From Variovorax paradoxus (GTDB lineage Bacteria; Pseudomonadota; Gammaproteobacteria; Burkholderiales; Burkholderiaceae_C): a stretch of 64,000 bases of DNA. The stretch lies in contig NZ_JAUSXG010000001.1 of assembly GCF_030815855.1 (NCBI RefSeq), positions 4,216,001 to 4,280,000 of the forward strand. The letters run 5' to 3'. This document shows positions 1 to 64,000 of this stretch, in pieces. Numbering within the stretch: position 1 is the stretch's first letter; each line of letters opens with the position of its first letter. The notes beneath the pieces were generated by a model. That model was not told where the DNA came from. It saw only the letters and a list, made by a program, of their open reading frames with translations, and did no database searches. The position numbers and the translations under genes are program-made.

Positions 1-2
1 GC

Positions 3-140
3 AAGGCTTGCCAGATGCAGGTTTACACCCTCGGGGCAAATGCTGGCGATTACTGGGCCAACGTGTTTTTCCTGACGTGGATGGTGCTTGGCCTGAGCTA
101 TGCGATGTATGTGACGCTCAAGATTTGGTTCCGGGCGTAG
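3..140 (+). CDS. C-terminal fragment of a membrane protein (cut by window start)
   Basis: The reading frame is open from the window edge to a TAG at 138-140 and encodes 45 residues. Most of it is one hydrophobic, aromatic-rich segment (around YWANVFFLTWMVLGLSYAMY) followed by a basic tail ending KIWFRA, which is what the last transmembrane helix of an inner-membrane protein with a short cytoplasmic tail looks like. The start lies outside the window, so neither family nor function can be given. Confidence 0.45.
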   Translation, partial: KACQMQVYTLGANAGDYWANVFFLTWMVLGLSYAMYVTLKIWFRA

Positions 141-275
141 GGCTGCCGGAGCGGCGGCGACTGCGAAGCGTAGGGGCATGACTCAAGCGATCTTGCTGCA
201 CGTCGAGCACGACGAGTGTGCAGATCCAATGCGTCAGGCATATACCCGCGCCTGATACGGTGGGCGCGGCAGGCT

Positions 276-305
276 GCGGTCGGCCAGGAGAGGAAGTTGG
301 CGCGA
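276..305 (+). repeat. Degenerate dispersed repeat, copy 1
   Basis: GCGGTCGGCCAGGAGAGGAA is a copy of a short motif (approximately GCNGTCGGCCAGNAGCGGACATTCGG) that recurs between genes in the first 4.3 kb and again near 17.4 kb. It lies in the 217-bp gap between the partial first gene and the small membrane protein gene. I see no terminator-type hairpin in it. Confidence 0.5.
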
Positions 306-357
306 GCGCTTCAGTCCCGGACAATGATGGTTCCGCATTCAATCGGAGGGACTCCCC

Positions 358-522
358 GTGAAGTTCGCCCACTACTTTTCAATTGCCTGTGTCGCCCTCG
401 CGATAGGGCTGCTCGCTGCTGGAGCATCCGGAGCAGCAGCTTTCGCCTTTGGAGTGTCGTTTGCGGTTGAGCTCGTTGGCTCAGTAATCACTGGAAAGCA
501 GACGAACGACAGTGAACGATGA
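358..522 (+). CDS. Small hydrophobic membrane protein, 54 aa
   Basis: GTG start at 358 with a good Shine-Dalgarno (GGAGG at 345-349, 8 nt upstream) and a TGA at 520-522. The product begins MKFAHYFSIACVALAIGLL and has two hydrophobic stretches (about residues 8-22 and 26-45) before a polar tail ending GKQTNDSER. It looks like a small inner-membrane protein. Its end overlaps the possible GTG start (512) of the next gene by 11 nt, so the two may be translated together. No known function. Confidence 0.55.
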   Translation: MKFAHYFSIACVALAIGLLAAGASGAAAFAFGVSFAVELVGSVITGKQTNDSER

Positions 523-907
523 GCGGCTGTACGCGGCCAGAACCCGTCATTCAAAACCGCCCTCAAAAATGGACATAACACGCATCCAGCGCTCGGTCTT
601 CTACCGCTATCAGCACGTGACCGGTCCAAAGTGCGTCCTGGTTTCCGTTCGATTTGGAAAGGCGCCGCCGAATGGCCCAACGTTGATTCGGCTACTCGCG
701 ATGGATCGAACGGAAGCCGCAGTCCAGTTTGACCTGTCGAATCACGTGTCCGAGATACTGGCTGGTGTGGTTCGGGCAAACTCTGAACTTGGAAGCCGCC
801 TTGAAGTTGAGGCGATTGAGGTCGTCCCCGACGACTATCCAGGAAAGGGCCAGGCCGAGCACGTCGCCTATCAAATCGCAATGGCCGTGGGTCGGGGCGA
901 GGTATAG
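512..907 (+). CDS. Hypothetical protein, about 112-131 aa
   Basis: Soluble protein without recognisable domains. Two starts are possible. GTG at 512 overlaps the upstream small gene. ATG at 569 gives a 112-residue product starting MDITRIQRSVFYRYQHVTG, and I prefer it because the first 19 residues of the long form look non-native (basic and Ser-rich). The rest alternates beta-like and amphipathic segments (CVLVSVRFGK, LEVEAIEVVPDDYP). It is followed by a copy of the local dispersed repeat at 910. Function unknown. Confidence 0.5.
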   Translation: MNDERLYAARTRHSKPPSKMDITRIQRSVFYRYQHVTGPKCVLVSVRFGKAPPNGPTLIRLLAMDRTEAAVQFDLSNHVSEILAGVVRANSELGSRLEVEAIEVVPDDYPGKGQAEHVAYQIAMAVGRGEV

Positions 908-909
908 CG

Positions 910-940
910 GCAGTCGGCCAGGAGCGGAATTTGCGCGGCG
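910..940 (+). repeat. Degenerate dispersed repeat, copy 2
   Basis: GCAGTCGGCCAGGAGCGGAA starts 3 nt after the stop codon of the preceding gene. It matches copy 1 at 276 in 18 of its first 20 positions. Placement right behind a stop codon is shared with other copies in this block. Confidence 0.5.
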
Positions 941-964
941 CCACTTTTTCATGAGGCCCCAATC

Positions 965-1240
965 ATGTTGGCAGTAAAAGTTTCAGGCTATGACTCGCTG
1001 CAATCCCTCATCGATTGGGCTGGCAGTTACATGGTTGACCTTGGCTATGTCTCCCATGAAGGGGCTGGCTTCGCTTTGGTTTCTCCCGACGAAGACGCCT
1101 CAGTGAACTCGTTGGAAGACTTCGTTTGGTTCCGAGGGGTCGTCGCGAGCTCGCTGCCTCCTGGATTGCGGAGCATGACCGTACACATGGACCCAGTCGA
1201 CCCGGAAAGCGAAAAAGGACTGCGGAAACTTGCGGACTGA
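965..1240 (+). CDS. Hypothetical protein, 91 aa
   Basis: ATG start at 965, TGA at 1238-1240. An acidic soluble protein (MLAVKVSGYDSLQSLIDWAG...) with no family I recognise. The even mix of hydrophobic and charged residues and the lack of a long overlapping ORF favour a real gene. It sits in the run of small unknown genes at the left edge. The 197 bp downstream (1241-1437) hold only degenerate repeat-like sequence. Confidence 0.5.
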   Translation: MLAVKVSGYDSLQSLIDWAGSYMVDLGYVSHEGAGFALVSPDEDASVNSLEDFVWFRGVVASSLPPGLRSMTVHMDPVDPESEKGLRKLAD

Positions 1241-1437
1241 GTGACCGCTTCGGGCAATCTGGAATGCCTCTTCTGGGCCCGGAGCGGTCTTTTGGACGGC
1301 TCCAAAGCGGCCATTGATCTGCGCAACAAGCGGCATTCAACACCCGCTGTTCCGCGCAACTACATGAGGTAAATCGCCGGGCTTTTGCTCATGCCGAGGA
1401 GATCCAGGCTGGTCTGTGAGAGAGTCCCCGCAAAGGC

Positions 1438-1890
1438 TTAGGAAGCCCCAGTGCAGCGGACGCTGACCATGACTGCTCCGGGCAAGGCTGTTCGCGAAGC
1501 AAATTCATCCCTCGGGTTGTTCTGTTTAAAGGGCATGACTGGCCCTAATGGGTAGATTCGAACGTAGCTCGGGAGATGAGAGGTCAAGTAAGCACCCACG
1601 GTATGGCTTCGCACCCGCGCTGAACTCTCCTCCCGGTCCGAAGAGCCGACCGCGGCAAATCCGACGGCGTCCACCACCACGCTGCCCGCAGCAAGCTCCG
1701 AGCAACGGCGTTGCTCCAAGAAGACAGAAATGGCCTCGACTGCTTTGGCGTTCTCGCCTTCAACGGGTCCAAGAGGTGACGGCAAAAAAAGTACTACGTC
1801 TTTGGTCGCGGCTCGTGAATCTGCTCGAGCGCAAATGCTGAATCCGAGGCTGGCGCCCAGCATAAGAAGCACTGTGAGTCGTCGTTCCAT
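1438..1890 (-). CDS. Exported hypothetical protein, 150 aa
   Basis: The N-terminus MERRLTVLLMLGASLGFSIC followed by ARADS is a typical Sec signal peptide with probable cleavage after ARA (about residue 23), so the protein should be periplasmic. The mature part has two cysteines (QRRCSEL near residue 62 and VRCTGAS at the end) that could pair as a disulfide. No domain recognised, although segments such as VVVDAVGFAAVGSSDREESSA faintly recall OmpA-like C-terminal domains. That resemblance is weak and is not used for naming. Confidence 0.55.
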   Translation of the reverse strand: MERRLTVLLMLGASLGFSICARADSRAATKDVVLFLPSPLGPVEGENAKAVEAISVFLEQRRCSELAAGSVVVDAVGFAAVGSSDREESSARVRSHTVGAYLTSHLPSYVRIYPLGPVMPFKQNNPRDEFASRTALPGAVMVSVRCTGAS

Positions 1891-1979
1891 AACTTCCTCG
1901 AATCGCTAGTCACTTTTCTCGATCATGGGCCTGCCAAGATGAGTGCCGATGTCGGCTTCTCGCGATGAGGTCTGGTCAT

Positions 1980-2171
1980 TTACTTTTTGCGCAGCCGACC
2001 TCGCTTGAAGCGCAGGAACATGCCACCAGCGAGAACGGCCAGCATGCCTGCCAAGACTAGTTGTCCAATGAATGCGGCGAGAGCTGCCCCTGAGATTAGG
2101 CCCAATCCAACGGCACCGTGGACGAGGTGCATTGCTGCATCGAACTTTGCTCCAGGATAGAACTTAGCCAT
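1980..2171 (-). CDS. Small membrane protein, 63 aa
   Basis: ATG at 2171. The product MAKFYPGAKFDAAMHLVHGA... has two predicted transmembrane helices (about residues 18-36 and 38-53) and a strongly basic tail RFKRGRLRKK, which by the positive-inside rule should be cytoplasmic. No known family. It is separated by 48 bp from the hypothetical gene ending at 2220, on the same strand. Confidence 0.5.
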   Translation of the reverse strand: MAKFYPGAKFDAAMHLVHGAVGLGLISGAALAAFIGQLVLAGMLAVLAGGMFLRFKRGRLRKK

Positions 2172-2219
2172 TTGGGTTCGGTTGTGGGCGGTGGAACGTC
2201 TAATGGTGGCCTGGGCGAC

Positions 2220-2462
2220 CTAGTCCATGAGCTTGCCGTCTTGCCAGTACTCATACAAAGCACCGGGGGTGTTGACGCAAAAGATTAGCGTGGACGGCGC
2301 CTCCAGTTCGATGAGGATTTCGGTATCTACAGCTCCGCCGATAGAGACGACCTCGCATTCCGAACCAGGCGGAAGGTGAAACTCTTTTGCCCACGGTTCC
2401 ACGATGATCGATAGAGCAGTGGCGAACGAGTTTTTCAGTTTTACGGAACTTCTGTTTGTCAT
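2220..2462 (-). CDS. Hypothetical protein, 80 aa
   Basis: The frame is open back to 2732, but the part before 2555 overlaps the convincing gene ending at 2557 and is low-complexity basic sequence. I take the ATG at 2462 (MTNRSSVKLKNSFATALSII). An ATG at 2555, one base after the neighbouring stop, is the alternative. The stretch 2463-2555 contains a dispersed-repeat copy, which argues it is intergenic. The product has an acidic C-terminal half (EILIELEAPSTLIF) and no recognised domain. Confidence 0.5.
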   Translation of the reverse strand: MTNRSSVKLKNSFATALSIIVEPWAKEFHLPPGSECEVVSIGGAVDTEILIELEAPSTLIFCVNTPGALYEYWQDGKLMD

Positions 2463-2480
2463 TTTGATGTTCACCAACTG

Positions 2481-2510
2481 CGCCTTCGTACGTCTGGTTC
2501 TGGCCGAGTT
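2481..2510 (-). repeat. Degenerate dispersed repeat, copy 3
   Basis: Reading the minus strand, AACTCGGCCAGAACCAGACG follows the consensus of the local repeat (TCGGCCAGNANCNGAC). It lies between the stop of the 2557-2892 gene and the preferred start of the 2220-2462 gene. Confidence 0.4.
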
Positions 2511-2556
2511 CTGTCGTGCAGGCGCGGGTTTCAGCGAGCTTGAGGGCGGGCGCATG

Positions 2557-2892
2557 CTAAGGGTTTGGATGGGCCCAGAATTTCCACCACGGGCGTTGTT
2601 CCGCGCAGATTTCTGTACAGCTCTCGGCCGCGTATTTGCGAGCCGAGAATATCGGCTCGACTGCCGCGTCGGGCTCAGTGGCAAGTATGAAAGGGTCTTC
2701 GCCATAGCCTCGGTACGCAGCGAAAAGCTCATCGGACTTCATTCCCGGCCGATAGCTTGAGAGGAGGAATTCATCAACGATGGCCTCTGCTGCAGCCACG
2801 GCCGCTTGGTGAGATTCGAAAACGCCCGCCGGGTGTCGCTTCGATTCCTCCATGAAGACATAGTTGTCGTCGACAAAGACTTTGTAGGGCAT
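2557..2892 (-). CDS. Conserved hypothetical protein, 111 aa
   Basis: ATG at 2892, TAG at 2557-2559. MPYKVFVDDNYVFMEESKRH... looks like a compact soluble alpha/beta protein with a helix rich in Ala/Glu (AAVAAAEAIVDEFL) and an unusual aromatic C-terminus RPWWKFWAHPNP. WWKFW-type tails occur in several small uncharacterised proteobacterial proteins, but I cannot assign a family. Probably followed on the same strand by the 80-aa gene. Confidence 0.6.
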   Translation of the reverse strand: MPYKVFVDDNYVFMEESKRHPAGVFESHQAAVAAAEAIVDEFLLSSYRPGMKSDELFAAYRGYGEDPFILATEPDAAVEPIFSARKYAAESCTEICAEQRPWWKFWAHPNP

Positions 2893-2940
2893 ACACAGTC
2901 ATGCGATTCGGCGCCGCGCTGTTGTTACAACCAAGATGCT

Positions 2941-2979
2941 AGCCGAATGTCAGGTTCTGGCCGACTGTAGCCGCACAGC
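2941..2979 (-). repeat. Degenerate dispersed repeat, copy 4 (best preserved)
   Basis: On the minus strand, CTACAGTCGGCCAGAACCTG followed by ACATTCGGCT is the fullest copy of the motif. It lies in the 126-bp gap between two minus-strand small genes. Confidence 0.5.
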
Positions 2980-3018
2980 TTTTGGTGCAAGGGTTCAAGA
3001 AAGATGTTGGACTGATCA

Positions 3019-3306
3019 TCAATCGCCTCGGCGGAGCGACACTTGTCCGCCGATGCTCTCAAGGGAATGACACATCCCACTCGAATGGCTGTCATCAGCA
3101 AGGAACACCTCAAAGATTTTCCGCGCGGCAATCTTCTTCACCACTTTCTTTGCCTCTGTGCGGGACATGGGAGTGCTCAGTTGTAGTGACCGCATGAACA
3201 GTCCTTCCACGTAGCTTCCCATGCCGGGAAACCATGCTGTGGATTCGTCCCACCCAGTGACTCGCAGCGTGCATGAACTTGAAAGTACCCGCTTGGAAGT
3301 AGCCAT
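3019..3306 (-). CDS. Hypothetical protein, about 95 aa
   Basis: I chose the ATG at 3306 (MATSKRVLSSSCTLRVTGWD). The frame also has an upstream ATG at 3330, but that stretch (3301-3330) is a copy of the dispersed repeat and no Shine-Dalgarno supports it. The middle contains a basic amphipathic helix (SRTEAKKVVKKIAARKIFEV). No recognised family. Confidence 0.45.
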   Translation of the reverse strand: MATSKRVLSSSCTLRVTGWDESTAWFPGMGSYVEGLFMRSLQLSTPMSRTEAKKVVKKIAARKIFEVFLADDSHSSGMCHSLESIGGQVSLRRGD

Positions 3307-3330
3307 TAGAAGGTCTGGTTGTGGCCGCAT
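3301..3330 (-). repeat. Degenerate dispersed repeat, copy 5
   Basis: Minus strand ATGCGGCCACAACCAGACCT resembles copies 3 and 4 (GGCCAGAACCAGAC). It overlaps the first codons of the 3019-3306 gene, so it also decides against the longer start at 3330. Confidence 0.35.
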
Positions 3331-3341
3331 TCTGCCTTTGC

Positions 3342-4181
3342 TTACTCGCCTGCGGCCAGGCTGCGCAACCGCTCCAGGATTAAGTCGGCGGCCTCGCTCG
3401 CGCTGACGAGTGCCGAACCAATGACCAGGCGGTTTGTGGTCCAGACCTCGTATTCATGGCGAAGGACCGCCTCCCAGGTCGGCAGAGTGTGCTCCGGGAT
3501 GTCAGCTTTGCGGCTCTCCACACGCCTGCGGTGTTCGGCTGGGTCAGAGCACACGATTTCAACCTCGAGCAAGTCCGAGGATGTGCTGGTTGCCACAGCC
3601 CGCCACGCTTCGCGGGTGATCGATAGCGGATTGACGCAGTCGGCAACTACTGTCATGCCAAGCGCGAGATTGGACCTCGCAAGCTCGTAGGCAACGATGT
3701 AGCCTGCTGAGCCAATCTCCTCGAGAACGCTCAGCTTCATGAGCGCTTGCTCAATGGTGTCGATGCGCAGATAGGCGGAGGGCGAACGAACAACGAGTTC
3801 GCGCGCTATGGCAGTTTTGCCGGTGCCCGGTAGCCCGCCGAGAACAATCAGCATCGGGTTCTCCGTGATGGGGTCGATTGAACCTGAGTGGCGATGACGG
3901 AGGTCCCCAGTTGGCCGAATAAAGACTTCAAGGCCCCGCCCGGATTTCCTCGGGAGGCCATCATCGGGCGGTCGCTGCTTGGGCTTTGGTGATGGAAGCT
4001 GCTCGTCGCTCTCCGAATTCAGCGCCGCGGACAGCTCAGCAGCGGGAAGTCGTTTCATCAGGGCCTCTACCTCTCGCGAGTACCCGCGATCGTTCGGCTC
4101 AGTGCCACGCTGCGCCTTTCTCTTGTACTGCTGCGCGAAAGCCGCCAATTCAGCGCTCATGCGGTTGGTACGTCGGGACAT
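3342..4181 (-). CDS. P-loop (AAA/kinase-type) NTPase fused in frame to a small N-terminal protein
   Basis: Two parts in one frame, numbered from ATG 4181. Residues 1-60 are a basic/acidic helical mini-protein (AAFAQQYKRKAQRG, SREVEALMKRLPAAELSAAL). Residues 110-279 are a P-loop phosphotransferase with Walker A GGLPGTGKT right after MLIVL. Later motifs (VVADCVNPLSITREAWR, VCSDPAEHRRRVESR) resemble the small zeta-toxin/nucleotide-kinase-like AAA proteins. An internal ATG at 3854 has its own Shine-Dalgarno (GGAG at 3861-3864), so the kinase is probably also, or only, made from there as a 170-aa protein. The linker contains a copy of the local intergenic repeat, suggesting two genes that lost a stop between them. 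Substrate unknown. Confidence 0.6.
   Translation of the reverse strand: MSRRTNRMSAELAAFAQQYKRKAQRGTEPNDRGYSREVEALMKRLPAAELSAALNSESDEQLPSPKPKQRPPDDGLPRKSGRGLEVFIRPTGDLRHRHSGSIDPITENPMLIVLGGLPGTGKTAIARELVVRSPSAYLRIDTIEQALMKLSVLEEIGSAGYIVAYELARSNLALGMTVVADCVNPLSITREAWRAVATSTSSDLLEVEIVCSDPAEHRRRVESRKADIPEHTLPTWEAVLRHEYEVWTTNRLVIGSALVSASEAADLILERLRSLAAGE
3852..3864 (-). promoter_or_regulatory. Internal Shine-Dalgarno and start codon for the P-loop kinase
   Basis: On the minus strand CACGGAGAACCCGATGCTG places GGAG (3861-3864) 6 nt before ATG (3852-3854), immediately ahead of the codons for MLIVLGGLPGTGKT. This is where an independent kinase of the usual size for the family would begin, so it competes with the in-frame upstream start at 4181. 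Confidence 0.5.
3896..3921 (-). repeat. Degenerate dispersed repeat, copy inside the fused ORF
   Basis: Minus strand ATTCGGCCAACTGGGGACCT is similar to the other local copies (TCGGCCA followed by GGAC). It is translated as the linker around VFIRPTGDLRHRH of the 3342-4181 frame, so this linker looks like former intergenic sequence. Confidence 0.35.
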
Positions 4182-4232
4182 CAGCTGAATTTTAGAGAGC
4201 GTTGATCTCAAGGACTGCGGTCTGAACATTAC

Positions 4233-4263
4233 GCGTCAACGCCTTTCCGCTTCTGGCCGCATC
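4233..4263 (-). repeat. Degenerate dispersed repeat, copy 6
   Basis: Minus strand ATGCGGCCAGAAGCGGAAAG is a clear copy of the motif. It lies between the stop of the 4281-4592 gene and the start of the kinase gene at 4181, again just downstream of a stop codon. Confidence 0.5.
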
Positions 4264-4280
4264 AAGCAATAGCCTGCAGC

Positions 4281-4592
4281 CTAACGAAGGCGGCGGCCCC
4301 CTGGGTTCTTCGCATCCTCGTCGCGCCTGGTCGGATAGAACGGCTTCTTCTCATCGAGTTCGTAAAACAGCAGCCCGTGGATTCCCATGGCTTGGGTCTT
4401 GACCACTCGGCGCTCCCAGAGCGCCTCGAACGCACTATTGAGAGCTGTGTCGTCGGCCCGGCGCCTATAAACCTCATCGATGAACGCGACGTCCTGGCCA
4501 TCAGGAAAGATGAGCGCGAACTCCTCGTCGGTGGCCGCAAAGATGTCATACACGCAGTTCACTGCGCCATCGATGACCTGAATGTTCTTCAT
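4281..4592 (-). CDS. Conserved hypothetical protein, 103 aa
   Basis: ATG at 4592. MKNIQVIDGAVNCVYDIFAATDEEFALIFP... belongs to a family of small uncharacterised proteobacterial proteins that I recognise by its start (MKNIQVIDGA.NC.Y.IF.AT..EF) and the motif GIHGLLFYELDEKKPFYPTR. It is soluble and acidic. Biochemical role unknown. It heads the minus-strand run that includes the kinase. Confidence 0.7.
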   Translation of the reverse strand: MKNIQVIDGAVNCVYDIFAATDEEFALIFPDGQDVAFIDEVYRRRADDTALNSAFEALWERRVVKTQAMGIHGLLFYELDEKKPFYPTRRDEDAKNPGGRRLR

Positions 4593-4646
4593 GTAAAACT
4601 CGGAATGAATTCGACATCGTCGATCGGCTCTCGGCCGTTTGCGCGA

Positions 4647-4925
4647 TCAGGGAGCGAATCCATTGATGCTCCAGAACGCTCGCAGAGCTACCGCCTCCAC
4701 AAACCACCACTGGCCGAGGAGAAGGCCTATCGCTACCCCCGTGATGGGTATGGCCTTCAGTCTGGTTTGTCTAAGCAGCCGCGCCGCGAACAGTACGCTG
4801 AGCATCATCAGGCCGGCCAGAGATGCGTAATACCATTTGCTTCCAGCAAGGCTCTCTCGCGCAAATGCGGTGAGTCCAGAAGTAAGGGCAAACGCCGCCC
4901 ACGGCCCAACGCTCCGCAAGTTCAT
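4647..4925 (-). CDS. Small membrane protein, 92 aa
   Basis: The frame is open back to 5117, but that part lies inside the hydrolase gene ending at 4930. ATG at 4925, just past that stop, gives MNLRSVGPWAAFALTSGLTA with three hydrophobic segments (about residues 8-22, 32-46 and 58-76). It is most likely a small inner-membrane protein co-transcribed with the hydrolase. No family recognised. Confidence 0.5.
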   Translation of the reverse strand: MNLRSVGPWAAFALTSGLTAFARESLAGSKWYYASLAGLMMLSVLFAARLLRQTRLKAIPITGVAIGLLLGQWWFVEAVALRAFWSINGFAP

Positions 4926-4929
4926 GGAC

Positions 4930-6201
4930 CTAGTCGTCAACGAGGCCGTTGCGCAGGAAAGCGAGCATTCTTGGCCATGAGTCCTGTCGTGCACGTGCCG
5001 CCCCTTCAGCAGTCCCTCCCATGTCCATCTCTTCGCCAGACACTGGATGCTTCGACTTGAGCATGGTTGTCGGACCGTTTGGCCAAGCGATGCTGTGTCC
5101 CGCCCCGGCGTACGCAAGGTGCTCCACGCGATGGTGAAAGCCTTGTTGTTTGAAGCGCTGCACGGCGAATTCTGTCAGTTCGGTCGACGGCCAAAGCTTG
5201 TCGTCGATGCCGGTGATCATGAGGACGGGCCCGTTGATTTTTTCTACTCGGATGGAAGTCTTATCCGCGTATGCGGCATCCCTCAACGGAATGAAATACC
5301 AGTCGAAGCTGCCCTTTCGTGCGGCGCCAACGGCCAGCGCCTTGTCCCACTGCTCATGGGTAAGCGTTCGGGCATAGGGAATCTCTTCGCCGTTCTGTGT
5401 CCATGCGCTGTATCCGCTTTCGGGGTACGCTGGCCACAGGATGCCGCTGGGAACGTAGGCGACCACCGCCCGGATTTCAGGGTAGGTCGCACCTAGAAGC
5501 AACGCAAGTTCTCCGCCTCGCGAGACACCCACGACTCCGATGTTGTTCGCGGCGACGCTCGTCTGAGCCGACAGCCACTCCAGTGCTGTGCCAAAGTATT
5601 CAAGCGGGATGCGATCGAGGGTTGGCGGCAAGCCTTCTGCGGCGAAATACGCCAATGCGAGCGCTGCATACCCGCGGGACGCCAGCAATGCAGCCATCTC
5701 CTGAGACCAAGCCAGTCCACCATTGGAACCGCCAACTACAAGCACGGCCCGGTGCGGTCCGGGTTGGGCGGGCTCGTACATCTTGCCGAAAAGCCCACGC
5801 ACTCGCACCTCCCGCGACACGACGCCAGGTCCGACATAGACGCGCCGAATGGGATGGGAGATACGCGATGCGCCGTCTTCCCGCTCCGCAACCAGTGTCG
5901 AGGTCAGAGGGTCATTGCTCATGCCCGGGAAGCCCCTGGCAATGTCTCGATCCACCGGCGCCCGAGACCAGAAGAGCCCCATCGCATCCGCTCCTTCGTA
6001 TGCCCCCGAAATCGGCGCATGGCTGCTGAGGTCCACAACTCCGTTGGAGTCAGCCTTGAAGGTGGCACTCGACAAGAGAACAACATCATTGAAGCCGCTC
6101 CAGAGCTTCAAGGTAATTACCGCCCCGGGCTGAAGATCCAAAACGCGAATTGCAAGAGTCTCATCAACGAGACAGGTCTGGGGCAATGTGTCGAACTTCA
6201 T
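4930..6201 (-). CDS. BAAT/acyl-CoA thioesterase-type alpha/beta hydrolase
   Basis: 423 aa. The N-terminal ~130 residues (DETLAIRVLDLQPG, beta-rich) match the acyl-CoA thioesterase/bile-acid-CoA amino acid N-acyltransferase N-terminal domain, and the rest is an alpha/beta hydrolase of the dienelactone-hydrolase type. Visible triad: Ser227 in the elbow GVSRGGE, an Asp in GIDDKLWPS (about 333), and His369 in AGAGHSIAWP. The nucleophile is Ser rather than the Cys of true BAAT enzymes, which favours a thioesterase or other hydrolase. No signal peptide, so cytoplasmic. Probably in one transcript with the small membrane protein downstream (4-bp gap). Confidence 0.8.
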   Translation of the reverse strand: MKFDTLPQTCLVDETLAIRVLDLQPGAVITLKLWSGFNDVVLLSSATFKADSNGVVDLSSHAPISGAYEGADAMGLFWSRAPVDRDIARGFPGMSNDPLTSTLVAEREDGASRISHPIRRVYVGPGVVSREVRVRGLFGKMYEPAQPGPHRAVLVVGGSNGGLAWSQEMAALLASRGYAALALAYFAAEGLPPTLDRIPLEYFGTALEWLSAQTSVAANNIGVVGVSRGGELALLLGATYPEIRAVVAYVPSGILWPAYPESGYSAWTQNGEEIPYARTLTHEQWDKALAVGAARKGSFDWYFIPLRDAAYADKTSIRVEKINGPVLMITGIDDKLWPSTELTEFAVQRFKQQGFHHRVEHLAYAGAGHSIAWPNGPTTMLKSKHPVSGEEMDMGGTAEGAARARQDSWPRMLAFLRNGLVDD

Positions 6202-6310
6202 CTGCCGAGGAGAAGAAATGTCGGGTCTTGAGCATATACCGGCGTGCCCATCGATCAGGCCGCCGGCAGCGGTCTCCCACCGCCAAGGCGGAATTTCCTC
6301 GTCGCTTCTC

Positions 6311-7135
6311 TCAGGTCTCTCTTCGAGTCGGCAGTGCCAACCGCGGCTTGCCCAGCACCTGAGTCGCCACCCGCGACGCGAACCGCCGCGTCAAGAAACG
6401 CACGCCGAAGCACGACAGCTTGTTGAACAGGCCGGGCACGACCGTGCGCTTGCCGCGCAGCATCGCGCGGACCGTGGCCTGCGCCACGAACTCCGCGCTC
6501 TTCGTCGATGCGTTCGCGATCCACGAGTAGTCGCCTCCGCCGGACGCGGCGTGGAAGGCGGTTTCGGTACCACCGGGGCAGATGCAGGTCACCGACAGCG
6601 AGGTGCCGCGGTGCTCGTCATGAAGACCCTCGCTGAAGTTGCGCACGAACGCCTTCGACGCGGCGTACAGCGCCATGTTCGGCACTGACTGGTAGGCGCC
6701 AGTCGACGCGATGTTCACCATGTGCGCAGGTGCGGTGCTTGTCTTGCGTGCGTCGACGAAGCACCGCGCGAGCGCGACGAGCGAGGTCATGTTGAGCTGG
6801 ACGAGCTCCGCGTCGCGCGCCCAGTCGACCTCGTCGAACCGGCGAAAGTAGCCGAACCCGGCGTTATTGATCAGGATGTCGATGGGGCCGCTGGCGGTCG
6901 CGGCGTCCCACAGCGCGCGCGCGGCATCGGCCTTGCCGAGGTCCGCGGTGACGATCTCGACGTTTACGCCCTTGCAGGTCGCGGCGACCGCCTCGAGTGC
7001 GTCGCGTCGCCGTGCCGTCAGCACGAGATCGACGCCGAGCGCCGCGAGCTCACGCGCGATGGCTGCGCCGATGCCGCTGGATGCGCCGGTCACCAATGCG
7101 CGCTTGCCGGTGTGGACGGCCGTATGTGTATTCAA
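6311..7135 (-). CDS. SDR-family NAD(P)-dependent oxidoreductase
   Basis: 274 aa classical short-chain dehydrogenase. The nucleotide-binding motif TGASSGIG is at residues 16-23, NNAG at about 90-93, the catalytic Ser at about 144, and YxxxK at Tyr157/Lys161 (ALYAASKAF). The C-terminal extension with LTRRFASRVATQVLGKPR resembles SDRs of the DltE/YqjQ type that act on lipid-like or ketone substrates. Last gene of a four-gene minus-strand run led by TetR; 26 bp separate it from the AcuI-like gene. Substrate unknown. Confidence 0.85.
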   Translation of the reverse strand: MNTHTAVHTGKRALVTGASSGIGAAIARELAALGVDLVLTARRRDALEAVAATCKGVNVEIVTADLGKADAARALWDAATASGPIDILINNAGFGYFRRFDEVDWARDAELVQLNMTSLVALARCFVDARKTSTAPAHMVNIASTGAYQSVPNMALYAASKAFVRNFSEGLHDEHRGTSLSVTCICPGGTETAFHAASGGGDYSWIANASTKSAEFVAQATVRAMLRGKRTVVPGLFNKLSCFGVRFLTRRFASRVATQVLGKPRLALPTRRET

Positions 7136-7161
7136 ATCGCTCTCCCTTTATTCCTGCGCAC

Positions 7162-8148
7162 TCATGCGTTGACGTCGACAACGGTACGGCCTTGGACTTT
7201 TCCCGCGAGCATTCGCTCAATGACAGCGGGCACCTCGGCAAGACCCACCACATGTGTCGTTCGCGCGAGCTTGTTCAAATCCAAATCCCGCGCCAACCGT
7301 GACCAAGCCTCGATGCGCACCTGTTGGGGTGCATTGACCGAATCGATGCCGGCCAGCGTCACATTGCGCAAGATGAAAGGCAGCACCGAGGCCGGAAGGT
7401 TCATGCCCTGGGCCAGGCCGCAGGCGGTGACCACGCCTCGATATTGGGTCTGTGCCAGCACGTTGGCGAGCGTGTGGCTGCCGACCGAGTCGACAGCGCC
7501 GGCCCACCTCTCGCTCGCTATGGGTGCTCCCGGCTCCGAAAGCGTCTGGCGATCGATGATGTCGGCTGCTCTCAGGTGGCGCAGATAGTCGCTTTCCTCC
7601 AGTCGCCCTGTGGAGGCAACGACCCGATAACCAAGACCGGACAGGAGGGCGATGGCGATGGAACCAACGCCGCCATTGGCGCCCGTCACGAGAACGTCGC
7701 CATGTTGAGGCGTGAGCCCGCCGTGCTCGAGCGCCAGCACGGACAGCATCGCCGTGTACCCGGCCGTTCCGATGGCCATCGCGTCTTTGGTGGACAAGGC
7801 CGCCGGGAGCTTGAGCAGCCACTCGCCTTTCACGCGCGCCTGCTGCGCATAACCCCCGTGATGGGTTTGGCTCAGGCCCCAGCCATTGGCGACGACGCGG
7901 TCGCCAGCAGCGATGCCGGGGTAGGAAGAAGTCTTGACGGTGCCGGCGAAGTCGATGCCGGGAATCAACGGAAACTGGCGAATGACCTCGGCGCGGCCGG
8001 TGATGGCCATCGCGTCCTTGTAGTTCACGGTGGAGTAATCGATGTCGACCACGACGTCCCCGGGCATGAGGTCTGGTTCACTCATCGAGACCACGCTGGT
8101 GGTGATCTTGTCACCTGTCTTGCTGGCGAGCAGTGCTTGGAATGTCAT
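7162..8148 (-). CDS. acuI: Acrylyl-CoA reductase-like MDR oxidoreductase (AcuI/YhdH family)
   Basis: 328 aa medium-chain reductase without structural zinc. Family features seen: TVNYKDAMAITG near residue 40, PGIDFAG at 63-69, the NADPH-binding motif TGANGGVGS at 155-163, and GxDSV(N)AP in GIDSVNAPQQVR. AcuI/YhdH enzymes reduce acryloyl-CoA to propanoyl-CoA with NADPH and detoxify acrylate-type enoyl-CoAs. Here it is sandwiched between two SDR genes under a TetR regulator, so it may serve as a general quinone/enoyl reductase in that set. Confidence 0.85.
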   Translation of the reverse strand: MTFQALLASKTGDKITTSVVSMSEPDLMPGDVVVDIDYSTVNYKDAMAITGRAEVIRQFPLIPGIDFAGTVKTSSYPGIAAGDRVVANGWGLSQTHHGGYAQQARVKGEWLLKLPAALSTKDAMAIGTAGYTAMLSVLALEHGGLTPQHGDVLVTGANGGVGSIAIALLSGLGYRVVASTGRLEESDYLRHLRAADIIDRQTLSEPGAPIASERWAGAVDSVGSHTLANVLAQTQYRGVVTACGLAQGMNLPASVLPFILRNVTLAGIDSVNAPQQVRIEAWSRLARDLDLNKLARTTHVVGLAEVPAVIERMLAGKVQGRTVVDVNA

Positions 8149-8202
8149 CGTCTTCTTTCAGATGGAGTGTTGCTGAGAGGGGGGAGTGAAACGACTGGCC
8201 GC

Positions 8203-9015
8203 CTATGCGTCGAGCCGGAGGTCTTTGCGCACGCCGGCGTCCAGCATGCTGGCGGGCGCGAACCTGCGCAGCAGGCGCAGGCGGCTGGCCATGCCGGGGG
8301 CGTAGTGGGTCTTGGGCTGCGCGGCCATGGCTGCCTTCAGCACGATGTCGGCCACCACCTCAGGTCCTTCTGCGCCCGCGATTCCCTCCTTGAGCCGCTG
8401 CTCCATGCCCGCGCGAATTTCGCGGTACATGTCCAGAGGTGTGTCGGGCTGCATCGAATTCGCTTCGAACGGCGTGTTGATATAGGGAGGCTCCACCACC
8501 GAGACGCGAATGCCCTGCGTGCGCAGTTCATGGTCCAGCGATTCCGAATAGCCCGCAACCGCGTGCTTGGTGGCGGAGTACAGCGCCATATACGGTGAGG
8601 GCAGGAACCCCACCACCGAGCCGATGTTGATGATGCGGCCGCTCTCCTGCCGACGCATATGAGGTACGACGGAGCGGATCATCCGCACCATGCCGAAGAA
8701 GTTGGTGTCGAAGATGGCCTGGGCCTGCGCAATCGAACTCTCTTCCGCGCCGGCTGGAGCGACCCCGAAGCCGGCGTTGTTGACCAGCAGGTCGATGCGG
8801 CCTTCCGACTGGATCAGTTGCTGGACCACAGCCTCGACCGACGCGTCCTGGGTCACATCGAGCGGCAGCATCTCGAACGCGCGCTGGCCCGCCTGGCCGC
8901 CGCGCCGGCTGGTGCCGTAGACCTTGTACCCAGCCTTTGGCAGCTGCTGCGCAATGGCTTCGCCTATGCCCGAGGAGGCCCCTGTCACGAGGGCCACTTT
9001 GCTCTTGGTGTTCAT
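8203..9015 (-). CDS. SDR-family oxidoreductase
   Basis: 270 aa. Cofactor motif TGASSGIG at residues 11-18, NNAGFG at about 79-84, IGSVVG with the catalytic Ser near 133, and Tyr146/Lys150 in LYSATKHAV. The SRRGG after the second beta strand suggests NADP(H) preference (Arg37/Arg38). It follows the TetR gene by 85 bp and precedes acuI by 54 bp on the same strand, so it is probably repressed by that regulator. Substrate unknown. Confidence 0.85.
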   Translation of the reverse strand: MNTKSKVALVTGASSGIGEAIAQQLPKAGYKVYGTSRRGGQAGQRAFEMLPLDVTQDASVEAVVQQLIQSEGRIDLLVNNAGFGVAPAGAEESSIAQAQAIFDTNFFGMVRMIRSVVPHMRRQESGRIINIGSVVGFLPSPYMALYSATKHAVAGYSESLDHELRTQGIRVSVVEPPYINTPFEANSMQPDTPLDMYREIRAGMEQRLKEGIAGAEGPEVVADIVLKAAMAAQPKTHYAPGMASRLRLLRRFAPASMLDAGVRKDLRLDA

Positions 9016-9100
9016 TCCTGTTTTTCCTTCAGTGCTTTCTGTTTCGCATGATGATCGTCATATTTCAGAGCGAGCGAAATGTCGATGGGATTCGACGGCG

Positions 9101-9688
9101 TCAAGCGATGGGCAGGTGCTTCAAGGCAGCCTCGCGCAGGCTGTCGGACAGCGCAGGCTCGTCGACGACGCGGGCCAGCAGCAAGGTGCCGACCATGGTG
9201 GCGACGGTCACGAGCGCGCGTTCGTGGACACCGGCCTGCCCCCAATCTGCCGACTGTCGGGCCACAAGATCGACCATTTCCTTGATGTACCGCGTGGTCA
9301 CTCGCCGGACTTCGGGCGTTTGGCGCACGGTTTCCGAGCCCAGCGCTGCCAGGGGGCAACCCTGCTCTATCTGCGCCAGGTTTTCTCGCGAGAGATAGGC
9401 GTGGAGCATGTAGGTCAAGGCCTGTTCCGGGGGCACGCTGGCCGCCGCCTCTGCCGCTATGGCCGCCGACTCCGCACAGGCCCGCCCCGCTGCTTCCGCC
9501 AGCATGGCCTCGCGCGAGGCGAAGTGGGCATAGAAGGCACCATGGGTCAGGCCGGCCTCCTTCATGATGTCGGCGACTCCTGTTCCGTCGTAACCGCTGC
9601 GACGGATCGCCCGCGCCGCAGCCGAGACGATGCGCTCGTGTGAGGCTTCCTTGGCCGCTGTTCTGACGCTGTGCTTCTCTTTTCGCAT
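9101..9688 (-). CDS. TetR/AcrR-family transcriptional regulator
   Basis: 195 aa from ATG 9688 (MRKEKHSVRTAAKEASHERI); an in-frame ATG at 9700 is the alternative. The N-terminal helix-turn-helix is clear (GTGVADIMKEAGLTHGAFYA followed by HFASREAML), and the C-terminal ligand-binding half resembles regulators of the AcrR/NemR group. It heads the minus-strand set TetR-SDR-acuI-SDR, so it most likely represses that operon and is autoregulated. The 176-bp upstream gap would hold the operator; I found no clear palindrome in it. Confidence 0.85.
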   Translation of the reverse strand: MRKEKHSVRTAAKEASHERIVSAAARAIRRSGYDGTGVADIMKEAGLTHGAFYAHFASREAMLAEAAGRACAESAAIAAEAAASVPPEQALTYMLHAYLSRENLAQIEQGCPLAALGSETVRQTPEVRRVTTRYIKEMVDLVARQSADWGQAGVHERALVTVATMVGTLLLARVVDEPALSDSLREAALKHLPIA

Positions 9689-9864
9689 GACGTGCATCAT
9701 ACACTCTTCAGAAGATGCGTGCGGCCGTTCAAACCGGCGTCGATCGAGATCCTGTGTGGCCCCAGGGGCGTGACGCCTTCACGCACACGCGCCCGTGTCG
9801 GTTCGAAGGTCAGCGGAAGGTCGGCGTCGGCGGCATGGAGTCCGAGGCCACCGGCGTGGCCTGG

Positions 9865-11190
9865 CTAGAAATCAGCGACCTTGCCCCATGCCGAGTTGCT
9901 GAAGCGCCCCGGCCGGTACGGTGCCGGATCCACGATCGGTTCGGCGCCGCTGACAAGATCGGCGATCAGGTGGCCGGCGCCCGGACCGATGCCGAAGCCG
10001 TGTCCGGAAAAGCCCGCGGCCAGGATGAAGCCCGGCAGACCCGGCACTTCGCCGATGCCGGGCACACCGTCGGGCGTGCTGTCGATATAGCCCGCCCAGG
10101 CGTGCGTGATCTTGGCATCGCGAAGTTGGGGCAGCAGTTCGACGGCGCGGCGGTGGGTCTCCTTGATGCTCACGGGATCGGGCTTCGGATCGAGAATGCG
10201 CACGCGTTCCATGGGCGTTGGCGCATCGAGCCGCCAGCGCGCCAGCGTTTCATGGCCACTCCGAATGGCTTCCAGGCCCCCCGGACGAAGATTGCGCCAG
10301 CGCTTGGCGAACATGGGCACGAACTGCGGAGCGAAGCGCAGGAACTGTCCTGTCGGATCGACGCGCGCGCGGCCGCTGATGGCCAGTGCGTAGCGTCCAT
10401 CGTTGCGGCGAGTGGCGGACACGCCCGCGCTCACCACGGCAGGCGGCAAGCGGTGTTCCACAGGAGACACGCTCAGGATGGACTGGCGGATCGAGGCCTG
10501 CGGAAAACGGATGCCAAGCTGCCGGCAGAACGAGGACGCCCAGGCGCCACCGGCCATCACGGCCGTCCGGGTCTTGATGACCCCGGCTTCCGTGATCACG
10601 CCGCTGACCCGCCCGCCTTCGGTCTCGATGCCGCGGGCGGCGCAATTCTGATGGACGCTGCCCCCAAGCTTGATGAGCGCAGCGGCCACGGCCGGCGCGG
10701 CCTTGCCAGGATCGGCGGTGCCATCGCTGGGCGAGAAGACGCCGCCCTTCCAGGCGCGGCCGGTCGCCTGTCCGCGCTCGGCGGCTTCTCGGCTGCTCAG
10801 CATGTGAGTCGTCACGCCGGCTGTCTTCGCAAAATCGCGCCAGCTGGCCCAACGGGAAATTTCTGCCTCGTCATTGCTGAGATACAACAGCCCGCAGCGA
10901 TGAAAGCCCGTGTCCTCACCACTCTCGGCGGCGAATTGCTCCCACAGGTCGAGGCTCTTGCTCGCCAGCGGCAGTTCGCGGGCGTCGCGGTTCTGCTGCC
11001 GGCACCAGCCCCAGTTGCGGCTCGATTGCTCGGCGCCGATCCTGCCCTTTTCCACCAATGCGACCGAGACGCCGCGCTGGGCCAGGTAGTAGGCAGTAAA
11101 GACGCCGATGATGCCGCCGCCGATCACGACGACGTCGGCCGAAGCCGGGAGCGTGGGCGAGGTTTGGACGTGGTGCAGCGGAGGCGACAT
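9865..11190 (-). CDS. FAD-dependent amine/amino-acid oxidoreductase (DAO superfamily)
   Basis: 441 aa from ATG 11190 (MSPPLHHVQTSPTLPA); the frame extends to 11268 but that would overlap the cupin gene. Rossmann FAD motif VVVIGGGIIGVFTAYYLAQR (GxGxxG at 24-29), the DadA/SoxB-like core SSRNWGWCRQQNRD, and the C-terminal FAD loop AGFSGHGFGIGPGAG. The family oxidises D-amino acids, sarcosine, or gamma-glutamylputrescine-like amines. Pairing with an aldehyde dehydrogenase suggests oxidation of an amine to an aldehyde and then an acid. Exact substrate not determinable. Confidence 0.85.
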   Translation of the reverse strand: MSPPLHHVQTSPTLPASADVVVIGGGIIGVFTAYYLAQRGVSVALVEKGRIGAEQSSRNWGWCRQQNRDARELPLASKSLDLWEQFAAESGEDTGFHRCGLLYLSNDEAEISRWASWRDFAKTAGVTTHMLSSREAAERGQATGRAWKGGVFSPSDGTADPGKAAPAVAAALIKLGGSVHQNCAARGIETEGGRVSGVITEAGVIKTRTAVMAGGAWASSFCRQLGIRFPQASIRQSILSVSPVEHRLPPAVVSAGVSATRRNDGRYALAISGRARVDPTGQFLRFAPQFVPMFAKRWRNLRPGGLEAIRSGHETLARWRLDAPTPMERVRILDPKPDPVSIKETHRRAVELLPQLRDAKITHAWAGYIDSTPDGVPGIGEVPGLPGFILAAGFSGHGFGIGPGAGHLIADLVSGAEPIVDPAPYRPGRFSNSAWGKVADF

Positions 11191-11210
11191 GATGAATCTC
11201 GCTCGCCCGT

Positions 11211-11930
11211 TCAGGCCGGGACGGTTTGGCACACGTAGAACTTCGCCACGCGATCGCTGCTTTCCCACCCGATGGGTGCGCCCTCGGGCACGAAGAGCGC
11301 GTCGCCGGTGCCCACCGACAGCACGCTGCCATCAGGGGCTGCGAAGCGCACGCTGCCCGCCACGAGATGCATGAACTCGTTCATGCGATGCCGGCGAACA
11401 ACCCGGTGGTAGGGGGTCGAGTCCCAAGCGCCCGCAAGGTACTGCGCGGCGTCATCGGTGAAGACCTTGTCGCTGCGGCACTCCGGCACGGGGCCCAGCA
11501 GCACTTCGGCGGGCAGCGTGCCGGTGGGCATGAAATTGGCGTCGGCGTGCAGGGGGAAGAGGCCGCGCTTCGTCGGCTTGTCGCAAGCGGCCGCGCAGAA
11601 CACGAAGCGCACGCGCGAGCTGGCCTGGATATGAAGCGAGGTGCCGCATCCGATGACGGCACCCGCCTGCGGGCCGACCACCAGCGGGGTCGCCCCGGCC
11701 GCTGTCAGGGTCAGCTCTCCCTCGACGACCACGATGGTTTCGATGTGGGGATAGCTTGCGACTTCGAGCTCTCCGATGAAGCTGGTCCGGCCCGCGCTCA
11801 TTGCGCCCGGCCCTTCCCACGCGATCTCGCGATGCCGCGCAAAAGGATCGTCCTTGCCGAATGGCGCCCTGCGGAAGGAAGTTGAAACGGGTGCGCCGTC
11901 GGCGCGATGCAGCACGAGGGCCACGGTCAT
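11211..11930 (-). CDS. Bicupin-domain protein
   Basis: 239 aa with two cupin repeats. The first is around HIETIVVVEGELTLTAAG, and the second is around MNEFMHLVAGSVRFAAPDGS followed by VGTGDALFVPEGAPIGW. The second resembles the DUF861/(S)-ureidoglycine aminohydrolase-type cupin. Its stop codon overlaps the... reverse: its ATG (11930) overlaps the TGA of the aldehyde dehydrogenase gene as ATGA (11927-11930), so it is translationally coupled behind it. Likely an accessory enzyme or binding protein in the same amine/aldehyde pathway; activity unknown. Confidence 0.75.
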   Translation of the reverse strand: MTVALVLHRADGAPVSTSFRRAPFGKDDPFARHREIAWEGPGAMSAGRTSFIGELEVASYPHIETIVVVEGELTLTAAGATPLVVGPQAGAVIGCGTSLHIQASSRVRFVFCAAACDKPTKRGLFPLHADANFMPTGTLPAEVLLGPVPECRSDKVFTDDAAQYLAGAWDSTPYHRVVRRHRMNEFMHLVAGSVRFAAPDGSVLSVGTGDALFVPEGAPIGWESSDRVAKFYVCQTVPA

Positions 11931-13441
11931 GATTGTTCCTGCGCATTGCGCGATGATTGAACTGCCGAATCGGGCATCGAGGCCTCGTGAAAGCCAAGAA
12001 TCGTCTTGGTTTCCAGGTACTCCTCAAGACCTTCGATGCCATATTCGCGGCCATTGCCCGAGCGCTTGTAGCCACCGAACGGCGCGTTGGGATTCCAGGC
12101 GGGGTAGTTGATGTGCACCTGCCCGGAGCGGATGCGCGCCGCAACGGCGCGAGCGGTGCCAAGGTCCGTGCCTTGCACATGGGCGCCCAGGCCGTAGACG
12201 GTGTCGTTGGCGATCTCCACCGCCTCGTCCACGCTGTCGTAGGGAATGATCGCGAGCACCGGCCCGAAGATTTCTTCCTGCGCGATCTGCATCCGAGAAT
12301 GCACCGCGGTGAAGATGGTCGGTCGGCAATAGAAGCCGCGGCTCAAGGCTTCCGGCCGCCCGGGGCCGCCACAAAGCAGCCGCGCGCCTTCGGCGATGCC
12401 GATGCCGATCATTTCCTGCACCCTATTGAACTGCGCGCGATTCGCCACCGGGCCGTGCGTGGTCTGCTGCGACCGCGGATCGCCGACGACGATGCTGGAT
12501 GCCGCTTCGAGCGCGAGCTGTTCGACCTCCTGAAGGCGAGCGCGGGGCACGATCATCCGAGTCGGCGCGCTGCACGATTGGCCGACGTTGCGGAAAGCCG
12601 CTGCCACGCCGCCCGGTACGGCACGTGCGAGGTCCGCGTCCGGCAGGATCACGTTGGGCGATTTCCCGCCGAGCTCCTGGGCCACGCGCTTCACCGTCGT
12701 GGCCGCCGCCTGGGCCACCAGGACGCCGGCCCGGGTCGATCCGGTGAACGAGATCATGTCCACGTCCGGATGCTCCGCCAAGGCAGCGCCGACCTCCGGC
12801 CCGCTGCCATTCACCAGGTTGAACACACCTGGAGGAACGCCGGCGTCGTGCATCACTTCGGCGAAGAGCAAGGCGCTCAGGGGCGACAGCTCGCTGGGCT
12901 TCAGGATGACCGTGCAGCCCGCAGCCAGCGCGGCGCCGACCTTGGCCGTGATCTGGTAGAGCGGCCAGTTCCACGGCGTGATCAGCCCGCACACGCCGAT
13001 GGCCTCGCGCACGATGGCCATGTCGCCCCGATGGGTGACGAACGCATAGCTGCGCGCGTTATCTCGGGCCACGCGGATGTGCTCCGCCGCGGATGGCACC
13101 TGCGTGCGGCGCGCAAAGTCGATGGCAGCGCCCATCTCCAGCGAGATCGCCTGAGCGAAGAGTTCGGCGCGCTCGAGGATCAGCGCGTGGATGCGATCGA
13201 GAAGCAAAGCCCGGCTCTGAGCGGAACTCACGGACCAGGCGGCGAATGCGCGCCGCGCCGCGACCACGGCTGTTGCGACATCGCTTGCACTGCCCAGTGC
13301 GATCTCCGCGACAGGCTCCTCGGTCGACGGGTCGACGACGGCGCTGCGGGCTTGCGCTTGGGGCATGACCCACTCGCCGTCGACAAATATGCGATGCAGG
13401 CGGCCAGCGCGCCCGAGGTGCTCGACGATCGAGGAGCTCAT
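11927..13441 (-). CDS. NAD(P)-dependent aldehyde dehydrogenase
   Basis: 504 aa, full length for the family. Motifs: PWNWPLYQITAKVGAALAAG (about 156-175), FTGSTRAG (232-239), catalytic Glu256 in ELGGKSPNV and catalytic Cys290 in NVGQSCSAPTRM, plus EEIFGPVLAI and PFGGYKRSGNGRE near the C-terminus. First gene of a three-gene operon (ALDH, bicupin, FAD oxidoreductase). A GAAGGG Shine-Dalgarno-like stretch precedes ATG 13441. It presumably oxidises the aldehyde released by the flavoenzyme. Confidence 0.92.
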   Translation of the reverse strand: MSSSIVEHLGRAGRLHRIFVDGEWVMPQAQARSAVVDPSTEEPVAEIALGSASDVATAVVAARRAFAAWSVSSAQSRALLLDRIHALILERAELFAQAISLEMGAAIDFARRTQVPSAAEHIRVARDNARSYAFVTHRGDMAIVREAIGVCGLITPWNWPLYQITAKVGAALAAGCTVILKPSELSPLSALLFAEVMHDAGVPPGVFNLVNGSGPEVGAALAEHPDVDMISFTGSTRAGVLVAQAAATTVKRVAQELGGKSPNVILPDADLARAVPGGVAAAFRNVGQSCSAPTRMIVPRARLQEVEQLALEAASSIVVGDPRSQQTTHGPVANRAQFNRVQEMIGIGIAEGARLLCGGPGRPEALSRGFYCRPTIFTAVHSRMQIAQEEIFGPVLAIIPYDSVDEAVEIANDTVYGLGAHVQGTDLGTARAVAARIRSGQVHINYPAWNPNAPFGGYKRSGNGREYGIEGLEEYLETKTILGFHEASMPDSAVQSSRNAQEQS

Positions 13442-13476
13442 GGCGTCGACCCTTCGGAAACCACGTCAGGGTTGTT

Positions 13477-13520
13477 CATTGCCACCCATGAAAGCGTGGC
13501 AAAACGGATGCGTGGCAATG
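13477..13520. promoter_or_regulatory. Operator-like repeat upstream of the aldehyde dehydrogenase operon
   Basis: CATTGCCAC (13477-13485) and GTGGCAATG (13512-13520) are perfect 9-bp inverted arms. GCGTGGCAA also occurs as a direct repeat at 13494-13502 and 13510-13518 (16 bp apart). The cluster is 36-79 bp upstream of the ALDH start codon, where a regulator site would be expected. The rest of the 463-bp gap (13442-13904) shows no ORF with gene-like features, no tRNA and no terminator I can defend. Confidence 0.45.
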
Positions 13521-13904
13521 CGGCGGGGTGCGTCATGATGGGCTGAGGTCGGGCCTTTGGATGTCCAAAAGTTTAGGCCGCGTGCCCTTCTCGCTGGTGC
13601 TGCAATGAGGGTCTTGCACAAAGCAGGCTGCGGTTGTGCGCGTTGCTAAAAGCAGATCATGCGGTCGTGCATATGTCAGGGGCTTTCGCAGCGGACGGGT
13701 TGAAGACGCCCGCAGCAGCAGCCTCACGTGTGCAGTTCAGCGCTGGCGCGCGAGCAAGCCTTGGCGGTAGGCCATACCTGCAGAGCCCGAGCTCTCGTTG
13801 CACAACCGTTACCTCGCGACTTCTATCGCCAGGGAGCTACAGAGTCAAACTGTGGTTGCCCTTTGTCCACGAGGCAGGATCGCATCGAAATTCGCGATCA
13901 CGAT

Positions 13905-14507
13905 TCATCCCTCGAACTTGACCAAGTCCTTGAAGATCAGTTGGCCCCAGCTATTTCCGCGCGCCTGCACAAGCAGTCCACCATCCGAAAGCCCGCCAAG
14001 TTTGACCGGCGAGAAACCGAGATTTTCCGCAAGCGCACCGATCTCAACTGCGGCGCCATCGTCGTCGCTCGCGAGGAACACGACTCTTCTGCCACCATGT
14101 ACGTTCGGATCCTGGTCAAGGACCGCAGCGATCAAATGGTTGAATCCCTTGACCAGTCGTGCACCGGTGAAGGCCTGCGCGACAACCTGGGAAGAAGGTT
14201 GTCCTCCCAGTTCCTCTGGCGACACGCCGTAGGCATTGGTCACATCGATGATGGTCTTTCCCTTCCAGGTCGACAGCGCCTTCGCGACGTCCGGGTGCGA
14301 CTCGAAACGAACAGCCAAAAAGACGATGTCCGCCTTGACGGCTTCCACCAGTTTTTTTGGAAGGATCGTGGGTCCGATCGCGGCGGCGGCGGATGCAAAG
14401 CTTTCCGGGTCGCGTGTGGTCGCAACGGATACTTCGATGCCTTTGCGGGCAAACGCCTTGGCCAGAGCCTGGCCGAGCTTGCCGAAGCCGATAATTGCGT
14501 AGGTCAT
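13905..14507 (-). CDS. NADP-binding reductase, F420-dependent-NADP-reductase-like
   Basis: 200 aa. N-terminal Rossmann motif IIGFGKLGQALAKAF (GxGxxG at 7-12), then VATTRDPESF and a second conserved stretch IIDVTNAYG. This matches the NADPH-dependent F420 reductase/NAD(P)-binding family. Betaproteobacteria generally lack F420, so a different acceptor is likely, as for most bacterial relatives. It lies 17 bp behind the SDR gene on the same strand, presumably one operon controlled by the divergent HxlR gene. Confidence 0.75.
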   Translation of the reverse strand: MTYAIIGFGKLGQALAKAFARKGIEVSVATTRDPESFASAAAAIGPTILPKKLVEAVKADIVFLAVRFESHPDVAKALSTWKGKTIIDVTNAYGVSPEELGGQPSSQVVAQAFTGARLVKGFNHLIAAVLDQDPNVHGGRRVVFLASDDDGAAVEIGALAENLGFSPVKLGGLSDGGLLVQARGNSWGQLIFKDLVKFEG

Positions 14508-14524
14508 ATCTCTGCTTCGGTTTG

Positions 14525-15259
14525 TCAGAGTTGCGCCAGTCCGCCGTCGACGGCGAGCTCGCTGGCCGTCATGAAGCTGCTGTCCGACGACGCGAGAAAG
14601 GCAGCCGCCGACCCAATCTCTGCCGGATCAGCCATGCGCTGAAGCGGAGTCATCGAGGCGTAAACCTTCTGGCCCTCCTCCCCTAGCGCTGCCTTCGCGA
14701 GCTCGGTCGCCGTCGCCCCCGGTGACAGCACGTTGACGCGGATGCCGGTGCCCTTCAGGTCCTCTGCCCAGGACCGCGCGAGATTGCGCACTGCCGCCTT
14801 GCTCGCGCTGTAGGCGCTCATTGCCGGAGCACCCGTGGTGCCGGCGCTCGATCCGGTCAGGATGATCGATGCGCCCTGGCCCATCAGCGGCAGCGCCTGC
14901 TGAACCGTGAAGATCGTCCCCTTCACATTGGTGTCGAAGGTTTCGTCGATGTGCTGGGCGGTGATCTTGCCGAGTGGAAGCGGGCTTCCCGCCCCGGCAT
15001 TGGCGAAGACGATGTCGAGGGTTCCGCGCTCGGCCTTTACCGCCGCGTAGAGACGGTCCAGGTCGGACGGATCGGAGACCGAGCCCTTCACCGCACGGGC
15101 ACTGGGCCCGAGGTCGGCCACAGCGGCGTCGAGCGCTTCCTGCCGGCGGCCGAAGATGAAGACGAAAGCGCCTTCCTCGATGAAGCGCTTTGCCGCGGCG
15201 AGGCCGATGCCGGTCGCGCCGCCGGTGATCACGGCGGTCTTTCCATTCAGTCTGGTCAT
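14525..15259 (-). CDS. SDR-family oxidoreductase
   Basis: 244 aa from ATG 15259 (MTRLNGKTAVITGGATGIGL); the frame continues to 15313 but the extra 18 residues are not SDR-like. TGGATGIG at 12-19, FANAG, and YSASKAAVRNLARSWA with the catalytic Tyr/Lys. C-terminal ASELAVDGG is the classical 3-oxoacyl-reductase-type ending. Divergent from the HxlR regulator, a common arrangement for HxlR-controlled stress-responsive oxidoreductases. Confidence 0.87.
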   Translation of the reverse strand: MTRLNGKTAVITGGATGIGLAAAKRFIEEGAFVFIFGRRQEALDAAVADLGPSARAVKGSVSDPSDLDRLYAAVKAERGTLDIVFANAGAGSPLPLGKITAQHIDETFDTNVKGTIFTVQQALPLMGQGASIILTGSSAGTTGAPAMSAYSASKAAVRNLARSWAEDLKGTGIRVNVLSPGATATELAKAALGEEGQKVYASMTPLQRMADPAEIGSAAAFLASSDSSFMTASELAVDGGLAQL

Positions 15260-15309
15260 GTCATGAATCCATGGTTGGGAGTTGTTCGGAGGCAGTGAAC
15301 TGCTTGAGA

Positions 15310-15358
15310 ACAAGTATGGAGTTCTGATAACCTAACGACAAGTATGCACTTTTAGGTA
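15310..15358. promoter_or_regulatory. Probable HxlR operator in the SDR/HxlR divergent promoter
   Basis: ACAAGTATG occurs twice as a direct repeat (15310-15318 and 15338-15346, 28 bp apart). AACCTAA (15329-15335) faces TTAGGTA (15352-15358) as an imperfect inverted repeat. The 109-bp region between the SDR (15259) and HxlR (15369) starts is AT-richer than its surroundings. HxlR proteins usually bind such repeats in their divergent promoter; binding here is inferred. Confidence 0.5.
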
Positions 15359-15368
15359 AGCACCAAGA

Positions 15369-15734
15369 ATGACGACACCCTCCTCTGAAATCTGCGATAC
15401 CGGCTGCGGGCTTAACGCCACGCTCCGCATCATCTCCGGGAGGTGGAAACCACTGGTCCTGTTTTTCCTGCGCGACGGCCCGAAGCGCTACGGTGAGCTC
15501 AAGCGCTTGGTCCAAGGCGTCAGCGACAAGGTGCTGATCCAGCAATTGAAGGATCTGGAGGCGAATCGCGTGCTGGCGCGGACCGATTACAAGGAAGTGC
15601 CACCGCGTGTGGACTATGCGCTGACCCCGCTCGGTCGCAGCCTCGCCGACGCGATCATCCCGCTGTGCACATGGGGAACCGAAAACGCGGCGGAAATGGC
15701 AAGCATCTTTGCCCACCGCGACACTTTGCCCTAG
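15369..15734 (+). CDS. HxlR-family transcriptional regulator
   Basis: 121 aa winged-helix protein: GLNATLRIISGRWKPLVLFF, RYGELKRLVQGVSDKVLIQQ, then RVDYALTPLGRSLADAI are the diagnostic HxlR segments. Cys9 and Cys13 lie at the N-terminus. Several HxlR proteins (YodB, HypR) sense quinones or oxidants through an N-terminal Cys, so a redox role is plausible but not shown. Divergent from the SDR/F420-reductase-like pair, which it probably represses. Confidence 0.88.
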   Translation: MTTPSSEICDTGCGLNATLRIISGRWKPLVLFFLRDGPKRYGELKRLVQGVSDKVLIQQLKDLEANRVLARTDYKEVPPRVDYALTPLGRSLADAIIPLCTWGTENAAEMASIFAHRDTLP

Positions 15735-15973
15735 CGGGATGCTGAAGAACCGCCGAGTCGGACGACCTCCGCGTTCGCGGGAGCCGGCTTCTTCGCCCGA
15801 ATGAATGAACCCGGGTTGGAGCTGCGAAAGCTGAACAGCACCGAGGGTTCCAAGTTCCGCGTTTTTTTCTTCTCGATGTCCAGTCGAGCTTCGACTACAA
15901 GTCCTTTGCCGGCCCAGCCGTCTGCTTGAGAGCGAGTGGAATGTGGGGAGCGGGCCGGGCCCGTTACAGACAT
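15731..15973 (-). other. Possible gene remnant or spurious ORF in a 265-bp gap
   Basis: Between the HxlR stop (15734) and the tautomerase stop (16000) a minus-strand frame encodes 80 residues (GWAGKGLVVEARLDIEKKKT...). The central part has gene-like composition, but there is no Shine-Dalgarno and no family I recognise, and its last codons overlap the HxlR stop region. It could be a leftover of a gene lost here; I would not count it as functional. Confidence 0.2.
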
Positions 15974-15999
15974 CGCTCCCGCCCGAAAGCAGCCGTTCC

Positions 16000-16377
16000 T
16001 CAGGCAAATTGCGCCAACCCCTGCCCGACGGACCAGTTCTCTTTGGGCGCATCAGCAATGGTCACGAACACGTCCTCCGGGCGTATCCCTGGATTGTCGG
16101 CCAGCAACTGCGCGATGCGCTGGAACAGTGCCTTCTTCTGCTGAGCGGTGCGCGTGTTGAAAACCGTGATTTGGATGTAGAGGAGATCGTCGCTGCGCGC
16201 GACTCCAAAGGCCTCTCCATATCGGAAGTTGGCGGCGTCGTGCTCGGTGATCGTCATGAACTGATCGTCATGCGGCACGTTCAACGCGTCACGCAAGGCG
16301 CGATAGAGGCTGTCGAAGATCGCCTGCCGGTAAGCCTCTGGCTTTCCCGCGCGCATCGAGATGTGAATGATCGGCAT
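16000..16377 (-). CDS. Tautomerase-family protein
   Basis: 125 aa starting MPIIHISMRAGKPEAYRQAI. Pro2 is the catalytic amino-terminal proline of the 4-oxalocrotonate tautomerase superfamily once Met is removed. The length and HDAANFRYGEAFGVARSDDL fit the longer tautomerase group whose members are often divergent from LysR regulators. Cytoplasmic; substrate unknown, probably an enol/keto intermediate of aromatic or halo-acid breakdown. Divergent from the LysR gene at 16461, its likely regulator. Confidence 0.85.
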   Translation of the reverse strand: MPIIHISMRAGKPEAYRQAIFDSLYRALRDALNVPHDDQFMTITEHDAANFRYGEAFGVARSDDLLYIQITVFNTRTAQQKKALFQRIAQLLADNPGIRPEDVFVTIADAPKENWSVGQGLAQFA

Positions 16378-16423
16378 CGCTACTCCGGGTCATGTTGGAA
16401 CAACGGATGTTATGTATTTTGAT

Positions 16424-16451
16424 TTGCTATTGATACTTATCTCAATAACAA
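16424..16451. promoter_or_regulatory. LysR-type operator between the tautomerase and LysR genes
   Basis: TTGCTATTGATA (16424-16435) and TATCTCAATAACAA (16438-16451) form a near-perfect palindrome, with arms TTGYTATTGA/TCAATARCAA. It is AT-rich, centred in the 83-bp divergent intergenic region, and ends 9 bp before the LysR ATG. Palindromes of this type containing a T-N11-A core are the usual recognition sites of LysR regulators. Confidence 0.6.
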
Positions 16452-16460
16452 TCTTTCGTA

Positions 16461-17318
16461 ATGATCTACCGCCCTCTGGATCTCGACGCTGTTCAGGCTT
16501 TCGTTCGCATCACCGAATTGGGCAGCTTCACGCGCGCTGCCGAAGTCATGCAGACCACGCAGGCAGGAATCAGCCAAAAACTGAAACGTCTTGAAGACAG
16601 GTTGGGCTGCCGGCTTCTGGAGCGAACACCCCGGCACGTGGAGCTGTCGGCGCGGGGTGCCGCGTTCCTTGGACATGCCCGAGAACTCCTGGCGGTCCAC
16701 GATCGCGCGCTGGTGGCCTTTGCGAGCGCCCGTCAGCGTCTGACCATCGGCATCAGCGACCACGTGGCGGGACCGGAATTGCCCGCGCTGATCGCCCGTA
16801 TGAACGCGCAAGACTCGCAGCTGCTGATCGATATCCGGATCGGCTCGTCGGGCGATCTGCTCCAGAGCTTCTACCGACGGGAACTCGATGCAGTCATCGT
16901 CCGGCTGCATGCCGGACGGACCGACGGGGAGGTTCTGACAGAGGAGCGCTTCGGTTGGTTCGCAGCGGCGGGCTGGCAGCACCGCGGGGGTGAGCCATTG
17001 CCGCTGGCCACGATGGCAGAGCCCTGCGGGGTGCGCGCGCTGGCGGGGCAGCTCCTGGATGCGGCTGGCATCCCGTGGACTGAGGTTTTTGTGGGGGGCG
17101 GCGTCGCAGCCGTTGCGGCGGCGGTGACGGCCGGACTGGGGGTCGCGGCGTTAGCGCCGCGCATGCTGCCCTTGGGCTGCGTCGACGTGGGCCCCAAACT
17201 AGGTCTACCCGACTTGCCACGCTTGCCTGTTCTGCTGCACTCCAGGGTCCGGGAGGGTCGACCGCGGGATGCCGTGGACGCACTTTCTGCGGCGTTTAGG
17301 AGCGTGGCGAGAAGCTAA
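16461..17318 (+). CDS. LysR-family transcriptional regulator
   Basis: 285 aa. N-terminal winged HTH (LDLDAVQAFVRITELGSFTR, then AAEVMQTTQAGISQKLKRLE) at residues 6-62, and an effector-binding domain with the periplasmic-binding-protein fold (RLTIGISDHVAGPELPALIA onward). Divergent from the tautomerase gene and separated by a strong palindrome, so it most likely activates that gene and represses itself. The C-terminal half is Ala/Gly-rich around GGGVAAVAAAVTAGLG but in frame. Confidence 0.9.
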   Translation: MIYRPLDLDAVQAFVRITELGSFTRAAEVMQTTQAGISQKLKRLEDRLGCRLLERTPRHVELSARGAAFLGHARELLAVHDRALVAFASARQRLTIGISDHVAGPELPALIARMNAQDSQLLIDIRIGSSGDLLQSFYRRELDAVIVRLHAGRTDGEVLTEERFGWFAAAGWQHRGGEPLPLATMAEPCGVRALAGQLLDAAGIPWTEVFVGGGVAAVAAAVTAGLGVAALAPRMLPLGCVDVGPKLGLPDLPRLPVLLHSRVREGRPRDAVDALSAAFRSVARS

Positions 17319-17353
17319 TCCATGCGCCAGTTTGAGCAAGGAAATGATCGAGG

Positions 17354-17422
17354 CGGGCCGAACGTCCGATTGCCTTCGTGCACTACAGTGGACTGGGCGA
17401 ATGTCCGGTCATGGGCCGCGAG
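17354..17422. repeat. Dispersed repeat copies in the LysR-glmS gap
   Basis: GCGGGCCGAACGTCCGATTG (from 17354) and GCGAATGTCCGGTCATGGGC (from 17397) are two adjacent copies of the reverse-oriented motif seen at 2941-2979 (AGCCGAATGTCAGGTTCTGG). They sit in the 248-bp gap between the LysR stop and the glmS stop; nothing else recognisable is present there. Confidence 0.35.
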
Positions 17423-17566
17423 CCGCCATGACGACTGGGAGGGTAGACGGATTTTCAATCCAGCACGGTCATATGGCGACTATGAGTGTCTCGACCCTAG
17501 CGTTCGACGATTTCCGCACGAACTTCGGCAAATTCCGGAACCGTAAACAAGGGCCGCAGCCCCGCC

Positions 17567-19447
17567 TCACTCCACCGTCACGCTCTTCGCAAGATTGCGC
17601 GGCTTGTCCACATCGGTCCCGCGCGCACACGCCGTGTGGTACGCCAGCAATTGCAGCGGAACCACGTGCAGGATTGGTGACAGCGCACCGTAGTGCTCGG
17701 GCATGCGGATCACGTGCAGGCCCTCGCTGCCCTTGATCTTGGTGTCGCCGTCGGCCAGCACGTAGAGCACGCCGCCGCGCGCGCGCACTTCCTGCAGGTT
17801 GCTCTTGAGCTTTTCGAGCAGGGTGTCGTTCGGCGCCACGGCCACCACGGGCATCTCGCTGGTGACCAGCGCGAGCGGCCCGTGCTTGAGTTCGCCGGCG
17901 GCGTAGGCCTCGGCGTGGATGTATGTCACTTCCTTGAGCTTGAGTGCGCCTTCAAGCGCAATCGGATAGTGCAGCCCGCGGCCGAGGAACAGCGCGTTGT
18001 CCTTGCGCGCGAAGTCTTCGGCCCAGCCGATGATCTGCGGCTCGAGCGCGAGCACCGATTGCAGCGCCACGGGCAGGTGGCGCATCTCCTTCAGGTAGCG
18101 CGCCTCGTCGGCCTCGCTCAGGCGGCCCTTGCTCTGGGCGATGGCGAGCGTCAGCAGGAACAGCCCGGCCAGCTGCGTGGTGAAGGCCTTGGTCGATGCC
18201 ACGCCAATTTCCACACCGGCGCGCGTGATGTAGGCGAGCTTGCATTCGCGCACCATCGCGCTGGTGGCCACGTTGCAGATGGTCAGCGTCTGTTCCATGC
18301 CGAGCAAGCGTGCATGCTTGAGCGCGGCCAGCGTGTCGGCGGTTTCGCCCGACTGGCTGATGGTGACGACGAGCGTCTTCGGGTCGGGCACCGAATCGCG
18401 ATAACGGTATTCGCTTGCGATCTCGACCTGCGTCGATATCTTCGCGATGCCCTCGAGCCAGTACTTGGCGGTGCAGCCGCTGTAGTAGCTGGTGCCGCAG
18501 GCGAGGATGAGGATCTTGTCGATGTCCTTGAACACGCGGTGCGCGCTGGCGCCGGTGGCGCCGTCCTGCCCGATGCCGTCGAACAGCTCGGGCACGATGC
18601 CGGCCACGCCTTCGAGCGTGTCGCCAATGGCGCGCGGCTGCTCGAAAATTTCTTTCTGCATGTAGTGGCGGTAAGGGCCGAGCTCGGCCGCGCCGCTGTG
18701 CGCCTGCACGGTGCGCACCTGGCGCTGCGCTGGCTTGTGGCTGCGGTCGACGATCCAGTACTTGCCGGGCTGCACGTCGACCACGTCGCCTTCTTCGAGG
18801 TAGACGATCTGGTCGGTCACGCCGGCCAGCGCCATGGCATCGCTCGCAAGAAAGTTCTCGCCGCCCTCCTTGCCCACGCCGAGGATCAGCGGCGAGCCGG
18901 CGCGTGCGCCGACCACTCGCTGCGGCTCATCGCGAGAGATCACGGCAATGGCGTAGGCACCGTGCAACTGCAGCACGGCGGCCTTCACGGCTTCGAACAG
19001 GTCGCCGTTGTAGAGGCTGTCGACAAGGTGGGCGATGACCTCGGTGTCGGTCTGGCTCTCGAACACGTAGCCCTTGGCTTCGAGGGCCGCGCGCAAAGGC
19101 TCGTGGTTTTCGATGATGCCGTTGTGCACCAGCGCGATGCGCCCGGGCCGCGCGCCTTGCGCATCGGCGCCGGGGCCGTGGCTGAAGTGCGGGTGCGCGT
19201 TGTGCACCGCGGGCGCGCCGTGCGTGGCCCAACGGGTGTGGGCAATGCCGGTCAGACCTTCGACATGGTCTTCGCGCACCTGCGCGACAAGGTCCGCCAC
19301 GCGGGACGTGGTGCGCGCACGGGTGAGGCCGCCCGCATGAACCGCGACACCGCAGGAGTCATACCCGCGGTATTCGAGCCGCTGCAGGCCTTGAACCAGG
19401 ACTGGAACGATATTGCGATGGGATGCTGCGCCGACGATGCCACACAT
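17567..19447 (-). CDS. glmS: Glutamine--fructose-6-phosphate aminotransferase (isomerizing)
   Basis: 626 aa. [10 protein letters not shown] gives Cys2, the nucleophile after Met removal, of the class-II glutamine amidotransferase domain (about 1-230). Two SIS sugar-isomerase domains follow ([20 protein letters not shown], then [20 protein letters not shown]; second domain around [20 protein letters not shown]), and the protein ends with the diagnostic NLAKSVTVE. It makes glucosamine-6-phosphate from fructose-6-phosphate and glutamine, the entry to UDP-GlcNAc, peptidoglycan and LPS. Divergent from an Lrp-type regulator, with glmU just beyond. Confidence 0.97.
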
Positions 19448-19566
19448 GGTGAGCTGCCTTTGGTGAAGAGGGAAGGCTGATGGTAGGCAGGCCCCGGGGA
19501 AATATGCATTCGAAATCTACGACATTACGATTTTTTATTTCACCGCACGGGGGATTTGGATTTTTA

Positions 19567-19591
19567 TTCCATAATTCCCCCATATATGGAA
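19567..19591. promoter_or_regulatory. Inverted repeat over the lrp start region
   Basis: TTCCATA (19567-19573) and TATGGAA (19585-19591) are perfect 7-bp arms, and the right arm covers the ATG of the Lrp-type gene (19586). It overlaps another GC-rich pair GGGGGA.../...TCCCCC just upstream. Placement over the start suggests autoregulation by the Lrp protein or control of start-codon access. The whole glmS/lrp gap is 138 bp. Confidence 0.4.
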
Positions 19592-20068
19592 CCAATCTCC
19601 CTGGATGCAATAGATCTCCGCCTGCTCGATGCGCTCCAGCGCGATGCCTCGCAAACCAATCAGCGGCTGGCTGCCGACGCGGGAATTTCGCCACCCACCT
19701 GCCTGCGTCGCGTACAGCGCCTGCGGCAGGAGGGGCTCATCGAACGCCAGGTGGCGCTGCTCTCGCCCGACCGGCTGGCCACGGTGCTGGGCCACGGCTT
19801 GCAGGCGGTGGTCGAAATCTCGCTCGACCGGCAAGACGCGGCGGCGCTCGATGCCTTCGAAGCCCGCGTGATCGCCGACGACGCCGTGCAGCAATGCTGG
19901 CGCGTCTCGCCGGGCCCGGACTTCGTGCTGGTGGTGGCTGCGCGCGACATGCCGGGCTATGGCGCCCTCGCGCAGCGGCTTTTCAATGCCGACGCGAACG
20001 TGCGCAACGTCAAGGCCTTCTTCAGCCTGAAACGCGCCAAGTTCGAGCCCGGCGTGCCGCTGGGATGA
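19586..20068 (+). CDS. Lrp/AsnC-family transcriptional regulator
   Basis: 160 aa from ATG 19586 (MEPISLDAIDLRLLDALQRD); an upstream in-frame ATG at 19556 is less likely. The N-terminal HTH shows NQRLAADAGISPPTCLRRVQ and RLRQEGLIERQVALLSP. The C-terminal RAM/ligand domain begins near VVEISLDRQD and contains GPDFVLVVAARDMPGY. Placed between glmS (divergent) and glmU (convergent), it may tune amino-sugar synthesis to amino acid supply; that link is inferred from position only. Confidence 0.88.
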   Translation: MEPISLDAIDLRLLDALQRDASQTNQRLAADAGISPPTCLRRVQRLRQEGLIERQVALLSPDRLATVLGHGLQAVVEISLDRQDAAALDAFEARVIADDAVQQCWRVSPGPDFVLVVAARDMPGYGALAQRLFNADANVRNVKAFFSLKRAKFEPGVPLG

Positions 20069-20083
20069 AACCGCGAAGCGGTC

Positions 20084-21520
20084 TCAGGCCCTGGGTTTTT
20101 TCTGCGGCCGCTTCCAGTTGGGAAAGCTCACCGCCTTGCTCCGCGCCACGGTCAGCGCGCCAGGCTCGGTCGACTTGTTCACGGTCGATCCGCCTCCGAT
20201 GGTGCCACCCGCGCCGATGGTGATCGGCGCCACGAGCACGCAGTTGCTGCCCACGTGCACGTCGTCCTCGATGACGGTGCGGTGCTTGTTCGCGCCGTCG
20301 TAATTGGCGGTGATGCTGCCCGCGCCGTAATTGACACGCTGACCCACGCTGGCATCGCCCAGGTAGGCCAGGTGGTTGGCCTTGGCGCCGTCGGCCAGGG
20401 TCGAGTTCTTGACCTCGACGAAATTGCCGATGTGCACCTCGGCGCCCAGTTGCGCACCGGGCCGCAGCCGCGCGAAGGGACCGATGAGCGACTTTTCGCC
20501 GACGGTCACGCCGGCCTTCTCGCCCTCGATGTGAGTGAAGGGGTGAATCACCGCGCCCGCTTCGATGCGCGCATTGGCAATCACGCAGTTGGCGCCGATG
20601 CGCACGCCTTCGCCGAGGAACACCGAGCCTTCGAAGACGCAGTTGACGTCGATCTCGACGTCGGCCTCGCAGGCCAGCGTGCCGCGCAAATCGAACCGCG
20701 CCGGATCGGCGAGCCGCACGCCTTGCGCCATCAGCGCATCGGCCTGCCTCGATTGCCACGCACGCTCGAGCGCCGCCAGTTGCGCGGGGCTGTTGACGCC
20801 GGCCACCTGCAGGGCATCGGCCGTGACATGCGCCACCACCGGCACGCCGTCGGCGGCGGCCAGCTTGACGATGTCGGTCAGGTAGTACTCGCCCTGCGCG
20901 TTGCGGTTGTCCAGCCGGGCGAGCCAGCCCTTGAGCAGGTTGGCGGGCACGGCCATCATGCCGCTGTAGATTTCGCGGATTTCGCGCTGCGCCTCGGTGG
21001 CGTCTTTCTGCTCGACGATGGCCGTGACTTCACCGGCGCCCTCCTGCCCTGCGGCGCGGACGATGCGGCCATAACCCGCCGGGTCGTCGAACTCGATGGT
21101 CAGCAGCGCGAGGCGCTGGCCGGCGCTCGCGGCAATCAGCGCGCGCAGCGTTTCCTCGCCGATCAACGGCACATCGCCCGACAGCACCAGCACCGTGCCG
21201 TCGTCGGGCAACAGCGGAACCGCCTGCTGCACCGCATGGCCGGTACCGAGCTGCGGCTCCTGGCGCGCAAACTGCAGCGCGCCGCCGATGGCGTTGCCGG
21301 CGGACATCGCCGCCTCGACCTCGGCCGCGCCATGGCCGGTGACCACCACCACATGGCGGGCGCCGATGCGCGCGGCGGTGTCGGTCACGTGCGCGAGCAG
21401 TGCACGCCCGGCCAAACGATGCAACACTTTGGGCAGCCTGCTTTTCATGCGCGTGCCCTTGCCGGCCGCCATGATGACCACGTCGACCGGTCCCTGGTTG
21501 TCTTGCGGAATCTGATTCAT
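20084..21520 (-). CDS. glmU: Bifunctional UDP-GlcNAc pyrophosphorylase / glucosamine-1-phosphate acetyltransferase
   Basis: 478 aa from ATG 21520 (MNQIPQDNQGPVDVVIMAAG); the longer frame to 21613 would run deep into the divergent gene. The uridyltransferase domain carries AAGKGTRMKSRLPKVLH and QLGTGHAVQQAVPLL. The C-terminal left-handed beta-helix acetyltransferase shows repeated hexapeptides (VIANARIEAGAVIHPFTHIE, YGAGSITANYDGANKHRTVI). It converts GlcN-1-P to UDP-GlcNAc. Together with GlmS it covers most of the pathway. Its start codon shares the CATG at 21518-21521 with the divergent lipoprotein gene. Confidence 0.96.
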   Translation of the reverse strand: MNQIPQDNQGPVDVVIMAAGKGTRMKSRLPKVLHRLAGRALLAHVTDTAARIGARHVVVVTGHGAAEVEAAMSAGNAIGGALQFARQEPQLGTGHAVQQAVPLLPDDGTVLVLSGDVPLIGEETLRALIAASAGQRLALLTIEFDDPAGYGRIVRAAGQEGAGEVTAIVEQKDATEAQREIREIYSGMMAVPANLLKGWLARLDNRNAQGEYYLTDIVKLAAADGVPVVAHVTADALQVAGVNSPAQLAALERAWQSRQADALMAQGVRLADPARFDLRGTLACEADVEIDVNCVFEGSVFLGEGVRIGANCVIANARIEAGAVIHPFTHIEGEKAGVTVGEKSLIGPFARLRPGAQLGAEVHIGNFVEVKNSTLADGAKANHLAYLGDASVGQRVNYGAGSITANYDGANKHRTVIEDDVHVGSNCVLVAPITIGAGGTIGGGSTVNKSTEPGALTVARSKAVSFPNWKRPQKKPRA

Positions 21521-22406
21521 GCCTCTTTCTACCCGAATGCGTTGCGCCAAGTTGGCGCGGATTATCGGTGTGCTGCTGGTGGCCGCCGCGCTCGCCGCAT
21601 GCAGCACGGTCAAGCTGGCCTACAACAACCTTCCCGAACTGAGCTATTGGTGGCTCGACGCCTACCTCGACTTCGACGACTCGCAAACGCCCAAGGTGCG
21701 CGACGAACTCGCGCACCTGCTGAGTTGGCACCGGCAGAACGAGCTGCCCCGGGTGCTCGGCGTGCTGCAGGAAGCGCAGGCCCTCGCGCCGAGCGACGTG
21801 ACCGCGGCCGAGGCCTGCCGCATGGCGGACCAGATCCGCGAGCGCCTGCTGGCGGCGGTCGAACACGCGGAGCCGGCCGGCACCGAGCTGGCGCTGAGCC
21901 TCACCGACGCGCAGCTACAGCAGCTCGAGCGCAAGTACGCAAAGAACAATGCCGAGTACCGCAAGGAATGGCTCGACCGCAGCGCCACCCACGTCCAGGA
22001 GAAACGCTACGAGAAGTTCCTCGATCGGCTGGAAGATTTCTATGGCCGGCTGGCGCCGCAGCAGCGCGACCTGGTGCGGCGGCAGGTCGCGCAATCGGTG
22101 TTCGATCCGCGAATGGCCGACGCCGAGCGCCGCCAGCGGCAGCAGGAGGCGCTGGCGTTGCTGCGCGGCTTCAACGTCGCCAAGCCACCGGCGGAAGAAG
22201 CGCGTGCAGCCATCCATGCCTACGTGATGCGTGTCGCCGAACCTCCGCCGGGCCTCTGGCGCGAACATCAGCAAGCCCTGCTGCGGGAAGGCTGCAGCAA
22301 CCTGGCGGCATTGCACAACAGCACCAGCACGAGCCAGCGCGAGCAGGCGGTGCGCCGGCTCCAGGCCTACCAGGACGATCTTCGGCAGCTGGTCGCGGTG
22401 CGCTGA
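21519..22406 (+). CDS. DUF6279-family lipoprotein
   Basis: 295 aa. Lipoprotein signal: VLLVAAALAAC with the lipidated Cys at residue 28, followed by STVKLAYNNLPELSYWWLD, the characteristic start of DUF6279 proteins. The remainder is helical and charged. Expected on the periplasmic face of a membrane. ATG 21519 overlaps the divergent glmU start (CATG, 21518-21521). A second ATG at 21537 (MRCAKLARIIGVLL) would give a more ordinary signal peptide and may be the real start. The next gene follows directly after the TGA. Function of the family is unknown. Confidence 0.8.
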   Translation: MPLSTRMRCAKLARIIGVLLVAAALAACSTVKLAYNNLPELSYWWLDAYLDFDDSQTPKVRDELAHLLSWHRQNELPRVLGVLQEAQALAPSDVTAAEACRMADQIRERLLAAVEHAEPAGTELALSLTDAQLQQLERKYAKNNAEYRKEWLDRSATHVQEKRYEKFLDRLEDFYGRLAPQQRDLVRRQVAQSVFDPRMADAERRQRQQEALALLRGFNVAKPPAEEARAAIHAYVMRVAEPPPGLWREHQQALLREGCSNLAALHNSTSTSQREQAVRRLQAYQDDLRQLVAVR

Positions 22407-24074
22407 ATGCCCTCAGGGGGTGCGAAAACGGCTGTCAATCCCCATGGACATGTGTCAAAGTACGACAAAGAGCTTCATGGCTTACTGCTCCGTCAGCACC
22501 TGGTGTTCCAACGACCCTCCCTCACCTTTCGCACGACGGCCTTCGTTGCCGCTGTCTGCTGTGCCCTCGTGGCGATCGACTGCTGGAACAGCTGGTACGC
22601 GCGTTCGGCCCAGCTCCAGCAGATGCGCGTTGCAACGTCGAACCTCGCGCGTGCCATGGCACAGCAGGCGGACGACACCATCGAGGCGGCCGATTCCGCG
22701 TTGCTCGGCATCGTCGAACGCGTCGAACATGACGGAACCGGCCCGGCTGCCGTGGAGCGGCTTCGCAAGGTGCTCGCCACGCAGGTCGACGAATTCCCGC
22801 AGCTCGACGGCCTGCACATCTACGACGAAGACGGCAACTGGGTCGCGAATTCCCGACGGACAAAGCCACAGAACCTCAACAATGCGGAGAGGGAGTACTT
22901 CGTCTTCCATCGCACGCACGAGGACCGCGGACCGCACATCGGCATTCCGGTGAAGAGCCGAACCAGTGGCGAGCTGCTCGTGCCCGTCTCACGGCGCATC
23001 AACCATGCGGATGGCAGCTTCGCGGGGGTGGCGCTTGCGACCGTCGACATCGACTTTTTCATGAAGTTCTACAACAGCCTCGACATCGGTCAGGCTGGCA
23101 CTGTTTCGCTGGTGCTCGAGAGCGGAACGCTGATGACGCGCCGGCCATACAGCCCCGACGCAGTTGGCACCAACATGCTGGAAACCGAACTTTTCCGCTC
23201 CTACGCCGCCCAGCGGCCGGTCGGGACTGCCCTTCTCCAGTCGTCACAAGACGGCGTGAAGCGCCTGAGCAGCTTTCGGCGCCTGGACAACTATCCGCTG
23301 TTCGTCGCGGCGGCCTTGTCCGAAGATGAAATCCTGGCCGCCTGGTGGCAGGAGACGCTCTGGCATACCGGCGACGTGCTTCTTCTGGCGTCGATCATCG
23401 GTTTCGTGGGATGGCGCCTGGTCAAGCAGATGGAACTGCGGGCCCAATCGGAGGACAAGCTGCGGCAGGCGCGCGACGCGCTGGAGCAGTTGAACCATAC
23501 CCTCAACGCGCTCGCCATGGAGGACGGCCTCACCGGGCTGGCGAATCGAAGGCAGTTCGACCTGTCGCTCGACAGCGAATTCAGCCGCGCGGTACGCAAC
23601 GCGAGCACCCTGGCCTTGATCATGATGGATGTGGATTGCTTCAAGCAGTACAACGACATCTACGGCCACGCGGCAGGCGACAAGTGCCTGCAGGCGATCG
23701 GCCGCACCGTCGCCGGCCTCGCAACCCGGCGCCCGGGGGACCTGGCCGCCCGGTACGGCGGAGAGGAGCTGGCGGTGCTGCTGCCGAACACCGACGTGGC
23801 CGGCGCCGCCGTTCTGGCGGAGCGGATCCGCAGCGCAATCCGCGCCCTGGAGATCGTTCACGCGGGGTCTTCGGATGGCTTCGTGACGTTGAGCGCCGGC
23901 GTGGACGCACTCAGTCCCGCGCCGGGAACGGGGCAGTCGAAGCAATTGATCGAGGCCGCGGACCGGGCGCTGTATGCGGCCAAGGCGGGGGGCCGCAACC
24001 GTGTTTGCGCTGCGGCCGGTGCTGCAACACCCGCCCTGCCCCTGATGGCGACGGCACTGGCCGGCTCGCGTTAG
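22407..24074 (+). CDS. Membrane-bound diguanylate cyclase with periplasmic Cache-type sensor
   Basis: 555 aa. First transmembrane helix about residues 43-62 (FVAAVCCALVAIDCW), periplasmic PDC/Cache-like domain (about 65-310, with FPQLDGLHIYDEDGNWVANS), second helix about 318-337, a short coiled coil, then GGDEF. The active-site motif is GGEEL (451-455), one of the accepted GG(D/E)EF variants, and RPGD (442-445) five residues before it is an intact inhibitory I-site. It should make cyclic di-GMP and be feedback inhibited. ATG 22407 directly follows the upstream TGA (TGAATG), suggesting coupling; GTG 22452 is an alternative start. Confidence 0.9.
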   Translation: MPSGGAKTAVNPHGHVSKYDKELHGLLLRQHLVFQRPSLTFRTTAFVAAVCCALVAIDCWNSWYARSAQLQQMRVATSNLARAMAQQADDTIEAADSALLGIVERVEHDGTGPAAVERLRKVLATQVDEFPQLDGLHIYDEDGNWVANSRRTKPQNLNNAEREYFVFHRTHEDRGPHIGIPVKSRTSGELLVPVSRRINHADGSFAGVALATVDIDFFMKFYNSLDIGQAGTVSLVLESGTLMTRRPYSPDAVGTNMLETELFRSYAAQRPVGTALLQSSQDGVKRLSSFRRLDNYPLFVAAALSEDEILAAWWQETLWHTGDVLLLASIIGFVGWRLVKQMELRAQSEDKLRQARDALEQLNHTLNALAMEDGLTGLANRRQFDLSLDSEFSRAVRNASTLALIMMDVDCFKQYNDIYGHAAGDKCLQAIGRTVAGLATRRPGDLAARYGGEELAVLLPNTDVAGAAVLAERIRSAIRALEIVHAGSSDGFVTLSAGVDALSPAPGTGQSKQLIEAADRALYAAKAGGRNRVCAAAGAATPALPLMATALAGSR

Positions 24075-24100
24075 ATCAGTTAGATCAGATCAGATCAGCG
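24070..24100. repeat. Short tandem ATCAG repeat between convergent genes
   Basis: TTAGATCAG occurs twice and is followed by two further ATCAG units (start of the tract about 24071). It fills the 15-bp space between the cyclase stop (24074) and the Crp-type gene stop (24090) and runs into both genes' ends. Probably a slippage product; no terminator hairpin is seen here. Confidence 0.5.
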
Positions 24101-24860
24101 GCGTCGGCAGCATCGGCCGCTCGAAATAATCCGCGAGCGTTTCAAGCGCGCGAGGCTCGAGAATGCGCAGCCAGCCCTCGTCGAGCTTGTAAAGCCCGAG
24201 CCTTTGCAGCTTGCGCAGCGTCTTGTTGGTATGCACCAGCGAGAGCCCGAGTGCATCGGCCACGTGCTGCTGGCTGAACGGAAACTCGACCCAGCCATCG
24301 CGCTCCATGCCCACGCGCTGCGCCCGGCGGTACAGGTGCATCAACAGCATGGCGACACGCTCGGCGGCGTTGCGGCGGCCCGAGGTCACCAGGTTGTCGT
24401 CTACTATTTTTTCCTCGCGCGCGGCGAGCCAGGTGATGTCGTAGCCCAGTTTCGGCTGGGCATGAAAGAGCTCCCAGAGCCGGTCGCGCGAGAACGCGCA
24501 AAGGGTGGTGTCGGTCACCGCCTCGACGCCGTGCGTCTGGCCGTCGGCGAACTCGTCCTGCAGGCCGATGAAATCGCCGGGCAGCAGAAAACTGAGAATC
24601 TGGCGCCGTCCGTCGCTCAGTGTCTTGAAGCGAAACGCCCACCCGGCGTAGAGAGTGAACAGTTGGGCGCTCGGCCGATGCTCTTCGATGATCGCACCGC
24701 CGGCCGGAACGCGGCGCGAACCCACCCGGAAAGACTCGATGGTCTTCAATTCTTCGGGCGAGGCCGGCAGGAACGCTTCGAGCTTGCGCAAGGCACAGTC
24801 GTCGCAGGGATGGGCTCCGTGGGGCGGCGCTGCGGGGGGCGGATGGTCCTCGAATCTCAC
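24090..24860 (-). CDS. Crp/Fnr-family transcriptional regulator
   Basis: 256 aa. N-terminal cyclic-nucleotide-binding-type beta roll (RVPAGGAIIEEHRPSAQLFT, LLPGDFIGLQDEF) and C-terminal HTH_Crp (FPFSQQHVADALGLSLVHTN, then KTLRKLQRLGL). Near the start is a Cys pair, HPCDDCALRKL (Cys19, Cys22), at the position where Fnr proteins bind their iron-sulfur cluster, but only one further Cys (TTLCAFS) is visible, so a standard [4Fe-4S] site with four Cys is not complete. Divergent from the BLUF gene (90-bp gap). Confidence 0.9.
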   Translation of the reverse strand: MRFEDHPPPAAPPHGAHPCDDCALRKLEAFLPASPEELKTIESFRVGSRRVPAGGAIIEEHRPSAQLFTLYAGWAFRFKTLSDGRRQILSFLLPGDFIGLQDEFADGQTHGVEAVTDTTLCAFSRDRLWELFHAQPKLGYDITWLAAREEKIVDDNLVTSGRRNAAERVAMLLMHLYRRAQRVGMERDGWVEFPFSQQHVADALGLSLVHTNKTLRKLQRLGLYKLDEGWLRILEPRALETLADYFERPMLPTPLI

Positions 24861-24950
24861 GCGCCACTATAGGCCGTTCGCCTGTGTCTTTTGACATTTC
24901 GCCGCGCGCGAGAGCTTCCTACACTTCGCACGTTTTCAATCCCCGTTCGC

Positions 24951-25355
24951 ATGACAAAAGAAGAATCGCTTTTCGAAATTTTTTATTGCAGCGTGCTCAC
25001 GCAAGACCTGCCACCCACCACCGTCGGTGCCATCGTGACCCAGGCCCGCGCCCACAACGCCCGGCACCGCATCACCGGCCTTCTCGTGTTCGACGGCCTG
25101 CGCTTCTGCCAACACCTCGAAGGCCCGCGAGAAGCCGTGGAGGCGCTGATGCAGCGCATAGGCCAGGATCCCAGGCATTCCGAGGTCCGGGTGGTCTACC
25201 AAGGCGCACTGGCCGCACGGCGCTATACCGGTTTCGGCATGGGCCTGGCCGAAAGCGAAGGCCCCCACCTCATGGCCGGCGTGCACGCGCTGGAGGGCGA
25301 AGGCGCGCTGAAGCACTTCCTGGCGCTGCGCCCCAGTTTCGACATCAATGGCTGA
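24951..25355 (+). CDS. Single-domain BLUF blue-light photoreceptor
   Basis: 134 aa from ATG 24951 (MTKEESLFEIFYCSVLTQDL). Key flavin-binding residues are in register: Tyr12 (IFYCS), Asn36 (HNARHRITG), Gln54 (FCQHLEGP). The Tyr-Gln spacing of 42 equals that of AppA Tyr21-Gln63. The domain fills almost the whole protein, so the output must pass to a separate partner. Divergent from a Crp/Fnr regulator and 0.9 kb from a diguanylate cyclase, both plausible partners, though nothing in the sequence proves it. Terminates at a strong hairpin just downstream. Confidence 0.9.
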   Translation: MTKEESLFEIFYCSVLTQDLPPTTVGAIVTQARAHNARHRITGLLVFDGLRFCQHLEGPREAVEALMQRIGQDPRHSEVRVVYQGALAARRYTGFGMGLAESEGPHLMAGVHALEGEGALKHFLALRPSFDING

Positions 25356-25362
25356 AAAAGAA

Positions 25363-25384
25363 AAAGGCGGCCGAAGCCGCCTTT
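25363..25384. terminator. Bidirectional rho-independent terminator
   Basis: AAAGGCGGC (25363-25371), loop CGAA, GCCGCCTTT (25376-25384): a perfect 9-bp stem with a tetraloop. The A-rich stretch before it becomes a T-tract on the minus strand, so it stops the DUF2917 gene coming from the right best and the BLUF transcript from the left to a lesser degree. Confidence 0.9.
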
Positions 25385-25406
25385 CCGTCCGTGGGGAGTC
25401 GAGCGC

Positions 25407-25727
25407 TCAGGCCGGATCCCACGAGTAGGTGGCGCCGTAGCCGTCCCACGCTTCCATGACGATGCGCTGGCCAGCGGCCACGCTCAGCGCCTCGCCCGGT
25501 GCCAGCACCAGGTCTTCACTGGCGTTGGCCGACGTGGCATCGGGCGTGATCCAGACCCGGCCCTGCTTGACCCGCAACACGCTGGCCGACCGCGCCTTCA
25601 GGCTCATTGCCTCGCCGGGCGCAATTTGCCAGGCACCGCGGCGCACGGCCGGCGGAACGGCGGAAGCGGTGCGGGTGGCAGGCGACAGGGAAGCGAGCGA
25701 TTCGTTGGTGCAGACGGCGGTGGACAT
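25407..25727 (-). CDS. DUF2917-domain protein
   Basis: 106 aa from ATG 25727 (MSTAVCTNESLASLSPATRT); a Shine-Dalgarno-like AAGGAG precedes it. The C-terminal 70 residues carry the DUF2917 pattern (SLKARSASVLRVKQGRVWIT, DLVLAPGEALSVAAGQRIVM), a cupin-like beta fold. Divergent from a LysR regulator, as these proteins frequently are. A second DUF2917-like gene in the window (37406) is likewise divergent from a regulator. Function unknown. Confidence 0.8.
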   Translation of the reverse strand: MSTAVCTNESLASLSPATRTASAVPPAVRRGAWQIAPGEAMSLKARSASVLRVKQGRVWITPDATSANASEDLVLAPGEALSVAAGQRIVMEAWDGYGATYSWDPA

Positions 25728-25833
25728 GATGAAACTCCTTGGACTTGGCCGAAGTGCGATGACACGGAGGGAGGCAATGGCGCAGTTCGGGAATGAATGA
25801 TCGTTCTTGCCCTGTTGGCAGTCCAATGAAAAC

Positions 25834-25885
25834 GAAGTAGCCTACTGATTCCGAATCCGCATCAATCGACCGATGCGCCTACTTC
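25834..25885. promoter_or_regulatory. Inverted repeats in the DUF2917/LysR divergent promoter
   Basis: GAAGTAG (25834-25840) pairs with CTACTTC (25879-25885), and between them GCATC (25859-25863) pairs with GATGC (25872-25876). The nested arms lie directly upstream of the LysR ATG (25893) inside a 165-bp divergent region, a plausible LysR binding site. Confidence 0.4.
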
Positions 25886-25892
25886 CGTATCC

Positions 25893-26876
25893 ATGCAGCA
25901 TTCGCAAACCCATCTACGCTCCCGCCCCATCTCCGCCGGGCATCTGCGGGCTTTCGAGGCCGTGGCGCGGCACCTCAACTTCCGCGCCGCGGCGGAAGAA
26001 ATGGCGCTTACGCAGTCCGCGGTCAGCCGCCAGATCCAGTCGCTCGAGGAAGAAGTGGGCGTGGCGCTGTTCCTGCGCCATACCCGGGCGGTCGAGCTCA
26101 CGAGCGCCGGGGCGCAGCTGCTGCTTGCGGTGCAGCAGTCGCTGCCGCGCATCGATACGGCCGTGCGCCAGATCCGCCAGAGCGCGGGGCGCAAGAGCGT
26201 TTCGCTCACCACTTTTGCGTCTTTTGCATCGATGTGGCTCATTCCGCGGCTCGAGGCCTTCCAGCGCGACAACCCCGAAATCGACATCCGCATCGATGCC
26301 AGCGACGTGGCGGTCGACCTCGATGTGGCCGACGTCGACATCGCCCTGCGCTACGGCCCGCGCGAAGCCATGCCGGCCACGGCCGTGCGCCTGTTCGGCG
26401 AAACGCTCACGCCGGTGGCGAGCCCCTGGCTCCTGAAAAGCAGCCCGCCCATCAGGACACCCGCCGACATTGCCGGCTTCACGCTGATCGAGGCCGGCGA
26501 TGCGCATCGCACGCACCTCGAATGGCTGACCTGGCGGCGCTGGTTCGAAGTCAACGGGCTGGAGCGGGCGCAGCCCAAGCGCTGGCTCTACTTCAACTAT
26601 GCCTACCAGATGGTGCAGGCCGCGCTCACCGGCCAGGGCGTGACGCTGGCGCGCAGCTCGCTCATCGCCGAAAGCCTGGCCAACGGCGACCTGGTCGAGG
26701 TGCTGCCGCAGCACCGCATGGATTCACCGATGGGCTACTGGCTCATCGCCGGGCCGCGCAATGCGCTGCGGCCGGAAATCAGGGCCTTCTGGGACTGGCT
26801 CCAGGCCCAGGCCATCACCACGCGCGAGACCATCGGCGAGGTGCCCGACCCGGACACGGTGGACAACATCGACTGA
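25893..26876 (+). CDS. LysR-family transcriptional regulator, GcvA-like
   Basis: 327 aa. HTH: ISAGHLRAFEAVARHLNFRA followed by AAEEMALTQSAVSRQIQSLE. Effector domain SVSLTTFASFASMWLIPRLE, then NPEIDIRIDASDVAVDLDVA and DIALRYGP, the pattern of the GcvA subgroup. It is divergent from the DUF2917 gene and likely controls it. The gene is followed by a GC-rich palindromic intergenic repeat. Confidence 0.92.
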   Translation: MQHSQTHLRSRPISAGHLRAFEAVARHLNFRAAAEEMALTQSAVSRQIQSLEEEVGVALFLRHTRAVELTSAGAQLLLAVQQSLPRIDTAVRQIRQSAGRKSVSLTTFASFASMWLIPRLEAFQRDNPEIDIRIDASDVAVDLDVADVDIALRYGPREAMPATAVRLFGETLTPVASPWLLKSSPPIRTPADIAGFTLIEAGDAHRTHLEWLTWRRWFEVNGLERAQPKRWLYFNYAYQMVQAALTGQGVTLARSSLIAESLANGDLVEVLPQHRMDSPMGYWLIAGPRNALRPEIRAFWDWLQAQAITTRETIGEVPDPDTVDNID

Positions 26877-26903
26877 ACGATCCGCCAGAGAGAGGTGGCC
26901 GCC

Positions 26904-26975
26904 GCCGGGCCGCCCCAAGGCGGGCCACGCCTCCCCCTCGGGCGGGGGGTGGAGTTACACGAAGTGAAAAGCCGG
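26904..26975. repeat. GC-rich intergenic repeat, copy 1
   Basis: GCCGGGCCGCCCC (26904-26916) followed by a palindromic block CCTCCCCCTCGGGCGGGGGG. The same opening word recurs at 35934-35947 between the GH15 gene and otsA. Such GC-rich boxes are common between genes in Comamonadaceae. Here it separates the convergent LysR and cyclo-ligase genes. Confidence 0.5.
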
Positions 26976-26980
26976 GGGGC

Positions 26981-27598
26981 TCAGGAAGTTGGCCAGACGA
27001 CGCCGTTGTCGTTGAGGATTGCGTCCAGCGGCAGGTCGTGCGCCTCGGGTTCGTAGTCTTCGAGGAAACCGTTGGTAAAGCCCAGACCTACGGTGAAGGG
27101 GCGCGGCTCCAGCGCGGCCAGCGTGCGGTCGTAAAAGCCGCCGCCGTAGCCCAGCCGATAACCGCCTGCGCTGTAGCCCACGCAGGGCACGAACAGCAGC
27201 GTGGGCACGATGAGTTCGGTGTCCTTGGGCTTGGGAATGCCGTAGGCGTCTTCTTCCATCTGGCAACCGGGGTACCAGGCGTGAAAGGTCAGCGTCTTGT
27301 GCACCTTGTTCATCACCGGCAGCCCGATGCGGCGACGCTGCGTCTCCTCCATCAGCTCGCCGTCTTCTTTCCAGCGATGCAAGGCGGGCAGCGGGTCGAA
27401 TTCGCCCTTGATCGGCCAGTAGGCGCCAATCACGGTGTCGGGCCGGCCGACCAGCCAGATCCGCATCACACGCTGCAGAAGGTCGGCCCTGGCAAGGCGG
27501 TCGGGCAGGGCCAGGCGTTGCTCGATCAGTGCTTTTCGCAGCTGATCCTTGAGAAAACTCACGGTCGCCGAGGTGTCGGCATCCTTTGACTTGTCCAT
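26981..27598 (-). CDS. 5-formyltetrahydrofolate cyclo-ligase
   Basis: 205 aa from ATG 27598 (MDKSKDADTSATVSFLKDQL); the frame stays open far upstream but that is antisense to slt. ATP-binding and substrate motifs of the family: IGAYWPIKGEFDP, the C-terminal LGYGGGFYDRTLAAL (about 149-163) and PFTVGLGF. It converts 5-formyl-THF to methenyl-THF in one-carbon metabolism. Divergent from the lytic transglycosylase with only 9 bp between the two start codons. Confidence 0.92.
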   Translation of the reverse strand: MDKSKDADTSATVSFLKDQLRKALIEQRLALPDRLARADLLQRVMRIWLVGRPDTVIGAYWPIKGEFDPLPALHRWKEDGELMEETQRRRIGLPVMNKVHKTLTFHAWYPGCQMEEDAYGIPKPKDTELIVPTLLFVPCVGYSAGGYRLGYGGGFYDRTLAALEPRPFTVGLGFTNGFLEDYEPEAHDLPLDAILNDNGVVWPTS

Positions 27599-27607
27599 AA
27601 TCCCCCG

Positions 27608-29638
27608 ATGCAGTTCCCAAGCATTTTGGCATCCATGCGCCATCGCCCGCACCGTGCAGCGCACGCAGTCGTTTTTTCCGCCGTTCTGGCCGCCGCCGCA
27701 CTGCTTTTGCAGCAGCCCGCCGTGGCGCAGACCAACAGCAACGACGACGTGCTCATCCAGATGAAGCAGGCGTTCCAGCGCGGCGACAAGGGCCGCCTTG
27801 CCGCCCTGCTGCCGCAGGCGCGCGGCCATGCGCTCGAACCTTGGGCCGCCTACTGGGAACTCAAGGCCCGCCTCCAGGAAGCCGCGCCGAACGAGGTGCA
27901 GGACTTCTTCGCCCGCTACCCCGGCACCTACCAGGAAGACCGGCTGCGCAACGACTGGCTGCTGCTGCTGGGGCAGCGCCGCGACTGGGACGGCTTCTCC
28001 TCCGCCGTGGCCGGTTTCCGCATGGGCGACGACCCGCAGGTGCGCTGCTACGCGGTGCTGGTCGAGTCGCTGCGCTCCGGCAGCGCCACGCAGGCCCAGG
28101 CCGACGAAGTGCGCCGCAGCTGGTTCGCCCAGAAAGAGGCGGACGACGGCTGCCTCACCGCCGCCGACCGCATGGTCGCGGCCCGCCTGATGTCGACCAA
28201 CGACGCCTGGAAGAAGGCGCGCCTGGCGATGGAGGCGAACCGTCCGCAAGCTGCGCGCGGCGCCGTGACCATCGCCGCGCCCGATGCACTGCCGCTGTTC
28301 GAAGAACTCAACGCCAGCGCGGCCAAGTTCCTGACCGGCCGCGCCTTCGTTGCGGCCAAGTCGCGCAAGGAACTGGTGGTGCTCGCGCTCATCAAGATCG
28401 CGATGGCCGACCCGGAACAGGCCGCATCCCAACTCGACAGCAAGTGGGGCCCGATGCTTTCCGCCGAAGAGCGCAATTGGCTCTGGGGCACCATCGGCCG
28501 GCAAGCCGCCAGCAAGCTTTCGCCGCTGGCCGGAAGCTACTTCGCCAACGTCACGAAGAACGGCGACCTGACCGACGACATGCTCGGCTGGCGCGTGCGC
28601 GCCGCGCTGCGCTCCGGTCAATGGAAGGAAGTGGCACCCGCCATCAACGCGATGAGCGAAACGGCGCAGCTGGAGCCGACCTGGGTCTACTGGAAGGCGC
28701 GCGCACTCAGCACCGCGGGGGGCGACGAGCGCCGCGCCGATGCACGCGAGCTCTACCAGAGCATTGCCGGCACGCGCGGCTTCTACGAGATGCTGGCGCT
28801 CGAAGAGCTCGGCCAGCGCACCGTCGTGCCCACCAAGCCCGCACCGCTGACGCCCGAAGAAAAGGCCGCGGCCCGCGGCAACATCGGCCTGAACCGCGGC
28901 CTCTACGCCATTGCCATCGGCTTGCGTTCCGAAGGCACGCGCGAATGGAACTACGCCACCAACCTGCATGACAAGGGCGGCATGGACGACCGCGCGCTGC
29001 TGGCCGCCGCCGACTTCGCCTGCCAGCGCGAGGTGTGGGACCGCTGCATCAACACCAGCGAGCGCACCAAGGGCGTGATCGACGTGGAGCAGCGCTTTCC
29101 CATGCCCTTCCACGACACGGTGCTGCGCAAGAGCCAGGACATCGGGCTCGACCCGGCCTACGTCTACGGCCTGATCCGCCAGGAAAGCCGCTTCGTCATG
29201 GACGCGCGCTCGGGCGTGGGAGCCTCGGGCCTGATGCAGGTGATGCCTGCCACCGCCCGCTGGACGGCGCGCAAGATCGGCATGAACGACTTCACGCCAG
29301 GACAGATCAACGACCGCGAAACCAACATCACCATCGGCACCAACTACCTGAAGCTCGCGCTCGACGACTTCGACGGCTCCATGGCGCTGGCCGCGGCAGC
29401 CTACAACGCCGGCCCGGGCCGGCCGCGCAGCTGGCGCAACGGCCCGGTGATGGAAGCCGCGATCTGGGCCGAGAACGTGCCCTTCAACGAAACGCGCGAC
29501 TACGTGAAGAAGGTGCTCGCCAACACCACCAACTACGCCGCCATCATCAGCGGCAAGCCGCAGTCGCTGAAGGAGCGTCTGGGCCGCGTGGGCCCGCGCG
29601 ACGCGGCCGAGCCCGAACCGAACAAGGACCTCCCTTGA
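27608..29638 (+). CDS. slt: Soluble lytic murein transglycosylase (Slt70-type)
   Basis: 676 aa. Signal peptide ending VAQ near residue 41 (AAALLLQQPAVAQTN), a long helical superhelix U/L-domain, then the catalytic SLT domain: YGLIRQESRFVMDARSGVGA with the catalytic Glu at about 526, GLMQVMPATARWTA, and AYNAGPGRPRSW. It cleaves peptidoglycan to 1,6-anhydro-muropeptides in the periplasm. An in-frame ATG at 27638 (MRHRPHRAAHAV) gives a more standard signal peptide. mgtC follows after 1 bp, probably co-transcribed. Confidence 0.93.
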   Translation: MQFPSILASMRHRPHRAAHAVVFSAVLAAAALLLQQPAVAQTNSNDDVLIQMKQAFQRGDKGRLAALLPQARGHALEPWAAYWELKARLQEAAPNEVQDFFARYPGTYQEDRLRNDWLLLLGQRRDWDGFSSAVAGFRMGDDPQVRCYAVLVESLRSGSATQAQADEVRRSWFAQKEADDGCLTAADRMVAARLMSTNDAWKKARLAMEANRPQAARGAVTIAAPDALPLFEELNASAAKFLTGRAFVAAKSRKELVVLALIKIAMADPEQAASQLDSKWGPMLSAEERNWLWGTIGRQAASKLSPLAGSYFANVTKNGDLTDDMLGWRVRAALRSGQWKEVAPAINAMSETAQLEPTWVYWKARALSTAGGDERRADARELYQSIAGTRGFYEMLALEELGQRTVVPTKPAPLTPEEKAAARGNIGLNRGLYAIAIGLRSEGTREWNYATNLHDKGGMDDRALLAAADFACQREVWDRCINTSERTKGVIDVEQRFPMPFHDTVLRKSQDIGLDPAYVYGLIRQESRFVMDARSGVGASGLMQVMPATARWTARKIGMNDFTPGQINDRETNITIGTNYLKLALDDFDGSMALAAAAYNAGPGRPRSWRNGPVMEAAIWAENVPFNETRDYVKKVLANTTNYAAIISGKPQSLKERLGRVGPRDAAEPEPNKDLP

Positions 29639-29639
29639 A

Positions 29640-30203
29640 ATGAGCTGGGGCGACGAGGTCCTGGACACCATCGCAGCCGAGTTCTCCGATGTGGGCGATG
29701 TCGCCCAGCTCACGCGCATCGTCGTGCGCCTGATGCTCGCGGCGGTCATCGGCTTCATGCTCGGCTTCGAACGCGAGCAGCAAGGCAAGGCGGCCGGCGT
29801 GCGCACCCACATGCTGGTGGCGATCGGTTCGGCGCTGTTCGTGTTGATTCCGCAGCAGACCGGCATCATGCCGGCCGACATGAGCCGCGTGATCCAGGGC
29901 CTGGTGGCAGGCGTGGGCTTTCTCTGCGCCGGCACCATCCTCAAGCAGGGCAAGGACGAGCATCAGGTGCAAGGCCTCACCACCGCCGCCGGGCTGTGGA
30001 TGACGGCCGCGATCGGCATGGCCTGCGGGCTCGGCCGCGAGGTGACCGCCGTGTTGAGCGCACTGCTTGCGCTGGCCGTCCTCTCCCTGGTGCCGCGCCT
30101 CGTGAGCCTGATCGAGCGCATGGTCGGACCGCCGCGCGGCGAGAGCAAGGACGACGGCGCGCCCCGCTTGATCGCCTCACCCGAAGACCGGCCGCCGCGC
30201 TGA
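29640..30203 (+). CDS. MgtC/SapB-family membrane protein
   Basis: 187 aa. Family core: RLMLAAVIGFMLGFEREQQG, GVRTHMLVAIGSALFVLIP, VIQGLVAGVGFLCAGTILKQ, and TTAAGLWMTAAIGMACGLGR, with about five transmembrane helices and a charged cytoplasmic tail. No C-terminal ACT-like regulatory domain, so it is the short form. MgtC proteins support growth in low Mg2+ and modulate ATP synthase or phosphate balance in pathogens; the role in this organism is unknown. Starts 1 bp after slt. Confidence 0.88.
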   Translation: MSWGDEVLDTIAAEFSDVGDVAQLTRIVVRLMLAAVIGFMLGFEREQQGKAAGVRTHMLVAIGSALFVLIPQQTGIMPADMSRVIQGLVAGVGFLCAGTILKQGKDEHQVQGLTTAAGLWMTAAIGMACGLGREVTAVLSALLALAVLSLVPRLVSLIERMVGPPRGESKDDGAPRLIASPEDRPPR

Positions 30204-30305
30204 GAAAAGAAAGCGCATCAATTCGCGCAAGCTTCGGCATCAATCCGCACGCTCAGCCCGGCTAGCATCGAAGGCTTTTCTCTTCCGAACCCGCAGGATC
30301 ACACG

Positions 30306-30989
30306 ATGCGCAAGCTCTACATCGGCAACAAGAATTACTCGTCCTGGTCCATGCGGCCCTGGGTGCTCATGAAGCAGGCCGGCATCCCGTTCGAAGAAGT
30401 GAAGGTGCGCTTCGACTCGTTCGACGCCGATTCGCAGTTCAAGAAGACCATCAGCACTCTGAACCCGGTCGCCAAGGTGCCGGTGCTGGTCGATGGCGAC
30501 CTGGTGGTGTGGGACACGCTCGCCATTGCCGAATACCTGGCCGAGACCTTTCCCGACAAGCAGCTGTGGCCCCGGGGCGTGGCTGAGCGAGCCCGCGCGC
30601 GCAGCGTCTGCGCCGAAATGCATTCGGGCTTCGGAAACCTTCGCACTCTGTGCGGCATGAACATCGAAGCCTCGCTGGCCGACGTCGGCGCGCAACTGCT
30701 GAAGGACAACCCAGGCCTGCAAGACGAGGTCGACCGCATCGTGCAGATGTGGACCGACCTGCTCGCCGCGCATGGCGGCCCGATGCTGTTCGGCGAATTC
30801 GGCAATGCCGACGCCTACTTCGCACCCGTCGGCTCGCGCATCAAGACCTACGGGCTGCCGGTGCCGCCCGCCATCTCCGCCTACATCGAGCGCGTGCAGG
30901 CCCTTCCCGGCATCAAGGCTTGGATCGACGATGCCTTGGCCGAGAAGGACTTCCTGCCGTTCGAGGAGCCGTACCGCAAGGCGCGCTGA
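30306..30989 (+). CDS. Glutathione S-transferase family protein
   Basis: 227 aa. Thioredoxin-fold N-terminal domain MRKLYIGNKNYSSWSMRPWV with the Ser-containing active-site loop SSWSMRP, cis-Pro in VAKVPVLVDGD, and the glutathione gamma-Glu contact DTLAIAEYLAE. All-helical C-terminal domain follows. The NYSSWSMRPW signature is that of a bacterial GST subgroup of unknown substrate. Single gene; its stop codon lies in the loop of a terminator hairpin. Confidence 0.9.
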   Translation: MRKLYIGNKNYSSWSMRPWVLMKQAGIPFEEVKVRFDSFDADSQFKKTISTLNPVAKVPVLVDGDLVVWDTLAIAEYLAETFPDKQLWPRGVAERARARSVCAEMHSGFGNLRTLCGMNIEASLADVGAQLLKDNPGLQDEVDRIVQMWTDLLAAHGGPMLFGEFGNADAYFAPVGSRIKTYGLPVPPAISAYIERVQALPGIKAWIDDALAEKDFLPFEEPYRKAR

Positions 30990-31004
30990 AGCGCCTTCCG
31001 TTTT
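30978..31004 (+). terminator. Rho-independent terminator of the GST gene
   Basis: AAGGCGC (30978-30984), loop GCTGAA, GCGCCTT (30991-30997), then CCGTTTT. The GST stop codon TGA (30987-30989) is in the loop. The convergent ompW gene ends at 31004, so the hairpin may serve both sides. Confidence 0.7.
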
Positions 31005-31729
31005 CAGAAGCGGTACGTCGCCGACAGGTAGGTGACGATCGGATTCAGCTTCAGCCTGGCCTCGCTGATTCCCACCGGCACGCCGGTGATCGTCGTGGTC
31101 GTGAGCTTGGCCGTGGTCTTCAGCGGAATGTAGGACACCGAAAACGACACGCCCCAGTGCTTGTCGATCTGGTAAGCCACACCGGCATTGAGCACGGGCG
31201 CGAACGAACTGTCGAGCTTGGCGGTGGTCGACGTGGAGAGCGGCCGCTGGCGCAACTGGCTGCCGAGCGCGCCCTGGAGCTCAGGCGTCAGCTTGACGTC
31301 GCTGTACCAGACATAGGTGGCCCCGAGGCCCACGAAAGGGCGCCAGGCCGAGTTGCCTTCGTTGAAGTAATACTTGCCGAGGATGGTGGGGCTCCATTGG
31401 CGCGCTTCGCCCAGTTCGCCGAGGCGGCCCAAGGTGCCGGTGCCATCGAGCTTGAACTTTGGCGGGACGCCGAACACGCCCTCGACGGCCCAGTGGCTGT
31501 CGATGAAATAGACGGCGCTCAAGCCCAGCGTGTCCGAATCCTTGACCGATGCACCCGAGCCGGCCAGCACGCTGCGCACCGGCGCCGTCAGGGTCAGAGG
31601 CTTGCTCGAATCCTGCGGCGAAAAATGGAGCCAACCCGCGCCCACCACCCAGTCTCCCGCGTTCTGCGCCAACGCGCTTCCGGATGCCAGCGCGCCCACG
31701 GCTGCCAGCGCAAACATCGTTTTCTTCAT
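31004..31729 (-). CDS. ompW: OmpW-family outer membrane protein
   Basis: 241 aa from ATG 31729, with a clear AAGGAG Shine-Dalgarno; the frame upstream of it is not signal-like. Signal peptide MKKTMFALAAVGALASGSAL ending AQN. The mature part is the 8-stranded OmpW barrel with GDWVVGAGWLHFSPQDSS at the start, NSAWRPFVGLGATYVWYSDV in the middle, and the terminal aromatic VTYLSATYRF recognised by BamA. OmpW forms a narrow channel for small hydrophobic molecules. Confidence 0.93.
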   Translation of the reverse strand: MKKTMFALAAVGALASGSALAQNAGDWVVGAGWLHFSPQDSSKPLTLTAPVRSVLAGSGASVKDSDTLGLSAVYFIDSHWAVEGVFGVPPKFKLDGTGTLGRLGELGEARQWSPTILGKYYFNEGNSAWRPFVGLGATYVWYSDVKLTPELQGALGSQLRQRPLSTSTTAKLDSSFAPVLNAGVAYQIDKHWGVSFSVSYIPLKTTAKLTTTTITGVPVGISEARLKLNPIVTYLSATYRF

Positions 31730-31838
31730 CGTTGATTGCTCCTTTTGGTTTAAAAATCCGTAACGAAGAGGCTTCGCTGCGAGCACCACTCCTTTTGAGG
31801 CAAACCAGCGAACGAATGCCAATCCGCCCGCAATTATC

Positions 31839-31850
31839 GAACGGTCGTTC
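31839..31850. promoter_or_regulatory. TetR-type palindrome between ompW and cca
   Basis: GAACG (31839-31843), GT, CGTTC (31846-31850): 5-bp perfect arms in an AT-rich setting (TTATCGAACGGTCGTTCTAT). It is 39 bp before the cca start and 110 bp before the ompW start. The shape fits a TetR-family operator; which gene it controls and which protein binds are unknown. Confidence 0.35.
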
Positions 31851-31888
31851 TATTTTTATCTCTGAGGGGTATCCCTACACTGGACGCC

Positions 31889-33150
31889 ATGAAAACCTAT
31901 CTCGTCGGCGGTGCGCTGCGTGACCGGCTGCTCGGGCGACGGGTGTCCGACCACGACTGGCTGGTGGTGGGCGCCACGCCCGAGGAAATGACGGCGCGCG
32001 GCTACCTGCCCGTGGGCCGCGACTTTCCGGTGTTCCTGCACCCGCAGACCCGAGAGGAATACGCGCTCGCCCGCACCGAGCGCAAGAGCGCTCCCGGCTA
32101 CCGGGGCTTCACCGTGCATGCGTCGCCCGATGTCACCCTGGAGCAGGACCTGGCGCGGCGCGATCTCACGGTCAACGCCATTGCGATGCCCGCGGAGTTC
32201 GTTCAGGCCGACGGCAGTTTCGAGCCCGATCCTGAAAAACTGGCCGACCCGTTCCAAGGCCGGCGCGATCTGCAGAAAAAGCTGCTGCGCCATGTCACCG
32301 ACGCCTTCCGCGAAGACCCCGTGCGCATCCTGCGGGTGGCGCGCTTCGCGGCGCGCTTCGAGGATTTCTCGGTCGCGCCCGAAACCATGGCCCTGATGCG
32401 CGAGATGGTCGAGGCCGGCGAAACCGATGCGCTGGTGGCCGAGCGTGTCTGGCAGGAACTGGCGCGCGGCCTGATGGAAATCCGCCCCTCGCGCATGTTC
32501 GAGGTGCTGCGCGGGCCTGCGGTGCGCTGGCCGTGCTGCTGCCCGAGGTCGACAGGCTCTGGGGCGTGCCGCAATCCGCGGAACATCATCCCGAGGTCGA
32601 CACCGGCGTGCACCTGATGATGGTCATCGACACCAGCGCGAGGCTTGAAGCGCCGCTGCCGGTGCGCTTCGCCTGCCTGATGCACGACCTGGGCAAGGGC
32701 ACGACGGAACCCGAACTGCTGCCGCGCCACGCCGGCCACGAAAAGCGCAGCGCCGAGTTGCTGCAGGCGGTGTGCGACCGCTGGCGCGTACCGCTCGACG
32801 TCCGCGAACTCGCCGAGGTGGTGGCACGCGAGCACGGCAACATCCACGCCAGCGGCGAACTCGATGCGCCCGAACTGGTCCGCCTGCTGGAACGCTGCGA
32901 TGCCTTCCGCAAGCCGGCGCGCTTCGCCGACGTGCTGCTGGCTTGCGAGTGCGACTCGCGCGGCCGGCTCGGATTCGAAGACCACCCCTATCCCCAGCGC
33001 GGCCGGCTGCTCGCGGTGCTCTCCGCGGCGGCTGGCGTGGCAACTGACGCGGTGGCGCGCACGGCTCAGCAGTCAGGCGCCACGGGGCCTCAGATCGGGG
33101 AGGCGATCCACCGGGCGCGCGTCGAGGCCGTGGCGGCGTCGCTGAGCTGA
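31889..33150 (+). pseudogene. cca: CCA-adding tRNA nucleotidyltransferase, frameshifted
   Basis: The first frame (31889 to about 32512) gives [20 protein letters not shown] (GGAxRDxLLG and SDHDW motifs), the [12 protein letters not shown] motif, and the helical neck to SRMFEVLR. The matching continuation, [20 protein letters not shown] and the HD motif CLMHDLGKGTTEPELL, lies in the next frame from 32533 to 33150. The shift falls at or next to CGCGGGCC (GGG at 32513-32515). One extra base there (GGGG) would restore [20 protein letters not shown] and a 420-aa protein, the normal family length. Either a sequencing error in a G-run or a genuine frameshift. The enzyme repairs or adds tRNA 3' CCA. 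Confidence 0.85.
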
Positions 33151-33224
33151 AACCCGCCCGGCGCGGCATACGTCCGACTTTGGCCGACACGGGAAATGCA
33201 AGGCCCGTGTTATGGTTTTCGCCG

Positions 33225-34007
33225 ATGCCAATGTCCTCCCAGTTGCCTCCTCCGTTGGGCCGAGATACAGCCCTTTTTCTCGACTTCGACGGCACGCTGG
33301 TCGCGCTCGCCCCCACCCCCGAGGCGATCGAGATTCCTCCCGCATTGGTGGCGCTGCTCGAAGACCTGCGCGACCAGCTGGGCGGCGCCCTGGCCGTGGT
33401 GTCGGGCCGCCAGATCGATGCGATCGACCGCTTCCTTGCGCCGCTGCGGCTGCCGGCCGCCGGCGAACACGGCGTGCAGCGGCGCGACTCGAAGGGCCGC
33501 ATGCAGGAGCAGCACGCCCCCGATCTCGTGCCCATTCTCGACATCGCCAACGAACTCGCGCGCGTGCATGAAGGCCTGCTGGTCGAACGCAAGCACGCGG
33601 CCATCGCCCTGCACTACCGGCTCGCACCGCAGCTGGAAGCCGTGTGCCGCGATGCCATGTCGCGCGCGATCACCGGGCGGCCCCATTTCGAACTCCTGCA
33701 CGGCAAGTTCGTGTTCGAGGTCAAGCCCACGGGCATCAACAAGGGCATCGCCATCGAGGCGTTCATGAACGAGGCCCCGTTTGCCGGGCGCATGCCGGTT
33801 TTTGCGGGCGACGACACCACCGACGAGAGCGGCTTCGCGGTCGTGCAGCCGCGCGGCGGCGTCGGCATCAAGGTGGGCTCGGGACCGAGCCTGGCGCTTC
33901 ACCGCCTCGAATCGCCGCGCGCGGTCTACGAATGGCTGGTCCAGCTGCGCGACCAATTGGCTGCGCCGGAACACAATAAAAACGATTCCCCGAGGAGTGC
34001 TGGATGA
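33225..34007 (+). CDS. otsB: Trehalose-6-phosphate phosphatase
   Basis: 260 aa from ATG 33225 (MPMSSQLPPPLGRDTALFLD); 33231 is an equal alternative. HAD-superfamily motif I LFLDFDGTL near the start, VVSGRQ (motif II region), the Lys-containing ELLHGKFVFEVKPTGINKG, and motif IV FAGDDTTDESGF. It removes phosphate from trehalose-6-phosphate made by OtsA. Its TGA overlaps the ATG of the GH15 gene (ATGA at 34004-34007), so otsB-GH15-otsA is one operon. Confidence 0.93.
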   Translation: MPMSSQLPPPLGRDTALFLDFDGTLVALAPTPEAIEIPPALVALLEDLRDQLGGALAVVSGRQIDAIDRFLAPLRLPAAGEHGVQRRDSKGRMQEQHAPDLVPILDIANELARVHEGLLVERKHAAIALHYRLAPQLEAVCRDAMSRAITGRPHFELLHGKFVFEVKPTGINKGIAIEAFMNEAPFAGRMPVFAGDDTTDESGFAVVQPRGGVGIKVGSGPSLALHRLESPRAVYEWLVQLRDQLAAPEHNKNDSPRSAG

Positions 34008-35926
34008 GCGAGTTGCAACTGTCGAAGGCACCCGAGGACCGCGCGGGCATTTCGCTCTCCGGCGCTGCCGGCCCCGCCGACCAGGCACCGGTCAACCCGC
34101 GCGCTGCGGCTTCGGCGGTGCCGCGTGGCTTCGGGCCGCCGGCCGAGCCCTCGCTCAACGTCGGCGTGATCGGAAACTGCGCCTACAGCGCGCTCATCGA
34201 CGCACGTGGGCGCGCCGTGTGGTGCTGCCTGCCGCGCTTCGACGGCGATCCGGTGTTCAATGCCCTGCTGCACCCCGGCGAGGACGCCGGCGCCTGGGCC
34301 ATCGAAATCGAGGACTTCGCCTCCAGCAAGCAGTGGTACGAACCCAATACCGCGGTGCTGCGCACACAGCTGTTCGACAGCGCGGGCCAGGGCATCGAGA
34401 TCACCGACTTTGCGCCGCGCTTCTACAGCCGCTCGCGCTACTTCCGCCCGCTGATGATGGTGCGCCGCGTGCGGCCGATTGCCGGCGCGCCGCGCATTCG
34501 CGTGGCGCTCGATCCGCGCTTCCAGTGGGGTGCCTCGGCGCCGATCGAGGTCACGCGTGGCAGCAACCACATCCGCTACGTGGGGCCTGACCTCACGCTG
34601 CGGCTCAACACCGACGCATCGATTTCGCACATTCTTTCGCGCCAGGCTTTCGTGATCTCGCGCGAGTACAACTTCATGTTCGGTGTCGACGAAACCCTGC
34701 TCGACGGCATTGCCGACACCGCGCGCAGCTTCGAGCAGGAAACCATTTCCTACTGGCGCACCTGGAGCAAGCGGCTCGCGATTCCGTTCGAGTACCAGGA
34801 CGCGGTGATCCGCGCCGCCATCACGCTCAAGCTCTCGCTCTACGAAGACACCGGCGCCATCGTCGCGGCCATGACCACGAGCATTCCCGAGGCGCCGGGC
34901 AGCCAGCGCAACTGGGACTACCGCTACTGCTGGCTGCGCGATGCCTTCTTCGTGGTGCGCGCGCTCAACTCGCTGAGCGAGGTGGGCACCATGGAAGACT
35001 ACCTGCGCTGGCTCGGCAACGTGGTGATCGGCTCGCACGGCGAGCACATCCAGCCGCTGTACGGCATCGGGCTGGAGCGCGAACTGCCCGAGTCGATGGT
35101 CGACAACCTCGCAGGCTACCGCGGCATGGGGCCGGTGCGCGTGGGCAATCAGGCGCAGGAGCACTTCCAGCACGACGTCTACGGCAACATCGTGCTCGGC
35201 GCCGCGCAGGCTTTTCATGACCACCGCCTGCTCGCCCGCGCGGGCGTGGCCGAGTTTCCGCACCTCGAAGCCGTGGGCGAACAGGCGATCCGCGTGTATG
35301 GCACGCCCGACGCGGGCATGTGGGAGCTGCGCACCCGCGCCCGCGTGCACACGAGCTCGGCACTGATGAGTTGGGCCGCCTGCGACCGGCTCGCCAAGAT
35401 CGCGCGTGCGCTGGAGCTGCCCGAGCGCGCGGCCTATTGGCACGGGCACGCGGCGCGCATGAAAGAAGAGATCCTGGCCAAGTCGTGGTGCGAGGAGCGG
35501 CAGGCTTTCGCCGAAAGCTTCGGCGGCCACGAACTCGACGCCAGCATCCTGCTGATGGTCGAGGTGGGGCTGATCGACGCGCGCGACCCGCGCTTCATCT
35601 CGACGGTCGATGCCATGGAGAAGTCGCTCTGCGACGGCCCCTACATGCGCCGCTACGAAGCCGCCGACGACTTCGGCAAACCCGAGACCGCCTTCAACAT
35701 CTGCACCTTCTGGCGCATCGACGCGCTCGCCAAGATCGGCCGCAAGGCCGAGGCCCGGCAGATCTTCGAGACCATGCTGGCGGCGCGCAATCCGCTGGGC
35801 CTGCTCTCGGAAGACACGCATCCGGTCACGGGCGAAATGTGGGGCAACTTTCCGCAGACGTACTCGATGGTCGGCATCATCAACGCGGCCGTGCGGCTGT
35901 CGGCGCCGTGGGACTCGTGCATATGA
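34004..35926 (+). CDS. Glycoside hydrolase family 15 protein (glucoamylase/trehalase-like)
   Basis: 640 aa. N-terminal beta-sandwich (IGNCAYSALIDARGRAVWCC onward) and a C-terminal alpha6/alpha6 barrel with RNWDYRYCWLRDAFFVVRAL, the strongest GH15 signature, and GYRGMGPVRVGNQAQEHFQH further on. The first 45 residues are Pro/Ala-rich and probably disordered; no signal peptide, so it is cytoplasmic. In this trehalose operon the natural idea is hydrolysis of trehalose or a storage glucan, giving balanced synthesis and breakdown. Substrate not shown. Confidence 0.9.
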   Translation: MSELQLSKAPEDRAGISLSGAAGPADQAPVNPRAAASAVPRGFGPPAEPSLNVGVIGNCAYSALIDARGRAVWCCLPRFDGDPVFNALLHPGEDAGAWAIEIEDFASSKQWYEPNTAVLRTQLFDSAGQGIEITDFAPRFYSRSRYFRPLMMVRRVRPIAGAPRIRVALDPRFQWGASAPIEVTRGSNHIRYVGPDLTLRLNTDASISHILSRQAFVISREYNFMFGVDETLLDGIADTARSFEQETISYWRTWSKRLAIPFEYQDAVIRAAITLKLSLYEDTGAIVAAMTTSIPEAPGSQRNWDYRYCWLRDAFFVVRALNSLSEVGTMEDYLRWLGNVVIGSHGEHIQPLYGIGLERELPESMVDNLAGYRGMGPVRVGNQAQEHFQHDVYGNIVLGAAQAFHDHRLLARAGVAEFPHLEAVGEQAIRVYGTPDAGMWELRTRARVHTSSALMSWAACDRLAKIARALELPERAAYWHGHAARMKEEILAKSWCEERQAFAESFGGHELDASILLMVEVGLIDARDPRFISTVDAMEKSLCDGPYMRRYEAADDFGKPETAFNICTFWRIDALAKIGRKAEARQIFETMLAARNPLGLLSEDTHPVTGEMWGNFPQTYSMVGIINAAVRLSAPWDSCI

Positions 35927-35933
35927 GCGCCGC

Positions 35934-35990
35934 GCCGGGCCGCCCCCAGCAAGTTCGCCCCCGCCTGGCGGGGAGGCGCTCCGCGCCAGG
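35934..35990. repeat. GC-rich intergenic repeat, copy 2
   Basis: GCCGGGCCGCCCCC (35934-35947) then CCCCGCCTGGCGGGGAGG and GGCGCTCCGCGCC palindromes fill the 73-bp spacer between the GH15 gene and otsA. It shares its opening with the repeat at 26904. A stable hairpin inside an operon could differentially stabilise or attenuate the mRNA. Confidence 0.5.
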
Positions 35991-35999
35991 GGTGCACCA

Positions 36000-37385
36000 A
36001 TGAGTCGCTTGGTTGTTGTTTCGAATCGCGTGGCGGACCCTCGCAAGCCCGCGGCCGGCGGCCTGGCCGTTGCGCTGGGCGAAAGCCTGCAGCAAAGCGG
36101 CGGCCTGTGGTTCGGCTGGAGCGGGCAGATCGTGGAGGACGGCCCCACGGGCGAAGGCGAGCTGCACATGCAGCACGCCGGCAAGGTCACGCTCGCCACC
36201 ATCGACCTGAGCCGGGAGGACCACGACAGCTTCTACCTGGGCTACAGCAACGACGTGCTGTGGCCGGTGTTCCACAACCGGCTCGACCTCGCCCATTTCG
36301 AAGCCGGCTTCATCGGCGGCTACCGGCGCGTGAACCAGCTGTTCGCGCGCAAGCTGATGCCGATGCTCAAGCCCGACGACATCATCTGGATCCACGACTA
36401 CCACCTGATGCCGCTCGCGGCCGAGTTGCGCGCCATGGGCTGCACGCAGCGCATCGGCTTCTTCCTGCACATTCCGCTGCCGCCGCAGATCATCATCGCG
36501 GCCGTTCCGCAGCATGAATGGCTCATGCGCTCGCTGTTCTCCTACGACCTGATCGGCTTCCAGGCGCAGCAGGACGTGCAGCACTTCGAGCATTACGTGC
36601 GCAACGAGGCGCACGGCGAATACCTGGGCGACGACATGTACCGCGCCTATGGCCAGACGGTGCGGTGCAGCGCCTTTCCGATCGGCATCGACGTCGACGA
36701 GTTCGCGGCGCTCACGCACGCGAAGGAGTCGCGCGACATGTTCGAGACCATGAAGCGCGAGTATTCGCAGCGGCGGCTGCTGCTGGGCATCGACCGGCTC
36801 GATTATTCCAAGGGCATTCCGCAGCGCGTGCGCGCCTTCCGCGAACTGCTTGCCAACTATCCCGAGAACCGCCGCAGCGCCACGCTGATCCAGATTGCAT
36901 CGCCCACGCGCGAAACGGTCGACGCCTACGGCGACATCCGGCGGGAACTCGAATCGCTGTGCGGCGCCATCAACGGCGACTACGGCGAGCTCGACTGGAT
37001 GCCGGTGCGCTACATCCACCGCATGGTGGCGCGCAAGCGCGTGCCGGGGCTTTGCCGCGCGGCGGCCGTGGGGCTCGTCACGCCGCTGCGCGACGGCATG
37101 AACCTGGTCGCCAAGGAGTACATCGCCGCGCAGGACCCGGCGGACCCGGGGGTGCTGGTGCTCTCGCGCTTCGCGGGCGCGGCCGAGCAGCTGAAGGAAG
37201 CGCTGCTGGTGAACCCCTACGACACGCACGGCACGGCCGAAACCGTGCAGCAGGCGCTGCAGATGCCGCTCGAGGAGCGCCGCGAGCGGCACCAGAAGCT
37301 GCTGTCGCGCATCCGCGAGCAGGACATCCATTGGTGGCGGCGCAGCTTTCTCGATGCGCTGCGCCACGCCGCGAGCCAGCGATAG
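36000..37385 (+). CDS. otsA: Trehalose-6-phosphate synthase (UDP-glucose-forming)
   Basis: 461 aa from ATG 36000 ([20 protein letters not shown]); the in-frame extension to 35610 overlaps the GH15 gene. GT20 family: [45 protein letters not shown], the sugar-nucleotide segment [20 protein letters not shown] and [19 protein letters not shown]. It joins UDP-glucose and glucose-6-phosphate. Third gene of the trehalose operon, for osmoprotection. Confidence 0.96.
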
Positions 37386-37405
37386 AGCGGAGCGCCGGCC
37401 AGCTT

Positions 37406-37750
37406 CTAGGTTCCGGTCAGTAGCCGCACCAGCCGCATCACCGGCCGTGTTTCCGCGCGGCTGGATGCCGGCGCAACCGCCGCCTGCCGCGGCGCATGCA
37501 CGCGCAACCGCACCGGCGTGAGCGCCGACAGTTCGATCCAGCCGCCGCGCTCCAGGCGGTGCACGTCGCCTTCGTTCAGCACCGATTTCACGGTGAACAC
37601 GGTGTCGCCGAACCACGAGGGCGGCGACACGAGCTGTGCGCAGCCCTCGAGCATTTCGAGCCAGGTGGCGGGATCGAGCGAGGTGCGCAAGGCCTGTCCC
37701 GGTTGCAGCGTGACGGTATCGGGCAGTCGGTCGAGGGTGAGGGGGGACAT
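37406..37750 (-). CDS. DUF2917-like cupin-fold protein
   Basis: 114 aa starting MSPLTLDRLPDTVTLQPGQA. Pattern VTLQPGQALRTSLDP, DTVFTVKSVLNEGDVHRLER, GGWIELSALTPVRLRVHAP resembles DUF2917 (short beta strands, L.PG, WIEL). Divergent from the MocR-type regulator at 37923 with direct repeats between them, the same layout as the DUF2917/LysR pair at 25.4-26.9 kb. Function unknown. Confidence 0.7.
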   Translation of the reverse strand: MSPLTLDRLPDTVTLQPGQALRTSLDPATWLEMLEGCAQLVSPPSWFGDTVFTVKSVLNEGDVHRLERGGWIELSALTPVRLRVHAPRQAAVAPASSRAETRPVMRLVRLLTGT

Positions 37751-37850
37751 GGCGTGCTTCCGGAGTTGGTGAGGTCATCGTAGGAATTAACCCGCCCTGA
37801 AAACAGGCACACACCCAGGTGATTCGCACCGGAACAGCGGCGGTCGCAGC

Positions 37851-37891
37851 GCATCTGTTATGGTCGTTTTCCTTCGCAACTGCATCTGTTT
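37851..37891. promoter_or_regulatory. Direct repeats for the MocR-type regulator
   Basis: GCATCTGTTA (37851-37860) and GCATCTGTTT (37882-37891) are direct repeats 31 bp apart, about three helical turns, in the 172-bp divergent region between the DUF2917-like gene and the MocR gene. MocR/PdxR regulators are known to bind direct repeats of such spacing, so this is a good candidate operator. Confidence 0.55.
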
Positions 37892-37922
37892 TCGAATGCC
37901 GGACAGAGGGAGCATCGACGCC

Positions 37923-39443
37923 ATGGATTCGCTACCGCTCTACCGCCAGCTTTCAGCGCACTATGTGGACGCGATCCACACGGGTTCGCTCAAGCAGGGC
38001 GACAAGCTGCCTTCGCTGCGCCGCCTCATGCGCCTGCACGACATCAGCCTGTCGACCGCCCTGCAGCTGTGCCGCACGATGGAGAGCGACGGCTGGGTCG
38101 AGGCGCGCGACCGCTCGGGCTACTTCGTGCGGCGGCCCAAGCGGCTGGCCATCGCCCCACTGGAAGAGCCCGCGGCCGGTGTGCCTCCGGATCCGGCCCA
38201 GTACGTGGGCATTCACGCCAAGGTGTCGGACTTCGTGGCGCGGCGGCGGCAGATTCCCGAAAAGCTCAATCTCTCCATCGCGCGCGGCGCACCGGAGCTG
38301 TACCCCGCCGAGGCGCTGCGCAATGCCATGACGCGCGTGCTGCGCCAGCAACCGGAGCTGCTTACGGTGGCGGCGCAACTGAAGGGCCATCGCCAGTTCC
38401 GGGAAGTGCTCGCGCAGCGCAGCGTACGGGTGGGCATGATGATTTCCCCCGAAGACATCCTGGTGACCAACGGCTGCATCGAGGCGCTGAACCTCGCTTT
38501 GCGCGCCGTGGCGCAGCCGGGCGACACGGTAGCGGTGGAGTCACCCACCTTCTACGGTTTGCTGCAGGTGCTCGAGAGCCTGGGCATGCGCGCGCTGGAA
38601 ATCCCGACCAGCCCGCAGACGGGTATCTCGATCGAAGCACTGGAACTCGCGATCGGCGCCTACGACAACATCAAGGCCGTGGTGGTGGTGCCGCACCTGC
38701 AGAACCCGCTGGGCAGCGTGATGCCCGATGCCCACAAGGCACGGCTCGCGCAGCTGTGCGAGCGGCACGCCATTCCGCTGATCGAAGACGACACCTACAG
38801 CGAACTCGTCGATGCCCCGACGCCGCCACGCGCGCTCAAGTCCTGGGACACCAGCGGCAACGTGATTCATTGCGCCTCGCTGCACAAGATCCTGGCGCCC
38901 GGCCTGCGGCTGGGCTGGATCACCGCGGGCCGCTGGCAGGCCCGAGTGGAAATGCTCAAGTTCGCGCAAACACGCAACAACGAGGGGCTTTCGCAAAGCG
39001 CGGCGGGCCTGTTCATGGGCACCGGGGCGTACGACCGCCATTTGCGCCACCTGCGCGCTTGCCTGAAGGCCCAGCGCGAGCAGACCGCCGATGCAATTGC
39101 CGGCTACTTTCCGGCGGGCACCCGCATCAACCTGCCGCCCGGCGGGCTGCAGCTGTGGGTCGAACTGCCGGAGCGGCTTTCTTCGTCAAGGGTGTTCGAC
39201 GCGGCGCTGGCCGAGCGCATTGTGGTGGCGCCCGGCACGCTGTTCTCGAACTCGTCGCGCTTCGACCACTACCTGCGCATCAACTGCGGCTGGCCGTATG
39301 GCGAGGCGGTCGATGCCGGTCTGCGCCGCCTCGGCCAGATCGTCGAGGCGCTGATGAGCCGCGGCGCCGGAGCGACTGCGGCGCAGCCGTCGCCGCCCCC
39401 CGCTCCCGCCCGGCCCGAGGCGCGGCAGGCTCAGAAGGCGTGA
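37923..39443 (+). CDS. MocR-type (GntR-HTH + aminotransferase) transcriptional regulator
   Basis: 506 aa from ATG 37923 (MDSLPLYRQLSAHYVDAIHT). Winged HTH of the GntR family in the first 75 residues (GDKLPSLRRLMRLHDISLST), then a class-I aminotransferase fold: VESPTFYGLLQVLESLG, PHLQNPLGSVM, the PLP lysine in HCASLHKILAPGLRLGWI, and RINCGWPYGE near the end. The last 50 residues are Pro/Ala-rich. Likely regulates the divergent DUF2917-like gene; PLP or an amino compound would be the ligand. Confidence 0.9.
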   Translation: MDSLPLYRQLSAHYVDAIHTGSLKQGDKLPSLRRLMRLHDISLSTALQLCRTMESDGWVEARDRSGYFVRRPKRLAIAPLEEPAAGVPPDPAQYVGIHAKVSDFVARRRQIPEKLNLSIARGAPELYPAEALRNAMTRVLRQQPELLTVAAQLKGHRQFREVLAQRSVRVGMMISPEDILVTNGCIEALNLALRAVAQPGDTVAVESPTFYGLLQVLESLGMRALEIPTSPQTGISIEALELAIGAYDNIKAVVVVPHLQNPLGSVMPDAHKARLAQLCERHAIPLIEDDTYSELVDAPTPPRALKSWDTSGNVIHCASLHKILAPGLRLGWITAGRWQARVEMLKFAQTRNNEGLSQSAAGLFMGTGAYDRHLRHLRACLKAQREQTADAIAGYFPAGTRINLPPGGLQLWVELPERLSSSRVFDAALAERIVVAPGTLFSNSSRFDHYLRINCGWPYGEAVDAGLRRLGQIVEALMSRGAGATAAQPSPPPAPARPEARQAQKA

Positions 39444-39554
39444 AGGAACCGTCGCGAGCGCGCCGAGGTCGCGTCGAGGACCGGAACCGTACTGGCGTAC
39501 GGTGAGGACCGCAGATGCGAGATCGGGGCGCGCAGCAGGTTCATTCGCGTCTTC

Positions 39555-40481
39555 TCAGTCGAGCAGTGCCAGGGCCGCGTAATCGCCGACCTTTTCGCCG
39601 AGCCCGGCGGGCACCAGCAGCACGCCGCGCGTGAGCGGCATCAGCTTGCCGTCGACCTGTGACTGCAGCCGCGGCAGCAGAAAATCGCGGTGGTGCCAGA
39701 ACACGCTGCCGCCCAGGCTGATGCGCTGCAGATCGAGCGTGGCCACCAGGTTGTAGATCATCCGGCCCATGACGCGGCACAACGCATCGACGATGCCGAT
39801 GGCGTGGGGCTCTCCTGCCGAAGCGGCGGCGAACAGGTCGGGCGCCGGCTGTCCGAAGCGGCGCGCAATGGAGTTGCCCGCCACCAGCGCCTCCACGTCG
39901 CCGAGGTTGCCGCAGCCGCAGAGCGCGCCGCTGGCGTCGTCCGCCACGAAACTGTGGCCCGCGTGGCCGGCGTTGCCGTTCTTGCCGCGCAGCGCGCGGC
40001 CGTCGACGCACAGGCCCACGCCCACGCCGGTGCTCCAGGTGACATACGCACAGTCGTCCAGGCCCTGCAGCGCGCCCCACTGCCGTTCGGCCTCCAATGC
40101 GGCCACGGCGTCGTTCTCGACCCGCACGCGGCCGAAGCGCCGGGCCAGCGGTGCCTCGATGAGGGCCGTCATCCAGTTGTTGGGCAGGCCGCGCGCCGGG
40201 CCGGCAATGCCGCCGCAGATATTGGGCGTGGCCAGTTCCACCATGCCGTCCCGCAGTTCGAAGGGGCCGGTCGACGAGACGCCGACGCGGTCGATCGTGG
40301 CGATATCGATTGCTTGCTCGGCGCAGGCTTCCTCGATCATCCGCATGATCTGCACGGCCACGGCGTCGTTGTCGCCCGTCTTGGCGGTCGGTTCGCTGCG
40401 GCGGCCGACGAGCGGTGCATCGCTCGAGGCGGAAAGGCTCACGGCCACCTTGGTGCCGCCGATGTCAACACAGGCTCTCAT
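39555..40481 (-). CDS. ROK-family protein (sugar kinase-like)
   Basis: 308 aa. ATP-binding DIGGTKVAVSLSAS at residues 6-19, the catalytic-region VENDAVAALEAERQWG, and the ROK signature region GNAGHAGHSFVADDASGALC followed by GCGNLGDVEAL. In ROK enzymes this segment normally holds three Zn-binding Cys (C-x-C-G-x-x-G-C). Here the third Cys is Asp, so zinc binding is probably lost. No N-terminal HTH, so it is not a NagC-type repressor; a glucokinase/fructokinase-like enzyme is the default guess. Confidence 0.8.
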   Translation of the reverse strand: MRACVDIGGTKVAVSLSASSDAPLVGRRSEPTAKTGDNDAVAVQIMRMIEEACAEQAIDIATIDRVGVSSTGPFELRDGMVELATPNICGGIAGPARGLPNNWMTALIEAPLARRFGRVRVENDAVAALEAERQWGALQGLDDCAYVTWSTGVGVGLCVDGRALRGKNGNAGHAGHSFVADDASGALCGCGNLGDVEALVAGNSIARRFGQPAPDLFAAASAGEPHAIGIVDALCRVMGRMIYNLVATLDLQRISLGGSVFWHHRDFLLPRLQSQVDGKLMPLTRGVLLVPAGLGEKVGDYAALALLD

Positions 40482-40527
40482 CGCGTGGGTCTTCTCTTTC
40501 TTTTCGGTTTCTGGTTCATCGATGGCG

Positions 40528-40722
40528 CTAGATGAAGCGCGCCACCAGCGCCGCGATCATGCTGAGCACCAGGGTGCTGGAAATCGGCAATTGCCACTCG
40601 CGGCCGAAAGCGCGGAACTCGAAGTCGCCGGGCAATCGCCCGAAGCCGAACCGGCGCAGCCATGCCGTGAGGCCGCTCATGAGCACCAGAGCCAGGACGA
40701 CGACGATCAGCCAGCGGAACAT
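40528..40722 (-). CDS. DUF2905-family small membrane protein
   Basis: 64 aa: MFRWLIVVVLALVLMSGLTA, then RFGFGRLPGDFEFRAFGREW, which is the DUF2905 core (GRLPGD), and a second hydrophobic helix. Two transmembrane segments with a short polar loop. Family widespread and uncharacterised. 9 bp behind the IMPase gene, likely co-transcribed. Confidence 0.88.
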   Translation of the reverse strand: MFRWLIVVVLALVLMSGLTAWLRRFGFGRLPGDFEFRAFGREWQLPISSTLVLSMIAALVARFI

Positions 40723-40731
40723 GGGAACAGT

Positions 40732-41508
40732 CTAGGCCGCAAGAACGGCCATGGCTTGTCGGTGAAGTTCGGGCGTTGCGGCCGCAATGACCCTGCCGTC
40801 GGACTCCAGCCCGAGCGGCCGGCCCTGCCAGTCGGTGATGACGCCGCCTGCCGCCTCGATCACGCCCGCGGGGCCCAGGTAGTCGTAGGGCTGCAACCCG
40901 GTTTCCACCACGAGATCGACGGTGCCGCCCGCGAGCTGGGCGTAGCCGTAGCAGTCGCCGCCAAAACGCCGCATCGCGCATTGGCGGCTGAGCCGGTCGA
41001 AAGCCTGCCAGTCGGCCGGCGCAAAGATGTCCGGCGAGGTGGTGACGATGCGCGCCTTGGCCACCTCGGTGCAGCCGCTGGCATGCACCGGCTGGCCGTC
41101 GCGCGTGGCGCCCTGGCCGGCCTGGCCGATCCAGCGCTCTTCGAGCACCGGCATGTCGATCATGCCGAGCACCACGCGGGAGGCTTGCAGCACGCCGATC
41201 AGCGTGCCCCAGAGCGGCGAACCGGTGATGAAGCTGCGCGTGCCGTCGATCGGGTCGAGCACCCAGACGCGCTCGGCGTCGAGCCGCTCGAGGCCATGCT
41301 CTTCGCCGAAGATGCCGTCCACGGGCGCACGGGCGGCCAGAATCTCGCGCATGGCCGTTTCGGCGGCGCGGTCCGCCAGCGTGACGGGGCTTTCGTCCGC
41401 CTTGGTGATGATGTCGAGCGGCGTGCGGAAATAGTGCATCGACTGCGCGGCGGCCGCATCGGCCAGCGCATTGGCAATCGACAGGAGATCGGGGGTCGGG
41501 GAGCTCAT
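40732..41508 (-). CDS. hisN: Inositol monophosphatase-family phosphatase, histidinol-phosphatase-like
   Basis: 258 aa from ATG 41508 (MSSPTPDLLSIANALADAAA). Metal-binding motifs: ITKADESPVTLADRAAE, GIFGEEHG, WVLDPIDGTRSFITGSPLWG (motif A) and LQPYDYLGPAGVIEAAGG (motif B). The FITGSPLWGTLIGV after DPIDGT is typical of the HisN histidinol-phosphatase subgroup rather than SuhB, hence the symbol, with moderate certainty. Mg-dependent, cytoplasmic. Confidence 0.8.
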   Translation of the reverse strand: MSSPTPDLLSIANALADAAAAQSMHYFRTPLDIITKADESPVTLADRAAETAMREILAARAPVDGIFGEEHGLERLDAERVWVLDPIDGTRSFITGSPLWGTLIGVLQASRVVLGMIDMPVLEERWIGQAGQGATRDGQPVHASGCTEVAKARIVTTSPDIFAPADWQAFDRLSRQCAMRRFGGDCYGYAQLAGGTVDLVVETGLQPYDYLGPAGVIEAAGGVITDWQGRPLGLESDGRVIAAATPELHRQAMAVLAA

Positions 41509-41621
41509 GGAGAAGTCACGCGTGCCAAAACTGCGATTAGACCCGAGCCGGGACCGGTTTGACACGCCCGGGCCCGGCGCTCTAGCATGGGCCGAACTCC
41601 CCGTCCCCAGACCACCACTGA

Positions 41622-42017
41622 ATGGCTCCATTTCGATTTCTGCGCACGGCGCTGCTGGCGCTTTTGCTCGGTTGCATGGCCTTGGTAGCCCAGGCCGCCC
41701 CTTCCGCGTCGGAGCAAAAGCTCATCGACACGCTGATCCTGCGCGTTTCCCAGATGAAGACGATGACCTTCATGCGCAACGGCAAGGCGCACGACGCCGA
41801 CGACGCCGCCAAGCACATGCGGGCCAAGTTCGACCACTTCAAAGACGAGATCGCCACGGCGGAAGACTTCATCGACCGCTGTGCTTCGCGCTCGGAGATG
41901 ACGGGCAAGGCCTACCAGGTCAAGATGCCGAATGGCTCGCTGAAGGACGCCAACGCGTTCCTGAAAGCCGAACTGCGCACGCTGCGCAAGGGCGCGGCGA
42001 AGCCTGGCGCAGGTTGA
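41622..42017 (+). CDS. DUF5329-family periplasmic protein
   Basis: 131 aa. Signal peptide RFLRTALLALLLGCMALVAQ ending AQAA (cleavage near residue 25). The mature part SEQKLIDTLILRVSQMKTMT, FMRNGKAHDADDAAKHMRAK and DFIDRCASRSEMTGKAYQVK is the DUF5329 pattern. Unknown function. Lies between the divergent IMPase gene and the convergent tau permease gene. Confidence 0.8.
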   Translation: MAPFRFLRTALLALLLGCMALVAQAAPSASEQKLIDTLILRVSQMKTMTFMRNGKAHDADDAAKHMRAKFDHFKDEIATAEDFIDRCASRSEMTGKAYQVKMPNGSLKDANAFLKAELRTLRKGAAKPGAG

Positions 42018-42026
42018 GCGTTCGGC

Positions 42027-42896
42027 TCAGCGCTGCTGGCCCCAGCGCCGCACCGTCAGGCGCTCCAGCGTCTTGAAGCCCAGGCTTTCCACCAGCAGGC
42101 CGATGAGCACGACCATCGCCAAGCCCGCGAACACGCGGTCGGTGTAGAGCTCGTTGCGGTTCTGGAAGATGTACCAGCCCAGCCCGCCCTTGCCCGACGA
42201 GGCGCCGAACACCAGCTCGGCCGCGATCAGCGTGCGCCAGGCAAAGGCCCAGCCGATCTTCAGCCCCGAGAGAATCGACGGCAGCGCGGCCGGCACCAGG
42301 ATCTGCAGCACGTAGCGCAAGCCCTTGAGCCCGTAGTTGCGCCCTGCCATCCGCAGCGTCTCGGGCACACCCTGGAAGCCCGCATAGGTGTTGAGCGCCA
42401 GCGGCCACAGCACCGAATGGATCAGCACGAACACCAGGCTGCCGCGGCCCAGGCCGAACCACAGCAAGGCGAGCGGCAGCAGCGCAATGGCGGGCAGCGG
42501 ATTGAACATCGAGGTCAGCGTGTCCAGCAGGTCGCGCCCGATCTGGGTCGACACCGCGAGTGTGGTGAGACCAAAGGCCAGCAGCACGCCGGCCAGGTAG
42601 CCCTGCAGCAGCACCGCCAGCGAGATGCGCACCTTCTCGACGAGTTCGCCGCTCGCCAGCCCCTCGGCCAACGCGAGGGCCGTGGCGCTGAAGGTGGGCA
42701 GCAGCAGGTCGTTGTCCTGCCAGCGGGCCGCAAGCTCCCAGAGCACCGCGATGACGATCAGGATCAGGCCTTTGCGAACGCCGGCCTGGGCCCAGATGCG
42801 CGCCGGCAGAGGCAGGGTTCGCTCGATCGGCACCTCGGTGAAGGGCTCGAGCGTGCGCTCGTACTCGGGGCGGATCGGCGGAACGAGCGCGCTCAT
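42027..42896 (-). CDS. Taurine/sulfonate-type ABC transporter permease
   Basis: 289 aa from ATG 42896. Six transmembrane helices and the permease EAA loop (AGRNYGLKGLRYVLQILVPA followed by ALPSILSGLKIG). The closest families are TauC/SsuC. Its ATG overlaps the TGA of the ATPase gene (ATGA at 42893-42896). Last gene of the operon tauD-tauA-tauB-tauC. Confidence 0.88.
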   Translation of the reverse strand: MSALVPPIRPEYERTLEPFTEVPIERTLPLPARIWAQAGVRKGLILIVIAVLWELAARWQDNDLLLPTFSATALALAEGLASGELVEKVRISLAVLLQGYLAGVLLAFGLTTLAVSTQIGRDLLDTLTSMFNPLPAIALLPLALLWFGLGRGSLVFVLIHSVLWPLALNTYAGFQGVPETLRMAGRNYGLKGLRYVLQILVPAALPSILSGLKIGWAFAWRTLIAAELVFGASSGKGGLGWYIFQNRNELYTDRVFAGLAMVVLIGLLVESLGFKTLERLTVRRWGQQR

Positions 42897-43840
42897 GCTT
42901 CGACCCCTTCGTGCTCTTGCTCTTGCTCTTGCTCTTCTTCGAACAGCATGTCGTGAATGCGCTGCGCCGTGCCCTGGAACTCGGCGCCGCCCAGGCTGGC
43001 CAGCGAGAAGCCATGGCTGTTCACCTCGGCACGCATGCGGCCCGGATGCGGCGACAGCAGCGCCACGCGGTTGCCCACCACCAGCGCCTCCTCGATGGAG
43101 TGCGTGACGAAAAGCAGCGTGAAGCGCACCTCGTCCCACAGTTCGAGCAGTTCCTGTTGCATCTTGCGGCGCGTGAGCGCGTCGAGCGCGGCAAAAGGCT
43201 CGTCCATCAGCAGCACGCGCGGCTGCATCGCCAGCGCACGCGCAATGGCCACGCGCTGCTTCATGCCGCCCGACAGCTGGTGCGGATGCACGTCGGCGAA
43301 CTTGGCAAGGCCGACCTTGTTGAGGTAGTGCAGCGCGCGTTCGGCCGCCTCCTTCTTGCCGAGGGTGCGCGAGGCGAGCAGCGGGAACATCACGTTCTGC
43401 TGCACGGTTTTCCAGGGCGGCAGCTGGTCGAACTCCTGGAACACGACGATGCGGTCGGGGCCGGGCTGCACCACGCGGCGGCCGTCGAGACGGATCTCGC
43501 CTTCGACCGGCTGGATGAATCCGCCGACGGCCTTCAGCAGCGTCGACTTGCCGCAGCCCGAAGGGCCGAGCAGCACGAAACGGTCGGCCGCATGCACGTC
43601 GAAGCTCACGCGGTGGGTGGCGCGCACCACGCGCTCGGGGGTGCGGTATTCGAGGCTGACGCCGTCGACCTGCAGGAGTGGCGCGAGCTCTTGCCCCTGG
43701 TCTTGCTCCCTCCCCTCCCGGGGGAGGGCTGGGGTGGGGGCACGCGGCGCTGGCGTCGGCACGGCTCTGCCCGCCCCCATCCCCACCTTCCCCCAGAGGG
43801 GGAAGGAGTCAAAGCCCGAAGACGCCTTCGCCGAGCCCAT
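42893..43840 (-). CDS. Taurine/sulfonate-type ABC transporter ATPase with repeat-derived N-terminal extension
   Basis: 315 aa, longer than the ~260 aa usual for TauB/SsuB. Core: Walker [10 protein letters not shown] (92-100), Q-loop [14 protein letters not shown], signature [15 protein letters not shown], Walker [13 protein letters not shown]. The normal start of such proteins corresponds to about residue 55 ([13 protein letters not shown]). The first ~50 residues are Gly/Pro-rich and come from a palindromic repeat (43706-43808). The ATG at 43840 directly follows the TGA of the binding-protein gene (TGAATG), so the long form is probably translated. The C-terminus carries an EQ dipeptide repeat. 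Confidence 0.88.
42913..42936. repeat. Hexanucleotide tandem repeat in the ABC ATPase gene
   Basis: GCTCTT is repeated four times. On the coding strand these are GAGCAA units that make the acidic EQEQEQE tail of the ATPase. Gain or loss of units keeps the frame, so length variation between strains is likely and probably harmless. Confidence 0.75.
43706..43808. repeat. REP-like palindromic pair inside the ABC ATPase 5' end
   Basis: Left unit 43706-43741 (CTCCCTCCCCTCCCGGGGGA then GGGCTGGGGTGGGGGC) and right unit 43769-43808 (GCCCGCCCCCATCCCCACCT then TCCCCCAGAGGGGGAAGGAG) are inverted copies of the same GC-rich box, each with its own hairpin. This box is typically intergenic in Comamonadaceae. 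Here it is read in frame as the ATPase N-terminus. Confidence 0.75.
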
Positions 43841-44851
43841 TCAATTCCCCGAAGCGTTCTGCGCATCGTCGAAGAAATAGTCCTTCACCGACGCCGGCTT
43901 GTTCTTGATCGCGCCCACGCGGTGCATGAACTCTGCCAGCGCATAGGTGTTCTGCGGCGTGGTCTTGAACTGCACCTCGGGGTTCTTGATGATCTTCAGC
44001 AGCAGCTCGCGGTCGATCTTCGCGTTGCCCACCTTCAGGTAGATGTCCGCCGCTTTCTCCGGATTGGCCGTGACGAACCTGGCCGCCTCGTCGAGCGCAT
44101 CGACGAACGCCTTGTAGGTCTTCGGGTTGTCGCTGCGGAATTTCTCGGTGGCATAGAGCACCGTGGCCGAGGCCGGGCCACCGAGCACCTGGTACGAGTT
44201 GAGCACGATGTGCGCGTTCGGATTGCCCGCGAGTTCCTGATCTTGGAACGGCGGATTGCCGAAGTGCGCCGTGATCTCGGTGCCGCCCTTGATGATGGCC
44301 GCGGCCGCATCGGGGTGCGGCACCGCCACGCTGATCTTGTCGAGCCGGTTGAATTCCTTGTCGCCCCAGAGCTTGGCCGATGCGAACTGCAGCACCCGCG
44401 ACTGCACCGAAACGCCCACCGCGGGCAACGCGATGCGGTCCTTGTCGGTGAAGTCGGCAATGGTCTTCACCTTCGGGTTGTTGCTTACCAGGTAGTACGG
44501 GAAGTTGCCCAGCGAAGCCACCCCCTTCACGTTCTGCTTGCCCTTGGTGCGGTCCCACAACGTGAGCAGCGGACCGACGCCCGCACTCGCGATCTCGATG
44601 TTGCCGGAGAGCAGCGCGTCATTCACCGCCGAGCCGCCCGAGAGCTTGATCCACTCGACCTTCGCATCGACACCCGCGGCCTTGGCGTGTTTCTCGATCA
44701 GCTTCTGTTCCTGCGCGACATTGAGCAGCAGGTAGACGATGCCGAATTGCTCGGCGATGCGAATCTGGCCTTCGGCATGCGCGGCGAGACTGCCTGCGAA
44801 GAGGCCGAAGCCGGTGACGAGCGCGGCGGCCTTGCGTGTGAAGCGGTTCAT
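43841..44851 (-). CDS. Taurine/aliphatic sulfonate ABC transporter substrate-binding protein
   Basis: 336 aa. Signal peptide ending AHAEG (about residue 26). NMT1/TauA-type fold: QIRIAEQFGIVYLLLNVAQE, VEWIKLSGGSAVNDALLSGN and IEIASAGVGPLLTLWDR. Periplasmic. Between tauD (21 bp upstream) and the ATPase gene (adjacent). The dioxygenase upstream points to taurine or another sulfonate as ligand. Confidence 0.9.
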   Translation of the reverse strand: MNRFTRKAAALVTGFGLFAGSLAAHAEGQIRIAEQFGIVYLLLNVAQEQKLIEKHAKAAGVDAKVEWIKLSGGSAVNDALLSGNIEIASAGVGPLLTLWDRTKGKQNVKGVASLGNFPYYLVSNNPKVKTIADFTDKDRIALPAVGVSVQSRVLQFASAKLWGDKEFNRLDKISVAVPHPDAAAAIIKGGTEITAHFGNPPFQDQELAGNPNAHIVLNSYQVLGGPASATVLYATEKFRSDNPKTYKAFVDALDEAARFVTANPEKAADIYLKVGNAKIDRELLLKIIKNPEVQFKTTPQNTYALAEFMHRVGAIKNKPASVKDYFFDDAQNASGN

Positions 44852-44872
44852 TGAAATCGGTCCGGGAAAAAA

Positions 44873-45751
44873 TCAGAAAGGCGTGTCGCCGACGATAGTG
44901 GTGCGATTGAGCCGGCGCCGCAGGTGGTCGGGCGTGCCGGCCGCCAGGTGCATCAGCGAGCGGTTGTCCCAGAACACCAAGTCGTGCGGCGCCCAGGTGT
45001 GGCGGTACACGAACTCGGGCTTCACGCTGTGCGCGAACAGTTCGGCCAGCAGCGCGTCGCTTTCTTCTTGTGGCAAGCCGACGATGCGCGTCGTGAAGTG
45101 CTCGCTGACGAACAGCGCCTTGCGGCCCGTCTCGGGATGGGTGCGCACCACCGGCTGTACCGCGGGTGCAACCTGGTCGATCTGTTCCTGCGAGAGCTTG
45201 GGCCGCCATGGGTTCTTGGCGCGCAGCTCTTCGTACTTGGCCAGGTAGCTGTGCTCGGCCTTGAGCGGGAGGATGCGCTGCTGCAGCTCGGGGTCGAGCG
45301 CTTCCCAGGCGAGGTGCTGGTCGGCAAAGAGCGTGTCGCCGCCTTCGCTTGGCAGCTCTTGCGCATGCAGCAGCGAGCCGAGGCTCGGCTGGGGCTTGTA
45401 CGAGATGTCCGAGTGCCAGTAGACGCCCGCATCCCCCAGGCCGATGGGTTCGCCGTTCTCCTTGATGTTGGAGACGATCAGGATCTCGGGGTGGTTCTCC
45501 AGATGGAACTGGTGCAGCACGTGAATTTCCAGCGGGCCGAAGCGGCGGCTGAAATCGATGTGCTCTTGGGGGGTGATCCGTTGGTCGCGAAAGACCAGCA
45601 CGTGATGGTCGAGGTGCGCTTGATGAATGCGCTTGAAATCTTCGTTGTCAATGGGATTGGAAATGTCGAGGCCGATGATTTCGGCGCCTACGGGGGCATT
45701 GAAGGGGCGGACTTCGAAGTGCTGCCGGGTGGGGGCGGGCTTGGAGCTCAT
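44873..45751 (-). CDS. tauD: TauD/TfdA-family alpha-ketoglutarate-dependent dioxygenase
   Basis: 292 aa. Fe(II) ligands: His113 and Asp115 in VYWHSDISYKP and a distal His in SLMHLAAGTPDHLRRRLNRT, with a following Arg for 2-oxoglutarate. Family opening FEVRPFNAPVGAEIIGLDIS. TauD releases sulfite from taurine as a sulfur source. First gene of the operon; the 456-bp region upstream (45752-46207) holds its promoter, the left inverted repeat and the IS110 upstream region. No regulator gene is adjacent. Confidence 0.9.
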   Translation of the reverse strand: MSSKPAPTRQHFEVRPFNAPVGAEIIGLDISNPIDNEDFKRIHQAHLDHHVLVFRDQRITPQEHIDFSRRFGPLEIHVLHQFHLENHPEILIVSNIKENGEPIGLGDAGVYWHSDISYKPQPSLGSLLHAQELPSEGGDTLFADQHLAWEALDPELQQRILPLKAEHSYLAKYEELRAKNPWRPKLSQEQIDQVAPAVQPVVRTHPETGRKALFVSEHFTTRIVGLPQEESDALLAELFAHSVKPEFVYRHTWAPHDLVFWDNRSLMHLAAGTPDHLRRRLNRTTIVGDTPF

Positions 45752-45817
45752 CCCGCCAATGTAGGTTTGAGGGGTGCTTTCTCAAACGAACTCTTTGTTG
45801 GTAGCTTATTTTTTGGG

Positions 45818-45990
45818 TTTGTTTGTTTCCCGAGGCCGGGATATCCGCCCGGCGGCGGACTCACTTTCTTTTGCTTCGCCAAAAGAAAGTAAGCAAAGAA
45901 AAGGCGACCCTACTGTCTGCGTCCCTCCGCTTCGCTACGGGAAACCTGCGGTGCTCGACTCCGGCGGGGGTCCGCAGAACTCGCTTCGCT
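45818..45990. repeat. Left arm of ~173-bp inverted repeat flanking the IS110 element
   Basis: From TTTGTTTGTTTCCCGAGGCC (45818) to CAGAACTCGCTTCGCT (45990) this matches the reverse complement of 47421-47594 over nearly its full length with scattered differences. It contains a perfect 11-bp hairpin, ACTTTCTTTTG (45863-45873) / CAAAAGAAAGT (45880-45890). The hairpin box occurs widely in Comamonadaceae and may act as a terminator for converging transcripts. Confidence 0.85.
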
Positions 45991-47178
45991 TGTATGGTTG
46001 AGGCGCTGGGGTGGAGGGACTCGTTGCGCATTCGGCCGCGGCAGCGGACCGACGGTTTTGAGATTTCTCCCGCCCCACCTTCCAACGTCGATTAGGAACT
46101 GAGCGGAGCTCCGTTTTTGGACGGTGCGACCGCCGATCTAGACGCAAGCAAACGTGGTCGGTGGGCTGCACCCCAGCTTGGCAAATTGTCCAACCGGAGG
46201 TGTCGTCATGCAAGAGCCAACCCTGTTTATCGGCGTGGATGTTTCCAAGGCCGAATTGGTCATTTCTCTGGGGTCTGGGCACCGGCCTCGCAGCGTGGTC
46301 AACAATGCCGCGGGCATTGCCGATTGGCTGCGGGAAGTGCCGCCCCATGCCCTGGTCGCCATGGAATCCACCGGGCGGTACCACGGTCTGTTGGCGCACC
46401 TTGCAAGCCAGGCTGGCCTGAAGGTGTTCGTGCTCAATGCACGCGACGTGCACTTCTACGCCCAAGCCTTGGGAATGCGGGCCAAGACAGATGGCGTTGA
46501 CGCCCAGCTCATCGCTCGCTATCTGGCGGAACACCACGGTCATCTGCATCCCTGGCAGCCGGCCAGCGCAGTGCAGCAACGACTGCAAGATCTGCTCACG
46601 CGCCGAGCGCAATTGGCGGCGCAGCGCTCGGCCTTCAAGCAGATCGTGACGGGTGTGGACGCCAGCGATATCGACACCGGCGAGTTGCAAAGGGCCTTCG
46701 ATACCCTTCTGAAGGCAATGGATAGCAGGATGCAGGAGTTGGTTACCAGCGATCCGCGGCTGTCCGCTGGCTGCCAGAGATTGCTCACGATCACCGGTGT
46801 AGGACCGCAGACCTCGGTGTTGCTGGCGACGCTGTTCAGTCGCTTCAACTTCGGCAATACCGATGCCTTGGTGGCCTATTGCGGACTCGATCCAAGACCC
46901 AACGATTCGGGTGCCCGGCATGGGCGACGTCGCTTGAGCAAAAAGGGGCCGTCGCTGTTGCGCCGACAGATCTATCTGGTGGGCTTTGCTGCAAGTCGTA
47001 GCAAGGCGCTCAGGCCGTTGTATGAGGCCATTCGGGCCAAGGGCTTTGCAACCACTGCGGCCTTCATCATTCTCGGGCGCAAGCTGCTGCGCGTGGCGTT
47101 TGCTGTTTGGAAAGGTACGCAGTCGTTCGATCCGGCCCGGTTGATGCCGAAGAATGACTTGCAAAAAACATAGAACCT
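45991..47178 (+). mobile_element. IS110-family insertion element (ends approximate)
   Basis: The transposase gene (46208-47173) with its surroundings. IS110 elements lack clear terminal inverted repeats and carry a structured non-coding stretch next to the recombinase gene. The ~200 bp before the gene (46000-46207) is the likely place. Exact ends cannot be read without an empty-site comparison; the limits given are the inner edges of the flanking repeats. Confidence 0.5.
46208..47173 (+). CDS. IS110-family transposase
   Basis: 321 aa from ATG 46208 (MQEPTLFIGVDVSKAELVIS) with GGAGG at 46196-46200. DEDD catalytic domain: first Asp in GVDVSK, Glu in VAMESTGRYH, and the Asp pair in KTDGVDAQLIARYLA. 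C-terminal transposase_20 domain with RLLTITGVGPQTSVLLATLF and a conserved Ser region (LSKKGPSLLRRQIY). Full length and without frameshift, so probably active. Confidence 0.93.
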   Translation: MQEPTLFIGVDVSKAELVISLGSGHRPRSVVNNAAGIADWLREVPPHALVAMESTGRYHGLLAHLASQAGLKVFVLNARDVHFYAQALGMRAKTDGVDAQLIARYLAEHHGHLHPWQPASAVQQRLQDLLTRRAQLAAQRSAFKQIVTGVDASDIDTGELQRAFDTLLKAMDSRMQELVTSDPRLSAGCQRLLTITGVGPQTSVLLATLFSRFNFGNTDALVAYCGLDPRPNDSGARHGRRRLSKKGPSLLRRQIYLVGFAASRSKALRPLYEAIRAKGFATTAAFIILGRKLLRVAFAVWKGTQSFDPARLMPKNDLQKT

Positions 47179-47420
47179 CAAACAGCTGCGGCCCTGATCC
47201 CGCCTCCATCTGCGCTCCTCGGCGCATACAGAAGGGGTGGGAGCCGACAGGCCATCGCTTCGCTCGGCCCCAAGCCCAACAGCCCAACTCAATACCACCG
47301 CGGCGCGCAGCGCCGCGGTGGCTTGGTGGCCGAGCGAAGCAAAGGCCCGTGCGGTTTCCAAGCCCCTCTGTATGCGCCGAGGAGCGCAGAGTTTCGCGGA
47401 TCAGGGCTCGCAGCTGTTTG
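47179..47420. repeat. Large imperfect palindrome right of the transposase
   Basis: Left half 47179-47268 (CAAACAGCTGCGGCCCTGAT ... GCGCTCCTCGGCGCATACAG) and right half 47328-47420 are inverted copies. In the centre is a perfect 12-bp hairpin, CCACCGCGGCGC (47295-47306) with a 3-nt loop and GCGCCGCGGTGG (47310-47321). It continues directly into the right arm of the outer repeat. No gene is visible in 47174-47603. Confidence 0.75.
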
Positions 47421-47594
47421 AGCGAAGCGAGTTCTGCGAGACCCCGCGAAACCCGAGCACCGCAGGTTGCCCCGTAGCGAAGCGCAGGGGTCGCAGACAG
47501 TGGGGTCGCCTTTTCTTTGCTTACTTTCTTTTGGCGAAGCAAAAGAAAGTGAGTCCGCCGCCGGGCGGAATCCCGGCCTCGGGAAACAAACAAA
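47421..47594. repeat. Right arm of ~173-bp inverted repeat flanking the IS110 element
   Basis: Reverse-complement partner of 45818-45990, with the hairpin ACTTTCTTTTG (47523-47533), loop GCGAAG, CAAAAGAAAGT (47540-47550). It ends 9 bp before the stop of the midA-like gene, where the hairpin could serve as its terminator. Confidence 0.85.
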
Positions 47595-47603
47595 GCCAAC
47601 GGA

Positions 47604-48716
47604 TCAGAGCGTACGACTCCGATCCCCCTCCAAGAACCCCATGGAATCCCAAGCCTCCCCCACAGCAAACCCCACCACCTTGAACAGCTCCCCCATCTCA
47701 TGCTCATGAATGAGCCGAGCCGCCATTCCCCTCTCCGCGGTAGAGCCCTGCTCCATCCTCTCCAGCAACCCGCAGTTCAGCAGAAACCGCGCCTGGCTGG
47801 TATAGCCCAACACTTCGAGCCCCGCCTCCTGCCCCGCAAGCGCAATGCCCGTGAAGTTGACATGCGCAGTGATGTCCTTGTAGCCCACATCGGACAGCGG
47901 ATCGCCGTCAGCCTGGTGCGCACGGTGGCACATCACCGTTCCCATGTGCCGCTGCGGGTGGTAGTACTCGCGCTCCGGAAAACCATAGTCGATGAAAAAG
48001 GCCGCGCCCTTCGTCAGGCGGTCCGCCAAGGTCGCGACAAAGGCCTCGGCCTGCGGATGGATTTCGGTCAGGTAGTCGTGATCGCCCGGCACCTCGAGGG
48101 GCGGACGGAGTTCGGTGATGCGGTCGGCCCAGGTCCAGCCGTTGCCCTGCGCATTGCGCACGATGCCGCGCTCGAACCACTGGCCGCCCACGCGCGCGAG
48201 CAACTGCACCGGCATCGCGTCGAGCACTTCGTTGCCGACCACCACGCCCTGCATCGACTCGGGCAATTCGCCGAGCCATTCGACGCGGTCTGCATAGCGC
48301 ACCAGCGCCTGCTGCTGCCGTTCGCGCAACGTACCCGACAGATCGACGATGCGGTAGCGCACGTCGCCGCGGCCCATCTCGTCGAGCGCGTGCAGCAGTT
48401 GCACCGCCAGGGCGCCCGAGCCGGCGCCGAATTCCCAGACTGTGCCGGTGCCGGTCTTCTGCAACGCCTCGGCCACCTGCGCCGCGAGCGCCTGGCCGAA
48501 CATGGGCGTGAGTTCGGGGGCGGTCACGAAGTCGCTGCCCGAAGACGGCATGTGGCCGAACTTGGCCGAGGTGTTGGCGTAGTAGCCCAGCCCCGGCGCG
48601 TACAAGGCCAGCGCCATGAAGCGGTCAAACCCGATCCAGCCGCCGGCGCGTTTCACCGAACGGGCGATCAGGGTGTCCAGGGCGATGGGTAAACTGTTCG
48701 TCGTCTTTGTCGTCAC
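47604..48716 (-). CDS. MidA/NDUFAF7-family SAM-dependent methyltransferase
   Basis: 370 aa from GTG 48716, with AAGGGAG about 10 nt upstream. The open frame to 48755 would cross the divergent gene start. Family segments: GFDRFMALALYAPGLGYYAN, DFVTAPELTPMFGQALAAQV, the SAM motif VWEFGAGSGALAVQLL, VVGNEVLDAMPVQL, and FFIDYGFPEREYYHPQR. In mitochondria the relative dimethylates an Arg of complex I subunit NDUFS2. The bacterial target is not established. Divergent from the pteridine reductase gene. Confidence 0.87.
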   Translation of the reverse strand: MTTKTTNSLPIALDTLIARSVKRAGGWIGFDRFMALALYAPGLGYYANTSAKFGHMPSSGSDFVTAPELTPMFGQALAAQVAEALQKTGTGTVWEFGAGSGALAVQLLHALDEMGRGDVRYRIVDLSGTLRERQQQALVRYADRVEWLGELPESMQGVVVGNEVLDAMPVQLLARVGGQWFERGIVRNAQGNGWTWADRITELRPPLEVPGDHDYLTEIHPQAEAFVATLADRLTKGAAFFIDYGFPEREYYHPQRHMGTVMCHRAHQADGDPLSDVGYKDITAHVNFTGIALAGQEAGLEVLGYTSQARFLLNCGLLERMEQGSTAERGMAARLIHEHEMGELFKVVGFAVGEAWDSMGFLEGDRSRTL

Positions 48717-48742
48717 CCCCCGATTCTCCCTTCTCTGCCCGC

Positions 48743-49519
48743 ATGAGCACAGCACCGCTTTCCTCAGCCCCCCGCACCGTCCTCGTCACGGGTGCCGGCC
48801 GCCGGCTGGGCCGCGAGATTGCGCTGGCGCTGGCCGCAGGGGGCTGGCAGGTGGCGGTGCACTACCGCAGTTCGCGCGCCGAGGCCGAGCAGACGACGGC
48901 CGATTGCGCCGCCCTGTCGGGCAACTCGGCGGCTTTCGAGGCCGATCTGCTCGACGAAGGCGCCACCCGCGCGTTACTGCCCCGCGTGGCGGCGCACTTC
49001 GGCGGGGTCGATGCGGTGGTGCACAGTGCCGCGCTCTTCGAGCACGACGACGCCGCCAGCTTCAGCTACGCGCTCATGGAGCGCCATGCGCGCAGCAACG
49101 CCGGCGCGGCCATCCTGCTGGCGCAGGCGTTGCGCGACCACCTGGCGCTGCGCGACGCGCAAGGCGCGGTGGTGCACCTGCTCGACCAGAAGCTCTGGAA
49201 CCCGAACCCCGACTTCCTGAGCTACACGCTCTCCAAGGCCGCACTCGAAGCCGCCACGCCGATGCTGGCGCTGGCCTTGGCGCCGCGCGTGCGGGTGGTG
49301 GGTGTCGCGCCCGGCCTCACGCTTTCGAGCCATATGCTGGACGACGAAAAGTTTGCGCAGTTGCACAAGCTGTCGCCGCTGGGCCGCTCGTCCACGTCGG
49401 CCGACGTGGCGGCCACGGTGAAATTTGCGCTGGAAAACAATTCGATGACCGGCACCACGCTGCTGGTGGACGGTGGCCAGCACCTGATGAGATTCGAGCG
49501 CGATTTCTCGCTCATGTGA
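48743..49519 (+). CDS. Pteridine reductase-like SDR (FolM/PTR1 type)
   Basis: 258 aa from ATG 48743 (MSTAPLSSAPRTVLVTGAGR). TGAGRRLGREIA is the TGxxRxG motif that distinguishes pteridine reductases from ordinary SDRs. HYRSSRAEAE gives NADPH specificity, and HLLDQKLWNPNPDFLSYTLS with YxxxK completes the site. The gene is followed 14 bp later by folB, so it is likely to reduce dihydrofolate or dihydropterin. It may act as a second dihydrofolate reductase or supply tetrahydropterin. Confidence 0.85.
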   Translation: MSTAPLSSAPRTVLVTGAGRRLGREIALALAAGGWQVAVHYRSSRAEAEQTTADCAALSGNSAAFEADLLDEGATRALLPRVAAHFGGVDAVVHSAALFEHDDAASFSYALMERHARSNAGAAILLAQALRDHLALRDAQGAVVHLLDQKLWNPNPDFLSYTLSKAALEAATPMLALALAPRVRVVGVAPGLTLSSHMLDDEKFAQLHKLSPLGRSSTSADVAATVKFALENNSMTGTTLLVDGGQHLMRFERDFSLM

Positions 49520-49533
49520 GCACCCCAAACACC

Positions 49534-49908
49534 ATGTCCACCACACCGCACGGCCAGCAGACACTCACCCTCCAGGGGCTGCGCTTCGACGCCAACCTGG
49601 GCATCCTCGAGCAGGAAAAGCGGGCGCCCCAGCCGATCCTGGTCGATGCCGAGCTCAACCTCGGACCGCAGCCGCTGCTGCCGCAGGACGACGACATCTT
49701 TCATGTGCTCGACTACCGCAAGGTGCGCCGCATCATCATCGACGAGTGCACCGCCGAGCATGTGAACCTGCTCGAAAGCCTGATCGGCAAGCTCGCGCAG
49801 CGGCTGCTGCAGCTGCCCGGCGTGCGTGGCGTACGGGTGAAGATCGCCAAGCTCGAAATCTTCGACGACTGCGAAGTGGCTATCCGCATCGAAGCCGGGG
49901 AATGGTGA
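49534..49908 (+). CDS. folB: Dihydroneopterin aldolase
   Basis: 124 aa from ATG 49534. FolB fold: TLQGLRFDANLGILEQEKRA, FHVLDYRKVRRIIIDECTAE and HVNLLESLIGKLAQRLL (with the active-site Glu), ending RVKIAKLEIFDDCEVAIRIE. The enzyme cleaves dihydroneopterin in folate synthesis. Forms a two-gene pterin unit with the upstream reductase; ttcA begins 51 bp further on. Confidence 0.88.
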   Translation: MSTTPHGQQTLTLQGLRFDANLGILEQEKRAPQPILVDAELNLGPQPLLPQDDDIFHVLDYRKVRRIIIDECTAEHVNLLESLIGKLAQRLLQLPGVRGVRVKIAKLEIFDDCEVAIRIEAGEW

Positions 49909-49959
49909 TCCAAGGCAAAATCGGGGGTCTTCCCCTCATTTGTCTGAAGTAGCCCCCCA

Positions 49960-50889
49960 ATGAACGCCGTCTGGATCGACGAGGCGCCCGTCGTCGGCGC
50001 CACCACCAATTCCCTGAAGATCGAGCGCGAGACGCACAAGCTCGAGAAGCGCCTGTGCCGCGAGGTGGGCCGCGCGATCGTCGACTACAACATGATCGAA
50101 GAGGGCGACAAGGTCATGGTGTGCGTCTCGGGCGGGAAGGACAGCTACGCCATGCTGGACATCCTGCTCAAGCTCAAGGCGCGGGCACCGATTCACTTCG
50201 ACATCGTCGCGGTCAACCTCGACCAGAAGCAGCCCGGCTTTCCCGAAGAGGTGCTGCCCAAGTACCTGAGCGAGCTGGGCGTGGACTTCCACATCGAGAA
50301 CCAGGACACCTACAGCATCGTCAAGCGCGTGATTCCCGAGGGCAAGACGACCTGCGGTCTGTGCAGCCGCCTGCGCCGCGGCATCCTGTACCGCGTGGCG
50401 GACGAACTCGGCGCCACCAAGGTCGCGCTGGGCCACCACCGCGACGACATGCTGCAGACCTTCTTCCTCAACATGTTCTTCGCGGGCAAGCTCAAGAGCA
50501 TGCCGCCCAAGCTGGTGAGCGACGACGGCAAGCACATCGTGATCCGCCCGCTCGCCTACGTGGCCGAGAAAGACCTGCTGCGCTGGGCGCAGCACCGCGA
50601 ATTCCCGATCATTCCGTGCACGCTCTGCGGCAGCCAGGAAAACCTGCAGCGCAAGCAGGTCGGCGAAATGCTGCGCGAATGGGACAGGAAGCACCCGGGC
50701 CGTGTGGAGAACATGTTCACCGCGCTGCAGAACGTGGTGCCTTCGCACCTGCTCGACGGAACGCGGCACGACTTCAAGGGTCTGAAGGCGACCGGCGTGG
50801 CCGACGAAGACGGCGACAAGGCCTTCGACGCGCCCTCCTTCGACCTGCTCTCCCAGGCACCCGCGGCCCTGCGCATTCTTCGGGGCTGA
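49960..50889 (+). CDS. ttcA: tRNA 2-thiocytidine synthetase
   Basis: 309 aa. PP-loop ATP pyrophosphatase motif VSGGKDS, then the cluster-binding Cys pairs [16 protein letters not shown] and [17 protein letters not shown]. Ends with a short acidic extension. TtcA uses an iron-sulfur cluster to thiolate C32 of certain tRNAs. Single gene. Confidence 0.95.
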
Positions 50890-50936
50890 ACCGGGCAACC
50901 CAGGGGAATTTTGGGCCGCTGAGCCCGGAGATCCTC

Positions 50937-51557
50937 ATGAAACGTGCGTTTTCAGCTCTTTTCTTGGTAGCTACCCTGAGCGGCTGCGCCACCTCGTGGG
51001 TGGTCGACAGCGATGTGAAGAGCTTTTCCTCGCTCACCACGGTGCCGCCCGGCGCCACCTACCGCTTCGAGCGCCTGCCTTCGCAGCAGGCCGACCCCGC
51101 CGGGCAGGAATCGCTCGAGGCCATGGCCGCCGCGGCGCTCGAAGAAGTGGGTTTGCGCCGCGACGACACCAGGCCGCAATACAGCGCACAGATCGGCGCG
51201 CGCGTGACGGCAGGCCTCTCGCCCTGGGCCGACCCGTGGCTGTTCGACGGCCCCTGGGGGTATGGCTACGGCGGCGGATACGGATACGCCCGCCGCGGCT
51301 TCGGCGGCGGATGGTACGGGGGCTCGGCCTTCATGCCGCCCGCGGCCAACCCCTGGTACGAACGCGAAGTGAGCATCGTGCTGCGCGAGGCGGGCTCCAA
51401 CCGCGTGGTCTATGAAACCCGGGCCCGCAACGACGGGCCCTACAACGCGAGCGCTGCCATCCTGCCGGTGATGTTCCGGGCCGCGCTGCAGGGCTTTCCG
51501 AATCCGCCGCAGGGCGAGCGCCGGGTGAACATCGAGCTGGCGGCGGCCAGGAAGTAG
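50937..51557 (+). CDS. DUF4136-domain lipoprotein with Gly/Tyr-rich segment
   Basis: 206 aa from ATG 50937. Lipobox LSGC with lipidated Cys17 (FLVATLSGCATSW). A DUF4136-type beta fold follows (DVKSFSSLTTVPPGATYRFE, QYSAQIGARVTAG) with the conserved ending REVSIVLREAGSNRVVYETR. In the middle lies a low-complexity stretch GPWGYGYGGGYGYARRGFGG, common as a surface loop in this family. Membrane-anchored; function unknown. Confidence 0.82.
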   Translation: MKRAFSALFLVATLSGCATSWVVDSDVKSFSSLTTVPPGATYRFERLPSQQADPAGQESLEAMAAAALEEVGLRRDDTRPQYSAQIGARVTAGLSPWADPWLFDGPWGYGYGGGYGYARRGFGGGWYGGSAFMPPAANPWYEREVSIVLREAGSNRVVYETRARNDGPYNASAAILPVMFRAALQGFPNPPQGERRVNIELAAARK

Positions 51558-51578
51558 CGCGCTTCTAAAATCATCCGG

Positions 51579-52226
51579 ATGGAAGAAACCACCCGACTGA
51601 TCGCCGTGCGCCACGGCGAAACCGCCTGGAACGTCGACACGCGCATCCAGGGCCAGCTGGACATCGGACTCAACGCCACGGGCCTCTGGCAGGCGCAACG
51701 CGCGGGTCAGGCGCTGGCCGACGAGGACATCGGCGTGATCTACGCCAGCGACCTTTCGCGCGCCTGGCAGACCGCCGAGGAAATCGCCAAGCCCCACGGC
51801 CTCTCGGTTCAACCCGAGCCCCGCCTGCGCGAACGCGCCTTCGGCCACCTCGAGGGCATGAGCTTCGCCGAGATCGAGGCCATGCGGCCCGAAGATGCCA
51901 AGCGCTGGCGCGAGCGCGACCCCGAATTCGAGCCCATCGGCGGTGAAAGCCTGCTGACCTTCCGCGACCGCATCACGCGCGTGGCCGCCGAACTGGCGGC
52001 GCGCCATCCGGGCGAGGTGGTCGCGCTGGTGGCGCACGGCGGCGTGATGGACGTGCTCTACCGCGCCGCAACCCGCCAGGAGCTGCAGGCGCCGCGCACC
52101 TGGCAGCTCGGCAATGCGGCCATCAACCGCATGCTGTGGACGCCCGAGGGCTTCAGCCTGGTGGGCTGGAGCGACACCGCCCACCTGGTGGCGGACGACG
52201 ACGTTCTGGACGAAACCACCACCTAG
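51579..52226 (+). CDS. Histidine phosphatase (phosphoglycerate mutase-like)
   Basis: 215 aa. Catalytic RHGET with the phosphohistidine at residue 12, YASDLSRAWQTAEEIA, RLRERAFGHLEGMSFAEIEA and VALVAHGGVMD (second His). The branch is the GpmB/CobC-like 2-histidine phosphatases of broad function; not the glycolytic mutase. Its end overlaps the RND gene stop by 4 bp, convergent. Confidence 0.9.
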   Translation: MEETTRLIAVRHGETAWNVDTRIQGQLDIGLNATGLWQAQRAGQALADEDIGVIYASDLSRAWQTAEEIAKPHGLSVQPEPRLRERAFGHLEGMSFAEIEAMRPEDAKRWRERDPEFEPIGGESLLTFRDRITRVAAELAARHPGEVVALVAHGGVMDVLYRAATRQELQAPRTWQLGNAAINRMLWTPEGFSLVGWSDTAHLVADDDVLDETTT

Positions 52227-55200
52227 GCGTGCGACGCCGCACCTTGGGCGGCAGCTTGTTGGCCCTTGGCCTCGCCGGGCAGGTCGACCATCGGCCCCGT
52301 GCCGCTGTAGCGGTCGAGCGCGAGGTAGATGGCGGGCGTGATGTAGAGCGTGATCACCTGCGAGAAGATCAGCCCGCCCACCACCGCCACACCCAGCGGC
52401 TGGCGCAGTTCGGCGCCGGCGCCCAGGCCCAGGGCGAGCGGCAGCGCGCCCATCAGCGCGGCCAGCGTGGTCATGAGAATCGGGCGGAAGCGCAGGCGGC
52501 AGGCTTCGCGGATGGCGTCGACCGGCTTCATGCCCTCCGTGCGCTGCGCATCGAGCGCGAAGTCGATCATCATGATCGCGTTCTTCTTCACGATGCCGAT
52601 CAAGAGCAGGATGCCGATGGTGGCGATCAGCGTCAGGTCGAAGCCGAATATCTTGAGCGAAAGCAAGGCCCCCACGGCCGCGGACGGCAGCCCGGCCAGA
52701 ATGGTCAGCGGATGGATGTAGCTTTCGTACAGCACGCCGAGCAGCACGTAGATGACGAGCACGGCCAGCACCAGCAGCACCGCCTGGCTGGATTGAGAAC
52801 TCTGGAACACCGCCGCATCGCCGCCATAGGTGGTGATGATCGACTGCGGCATCTTCAGCTCTGCCTTGAACTGGTCGATCTTCGCGGTCGCGTTGCCCAG
52901 CGGCACATCGGGCGCGAGGTTGAACGACACCGTCACCGCCTGCAACTGGCCCTGGTGGTTGACCGAGGTCGGGCCCACCGTGCGCTTCACGGTCGAGAAG
53001 GCCGAGAGCGGCACCAGGCGGCCCGTGGTGCTGCGCACCGACAGGCGCGCCACGTCGTCTTCGAACTGCCGGTCGCTGTCCGCCGCCGAGAGGATCACCT
53101 GGTAGGTGTTGCTGGCGCCGTAGATGCTGCCGATCTGCCGGTCGCCGTAGGCGTTGTAGAGCGCGAGGCGCAGGTCGCCCACGGCAACGCCGAGCACGCC
53201 GGCCTTGTCGCGGTCGATTTCGAGCGTGGCCTGCAGGCCGCGGTTTTGCGAGTCGCTGGTCACGTCGCGGAAAACCGGGTCGGCGCGCATGCGCTCCATG
53301 AGCTGCGTGGACCACGGCACCATCTCGCCCGCGTTCACGCTTTGCAACGTGTACTGGAAGCGCGCCTTGCTCTGGCGGCCGCCCAGGCGCAGGTTCTGCA
53401 CCGGCTGCATGTAGACCGCAATGCCCGGAATCTCGCGAAAACGCTGGCGTAGCGATTCGAGCACCTTGGCCATCTTGGGGCGCTCGCTGCGCGGCTTGAG
53501 CACGGCGAACAGGCGGCCGGAATTCTGCGTGGCGGTGGGGCCGCCCACGCCGACGAACGAGCTTACGTAGGCCACGCTCGGGTCGGCCTGCAGCGAAGCG
53601 GCCACGCGTTCCTGCAGCGCATTCATGGCGGTAAAGGAAATGTCCTCGGCCGCCTCGGTGGTGATCTGGATCTGGCCGATGTCTTCCTCGGGGAAAAAAC
53701 CCTTCGGAATGGAGACGAACAGCCACGCCGTGACGATGAAGGTGCCGCCGGCCACCAGCAGCATCAGCGTGCGGTGGCCGAGCGTCCAGTCGAGCGTTCG
53801 CATATAGCCGCTGTGCACCCAGCGGTAGCCGCGCTCGAAGGCGCGGCCAATGGCGGTGCCCGGTTCCGGATGCTCTTCCTCGTGGTCGATCGCGCCTTCG
53901 GGCCGCGGCACGTGCTTGAGCAACCGGCTCGCGAGCATGGGCACCAGCGTGAGCGACACGACGGCCGACACCAGCACCGCCAGTGCCACCACCACCGCGA
54001 ACTCGTGGAACAAGAGGCCGATCACGCCCGGCATGAAGAAGATCGGGATGAACACCGCCACCAGCGAGATCGAGATCGAGATGATGGTGAAGCCCACTTC
54101 GCGTGCCCCGCGCAGCGCCGCCGCGAACGGCTCCATGCCCTTTTCGACATAGCGCATGATGTTTTCGAGCACCACGATCGCGTCGTCCACCACCAGCCCC
54201 ACGGCGAGCGTGATACCGAGCAGCGAGACGTTGTCCAGGCTGTAGCCGAAGGCATAGAGCAGCGCCACCGCGCCGATCAGCGAAATCGGAATGGTCGCGG
54301 CCGGAATCAGCGTGGCGACCAGCCGGTGCAGAAAAAGGAAGATCACCAGCACCACCAGCGCGATGGTGCCCAGCAGCGTGAGCTGCACGTCGTGCACGGC
54401 CTCGCGAATGGACAGCGAGCGGTCGTTCACCATGTGGATCTCGACCGACTGCGGCAGCTCGGCCTTGAAACGCGGAATGAGCGCGCGCACCGCATCCACC
54501 ACTTCCACGGTGTTGGCGTTGGGCTGGCGCTGCACGGCGAGCGAGATGGAGTTCTGGCCGTTGAAGCTGCTTGCGGTCTTGACCGACTCGAAGCTGTCTT
54601 CGATGGTGGCCACTTCGTCGAGCCGAACCGGCGCGCCGTTGCGCTGGCCGACGATCAGCTTGGCAAAGTCTTCGGCCTTCGTGAGCTGCCGGTTGGCCTG
54701 GATGGTGAGCGTCTGGCGCGGCCCGTCGAGCGTGCCGACGGGCGTGTTGGCGTTGGCCGAATTCACCGCCTTGGCGAGTTCGTCGAGCGTGATGTTGCGC
54801 GCATTGAGCAGATCGGCATTGGCCTTGATGCGCACCGCGAAGGCCTTGCGCCCATACACCGCCACCTGCGCCACGCCGTCGATGGTGGAGAGCGTGGGCG
54901 AAATCAGGTTCTCGGCATAGTCGTTGAGCTCGGACGGGTTCATCGACGGCGAGATCAGCGCAATGAACAGCACCGGCGCATCGGCCGGGTTCACCTTGCG
55001 GTACGAAGGCAGCTGCGTGAGCTCCTGCGGCAGCTGGCGCTGGGCGCGCAGCAGCGCGGCCTGCACGTCGACGGCGGCAGCGTCGATGTCCCGGCTGCTC
55101 ACGAACTCGAGCGTGAGCGAACTCACGCCCTGCGTATTCACCGAACTGATGGTCTGCAGGCCCGGAATGGTCGAGAACTGCTTCTCGAGCGGCAGCGCCA

Positions 55201-55387
55201 CGGAAGACGCCATGGTGTCCGGGCTCGCCCCAGGTAACTGGGCGTTCACGTTGATGACCGGCGTGTTGTAGCTCGGCAGCGCGGCAACCGGGATGCTGAA
55301 GTACGCAAAGATGCCGACCACCACGACCGCGGCAGACAACAGCACCGTCATCGCGGGACGACGGATGCAGAGTTCCGAGATGTTCAT
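52223..55387 (-). CDS. RND multidrug efflux pump, MdtB/AcrB type
   Basis: 1054 aa from ATG 55387 (MNISELCIRRPAMTVLLSAA). Twelve transmembrane helices and two large periplasmic loops. Diagnostic stretches: PVAALPSYNTPVINVNAQLP, LAVGLVVDDAIVVLENIMRY with the proton-relay Asp pair, and ATIGILLLIGIVKKNAIMMI. SELCIRRPAMT is typical of the MdtB/MdtC group. ATG overlaps the adaptor's TGA (ATGA at 55384-55387). No outer-membrane partner gene or regulator is adjacent. Confidence 0.93.
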   Translation of the reverse strand: MNISELCIRRPAMTVLLSAAVVVVGIFAYFSIPVAALPSYNTPVINVNAQLPGASPDTMASSVALPLEKQFSTIPGLQTISSVNTQGVSSLTLEFVSSRDIDAAAVDVQAALLRAQRQLPQELTQLPSYRKVNPADAPVLFIALISPSMNPSELNDYAENLISPTLSTIDGVAQVAVYGRKAFAVRIKANADLLNARNITLDELAKAVNSANANTPVGTLDGPRQTLTIQANRQLTKAEDFAKLIVGQRNGAPVRLDEVATIEDSFESVKTASSFNGQNSISLAVQRQPNANTVEVVDAVRALIPRFKAELPQSVEIHMVNDRSLSIREAVHDVQLTLLGTIALVVLVIFLFLHRLVATLIPAATIPISLIGAVALLYAFGYSLDNVSLLGITLAVGLVVDDAIVVLENIMRYVEKGMEPFAAALRGAREVGFTIISISISLVAVFIPIFFMPGVIGLLFHEFAVVVALAVLVSAVVSLTLVPMLASRLLKHVPRPEGAIDHEEEHPEPGTAIGRAFERGYRWVHSGYMRTLDWTLGHRTLMLLVAGGTFIVTAWLFVSIPKGFFPEEDIGQIQITTEAAEDISFTAMNALQERVAASLQADPSVAYVSSFVGVGGPTATQNSGRLFAVLKPRSERPKMAKVLESLRQRFREIPGIAVYMQPVQNLRLGGRQSKARFQYTLQSVNAGEMVPWSTQLMERMRADPVFRDVTSDSQNRGLQATLEIDRDKAGVLGVAVGDLRLALYNAYGDRQIGSIYGASNTYQVILSAADSDRQFEDDVARLSVRSTTGRLVPLSAFSTVKRTVGPTSVNHQGQLQAVTVSFNLAPDVPLGNATAKIDQFKAELKMPQSIITTYGGDAAVFQSSQSSQAVLLVLAVLVIYVLLGVLYESYIHPLTILAGLPSAAVGALLSLKIFGFDLTLIATIGILLLIGIVKKNAIMMIDFALDAQRTEGMKPVDAIREACRLRFRPILMTTLAALMGALPLALGLGAGAELRQPLGVAVVGGLIFSQVITLYITPAIYLALDRYSGTGPMVDLPGEAKGQQAAAQGAASHA

Positions 55388-56580
55388 GCGCGTTCCCGCG
55401 GGGGCTTGGCGTCCGACGAGGCCGCGCTGCCCGGCGTGACGCCGGTCGTGCCCGCCGGCGCGGCCTTTGCGTCGACGCGGACCTTGCCGCCCGGGCGCAC
55501 GTTCTGGCTGCCTTCGATGACCACCTGCTCGCCCGGCTCGACGCCGCTCACCGCCGCCTTGGTCCCGAAGGTGTAGAGCACCTGGACCTTGCGGCGCGTG
55601 GCGGTGCTCGCCTTGTCGACCACGTAGAGCGAGGTACCGTCGGGCAGCATCATGAGCGCCGCGGCCGGCACCACCGTGACACCGGACAGGGTACGCACCG
55701 TGATGCGCGTGCCGACGAACTGGCCGGGCCACAGGCTTTGGTCGGCGTTGTCGAACACCGCCTTCGCGCGCACGGTGCCGATCTGCGGATCGACTGTGTT
55801 GTCGACGAAATTGAGCACACCGGCGAGCGGCTCCTTGCGCCCGCTGACGAGCGCCTCGACCTTGGCCCGGCTGCGTGCCGCCGCCAGCAGATCTTGCAGG
55901 TTGGCTTCCGGCACAGGGAAACTCACCGCGATGGGGTCCAGTTGCGTGACGGTCACCAGCGACAGCGTGGGCTGCACCAGCGTGCCGGGGTAGATGTTGA
56001 CGGCGCCGATGCGCCCGGCAATGGGAGCGCGCAAGGTGGCGTACCCCAGCGCCACCTGCGCCGATTGCACCGCGGCGCGGTCGGCCGCCACGGCGGCGCG
56101 CTGCGCCTCGAGCTGCGACAGCGTGGCGTCGGTAGCGCTCTTGGAAATGAAATTCTGCGCCAGCAATTCCTGGCTGCGCTTGTACTGGCGCTCGAGGTCG
56201 GCCTGGGTCGCTTCGTCGCGCTTCTGCTGGGCCCGGGCGCGGGCCAGGTTGGCCTGGTCGTTGCGGTCGTCGAGCGTGAAGAGCAACTGGCCCGCCTTGA
56301 CGAACTGCCCTTCCTTCACATGCACCGCGCTCACCGTGTTCGTGACCTGCGGGCGCAGGTCGACGCTGTTGAGCGAGACCACGCTGCCGTTGACCTGCAC
56401 CGTCACCGGCACGTCCTGCTTTTCGGCGGTTGCGAGCGTGACGAGCACCGGCGCCGCGTTGCCGGCGGCCGGGGCCTTGGCATCCTTTCCGGCCAGCTTG
56501 TTGCCGGACATGCCCCACCACCCGCCTGCGACGGCTACGATCAACACACCCGCTAGGGCGATGGCGACATTTTTCTTCAT
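55384..56580 (-). CDS. RND efflux membrane fusion protein (adaptor)
   Basis: 398 aa. N-terminal anchor MKKNVAIALAGVLIVAVAGG, then AEKQDVPVTVQVNGSVVSLN, the lipoyl/hairpin region VKEGQFVKAGQLLFTLDDRN, a long alpha-helical hairpin (about 110-175), and the barrel with LRAPIAGRIGAVNIYPGTLV. First gene of the pump operon, MdtA-like. The 183-bp upstream gap holds the promoter; no operator palindrome was evident. Confidence 0.92.
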   Translation of the reverse strand: MKKNVAIALAGVLIVAVAGGWWGMSGNKLAGKDAKAPAAGNAAPVLVTLATAEKQDVPVTVQVNGSVVSLNSVDLRPQVTNTVSAVHVKEGQFVKAGQLLFTLDDRNDQANLARARAQQKRDEATQADLERQYKRSQELLAQNFISKSATDATLSQLEAQRAAVAADRAAVQSAQVALGYATLRAPIAGRIGAVNIYPGTLVQPTLSLVTVTQLDPIAVSFPVPEANLQDLLAAARSRAKVEALVSGRKEPLAGVLNFVDNTVDPQIGTVRAKAVFDNADQSLWPGQFVGTRITVRTLSGVTVVPAAALMMLPDGTSLYVVDKASTATRRKVQVLYTFGTKAAVSGVEPGEQVVIEGSQNVRPGGKVRVDAKAAPAGTTGVTPGSAASSDAKPPRERA

Positions 56581-56763
56581 GGGTTCTTGTGCACTTTGGG
56601 CTGACAGCGACTATTGGAGCAGCGGTCGACGCACTGAATTCATGGGCACCGTAAAGATATGTAAAGCAGGTCAACCGAAACGCCCGCAAACAACCCGTGT
56701 GGCCGGCACGAAGGGAATGCCCTCTCGCTAAAATCGCCGCTCCACAGCCTCTGGATATACCCC

Positions 56764-57213
56764 ATGAACCGCTGCAAGAAACCCATGAATGCTCTCACTT
56801 TCATAGCGCTTTGCACAGTAGCTGCAAGCCTTTTTTCCATTGATGCCGCGGCCCAGGCCGATGTGCCCCGGCCGCAGACACAGAACGAGTCCCTGGTGGG
56901 CGGCCGCACGTTCCCGGTCGGCACGCTGCGCGGCAAGTTCATGGTGATCGACGGGGTCGACGTCGAACTCGACGGCAAGCCCGATCGCATGGCGCCCGCC
57001 GGGCGCATTCGCAGCCCGCAGAACATGCTGGTCATGTCGAGCGCCATCACCGGCCAGAAATTCCTCGTCAACTACACGCGCGACGCGGCGGGCCTGCTGC
57101 GCGAGGTCTGGATCCTGACGCCCGACGAAGCCGTGGCCCGGCGCGAATCGCTCGACAAGCCGCTCCTGAACATCTGGCCGTTCACCTCGAACGACACCGT
57201 CAACACGCAATAG
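56764..57213 (+). CDS. Exported conserved hypothetical protein, 149 aa
   Basis: Signal peptide (NALTFIALCTVAASLFSIDA ending AAAQAD). The mature part GGRTFPVGTLRGKFMVIDGV, PDRMAPAGRIRSPQNMLVM and WILTPDEAVARRESLDKP is a small beta-rich protein. Periplasmic; no known function. Followed by a GC hairpin (57224-57239) and miaB. Confidence 0.65.
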   Translation: MNRCKKPMNALTFIALCTVAASLFSIDAAAQADVPRPQTQNESLVGGRTFPVGTLRGKFMVIDGVDVELDGKPDRMAPAGRIRSPQNMLVMSSAITGQKFLVNYTRDAAGLLREVWILTPDEAVARRESLDKPLLNIWPFTSNDTVNTQ

Positions 57214-57309
57214 AAAAATGCCGGCGGGCCCTCGCCCGCTGTGCCGCAGGACGCCGCGGGCGTCCCTGCCTTCCGCCTTCCCGGCCAGGGAAGGCCCAGA
57301 GAGCACCCC

Positions 57310-58674
57310 ATGAGCAAAAAAGTCTTTATCAAAACCTTCGGCTGCCAGATGAACGAGTACGACTCGGACAAGATGGCCGATGTGCTGAACGCCGCGCAGG
57401 GCTACGAGCCCACCCAGAACGTGGACGAGGCCGACCTGATCCTGTTCAACACCTGTTCGGTGCGCGAAAAAGCCCAGGAAAAGGTGTTCTCCGACCTCGG
57501 CCGCGTGAAGCACCTGAAGGCCAAGGGCGTGAAGATCGGCGTGGGCGGCTGCGTGGCGAGCCAGGAAGGCGCGGCCATCATTGCGCGCGCGCCCTACGTC
57601 GACATCGTGTTCGGCCCGCAGACGCTGCACCGCCTGCCCGACATGCTGAACGACCGCGAGCGGCTGGACCGCCCGCAGGTGGACATCAGCTTTCCCGAGA
57701 TCGAGAAGTTCGACCACCTGCCGCCGGCGCGCGTCGAGGGCGTGACCGCCTTCGTGTCGATCATGGAAGGCTGCTCCAAATACTGCAGCTACTGCGTGGT
57801 GCCCTACACCCGCGGCGAGGAAGTGAACCGCCCGCTCGACGACGTGCTGGTGGAAATTGCCGGCCTGGCCGACCAGGGCGTGCGCGAGGTCACGCTGCTG
57901 GGGCAGAACGTGAACGCCTACCGCGGCAAGATGGGCGACACGGCCGAGATTGCCGACTTCGCACTGCTCATCGAATACGTCGCGGAGATTCCGGGCATCG
58001 AGCGCATCCGCTACACCACGAGCCACCCGAACGAATTCACGCCGCGGCTCATCGAGGCCTACGCCAAGGTGCCGCAGCTCGTGAGCCACCTGCACCTGCC
58101 CGTGCAGCACGGCAGCGACCGCATCCTGATGGCCATGAAACGCGGCTACACCGCGATGGAATACAAGAGCACGGTCCGCAAGCTGCGCGCCATCCGCCCC
58201 GAGCTGGCCCTGAGCAGCGACTTCATCGTCGGCTTCCCCGGCGAGACCGATGAAGACTTCGCCAAGATGATGAAGCTGATCGACGACTGCCAGTTCGACA
58301 ACAGCTTCAGCTTCATCTTCAGCCCGCGCCCCGGCACGCCCGCCGCGGCACTGCAAGACGATACGCCGCACGAGGTGAAGCTAGCGCGCCTGCAGACGCT
58401 GCAACGCGTGATCGACGGCAACGTGCGCCGCTTCGGCGATGCGCTGGTCGGCACCACGCAGCGCGTGCTGGTCGAGGGGGCCTCCCGCAAGGACGCGAAC
58501 GAGCTGATGGGCCGCACCGCGTGCAATCGCGTCGTCAACTTCGAAGGCGACGCACGGCTGGTCGGGCAGATGGCCGATCTGCGCATCACGCGCTCGCTCG
58601 CGTACACGCTGCGCGGCGAAGTGGCTACACGCGAATCGTCGACGGCGCCGGTGACCGCCGCGCTCGCCGCCTGA
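57310..58674 (+). CDS. miaB: tRNA-2-methylthio-N6-dimethylallyladenosine synthase
   Basis: 454 aa from ATG 57310 ([20 protein letters not shown]). N-terminal UPF0004 cluster cysteines ([33 protein letters not shown]), radical-SAM motif [16 protein letters not shown] (CxxxCxxC), [14 protein letters not shown], and a C-terminal TRAM domain. Adds the 2-methylthio group to A37 of tRNAs. Its TGA shares the A of the next gene's ATG (TGATG at 58672-58676), so the kinase glrK is coupled behind it. Confidence 0.96.
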
Positions 58675-60101
58675 TGGCGAAGCGGCCATCGACGCGGGGC
58701 TCGTTCCAGCAGCTCCTCCTTTTCGCGTTTCTGCTGATTACCGCCCTGCTCGTGGGCGTGGTGTTGCGCTCGGTATTCCAGTACGACGCGCTCATGACCC
58801 AGAGCCGCGATGCGGCCGCCCGCGCGCTGCGGCTCTCGGGCGCGGCCCAGTCGCTGGCCGAGCGCAGTGCGGCCATGGAGCGTGCCGGACGCCAGTCGCT
58901 GGTGCTGAACGACGCCGTGCTGCGGCGCCGCTTCGACGACGCAGCCCGCGAAGCGCACCAGGTGCTCGAACGGCTCGAGATGAACGGCCTCGCGCCCGTG
59001 GGCATGGAGGCGTGGCGCGCCCAGCTCGGCGTGATCGAAGGCCTGATGAGCGGCAGCGCCGACAGCGCTCTTTCGCGCGAAAGCAGCATGGCAATGCAGT
59101 TCCGCGAACTCGATTCGTTGAACACCAACCTCGCGCAGCAGGCCCAGTTCCTGATCGAGACGCAGAACGACGCCCTGGCCAAGCGCATCGAGAACGCACG
59201 CCGCCGCCTGATGCGCGAAGTGGTGGCGGCGAGCGTGCTGGCGGTGTCGCTGGCGCTGGCTTTCGGCATCTGGCTCGCGCGCCCGTTCAAGCGGCTCGAG
59301 CACGCCATCGTCGGCCTGGGGCAGAACCGGCTCGACGAGCCGATCGACATCCGCGGCCCGGCCGACATCCGGCGCGTGTCGCAGCAGCTCGAATGGCTGC
59401 GTCTGCGCCTGACCGAACTGGACGCCGACAAGGCGCGCTTTCTGCGCCACGTCTCGCACGAACTGAAAACGCCGCTGGCCGCATTGAGGGAAGGCGTTTC
59501 GCTGCTCGAAGACGGCGTGACGGGCCCGCTGAATCCGGCGCAGCTGGAGGTGACGCAAATCCTGAACCAGAACACCGTGTCGCTGCAAGGCCAGATCGAG
59601 GCGCTGCTGCGCTTCAATGCCGCGGCTTTCGAGGCGCGCGAACTGCGCCGCGAACGCACCGAGCTGCTGCCGCTGATCGAAGAGCAGATCGAGGCGCAGC
59701 GCCTGCAGTGGCAGGCCCACGGCCTGCGCGTGCGCGCCGAGGGCGAGCCGCTCACGGTCACGGTCGACCGGACCAAGCTCGGCACCGCCGTGGCCAACCT
59801 GCTGTCCAACGCCATTCGCTACTCGGCGCGCGGCGGGGTGATCACCCTCGTGGTGTCCAGCACGCCCGAGTCGGCATGCATCGATGTCAATGACGCCGGC
59901 CCGGGTATTGCCGAAGGCGACCGTGACCGGATTTTCGAGCCCTTCTATCGGGGCGAACGCCAGCCTGAGCACGCGGTCAAAGGGACCGGCATCGGTCTTT
60001 CGATCGTGCAGGAGTACATTGCTGCCCATGGGGGCCGCATCACCCTGCAGCCGGGCGGACCTGGTGCGCGCTTTCGCATCGAACTGCCGCGCACGGCCTG
60101 A
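58674..60101 (+). CDS. glrK: GlrK/QseE-like sensor histidine kinase
   Basis: 475 aa from ATG 58674. Two transmembrane helices (LLLFAFLLITALLVGVVLRS near residue 14; VVAASVLAVSLALAFGIWLA near residue 184) enclose a helical periplasmic sensor domain. Then HAMP, the H-box FLRHVSHELKTPLAALREGV, N-box VANLLSNAIRYSARGG, and G boxes DAGPGI and GTGIGLSIVQEY. Gene order kinase-lipoprotein-sigma54 regulator is that of enterobacterial glrK-qseG-glrR, and H-box details agree. Coupled to miaB (TGATG). Confidence 0.88.
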   Translation: MAKRPSTRGSFQQLLLFAFLLITALLVGVVLRSVFQYDALMTQSRDAAARALRLSGAAQSLAERSAAMERAGRQSLVLNDAVLRRRFDDAAREAHQVLERLEMNGLAPVGMEAWRAQLGVIEGLMSGSADSALSRESSMAMQFRELDSLNTNLAQQAQFLIETQNDALAKRIENARRRLMREVVAASVLAVSLALAFGIWLARPFKRLEHAIVGLGQNRLDEPIDIRGPADIRRVSQQLEWLRLRLTELDADKARFLRHVSHELKTPLAALREGVSLLEDGVTGPLNPAQLEVTQILNQNTVSLQGQIEALLRFNAAAFEARELRRERTELLPLIEEQIEAQRLQWQAHGLRVRAEGEPLTVTVDRTKLGTAVANLLSNAIRYSARGGVITLVVSSTPESACIDVNDAGPGIAEGDRDRIFEPFYRGERQPEHAVKGTGIGLSIVQEYIAAHGGRITLQPGGPGARFRIELPRTA

Positions 60102-60189
60102 ACCCGAGACCCGACCCCACCGCGAATCCTTCGTGACGCCTTCGGGCATCCACCTGAAACACCGCCTCTTGTCTTTTTTTCGTCGATCC

Positions 60190-60846
60190 ATGTTTTTTCC
60201 GCTCGTCCGCAGTTCGACCTTCTCCGGGGCGATGGCCGTGCCTTTCGCCCTGCTGCTGGCCGCCTGCGCGACGCAGCCCGAGCCCCCGGCCGAGGCCAAC
60301 GCCCTGCCGCCGCCACCGCCAGCGGTTCCGCGCGTGATGCCGGTCGAGGCCGAGCCCAATGCACCCGCCACGCAGCCGGCATCGCTCTTCACGCTGATGA
60401 CCCAAGGGCCGGTCGCAGCCATGCTGGCGTATGCCGACAAGGTCCGCCCGCTCGGCGGTGCCGAGCTGAATGCGGAAATCACCCGGGCCGGCGACCCCGG
60501 CGATTCGCCCAGCGCGCAGATGCAGCTCGCACTGCTGCTCGCCCAGACGCGTGCGCCGGCCGACCTGGCGCGCGCCCTGGGCCTGATGCAGCGCGTGATG
60601 TCCAACCCGTCGCCCGAGGCCCAGCCGCTGCAGCCGCTCGCGCGTGCACTCGCTGCGCGCTACGTCGAGCAGCGCCGCGTGGAGGACGACCGCGACAAGC
60701 AGGCGCAGCAGGTGCGCGAAAGCCAGCGCCGCATCGACCAGCTCAATGACCGCATCGAAGCGCTGCGCGCCATCGAGCGCAGCTTTGCGCGCCCGAACGC
60801 TCCCGCGCCGACGACCTTGCCCCCACCCAACGGCGCCAAGCCTTAG
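60190..60846 (+). CDS. qseG: QseG-like outer-membrane lipoprotein
   Basis: 218 aa from ATG 60190. Lipobox ALLLAAC with lipidated Cys26, a Pro-rich linker, and a helical domain ending in a coiled coil (VRESQRRIDQLNDRIEALRA). Sequence identity to enterobacterial QseG cannot be judged by eye, but position, lipobox and C-terminal coiled coil fit. In E. coli QseG helps activate the GlrK kinase from the outer membrane. The name rests mainly on gene order. Confidence 0.75.
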   Translation: MFFPLVRSSTFSGAMAVPFALLLAACATQPEPPAEANALPPPPPAVPRVMPVEAEPNAPATQPASLFTLMTQGPVAAMLAYADKVRPLGGAELNAEITRAGDPGDSPSAQMQLALLLAQTRAPADLARALGLMQRVMSNPSPEAQPLQPLARALAARYVEQRRVEDDRDKQAQQVRESQRRIDQLNDRIEALRAIERSFARPNAPAPTTLPPPNGAKP

Positions 60847-60884
60847 TCCATGAACATCCAGCGGTTTCAGAAAGCGTTCTTTCG

Positions 60885-62273
<1,389 letters not shown>

Positions 62274-62287
62274 CGACGGCCCTAAGC

Positions 62288-62345
62288 TGTTGATTTAAAA
62301 AGACATTTTTCACCAGCCTTCCAGGCTTGTCGGGATTCGGCGACA
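62288..62345. promoter_or_regulatory. Two GlrR-type activator sites (TGTC-N10-GACA)
   Basis: Site 2 (62328-62345) is TGTCGGGATTCGGCGACA, a perfect TGTC-N10-GACA extended by T and A on either side. Site 1 (62288-62305) is TGTT-N10-GACA, one mismatch. They are 40 bp apart. TGTC-N10-GACA is the motif described for GlrR upstream of the enterobacterial glmY promoter. They lie about 121-178 bp upstream of the predicted transcription start, the usual place for sigma54 enhancer sites. Confidence 0.75.
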
Positions 62346-62407
62346 AAATGAGGGGTTTCAGGGCCTTCCAACCGGTTCCAACCTCGAAAACCACGTCCAG
62401 CTCACCC

Positions 62408-62420
62408 TAAGTGGTTGATC
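62408..62420 (-). promoter_or_regulatory. IHF-like site
   Basis: On the minus strand GATCAACCACTTA matches the IHF consensus WATCARNNNNTTR at every defined position except the first. It lies between the GlrR-type sites and the -24/-12 promoter, where IHF commonly bends DNA to bring an activator to sigma54 polymerase. Confidence 0.45.
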
Positions 62421-62439
62421 TGAAAGCGTTTTTCCAGCC

Positions 62440-62454
62440 TGGCACAGGGTTTGC
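62440..62454 (+). promoter_or_regulatory. Sigma54 (RpoN) -24/-12 promoter
   Basis: TGGCACAGGGTTTGC has the invariant GG (62441-62442) and GC (62453-62454) in correct register with TGGCAC-N5-TTGC. Predicted transcription start is about 62466. It points toward the small ORF at 62467 and opgH at 62678. Together with the upstream sites it forms a complete enhancer-dependent promoter. Confidence 0.8.
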
Positions 62455-62466
62455 CCCTGTACAGGC

Positions 62467-62670
62467 ATGACAGCACTCAACAGCCCATCTTTCGCACTGC
62501 GCCAGCAGCGCGACGGCCTGCGTCAAAAGCAGTTTTCCCCCTCGCGGCCCCGTGCCGCCGGGCATTCGATGGCCGCGCTCGCAAGCGCAGGCGGCGCCGA
62601 ACCGGATTGCGTGATCAAGCGCTTTCCTGCCATTGGCGACACCCCTTCCCTCGACAAGCAACGTTGGTAA
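62467..62670 (+). CDS. Possible small protein or non-coding leader ahead of opgH
   Basis: An ATG-initiated frame of 67 residues (MTALNSPSFALRQQRDGLRQ...) starts essentially at the predicted sigma54 start site, so it would be leaderless, and no Shine-Dalgarno is seen. GC at third codon positions looks lower than in neighbouring genes. It may be a small basic protein, a leader peptide, the 5' untranslated region of opgH, or the body of a small RNA. It ends 7 bp before the opgH ATG. Confidence 0.35.
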   Translation: MTALNSPSFALRQQRDGLRQKQFSPSRPRAAGHSMAALASAGGAEPDCVIKRFPAIGDTPSLDKQRW

Positions 62671-62677
62671 ATCACAC

Positions 62678-64000
62678 ATGAAGCCGAACGACTTCTCGCA
62701 ACTGAACGTGCTGACCGAAGCCGACTTTTCGCACCGCAGCCCGGTGCGCGAAGAACGCCACCCCAATTCCGTGACCGCTCCGCCGGTCAACCGCGGCTCC
62801 ATGGTGCCCCGCCCCTGGCGCGGCTTCTGGAACAGCATCGGCACTGCCCTGCTGGTCAAGCTCGGCGCCGGCGGCAAGCCGGAAAGCGAAACCGCCGAAG
62901 CCGGCGCACAGGTCAAGCAGCCGTGGCAGCGCGCCGCGGCCCGCCGCCGCAACGCCTTCATGCTGCTCACCGTGCTGAGCACCGTGATCGCCTCCACGCT
63001 GTTTGCCGGCGTGCAACCCGACTACGACAACGTCTGGCTCGAATACGGCCAGATCGGCCTGTACGGCCTGCTGTCGGGCTGGGTCGTCACCGGCTTCGTC
63101 ACGGCACTGATGGGCTTCTACGTCTCGGTGCGCGGTGACAAGCACGCGCTCTCGGTCAAGCAGGTGGCCCACCACCCGATGAACCCCGAAGCACGCACCG
63201 CGATCATCATGCCGATCTGCAACGAAGACGTTGCCACGGTGTTCGCCGGCCTGCGCGCCACTTGCGAATCGGTCGCGGCCACCGGCCACGCCAGGCAGTT
63301 CGACGTGTTCGTGCTGTCCGACAGCTACACGCCCGAAACCGCCGCCGCCGAGCGCGCCGCCTGGGAAGACCTTCGCGCCGCGCTGGCCGACAGCCCGAAC
63401 CAGCCGCAGGTCGAGGTGTACTACCGCCTGCGCACCCGCCGCACGCACCGCAAGGCCGGCAACGTGGCCGACTTCTGCCGCCGCTGGGGCAAGGACTACC
63501 GCTACATGGTCGTGCTCGACGCCGACTCCGTGATGAGCGGCGACTGCCTGACCTCGATGGTCAAGCTGATGGAAGCCAACCCGACCGCCGGCATCATCCA
63601 GACCGCCACGCAGGCCATCGGCCACGTGACGCTGCATGCCCGCGCACAGCAATTCGCTTCCCGCGTGACGGGCCGCCTGTTCACGCTGGGCATGCAGTTC
63701 TGGCAACTGGGCGAATCGCACTACTGGGGCCACAACGCGATCATCCGCGTCGAGCCCTTCATGAAGCACTGCGCGCTGGCGCCCATCAAGGGCACCGGCG
63801 GCATGTCGGGCGGCATCATGTCGCACGACTTCGTCGAAGCCGCGCTGATGCGCCGCGCGGGCTACAACGTGTGGCTTTGCGCCGACCTGGTCGGCAGCTA
63901 CGAACAGCAACCGCCAGACCTGCTGGCCGAACTGCAGCGCGACCGCCGCTGGTGCCAGGGCAACCTGCAGAACGCCCGCCTGATGGCCGAGCCCGGCCTC
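62678..64000 (+). CDS. opgH: Glucan biosynthesis glucosyltransferase OpgH (cut by window end)
   Basis: 441 codons present from ATG 62678. N-terminal cytoplasmic region, transmembrane helices (about residues 92-110 and 124-148), then the GT2 glycosyltransferase domain: RTAIIMPICNEDVATVFAGL, the metal-binding DAD in MVVLDADSVMSGDCL, KGTGGMSGGIMSHDFVEAAL, and QRDRRWCQGNLQ with the QxxRW motif. OpgH polymerises glucose from UDP-glucose into osmoregulated periplasmic glucans. No opgG lies upstream. Remainder is outside the window. Confidence 0.95.
   Translation, partial: MKPNDFSQLNVLTEADFSHRSPVREERHPNSVTAPPVNRGSMVPRPWRGFWNSIGTALLVKLGAGGKPESETAEAGAQVKQPWQRAAARRRNAFMLLTVLSTVIASTLFAGVQPDYDNVWLEYGQIGLYGLLSGWVVTGFVTALMGFYVSVRGDKHALSVKQVAHHPMNPEARTAIIMPICNEDVATVFAGLRATCESVAATGHARQFDVFVLSDSYTPETAAAERAAWEDLRAALADSPNQPQVEVYYRLRTRRTHRKAGNVADFCRRWGKDYRYMVVLDADSVMSGDCLTSMVKLMEANPTAGIIQTATQAIGHVTLHARAQQFASRVTGRLFTLGMQFWQLGESHYWGHNAIIRVEPFMKHCALAPIKGTGGMSGGIMSHDFVEAALMRRAGYNVWLCADLVGSYEQQPPDLLAELQRDRRWCQGNLQNARLMAEPGL

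Follow-up and report, generated by a model that had tools for sequence, protein, structure and literature searches.

The locus analyzed here lies at the 3' end of the window (by which we mean the whole stretch of 64,000 nucleotides, positions 4216001-4280000 of a host genome of 5.95 Mb that consists of a single contig) and includes, in this order, genes for a sensor kinase, a lipoprotein and a glrR-like regulator, a 404-nt gap, and opgH (Table 1). Judging by OpgH, the closest named relatives are Variovorax sp., V. beijingensis, V. paradoxus and others. The start codon of the kinase gene was chosen by eye, and the open frame extends further upstream; searches of Pfam and NCBIfam with the QseG-like lipoprotein yielded no family match. 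For the regulator, the top NCBIfam model is GlrR (NF011695), with 619.8 bits compared to 419 bits for the runner-up family; because this score is below the curated NF011695 cut-off of 763, we denote the protein "GlrR-like". A PDB search with the regulator returned only other sigma54 activators and receivers among the best 60 of 286 matches. OpgH was compared to NF003960 using its N-terminal 440 residues, the full open frame in the genome being 692 codons long. The host genome also encompasses two rpoN (sigma54) genes, at C1:3172460 and C1:4832733.

Table 1. Genes and regulatory elements of the glrR-opgH locus, in window coordinates
Feature	Position	Strand	Evidence or remark
Sensor kinase gene, GlrK/QseE-like	58674..60101	+	Pfam HisKA and HATPase_c; precedes the lipoprotein and glrR-like genes
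QseG-like lipoprotein gene	60190..60846	+	Lipobox LLAAC (by eye) and position
glrR-like response regulator/sigma54 activator gene	60885..62273	+	Receiver and sigma54-activation domains (Pfam); GlrR is the top NCBIfam model
GlrR-type site 1, TGTCGCCGACTAGCGACG	62261..62278	+	Spans the glrR stop codon; one mismatch; conserved second site
IHF-type site 1, TAAGCTGTTGATT	62283..62295	+	Match to YAANNNNTTGATW with at most one mismatch
GlrR-type site 2, TGTCGGGATTCGGCGACA	62328..62345	+	Perfect TGTC-N10-GACA
IHF-type site 2, TAAGTGGTTGATC	62408..62420	+	Final base deviates from the consensus
sigma54 -24/-12 element, TGGCACAGGGTTTGC	62440..62454	+	TGGCAC-N5-TTGC; conserved in relatives
Predicted transcription start	62466..62467	+	From the -12 spacing; at the ATG or 1 nt before it
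67-aa protein gene (P0001)	62467..62670	+	Basic product; conserved core; database relatives; dN/dS
opgH/mdoH glucosyltransferase gene	62678..64000	+	Runs past the window end; NF003960, 858.8 bits (cut-off 829)

The initial annotation of this DNA described a complete GlrR-dependent sigma54 promoter in the gap between glrR and opgH. Both the perfect GlrR-type site and the consensus promoter that it reported are indeed present, the latter being the sole exact match to TGGCAC-N5-TTGC within the window. Of the two binding sites that it paired, the other one was misplaced: the conserved partner is TGTCGCCGACTAGCGACG, which contains one mismatch in the window and is perfect in relatives such as L031, and the two GlrR-type sites are 67 bp apart. 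The supposedly near-perfect GlrR site, placed at 62288-62305, shares part of its sequence with the first IHF-type site; among 82 loci of the small-ORF clade (3 of the 85 have no IHF anchor and were left out), TGTC-N10-GACA is matched there with at most one mismatch in a single one, the window's own; we accordingly rejected this candidate. A single IHF-like site had been listed as well; an IHF-type match is present, but there are two of these when the motif that we take to be the IHF consensus, YAANNNNTTGATW, is scored with at most one mismatch allowed. Thus, upstream of the -24/-12 element, we find both TGTN12ACA sites and IHF-type sites, the combination by which a GlrR/QseF-dependent sigma54 promoter is recognized. 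The perfect TGTC-N10-GACA motif occurs twice in the window against 0.75 occurrences expected, and 16 of 100 shuffles reach two occurrences, so that TGTCGGGATTCGGCGACA, taken alone, is no evidence. No sigma70-like promoter was detected in 62200-62760. A terminator-like site was not found after glrR either (62271-62439), so that read-through into opgH, which could give a leadered mRNA, is possible.

The case for the promoter comes from comparative analysis. Loci were collected by OpgH searches of 61 genomes of the genus and 150 of the family, from the 80 top-ranking loci of named genomes, by a GlrR search of the same 150-genome family sample, and from additional regions; the promoter lies 100-260 nt after glrR in 143 distinct regions, a count that leaves the order-level loci aside. 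These regions were divided by whether the promoter is followed first by the small ORF described below, by a long ORF or by neither. A perfect GlrR site is present in 84 of the 85 small-ORF-first regions, 43 of the 47 long-ORF-first regions and 4 of the 11 remaining ones; if up to one mismatch is allowed in either motif, at least two GlrR sites are found in 85/85, 39/47 and 10/11 regions, and at least two IHF-type sites in 78/85, 37/47 and 2/11 regions, respectively. The corresponding means after letter shuffling (20 rounds, all 143 regions) are 0.45 for a perfect site, 0.2 for two GlrR sites and 0.3 for two IHF-type sites; since the 143 regions share ancestry, they do not represent 143 independent trials. 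The scan of relatives for the site combined with the -24/-12 boxes, suggested in the initial annotation, was performed with the composite pattern TGTC-N10-GACA-N70-100-TGGCA-N6-TTGC, the spacing of which was derived from the window. This pattern is conserved in 37 of the 41 Variovorax genomes, compared to none of the 41 for the reversed pattern; it occurs once in the host genome and twice in four of the 41 (G006, G007, G020 and G028). The genomes without it are G012 (62% complete), G018 (89%), G022 (88%) and the complete G019, in which the -12 box is altered (L073). Single TGTCG-N8-CGACA sites are uninformative genome-wide, with 22 occurrences compared to 18 for the reversed control. The promoter module is real and conserved, and it is probably functional.

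The presence of GlrR (E at most 1e-140) and that of OpgH are associated in the family: 34 of the 150 genomes encode both proteins, 4 GlrR only, 11 OpgH only and 101 neither (Fisher p 9e-20, shared ancestry not being corrected for). Among 178 distinct GlrR-relative loci, which include the results of an order-level GlrR search (30 of its matches became loci), the first gene is the small ORF in 85, opgG in 45 (for example, in Hydrogenophaga, Acidovorax and Polaromonas), opgH itself in 23 (among them Acidovorax sp. SUPP3334 and Paracidovorax valerianellae) and another gene in 20, the remaining 5 having no promoter after glrR by the score applied. In two genomes without a promoter after glrR, G179, where the opg genes are about 50 kb from glrR, and G149, where a 1.8-kb stretch of other sequence separates opgG from the preceding glrR, opgG is equipped with a -24/-12 element and a pair of perfect GlrR sites that are spaced by 67-68 bp. 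The -24/-12 element of G149 has AGGCAC instead of TGGCAC, with an ATG 12 nt on; an IHF-type match is present at opgG of G179, and one-mismatch IHF-type matches can be discerned by eye in G149. Hence, the module accompanies opgG and is not simply an attachment to the end of the glrR gene. The idea of a betaproteobacterial GlrK/QseG/GlrR branch acting on glucan genes, already voiced for this DNA, gains from the conservation of the sites, their spacing and the target over many genera, from the GlrR/OpgH co-occurrence, and from the opgG modules apart from glrR in these two genomes. Control of the present operon by GlrR and sigma54 appears likely on these comparative grounds, as does regulation of the opg genes by GlrR. 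Elsewhere in the host genome, there is one MdoG-family gene (C1:1495525-1496994, L115), the product of which has a twin-arginine-like N-terminus as judged by eye, suggesting OpgD; the 4.5-kb locus of this gene is devoid of perfect GlrR sites.

Counted from the C of the -12 box, an ATG follows at 11-14 nt in 39 of the 45 opgG-first loci, 19 of the 23 opgH-first loci and 85 of the 85 small-ORF-first loci, although the last class is partly defined by the presence of that ATG; the distance is exactly 12 nt in 31, 12 and 84 loci, respectively. Independent of this classification, 84 of 133 loci contain a tblastn match to the small ORF, with the ATG at 12 nt (83 loci) or 13 nt (1 locus). The ATG opens a frame of more than 300 codons in all 39 opgG-first loci, and the printed starts resemble signal peptides. 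Among the 19 opgH-first ATGs, 17 likewise open frames of this length, and each of the 11 checked is in register with OpgH; those in L033 and L037 open only 29 and 21 codons. When another gene comes first, an ATG occurs at 11-14 nt in one of 20 loci and opens only 14 codons. Ten of the 68 opg-first loci (L049, L054, L055, L056, L092, L214, L218, L253, L263 and L273) have no ATG at this distance, and neither has the opgG module of G179, so that leaderlessness is not universal. The host genome contains 22 consensus -24/-12 sites, many of which are unlikely to be promoters; 5 of these have an ATG at 11-14 nt and 2, including the one analyzed here, at 12 nt. Another consensus -24/-12 element of the host genome (C1:5857811-5857825, L247) is followed 12 nt on by GGCATG, which opens a short frame.

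The boxes of sigma54 promoters are located at -24 and -12 relative to the start of transcription (excerpt of PMC4842269), and the mRNA should therefore begin at the AUG or one base before it. In the window, the initial annotation had named 62466 as the expected start without mentioning the adjoining ATG at 62467. Given this promoter-ATG geometry, a conserved leaderless sigma54 mRNA is, in our assessment, probable. What is new here is the placement of the start codon where sigma54 transcription should begin, across opgG, opgH and the small ORF.

The 200-nt stretch between the promoter and opgH, which had been assigned either to a small RNA or to a peptide, is almost certainly a conserved gene for a 67-aa protein, recognized here for the first time, in line with the second of these options. 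Of 5.8 billion proteins searched, 94 are related to this protein at E at most 1e-3; the names given for them are those of hypothetical proteins, and where an organism is named, it is Variovorax or Comamonadaceae. The protein has no match in Pfam or NCBIfam. It is basic (pI 10.8), its best-conserved core in alignments is V-x-K-R-[FLM]-P-[AST]-I-G-[DE], and its AlphaFold2 model is of low confidence (mean pLDDT 62.7, pTM 0.16). For 85 distinct small-ORF genes, the median dN/dS is 0.39 in frame compared to 1.15 and 1.34 in the other frames. The uncorrected synonymous divergence of the small ORF (0.36) is close to that of glrR (0.355) and opgH (0.378), and thus gives no hint that an RNA element overlaps the ORF. 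In Rfam, the sole match is an animal-virus microRNA family at chance level (E 0.44), with GlmY and GlmZ not matched, and the fold stability of the stretch is not unusual (z -0.23); the small RNA was therefore discarded as a candidate, the Rfam, folding and synonymous-constraint analyses all being empty. The small ORF ends 7 nt ahead of the opgH ATG in the window. For 13 clade members compared in this respect, the distance is 7-16 nt in 12 and -11 in the thirteenth (L158), for which the opgH start is an estimated one. The genome G125 (L199/L284; 2.5 Mb, 92% complete) retains glrR and, behind it, a pair of perfect GlrR sites, a promoter with TGGCCC and the small ORF at 39% identity, and OpgH and MdoG yielded no match when sought genome-wide and in the 1.46 kb after glrR; in the stretch that follows these 1.46 kb, nothing recognizable was found by eye. 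The retention of the ORF without a detectable opgG or opgH favours a role besides the loading of ribosomes for opgH. One idea, which comes from comparison by eye, is that the small ORF may have been derived from the start of opgG.

In more distant families of Burkholderiales, the promoter is located at the same spot after glrR, and the gene behind it encodes a BON-domain protein that starts much like a signal peptide. Of the 20 loci where some other gene comes first, 17 contain a frame that has a ribosome-site-like stretch, and 10 of the 17 were compared to Pfam; nine of the ten BON products score above the Pfam cut-off and the tenth (L283) is 0.2 bits under it. These ten loci (L248, L258, L260, L261, L265, L269, L270, L271, L276 and L283) have an ordinary leader, with the start codon 33-89 nt after the -12 C and behind a Shine-Dalgarno-like stretch that was itself a condition of the search. 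In L280 and L281, the first gene resembles, by eye, one for an EF-hand protein. The occurrence of BON genes behind the same promoter suggests that the GlrR home promoter is old and its cargo variable.

An inverted repeat, ACAGGG-TTTGC-CCCTGT, surrounds the -12 box in the window (62444-62460), and at homologous promoters in some relatives (e.g. L094 and L031) other letters still pair. By a statistic that ignores relatedness, the mean stem is 4.72 in 36 small-ORF sequences compared to 4.32 (sd 0.09) for a partner-swap null, and 3.87 in 47 other sequences compared to 3.65 (sd 0.05), where at least one of 500 null rounds reached 3.91; the signal of covariation is weak.

We propose that phosphorylated GlrR would bind both TGTC-N10-GACA sites, IHF would bend the DNA between these sites and the promoter, and GlrR would then activate the sigma54 polymerase at TGGCAC-N5-TTGC. 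This promoter would be the home target of the GlrK-QseG-GlrR system in Burkholderiales, driving, in this branch, periplasmic glucan synthesis through opgG or opgH. Transcription would begin at the first start codon or one base before it, which would make the mRNA leaderless. It is a protein of 66-70 residues that is encoded from this start codon onwards in the Variovorax/Xenophilus/Pseudacidovorax clade, and the start of opgH a few bases past the small-ORF stop makes translational coupling probable. The order, spacing and conservation of the sites, the coding constraint and the opgG module away from glrR, on which this scheme is built, are apparent from the sequences themselves.

The same promoter and control could also give rise to an mRNA with a leader, transcribed from one or more upstream starts, with the position of the ATG otherwise caused. 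The opg-first loci devoid of the geometry, the lack of a terminator-like site after glrR and the weak sigma70 promoter that overlaps the sigma54 one at E. coli glmY (excerpt of PMC6075780) are all compatible with such a start; against it stand the lack of a sigma70-like match around the promoter, the ATG distance that stays constant while the first gene varies among opgG, opgH and the small ORF, and the lack of an ATG at that distance in 19 of the 20 loci that begin with some other gene, and we regard an upstream start as unlikely. A further possibility is that the sites serve autoregulation of glrR or another activator, the opg genes being mere neighbours, as could be surmised from the overlap of the first site with the glrR stop codon and from the BON genes that occupy the same spot in other Burkholderiales families. 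Given that the promoter is directed away from glrR, that in G179 and G149 the module precedes opgG without directly following glrR, and that the composite pattern is unique in the host genome, with an extra copy in few Variovorax, this explanation appears improbable.

With respect to the stretch before opgH, the E. coli precedent of a small RNA, GlmY, as the nearby GlrR target (excerpt of PMC6075780) makes a GlmY-like RNA gene with an incidental small ORF conceivable; however, dN/dS is below 1 in one frame only, synonymous sites show no extra RNA constraint, neither the fold nor Rfam points to an RNA, and no terminator-like site was found, so that we deem it highly improbable. A lesser role for the ORF, in which its translation would serve only to bring ribosomes to opgH and the product would be functionless, would fit the short distance between its stop and the opgH ATG. 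This reading is at odds with the conservation of residues along the protein, with the dN/dS value and with the persistence of sites, promoter and ORF in G125, and we hold it to be rather unlikely, albeit less so than an upstream start. A further-reaching reading, namely, that the GlrK-QseG-GlrR system of Burkholderiales runs glucan synthesis via a sigma54 promoter selected for leaderless mRNA, the AUG distance being held as the first gene swaps among opgG, opgH and a new small protein that would itself be an effector of GlrR, is offered as a tentative one that is less likely than not. If it is true, leaderless output would let these envelope genes be translated when ordinary Shine-Dalgarno initiation is restricted.

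The GlrR system is known chiefly for glmY and rpoE in enterobacteria, and to our knowledge, neither the signals that govern the synthesis of osmoregulated periplasmic glucans nor its regulation are well defined. A conserved GlrR-opg link is a plausible envelope output for the GlrR system in Burkholderiales, and one that can be put to the test within a single harmless genus. The loci with the fixed promoter-AUG geometry form a natural series in which leaderless sigma54 transcripts could be studied, and the 67-aa protein is a new candidate envelope regulator. Searches of open-licence full texts found no report of links between GlrR and opgH, QseF and periplasmic glucans, QseG and Comamonadaceae, or opgH and Variovorax, and no report of such a promoter for GlrR with the BON domain or betaproteobacteria; control of opgGH by sigma54 or a response regulator did not appear among the matches listed. 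One account places GlrK-GlrR in betaproteobacteria, with opg absent from the excerpt available (PMC8895600).

The locus shares with the opgGH (mdoGH) operon the enzymes for osmoregulated periplasmic glucans (OpgH by NCBIfam, OpgG by Pfam MdoG) and differs from it in that opgG may be absent and a small gene precedes opgH; we know of no description of sigma54 or GlrR control of opgGH. In E. coli, according to excerpts of PMC6075780, QseF and IHF drive sigma54 promoters through TGTN12ACA sites, with glmY and rpoE as targets. The enterobacterial GlrK/QseG/GlrR (QseE/QseG/QseF)-glmY system resembles the present one in that genes for a kinase, a lipoprotein (in the present case, a putative one) and a regulator are found together and in that TGTN12ACA sites, IHF and a sigma54 promoter, here predicted ones, belong to a target beside the regulator operon (excerpts of PMC6075780). 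Unlike in enterobacteria, the target here comes after glrR and not before qseE, the products are glucan enzymes or a small protein instead of a small RNA, and the start codon is placed where transcription is predicted to begin. GlrR/QseF-sigma54 control of E. coli rpoE likewise concerns an envelope-related protein-coding target, although the gene is a different one (excerpt of PMC6075780). Leaderless mRNAs have been reported in rhizobia, 171 in Sinorhizobium meliloti and 192, exactly at the start codon, in Bradyrhizobium japonicum (excerpts of PMC3616915 and PMC4842269), and there, as predicted here, transcription starts at the first base of the AUG. The Bradyrhizobium leaderless mRNAs have an extended -10 box upstream (excerpt of PMC4842269), whereas the element found here is of the sigma54 type and its geometry is conserved across genera.
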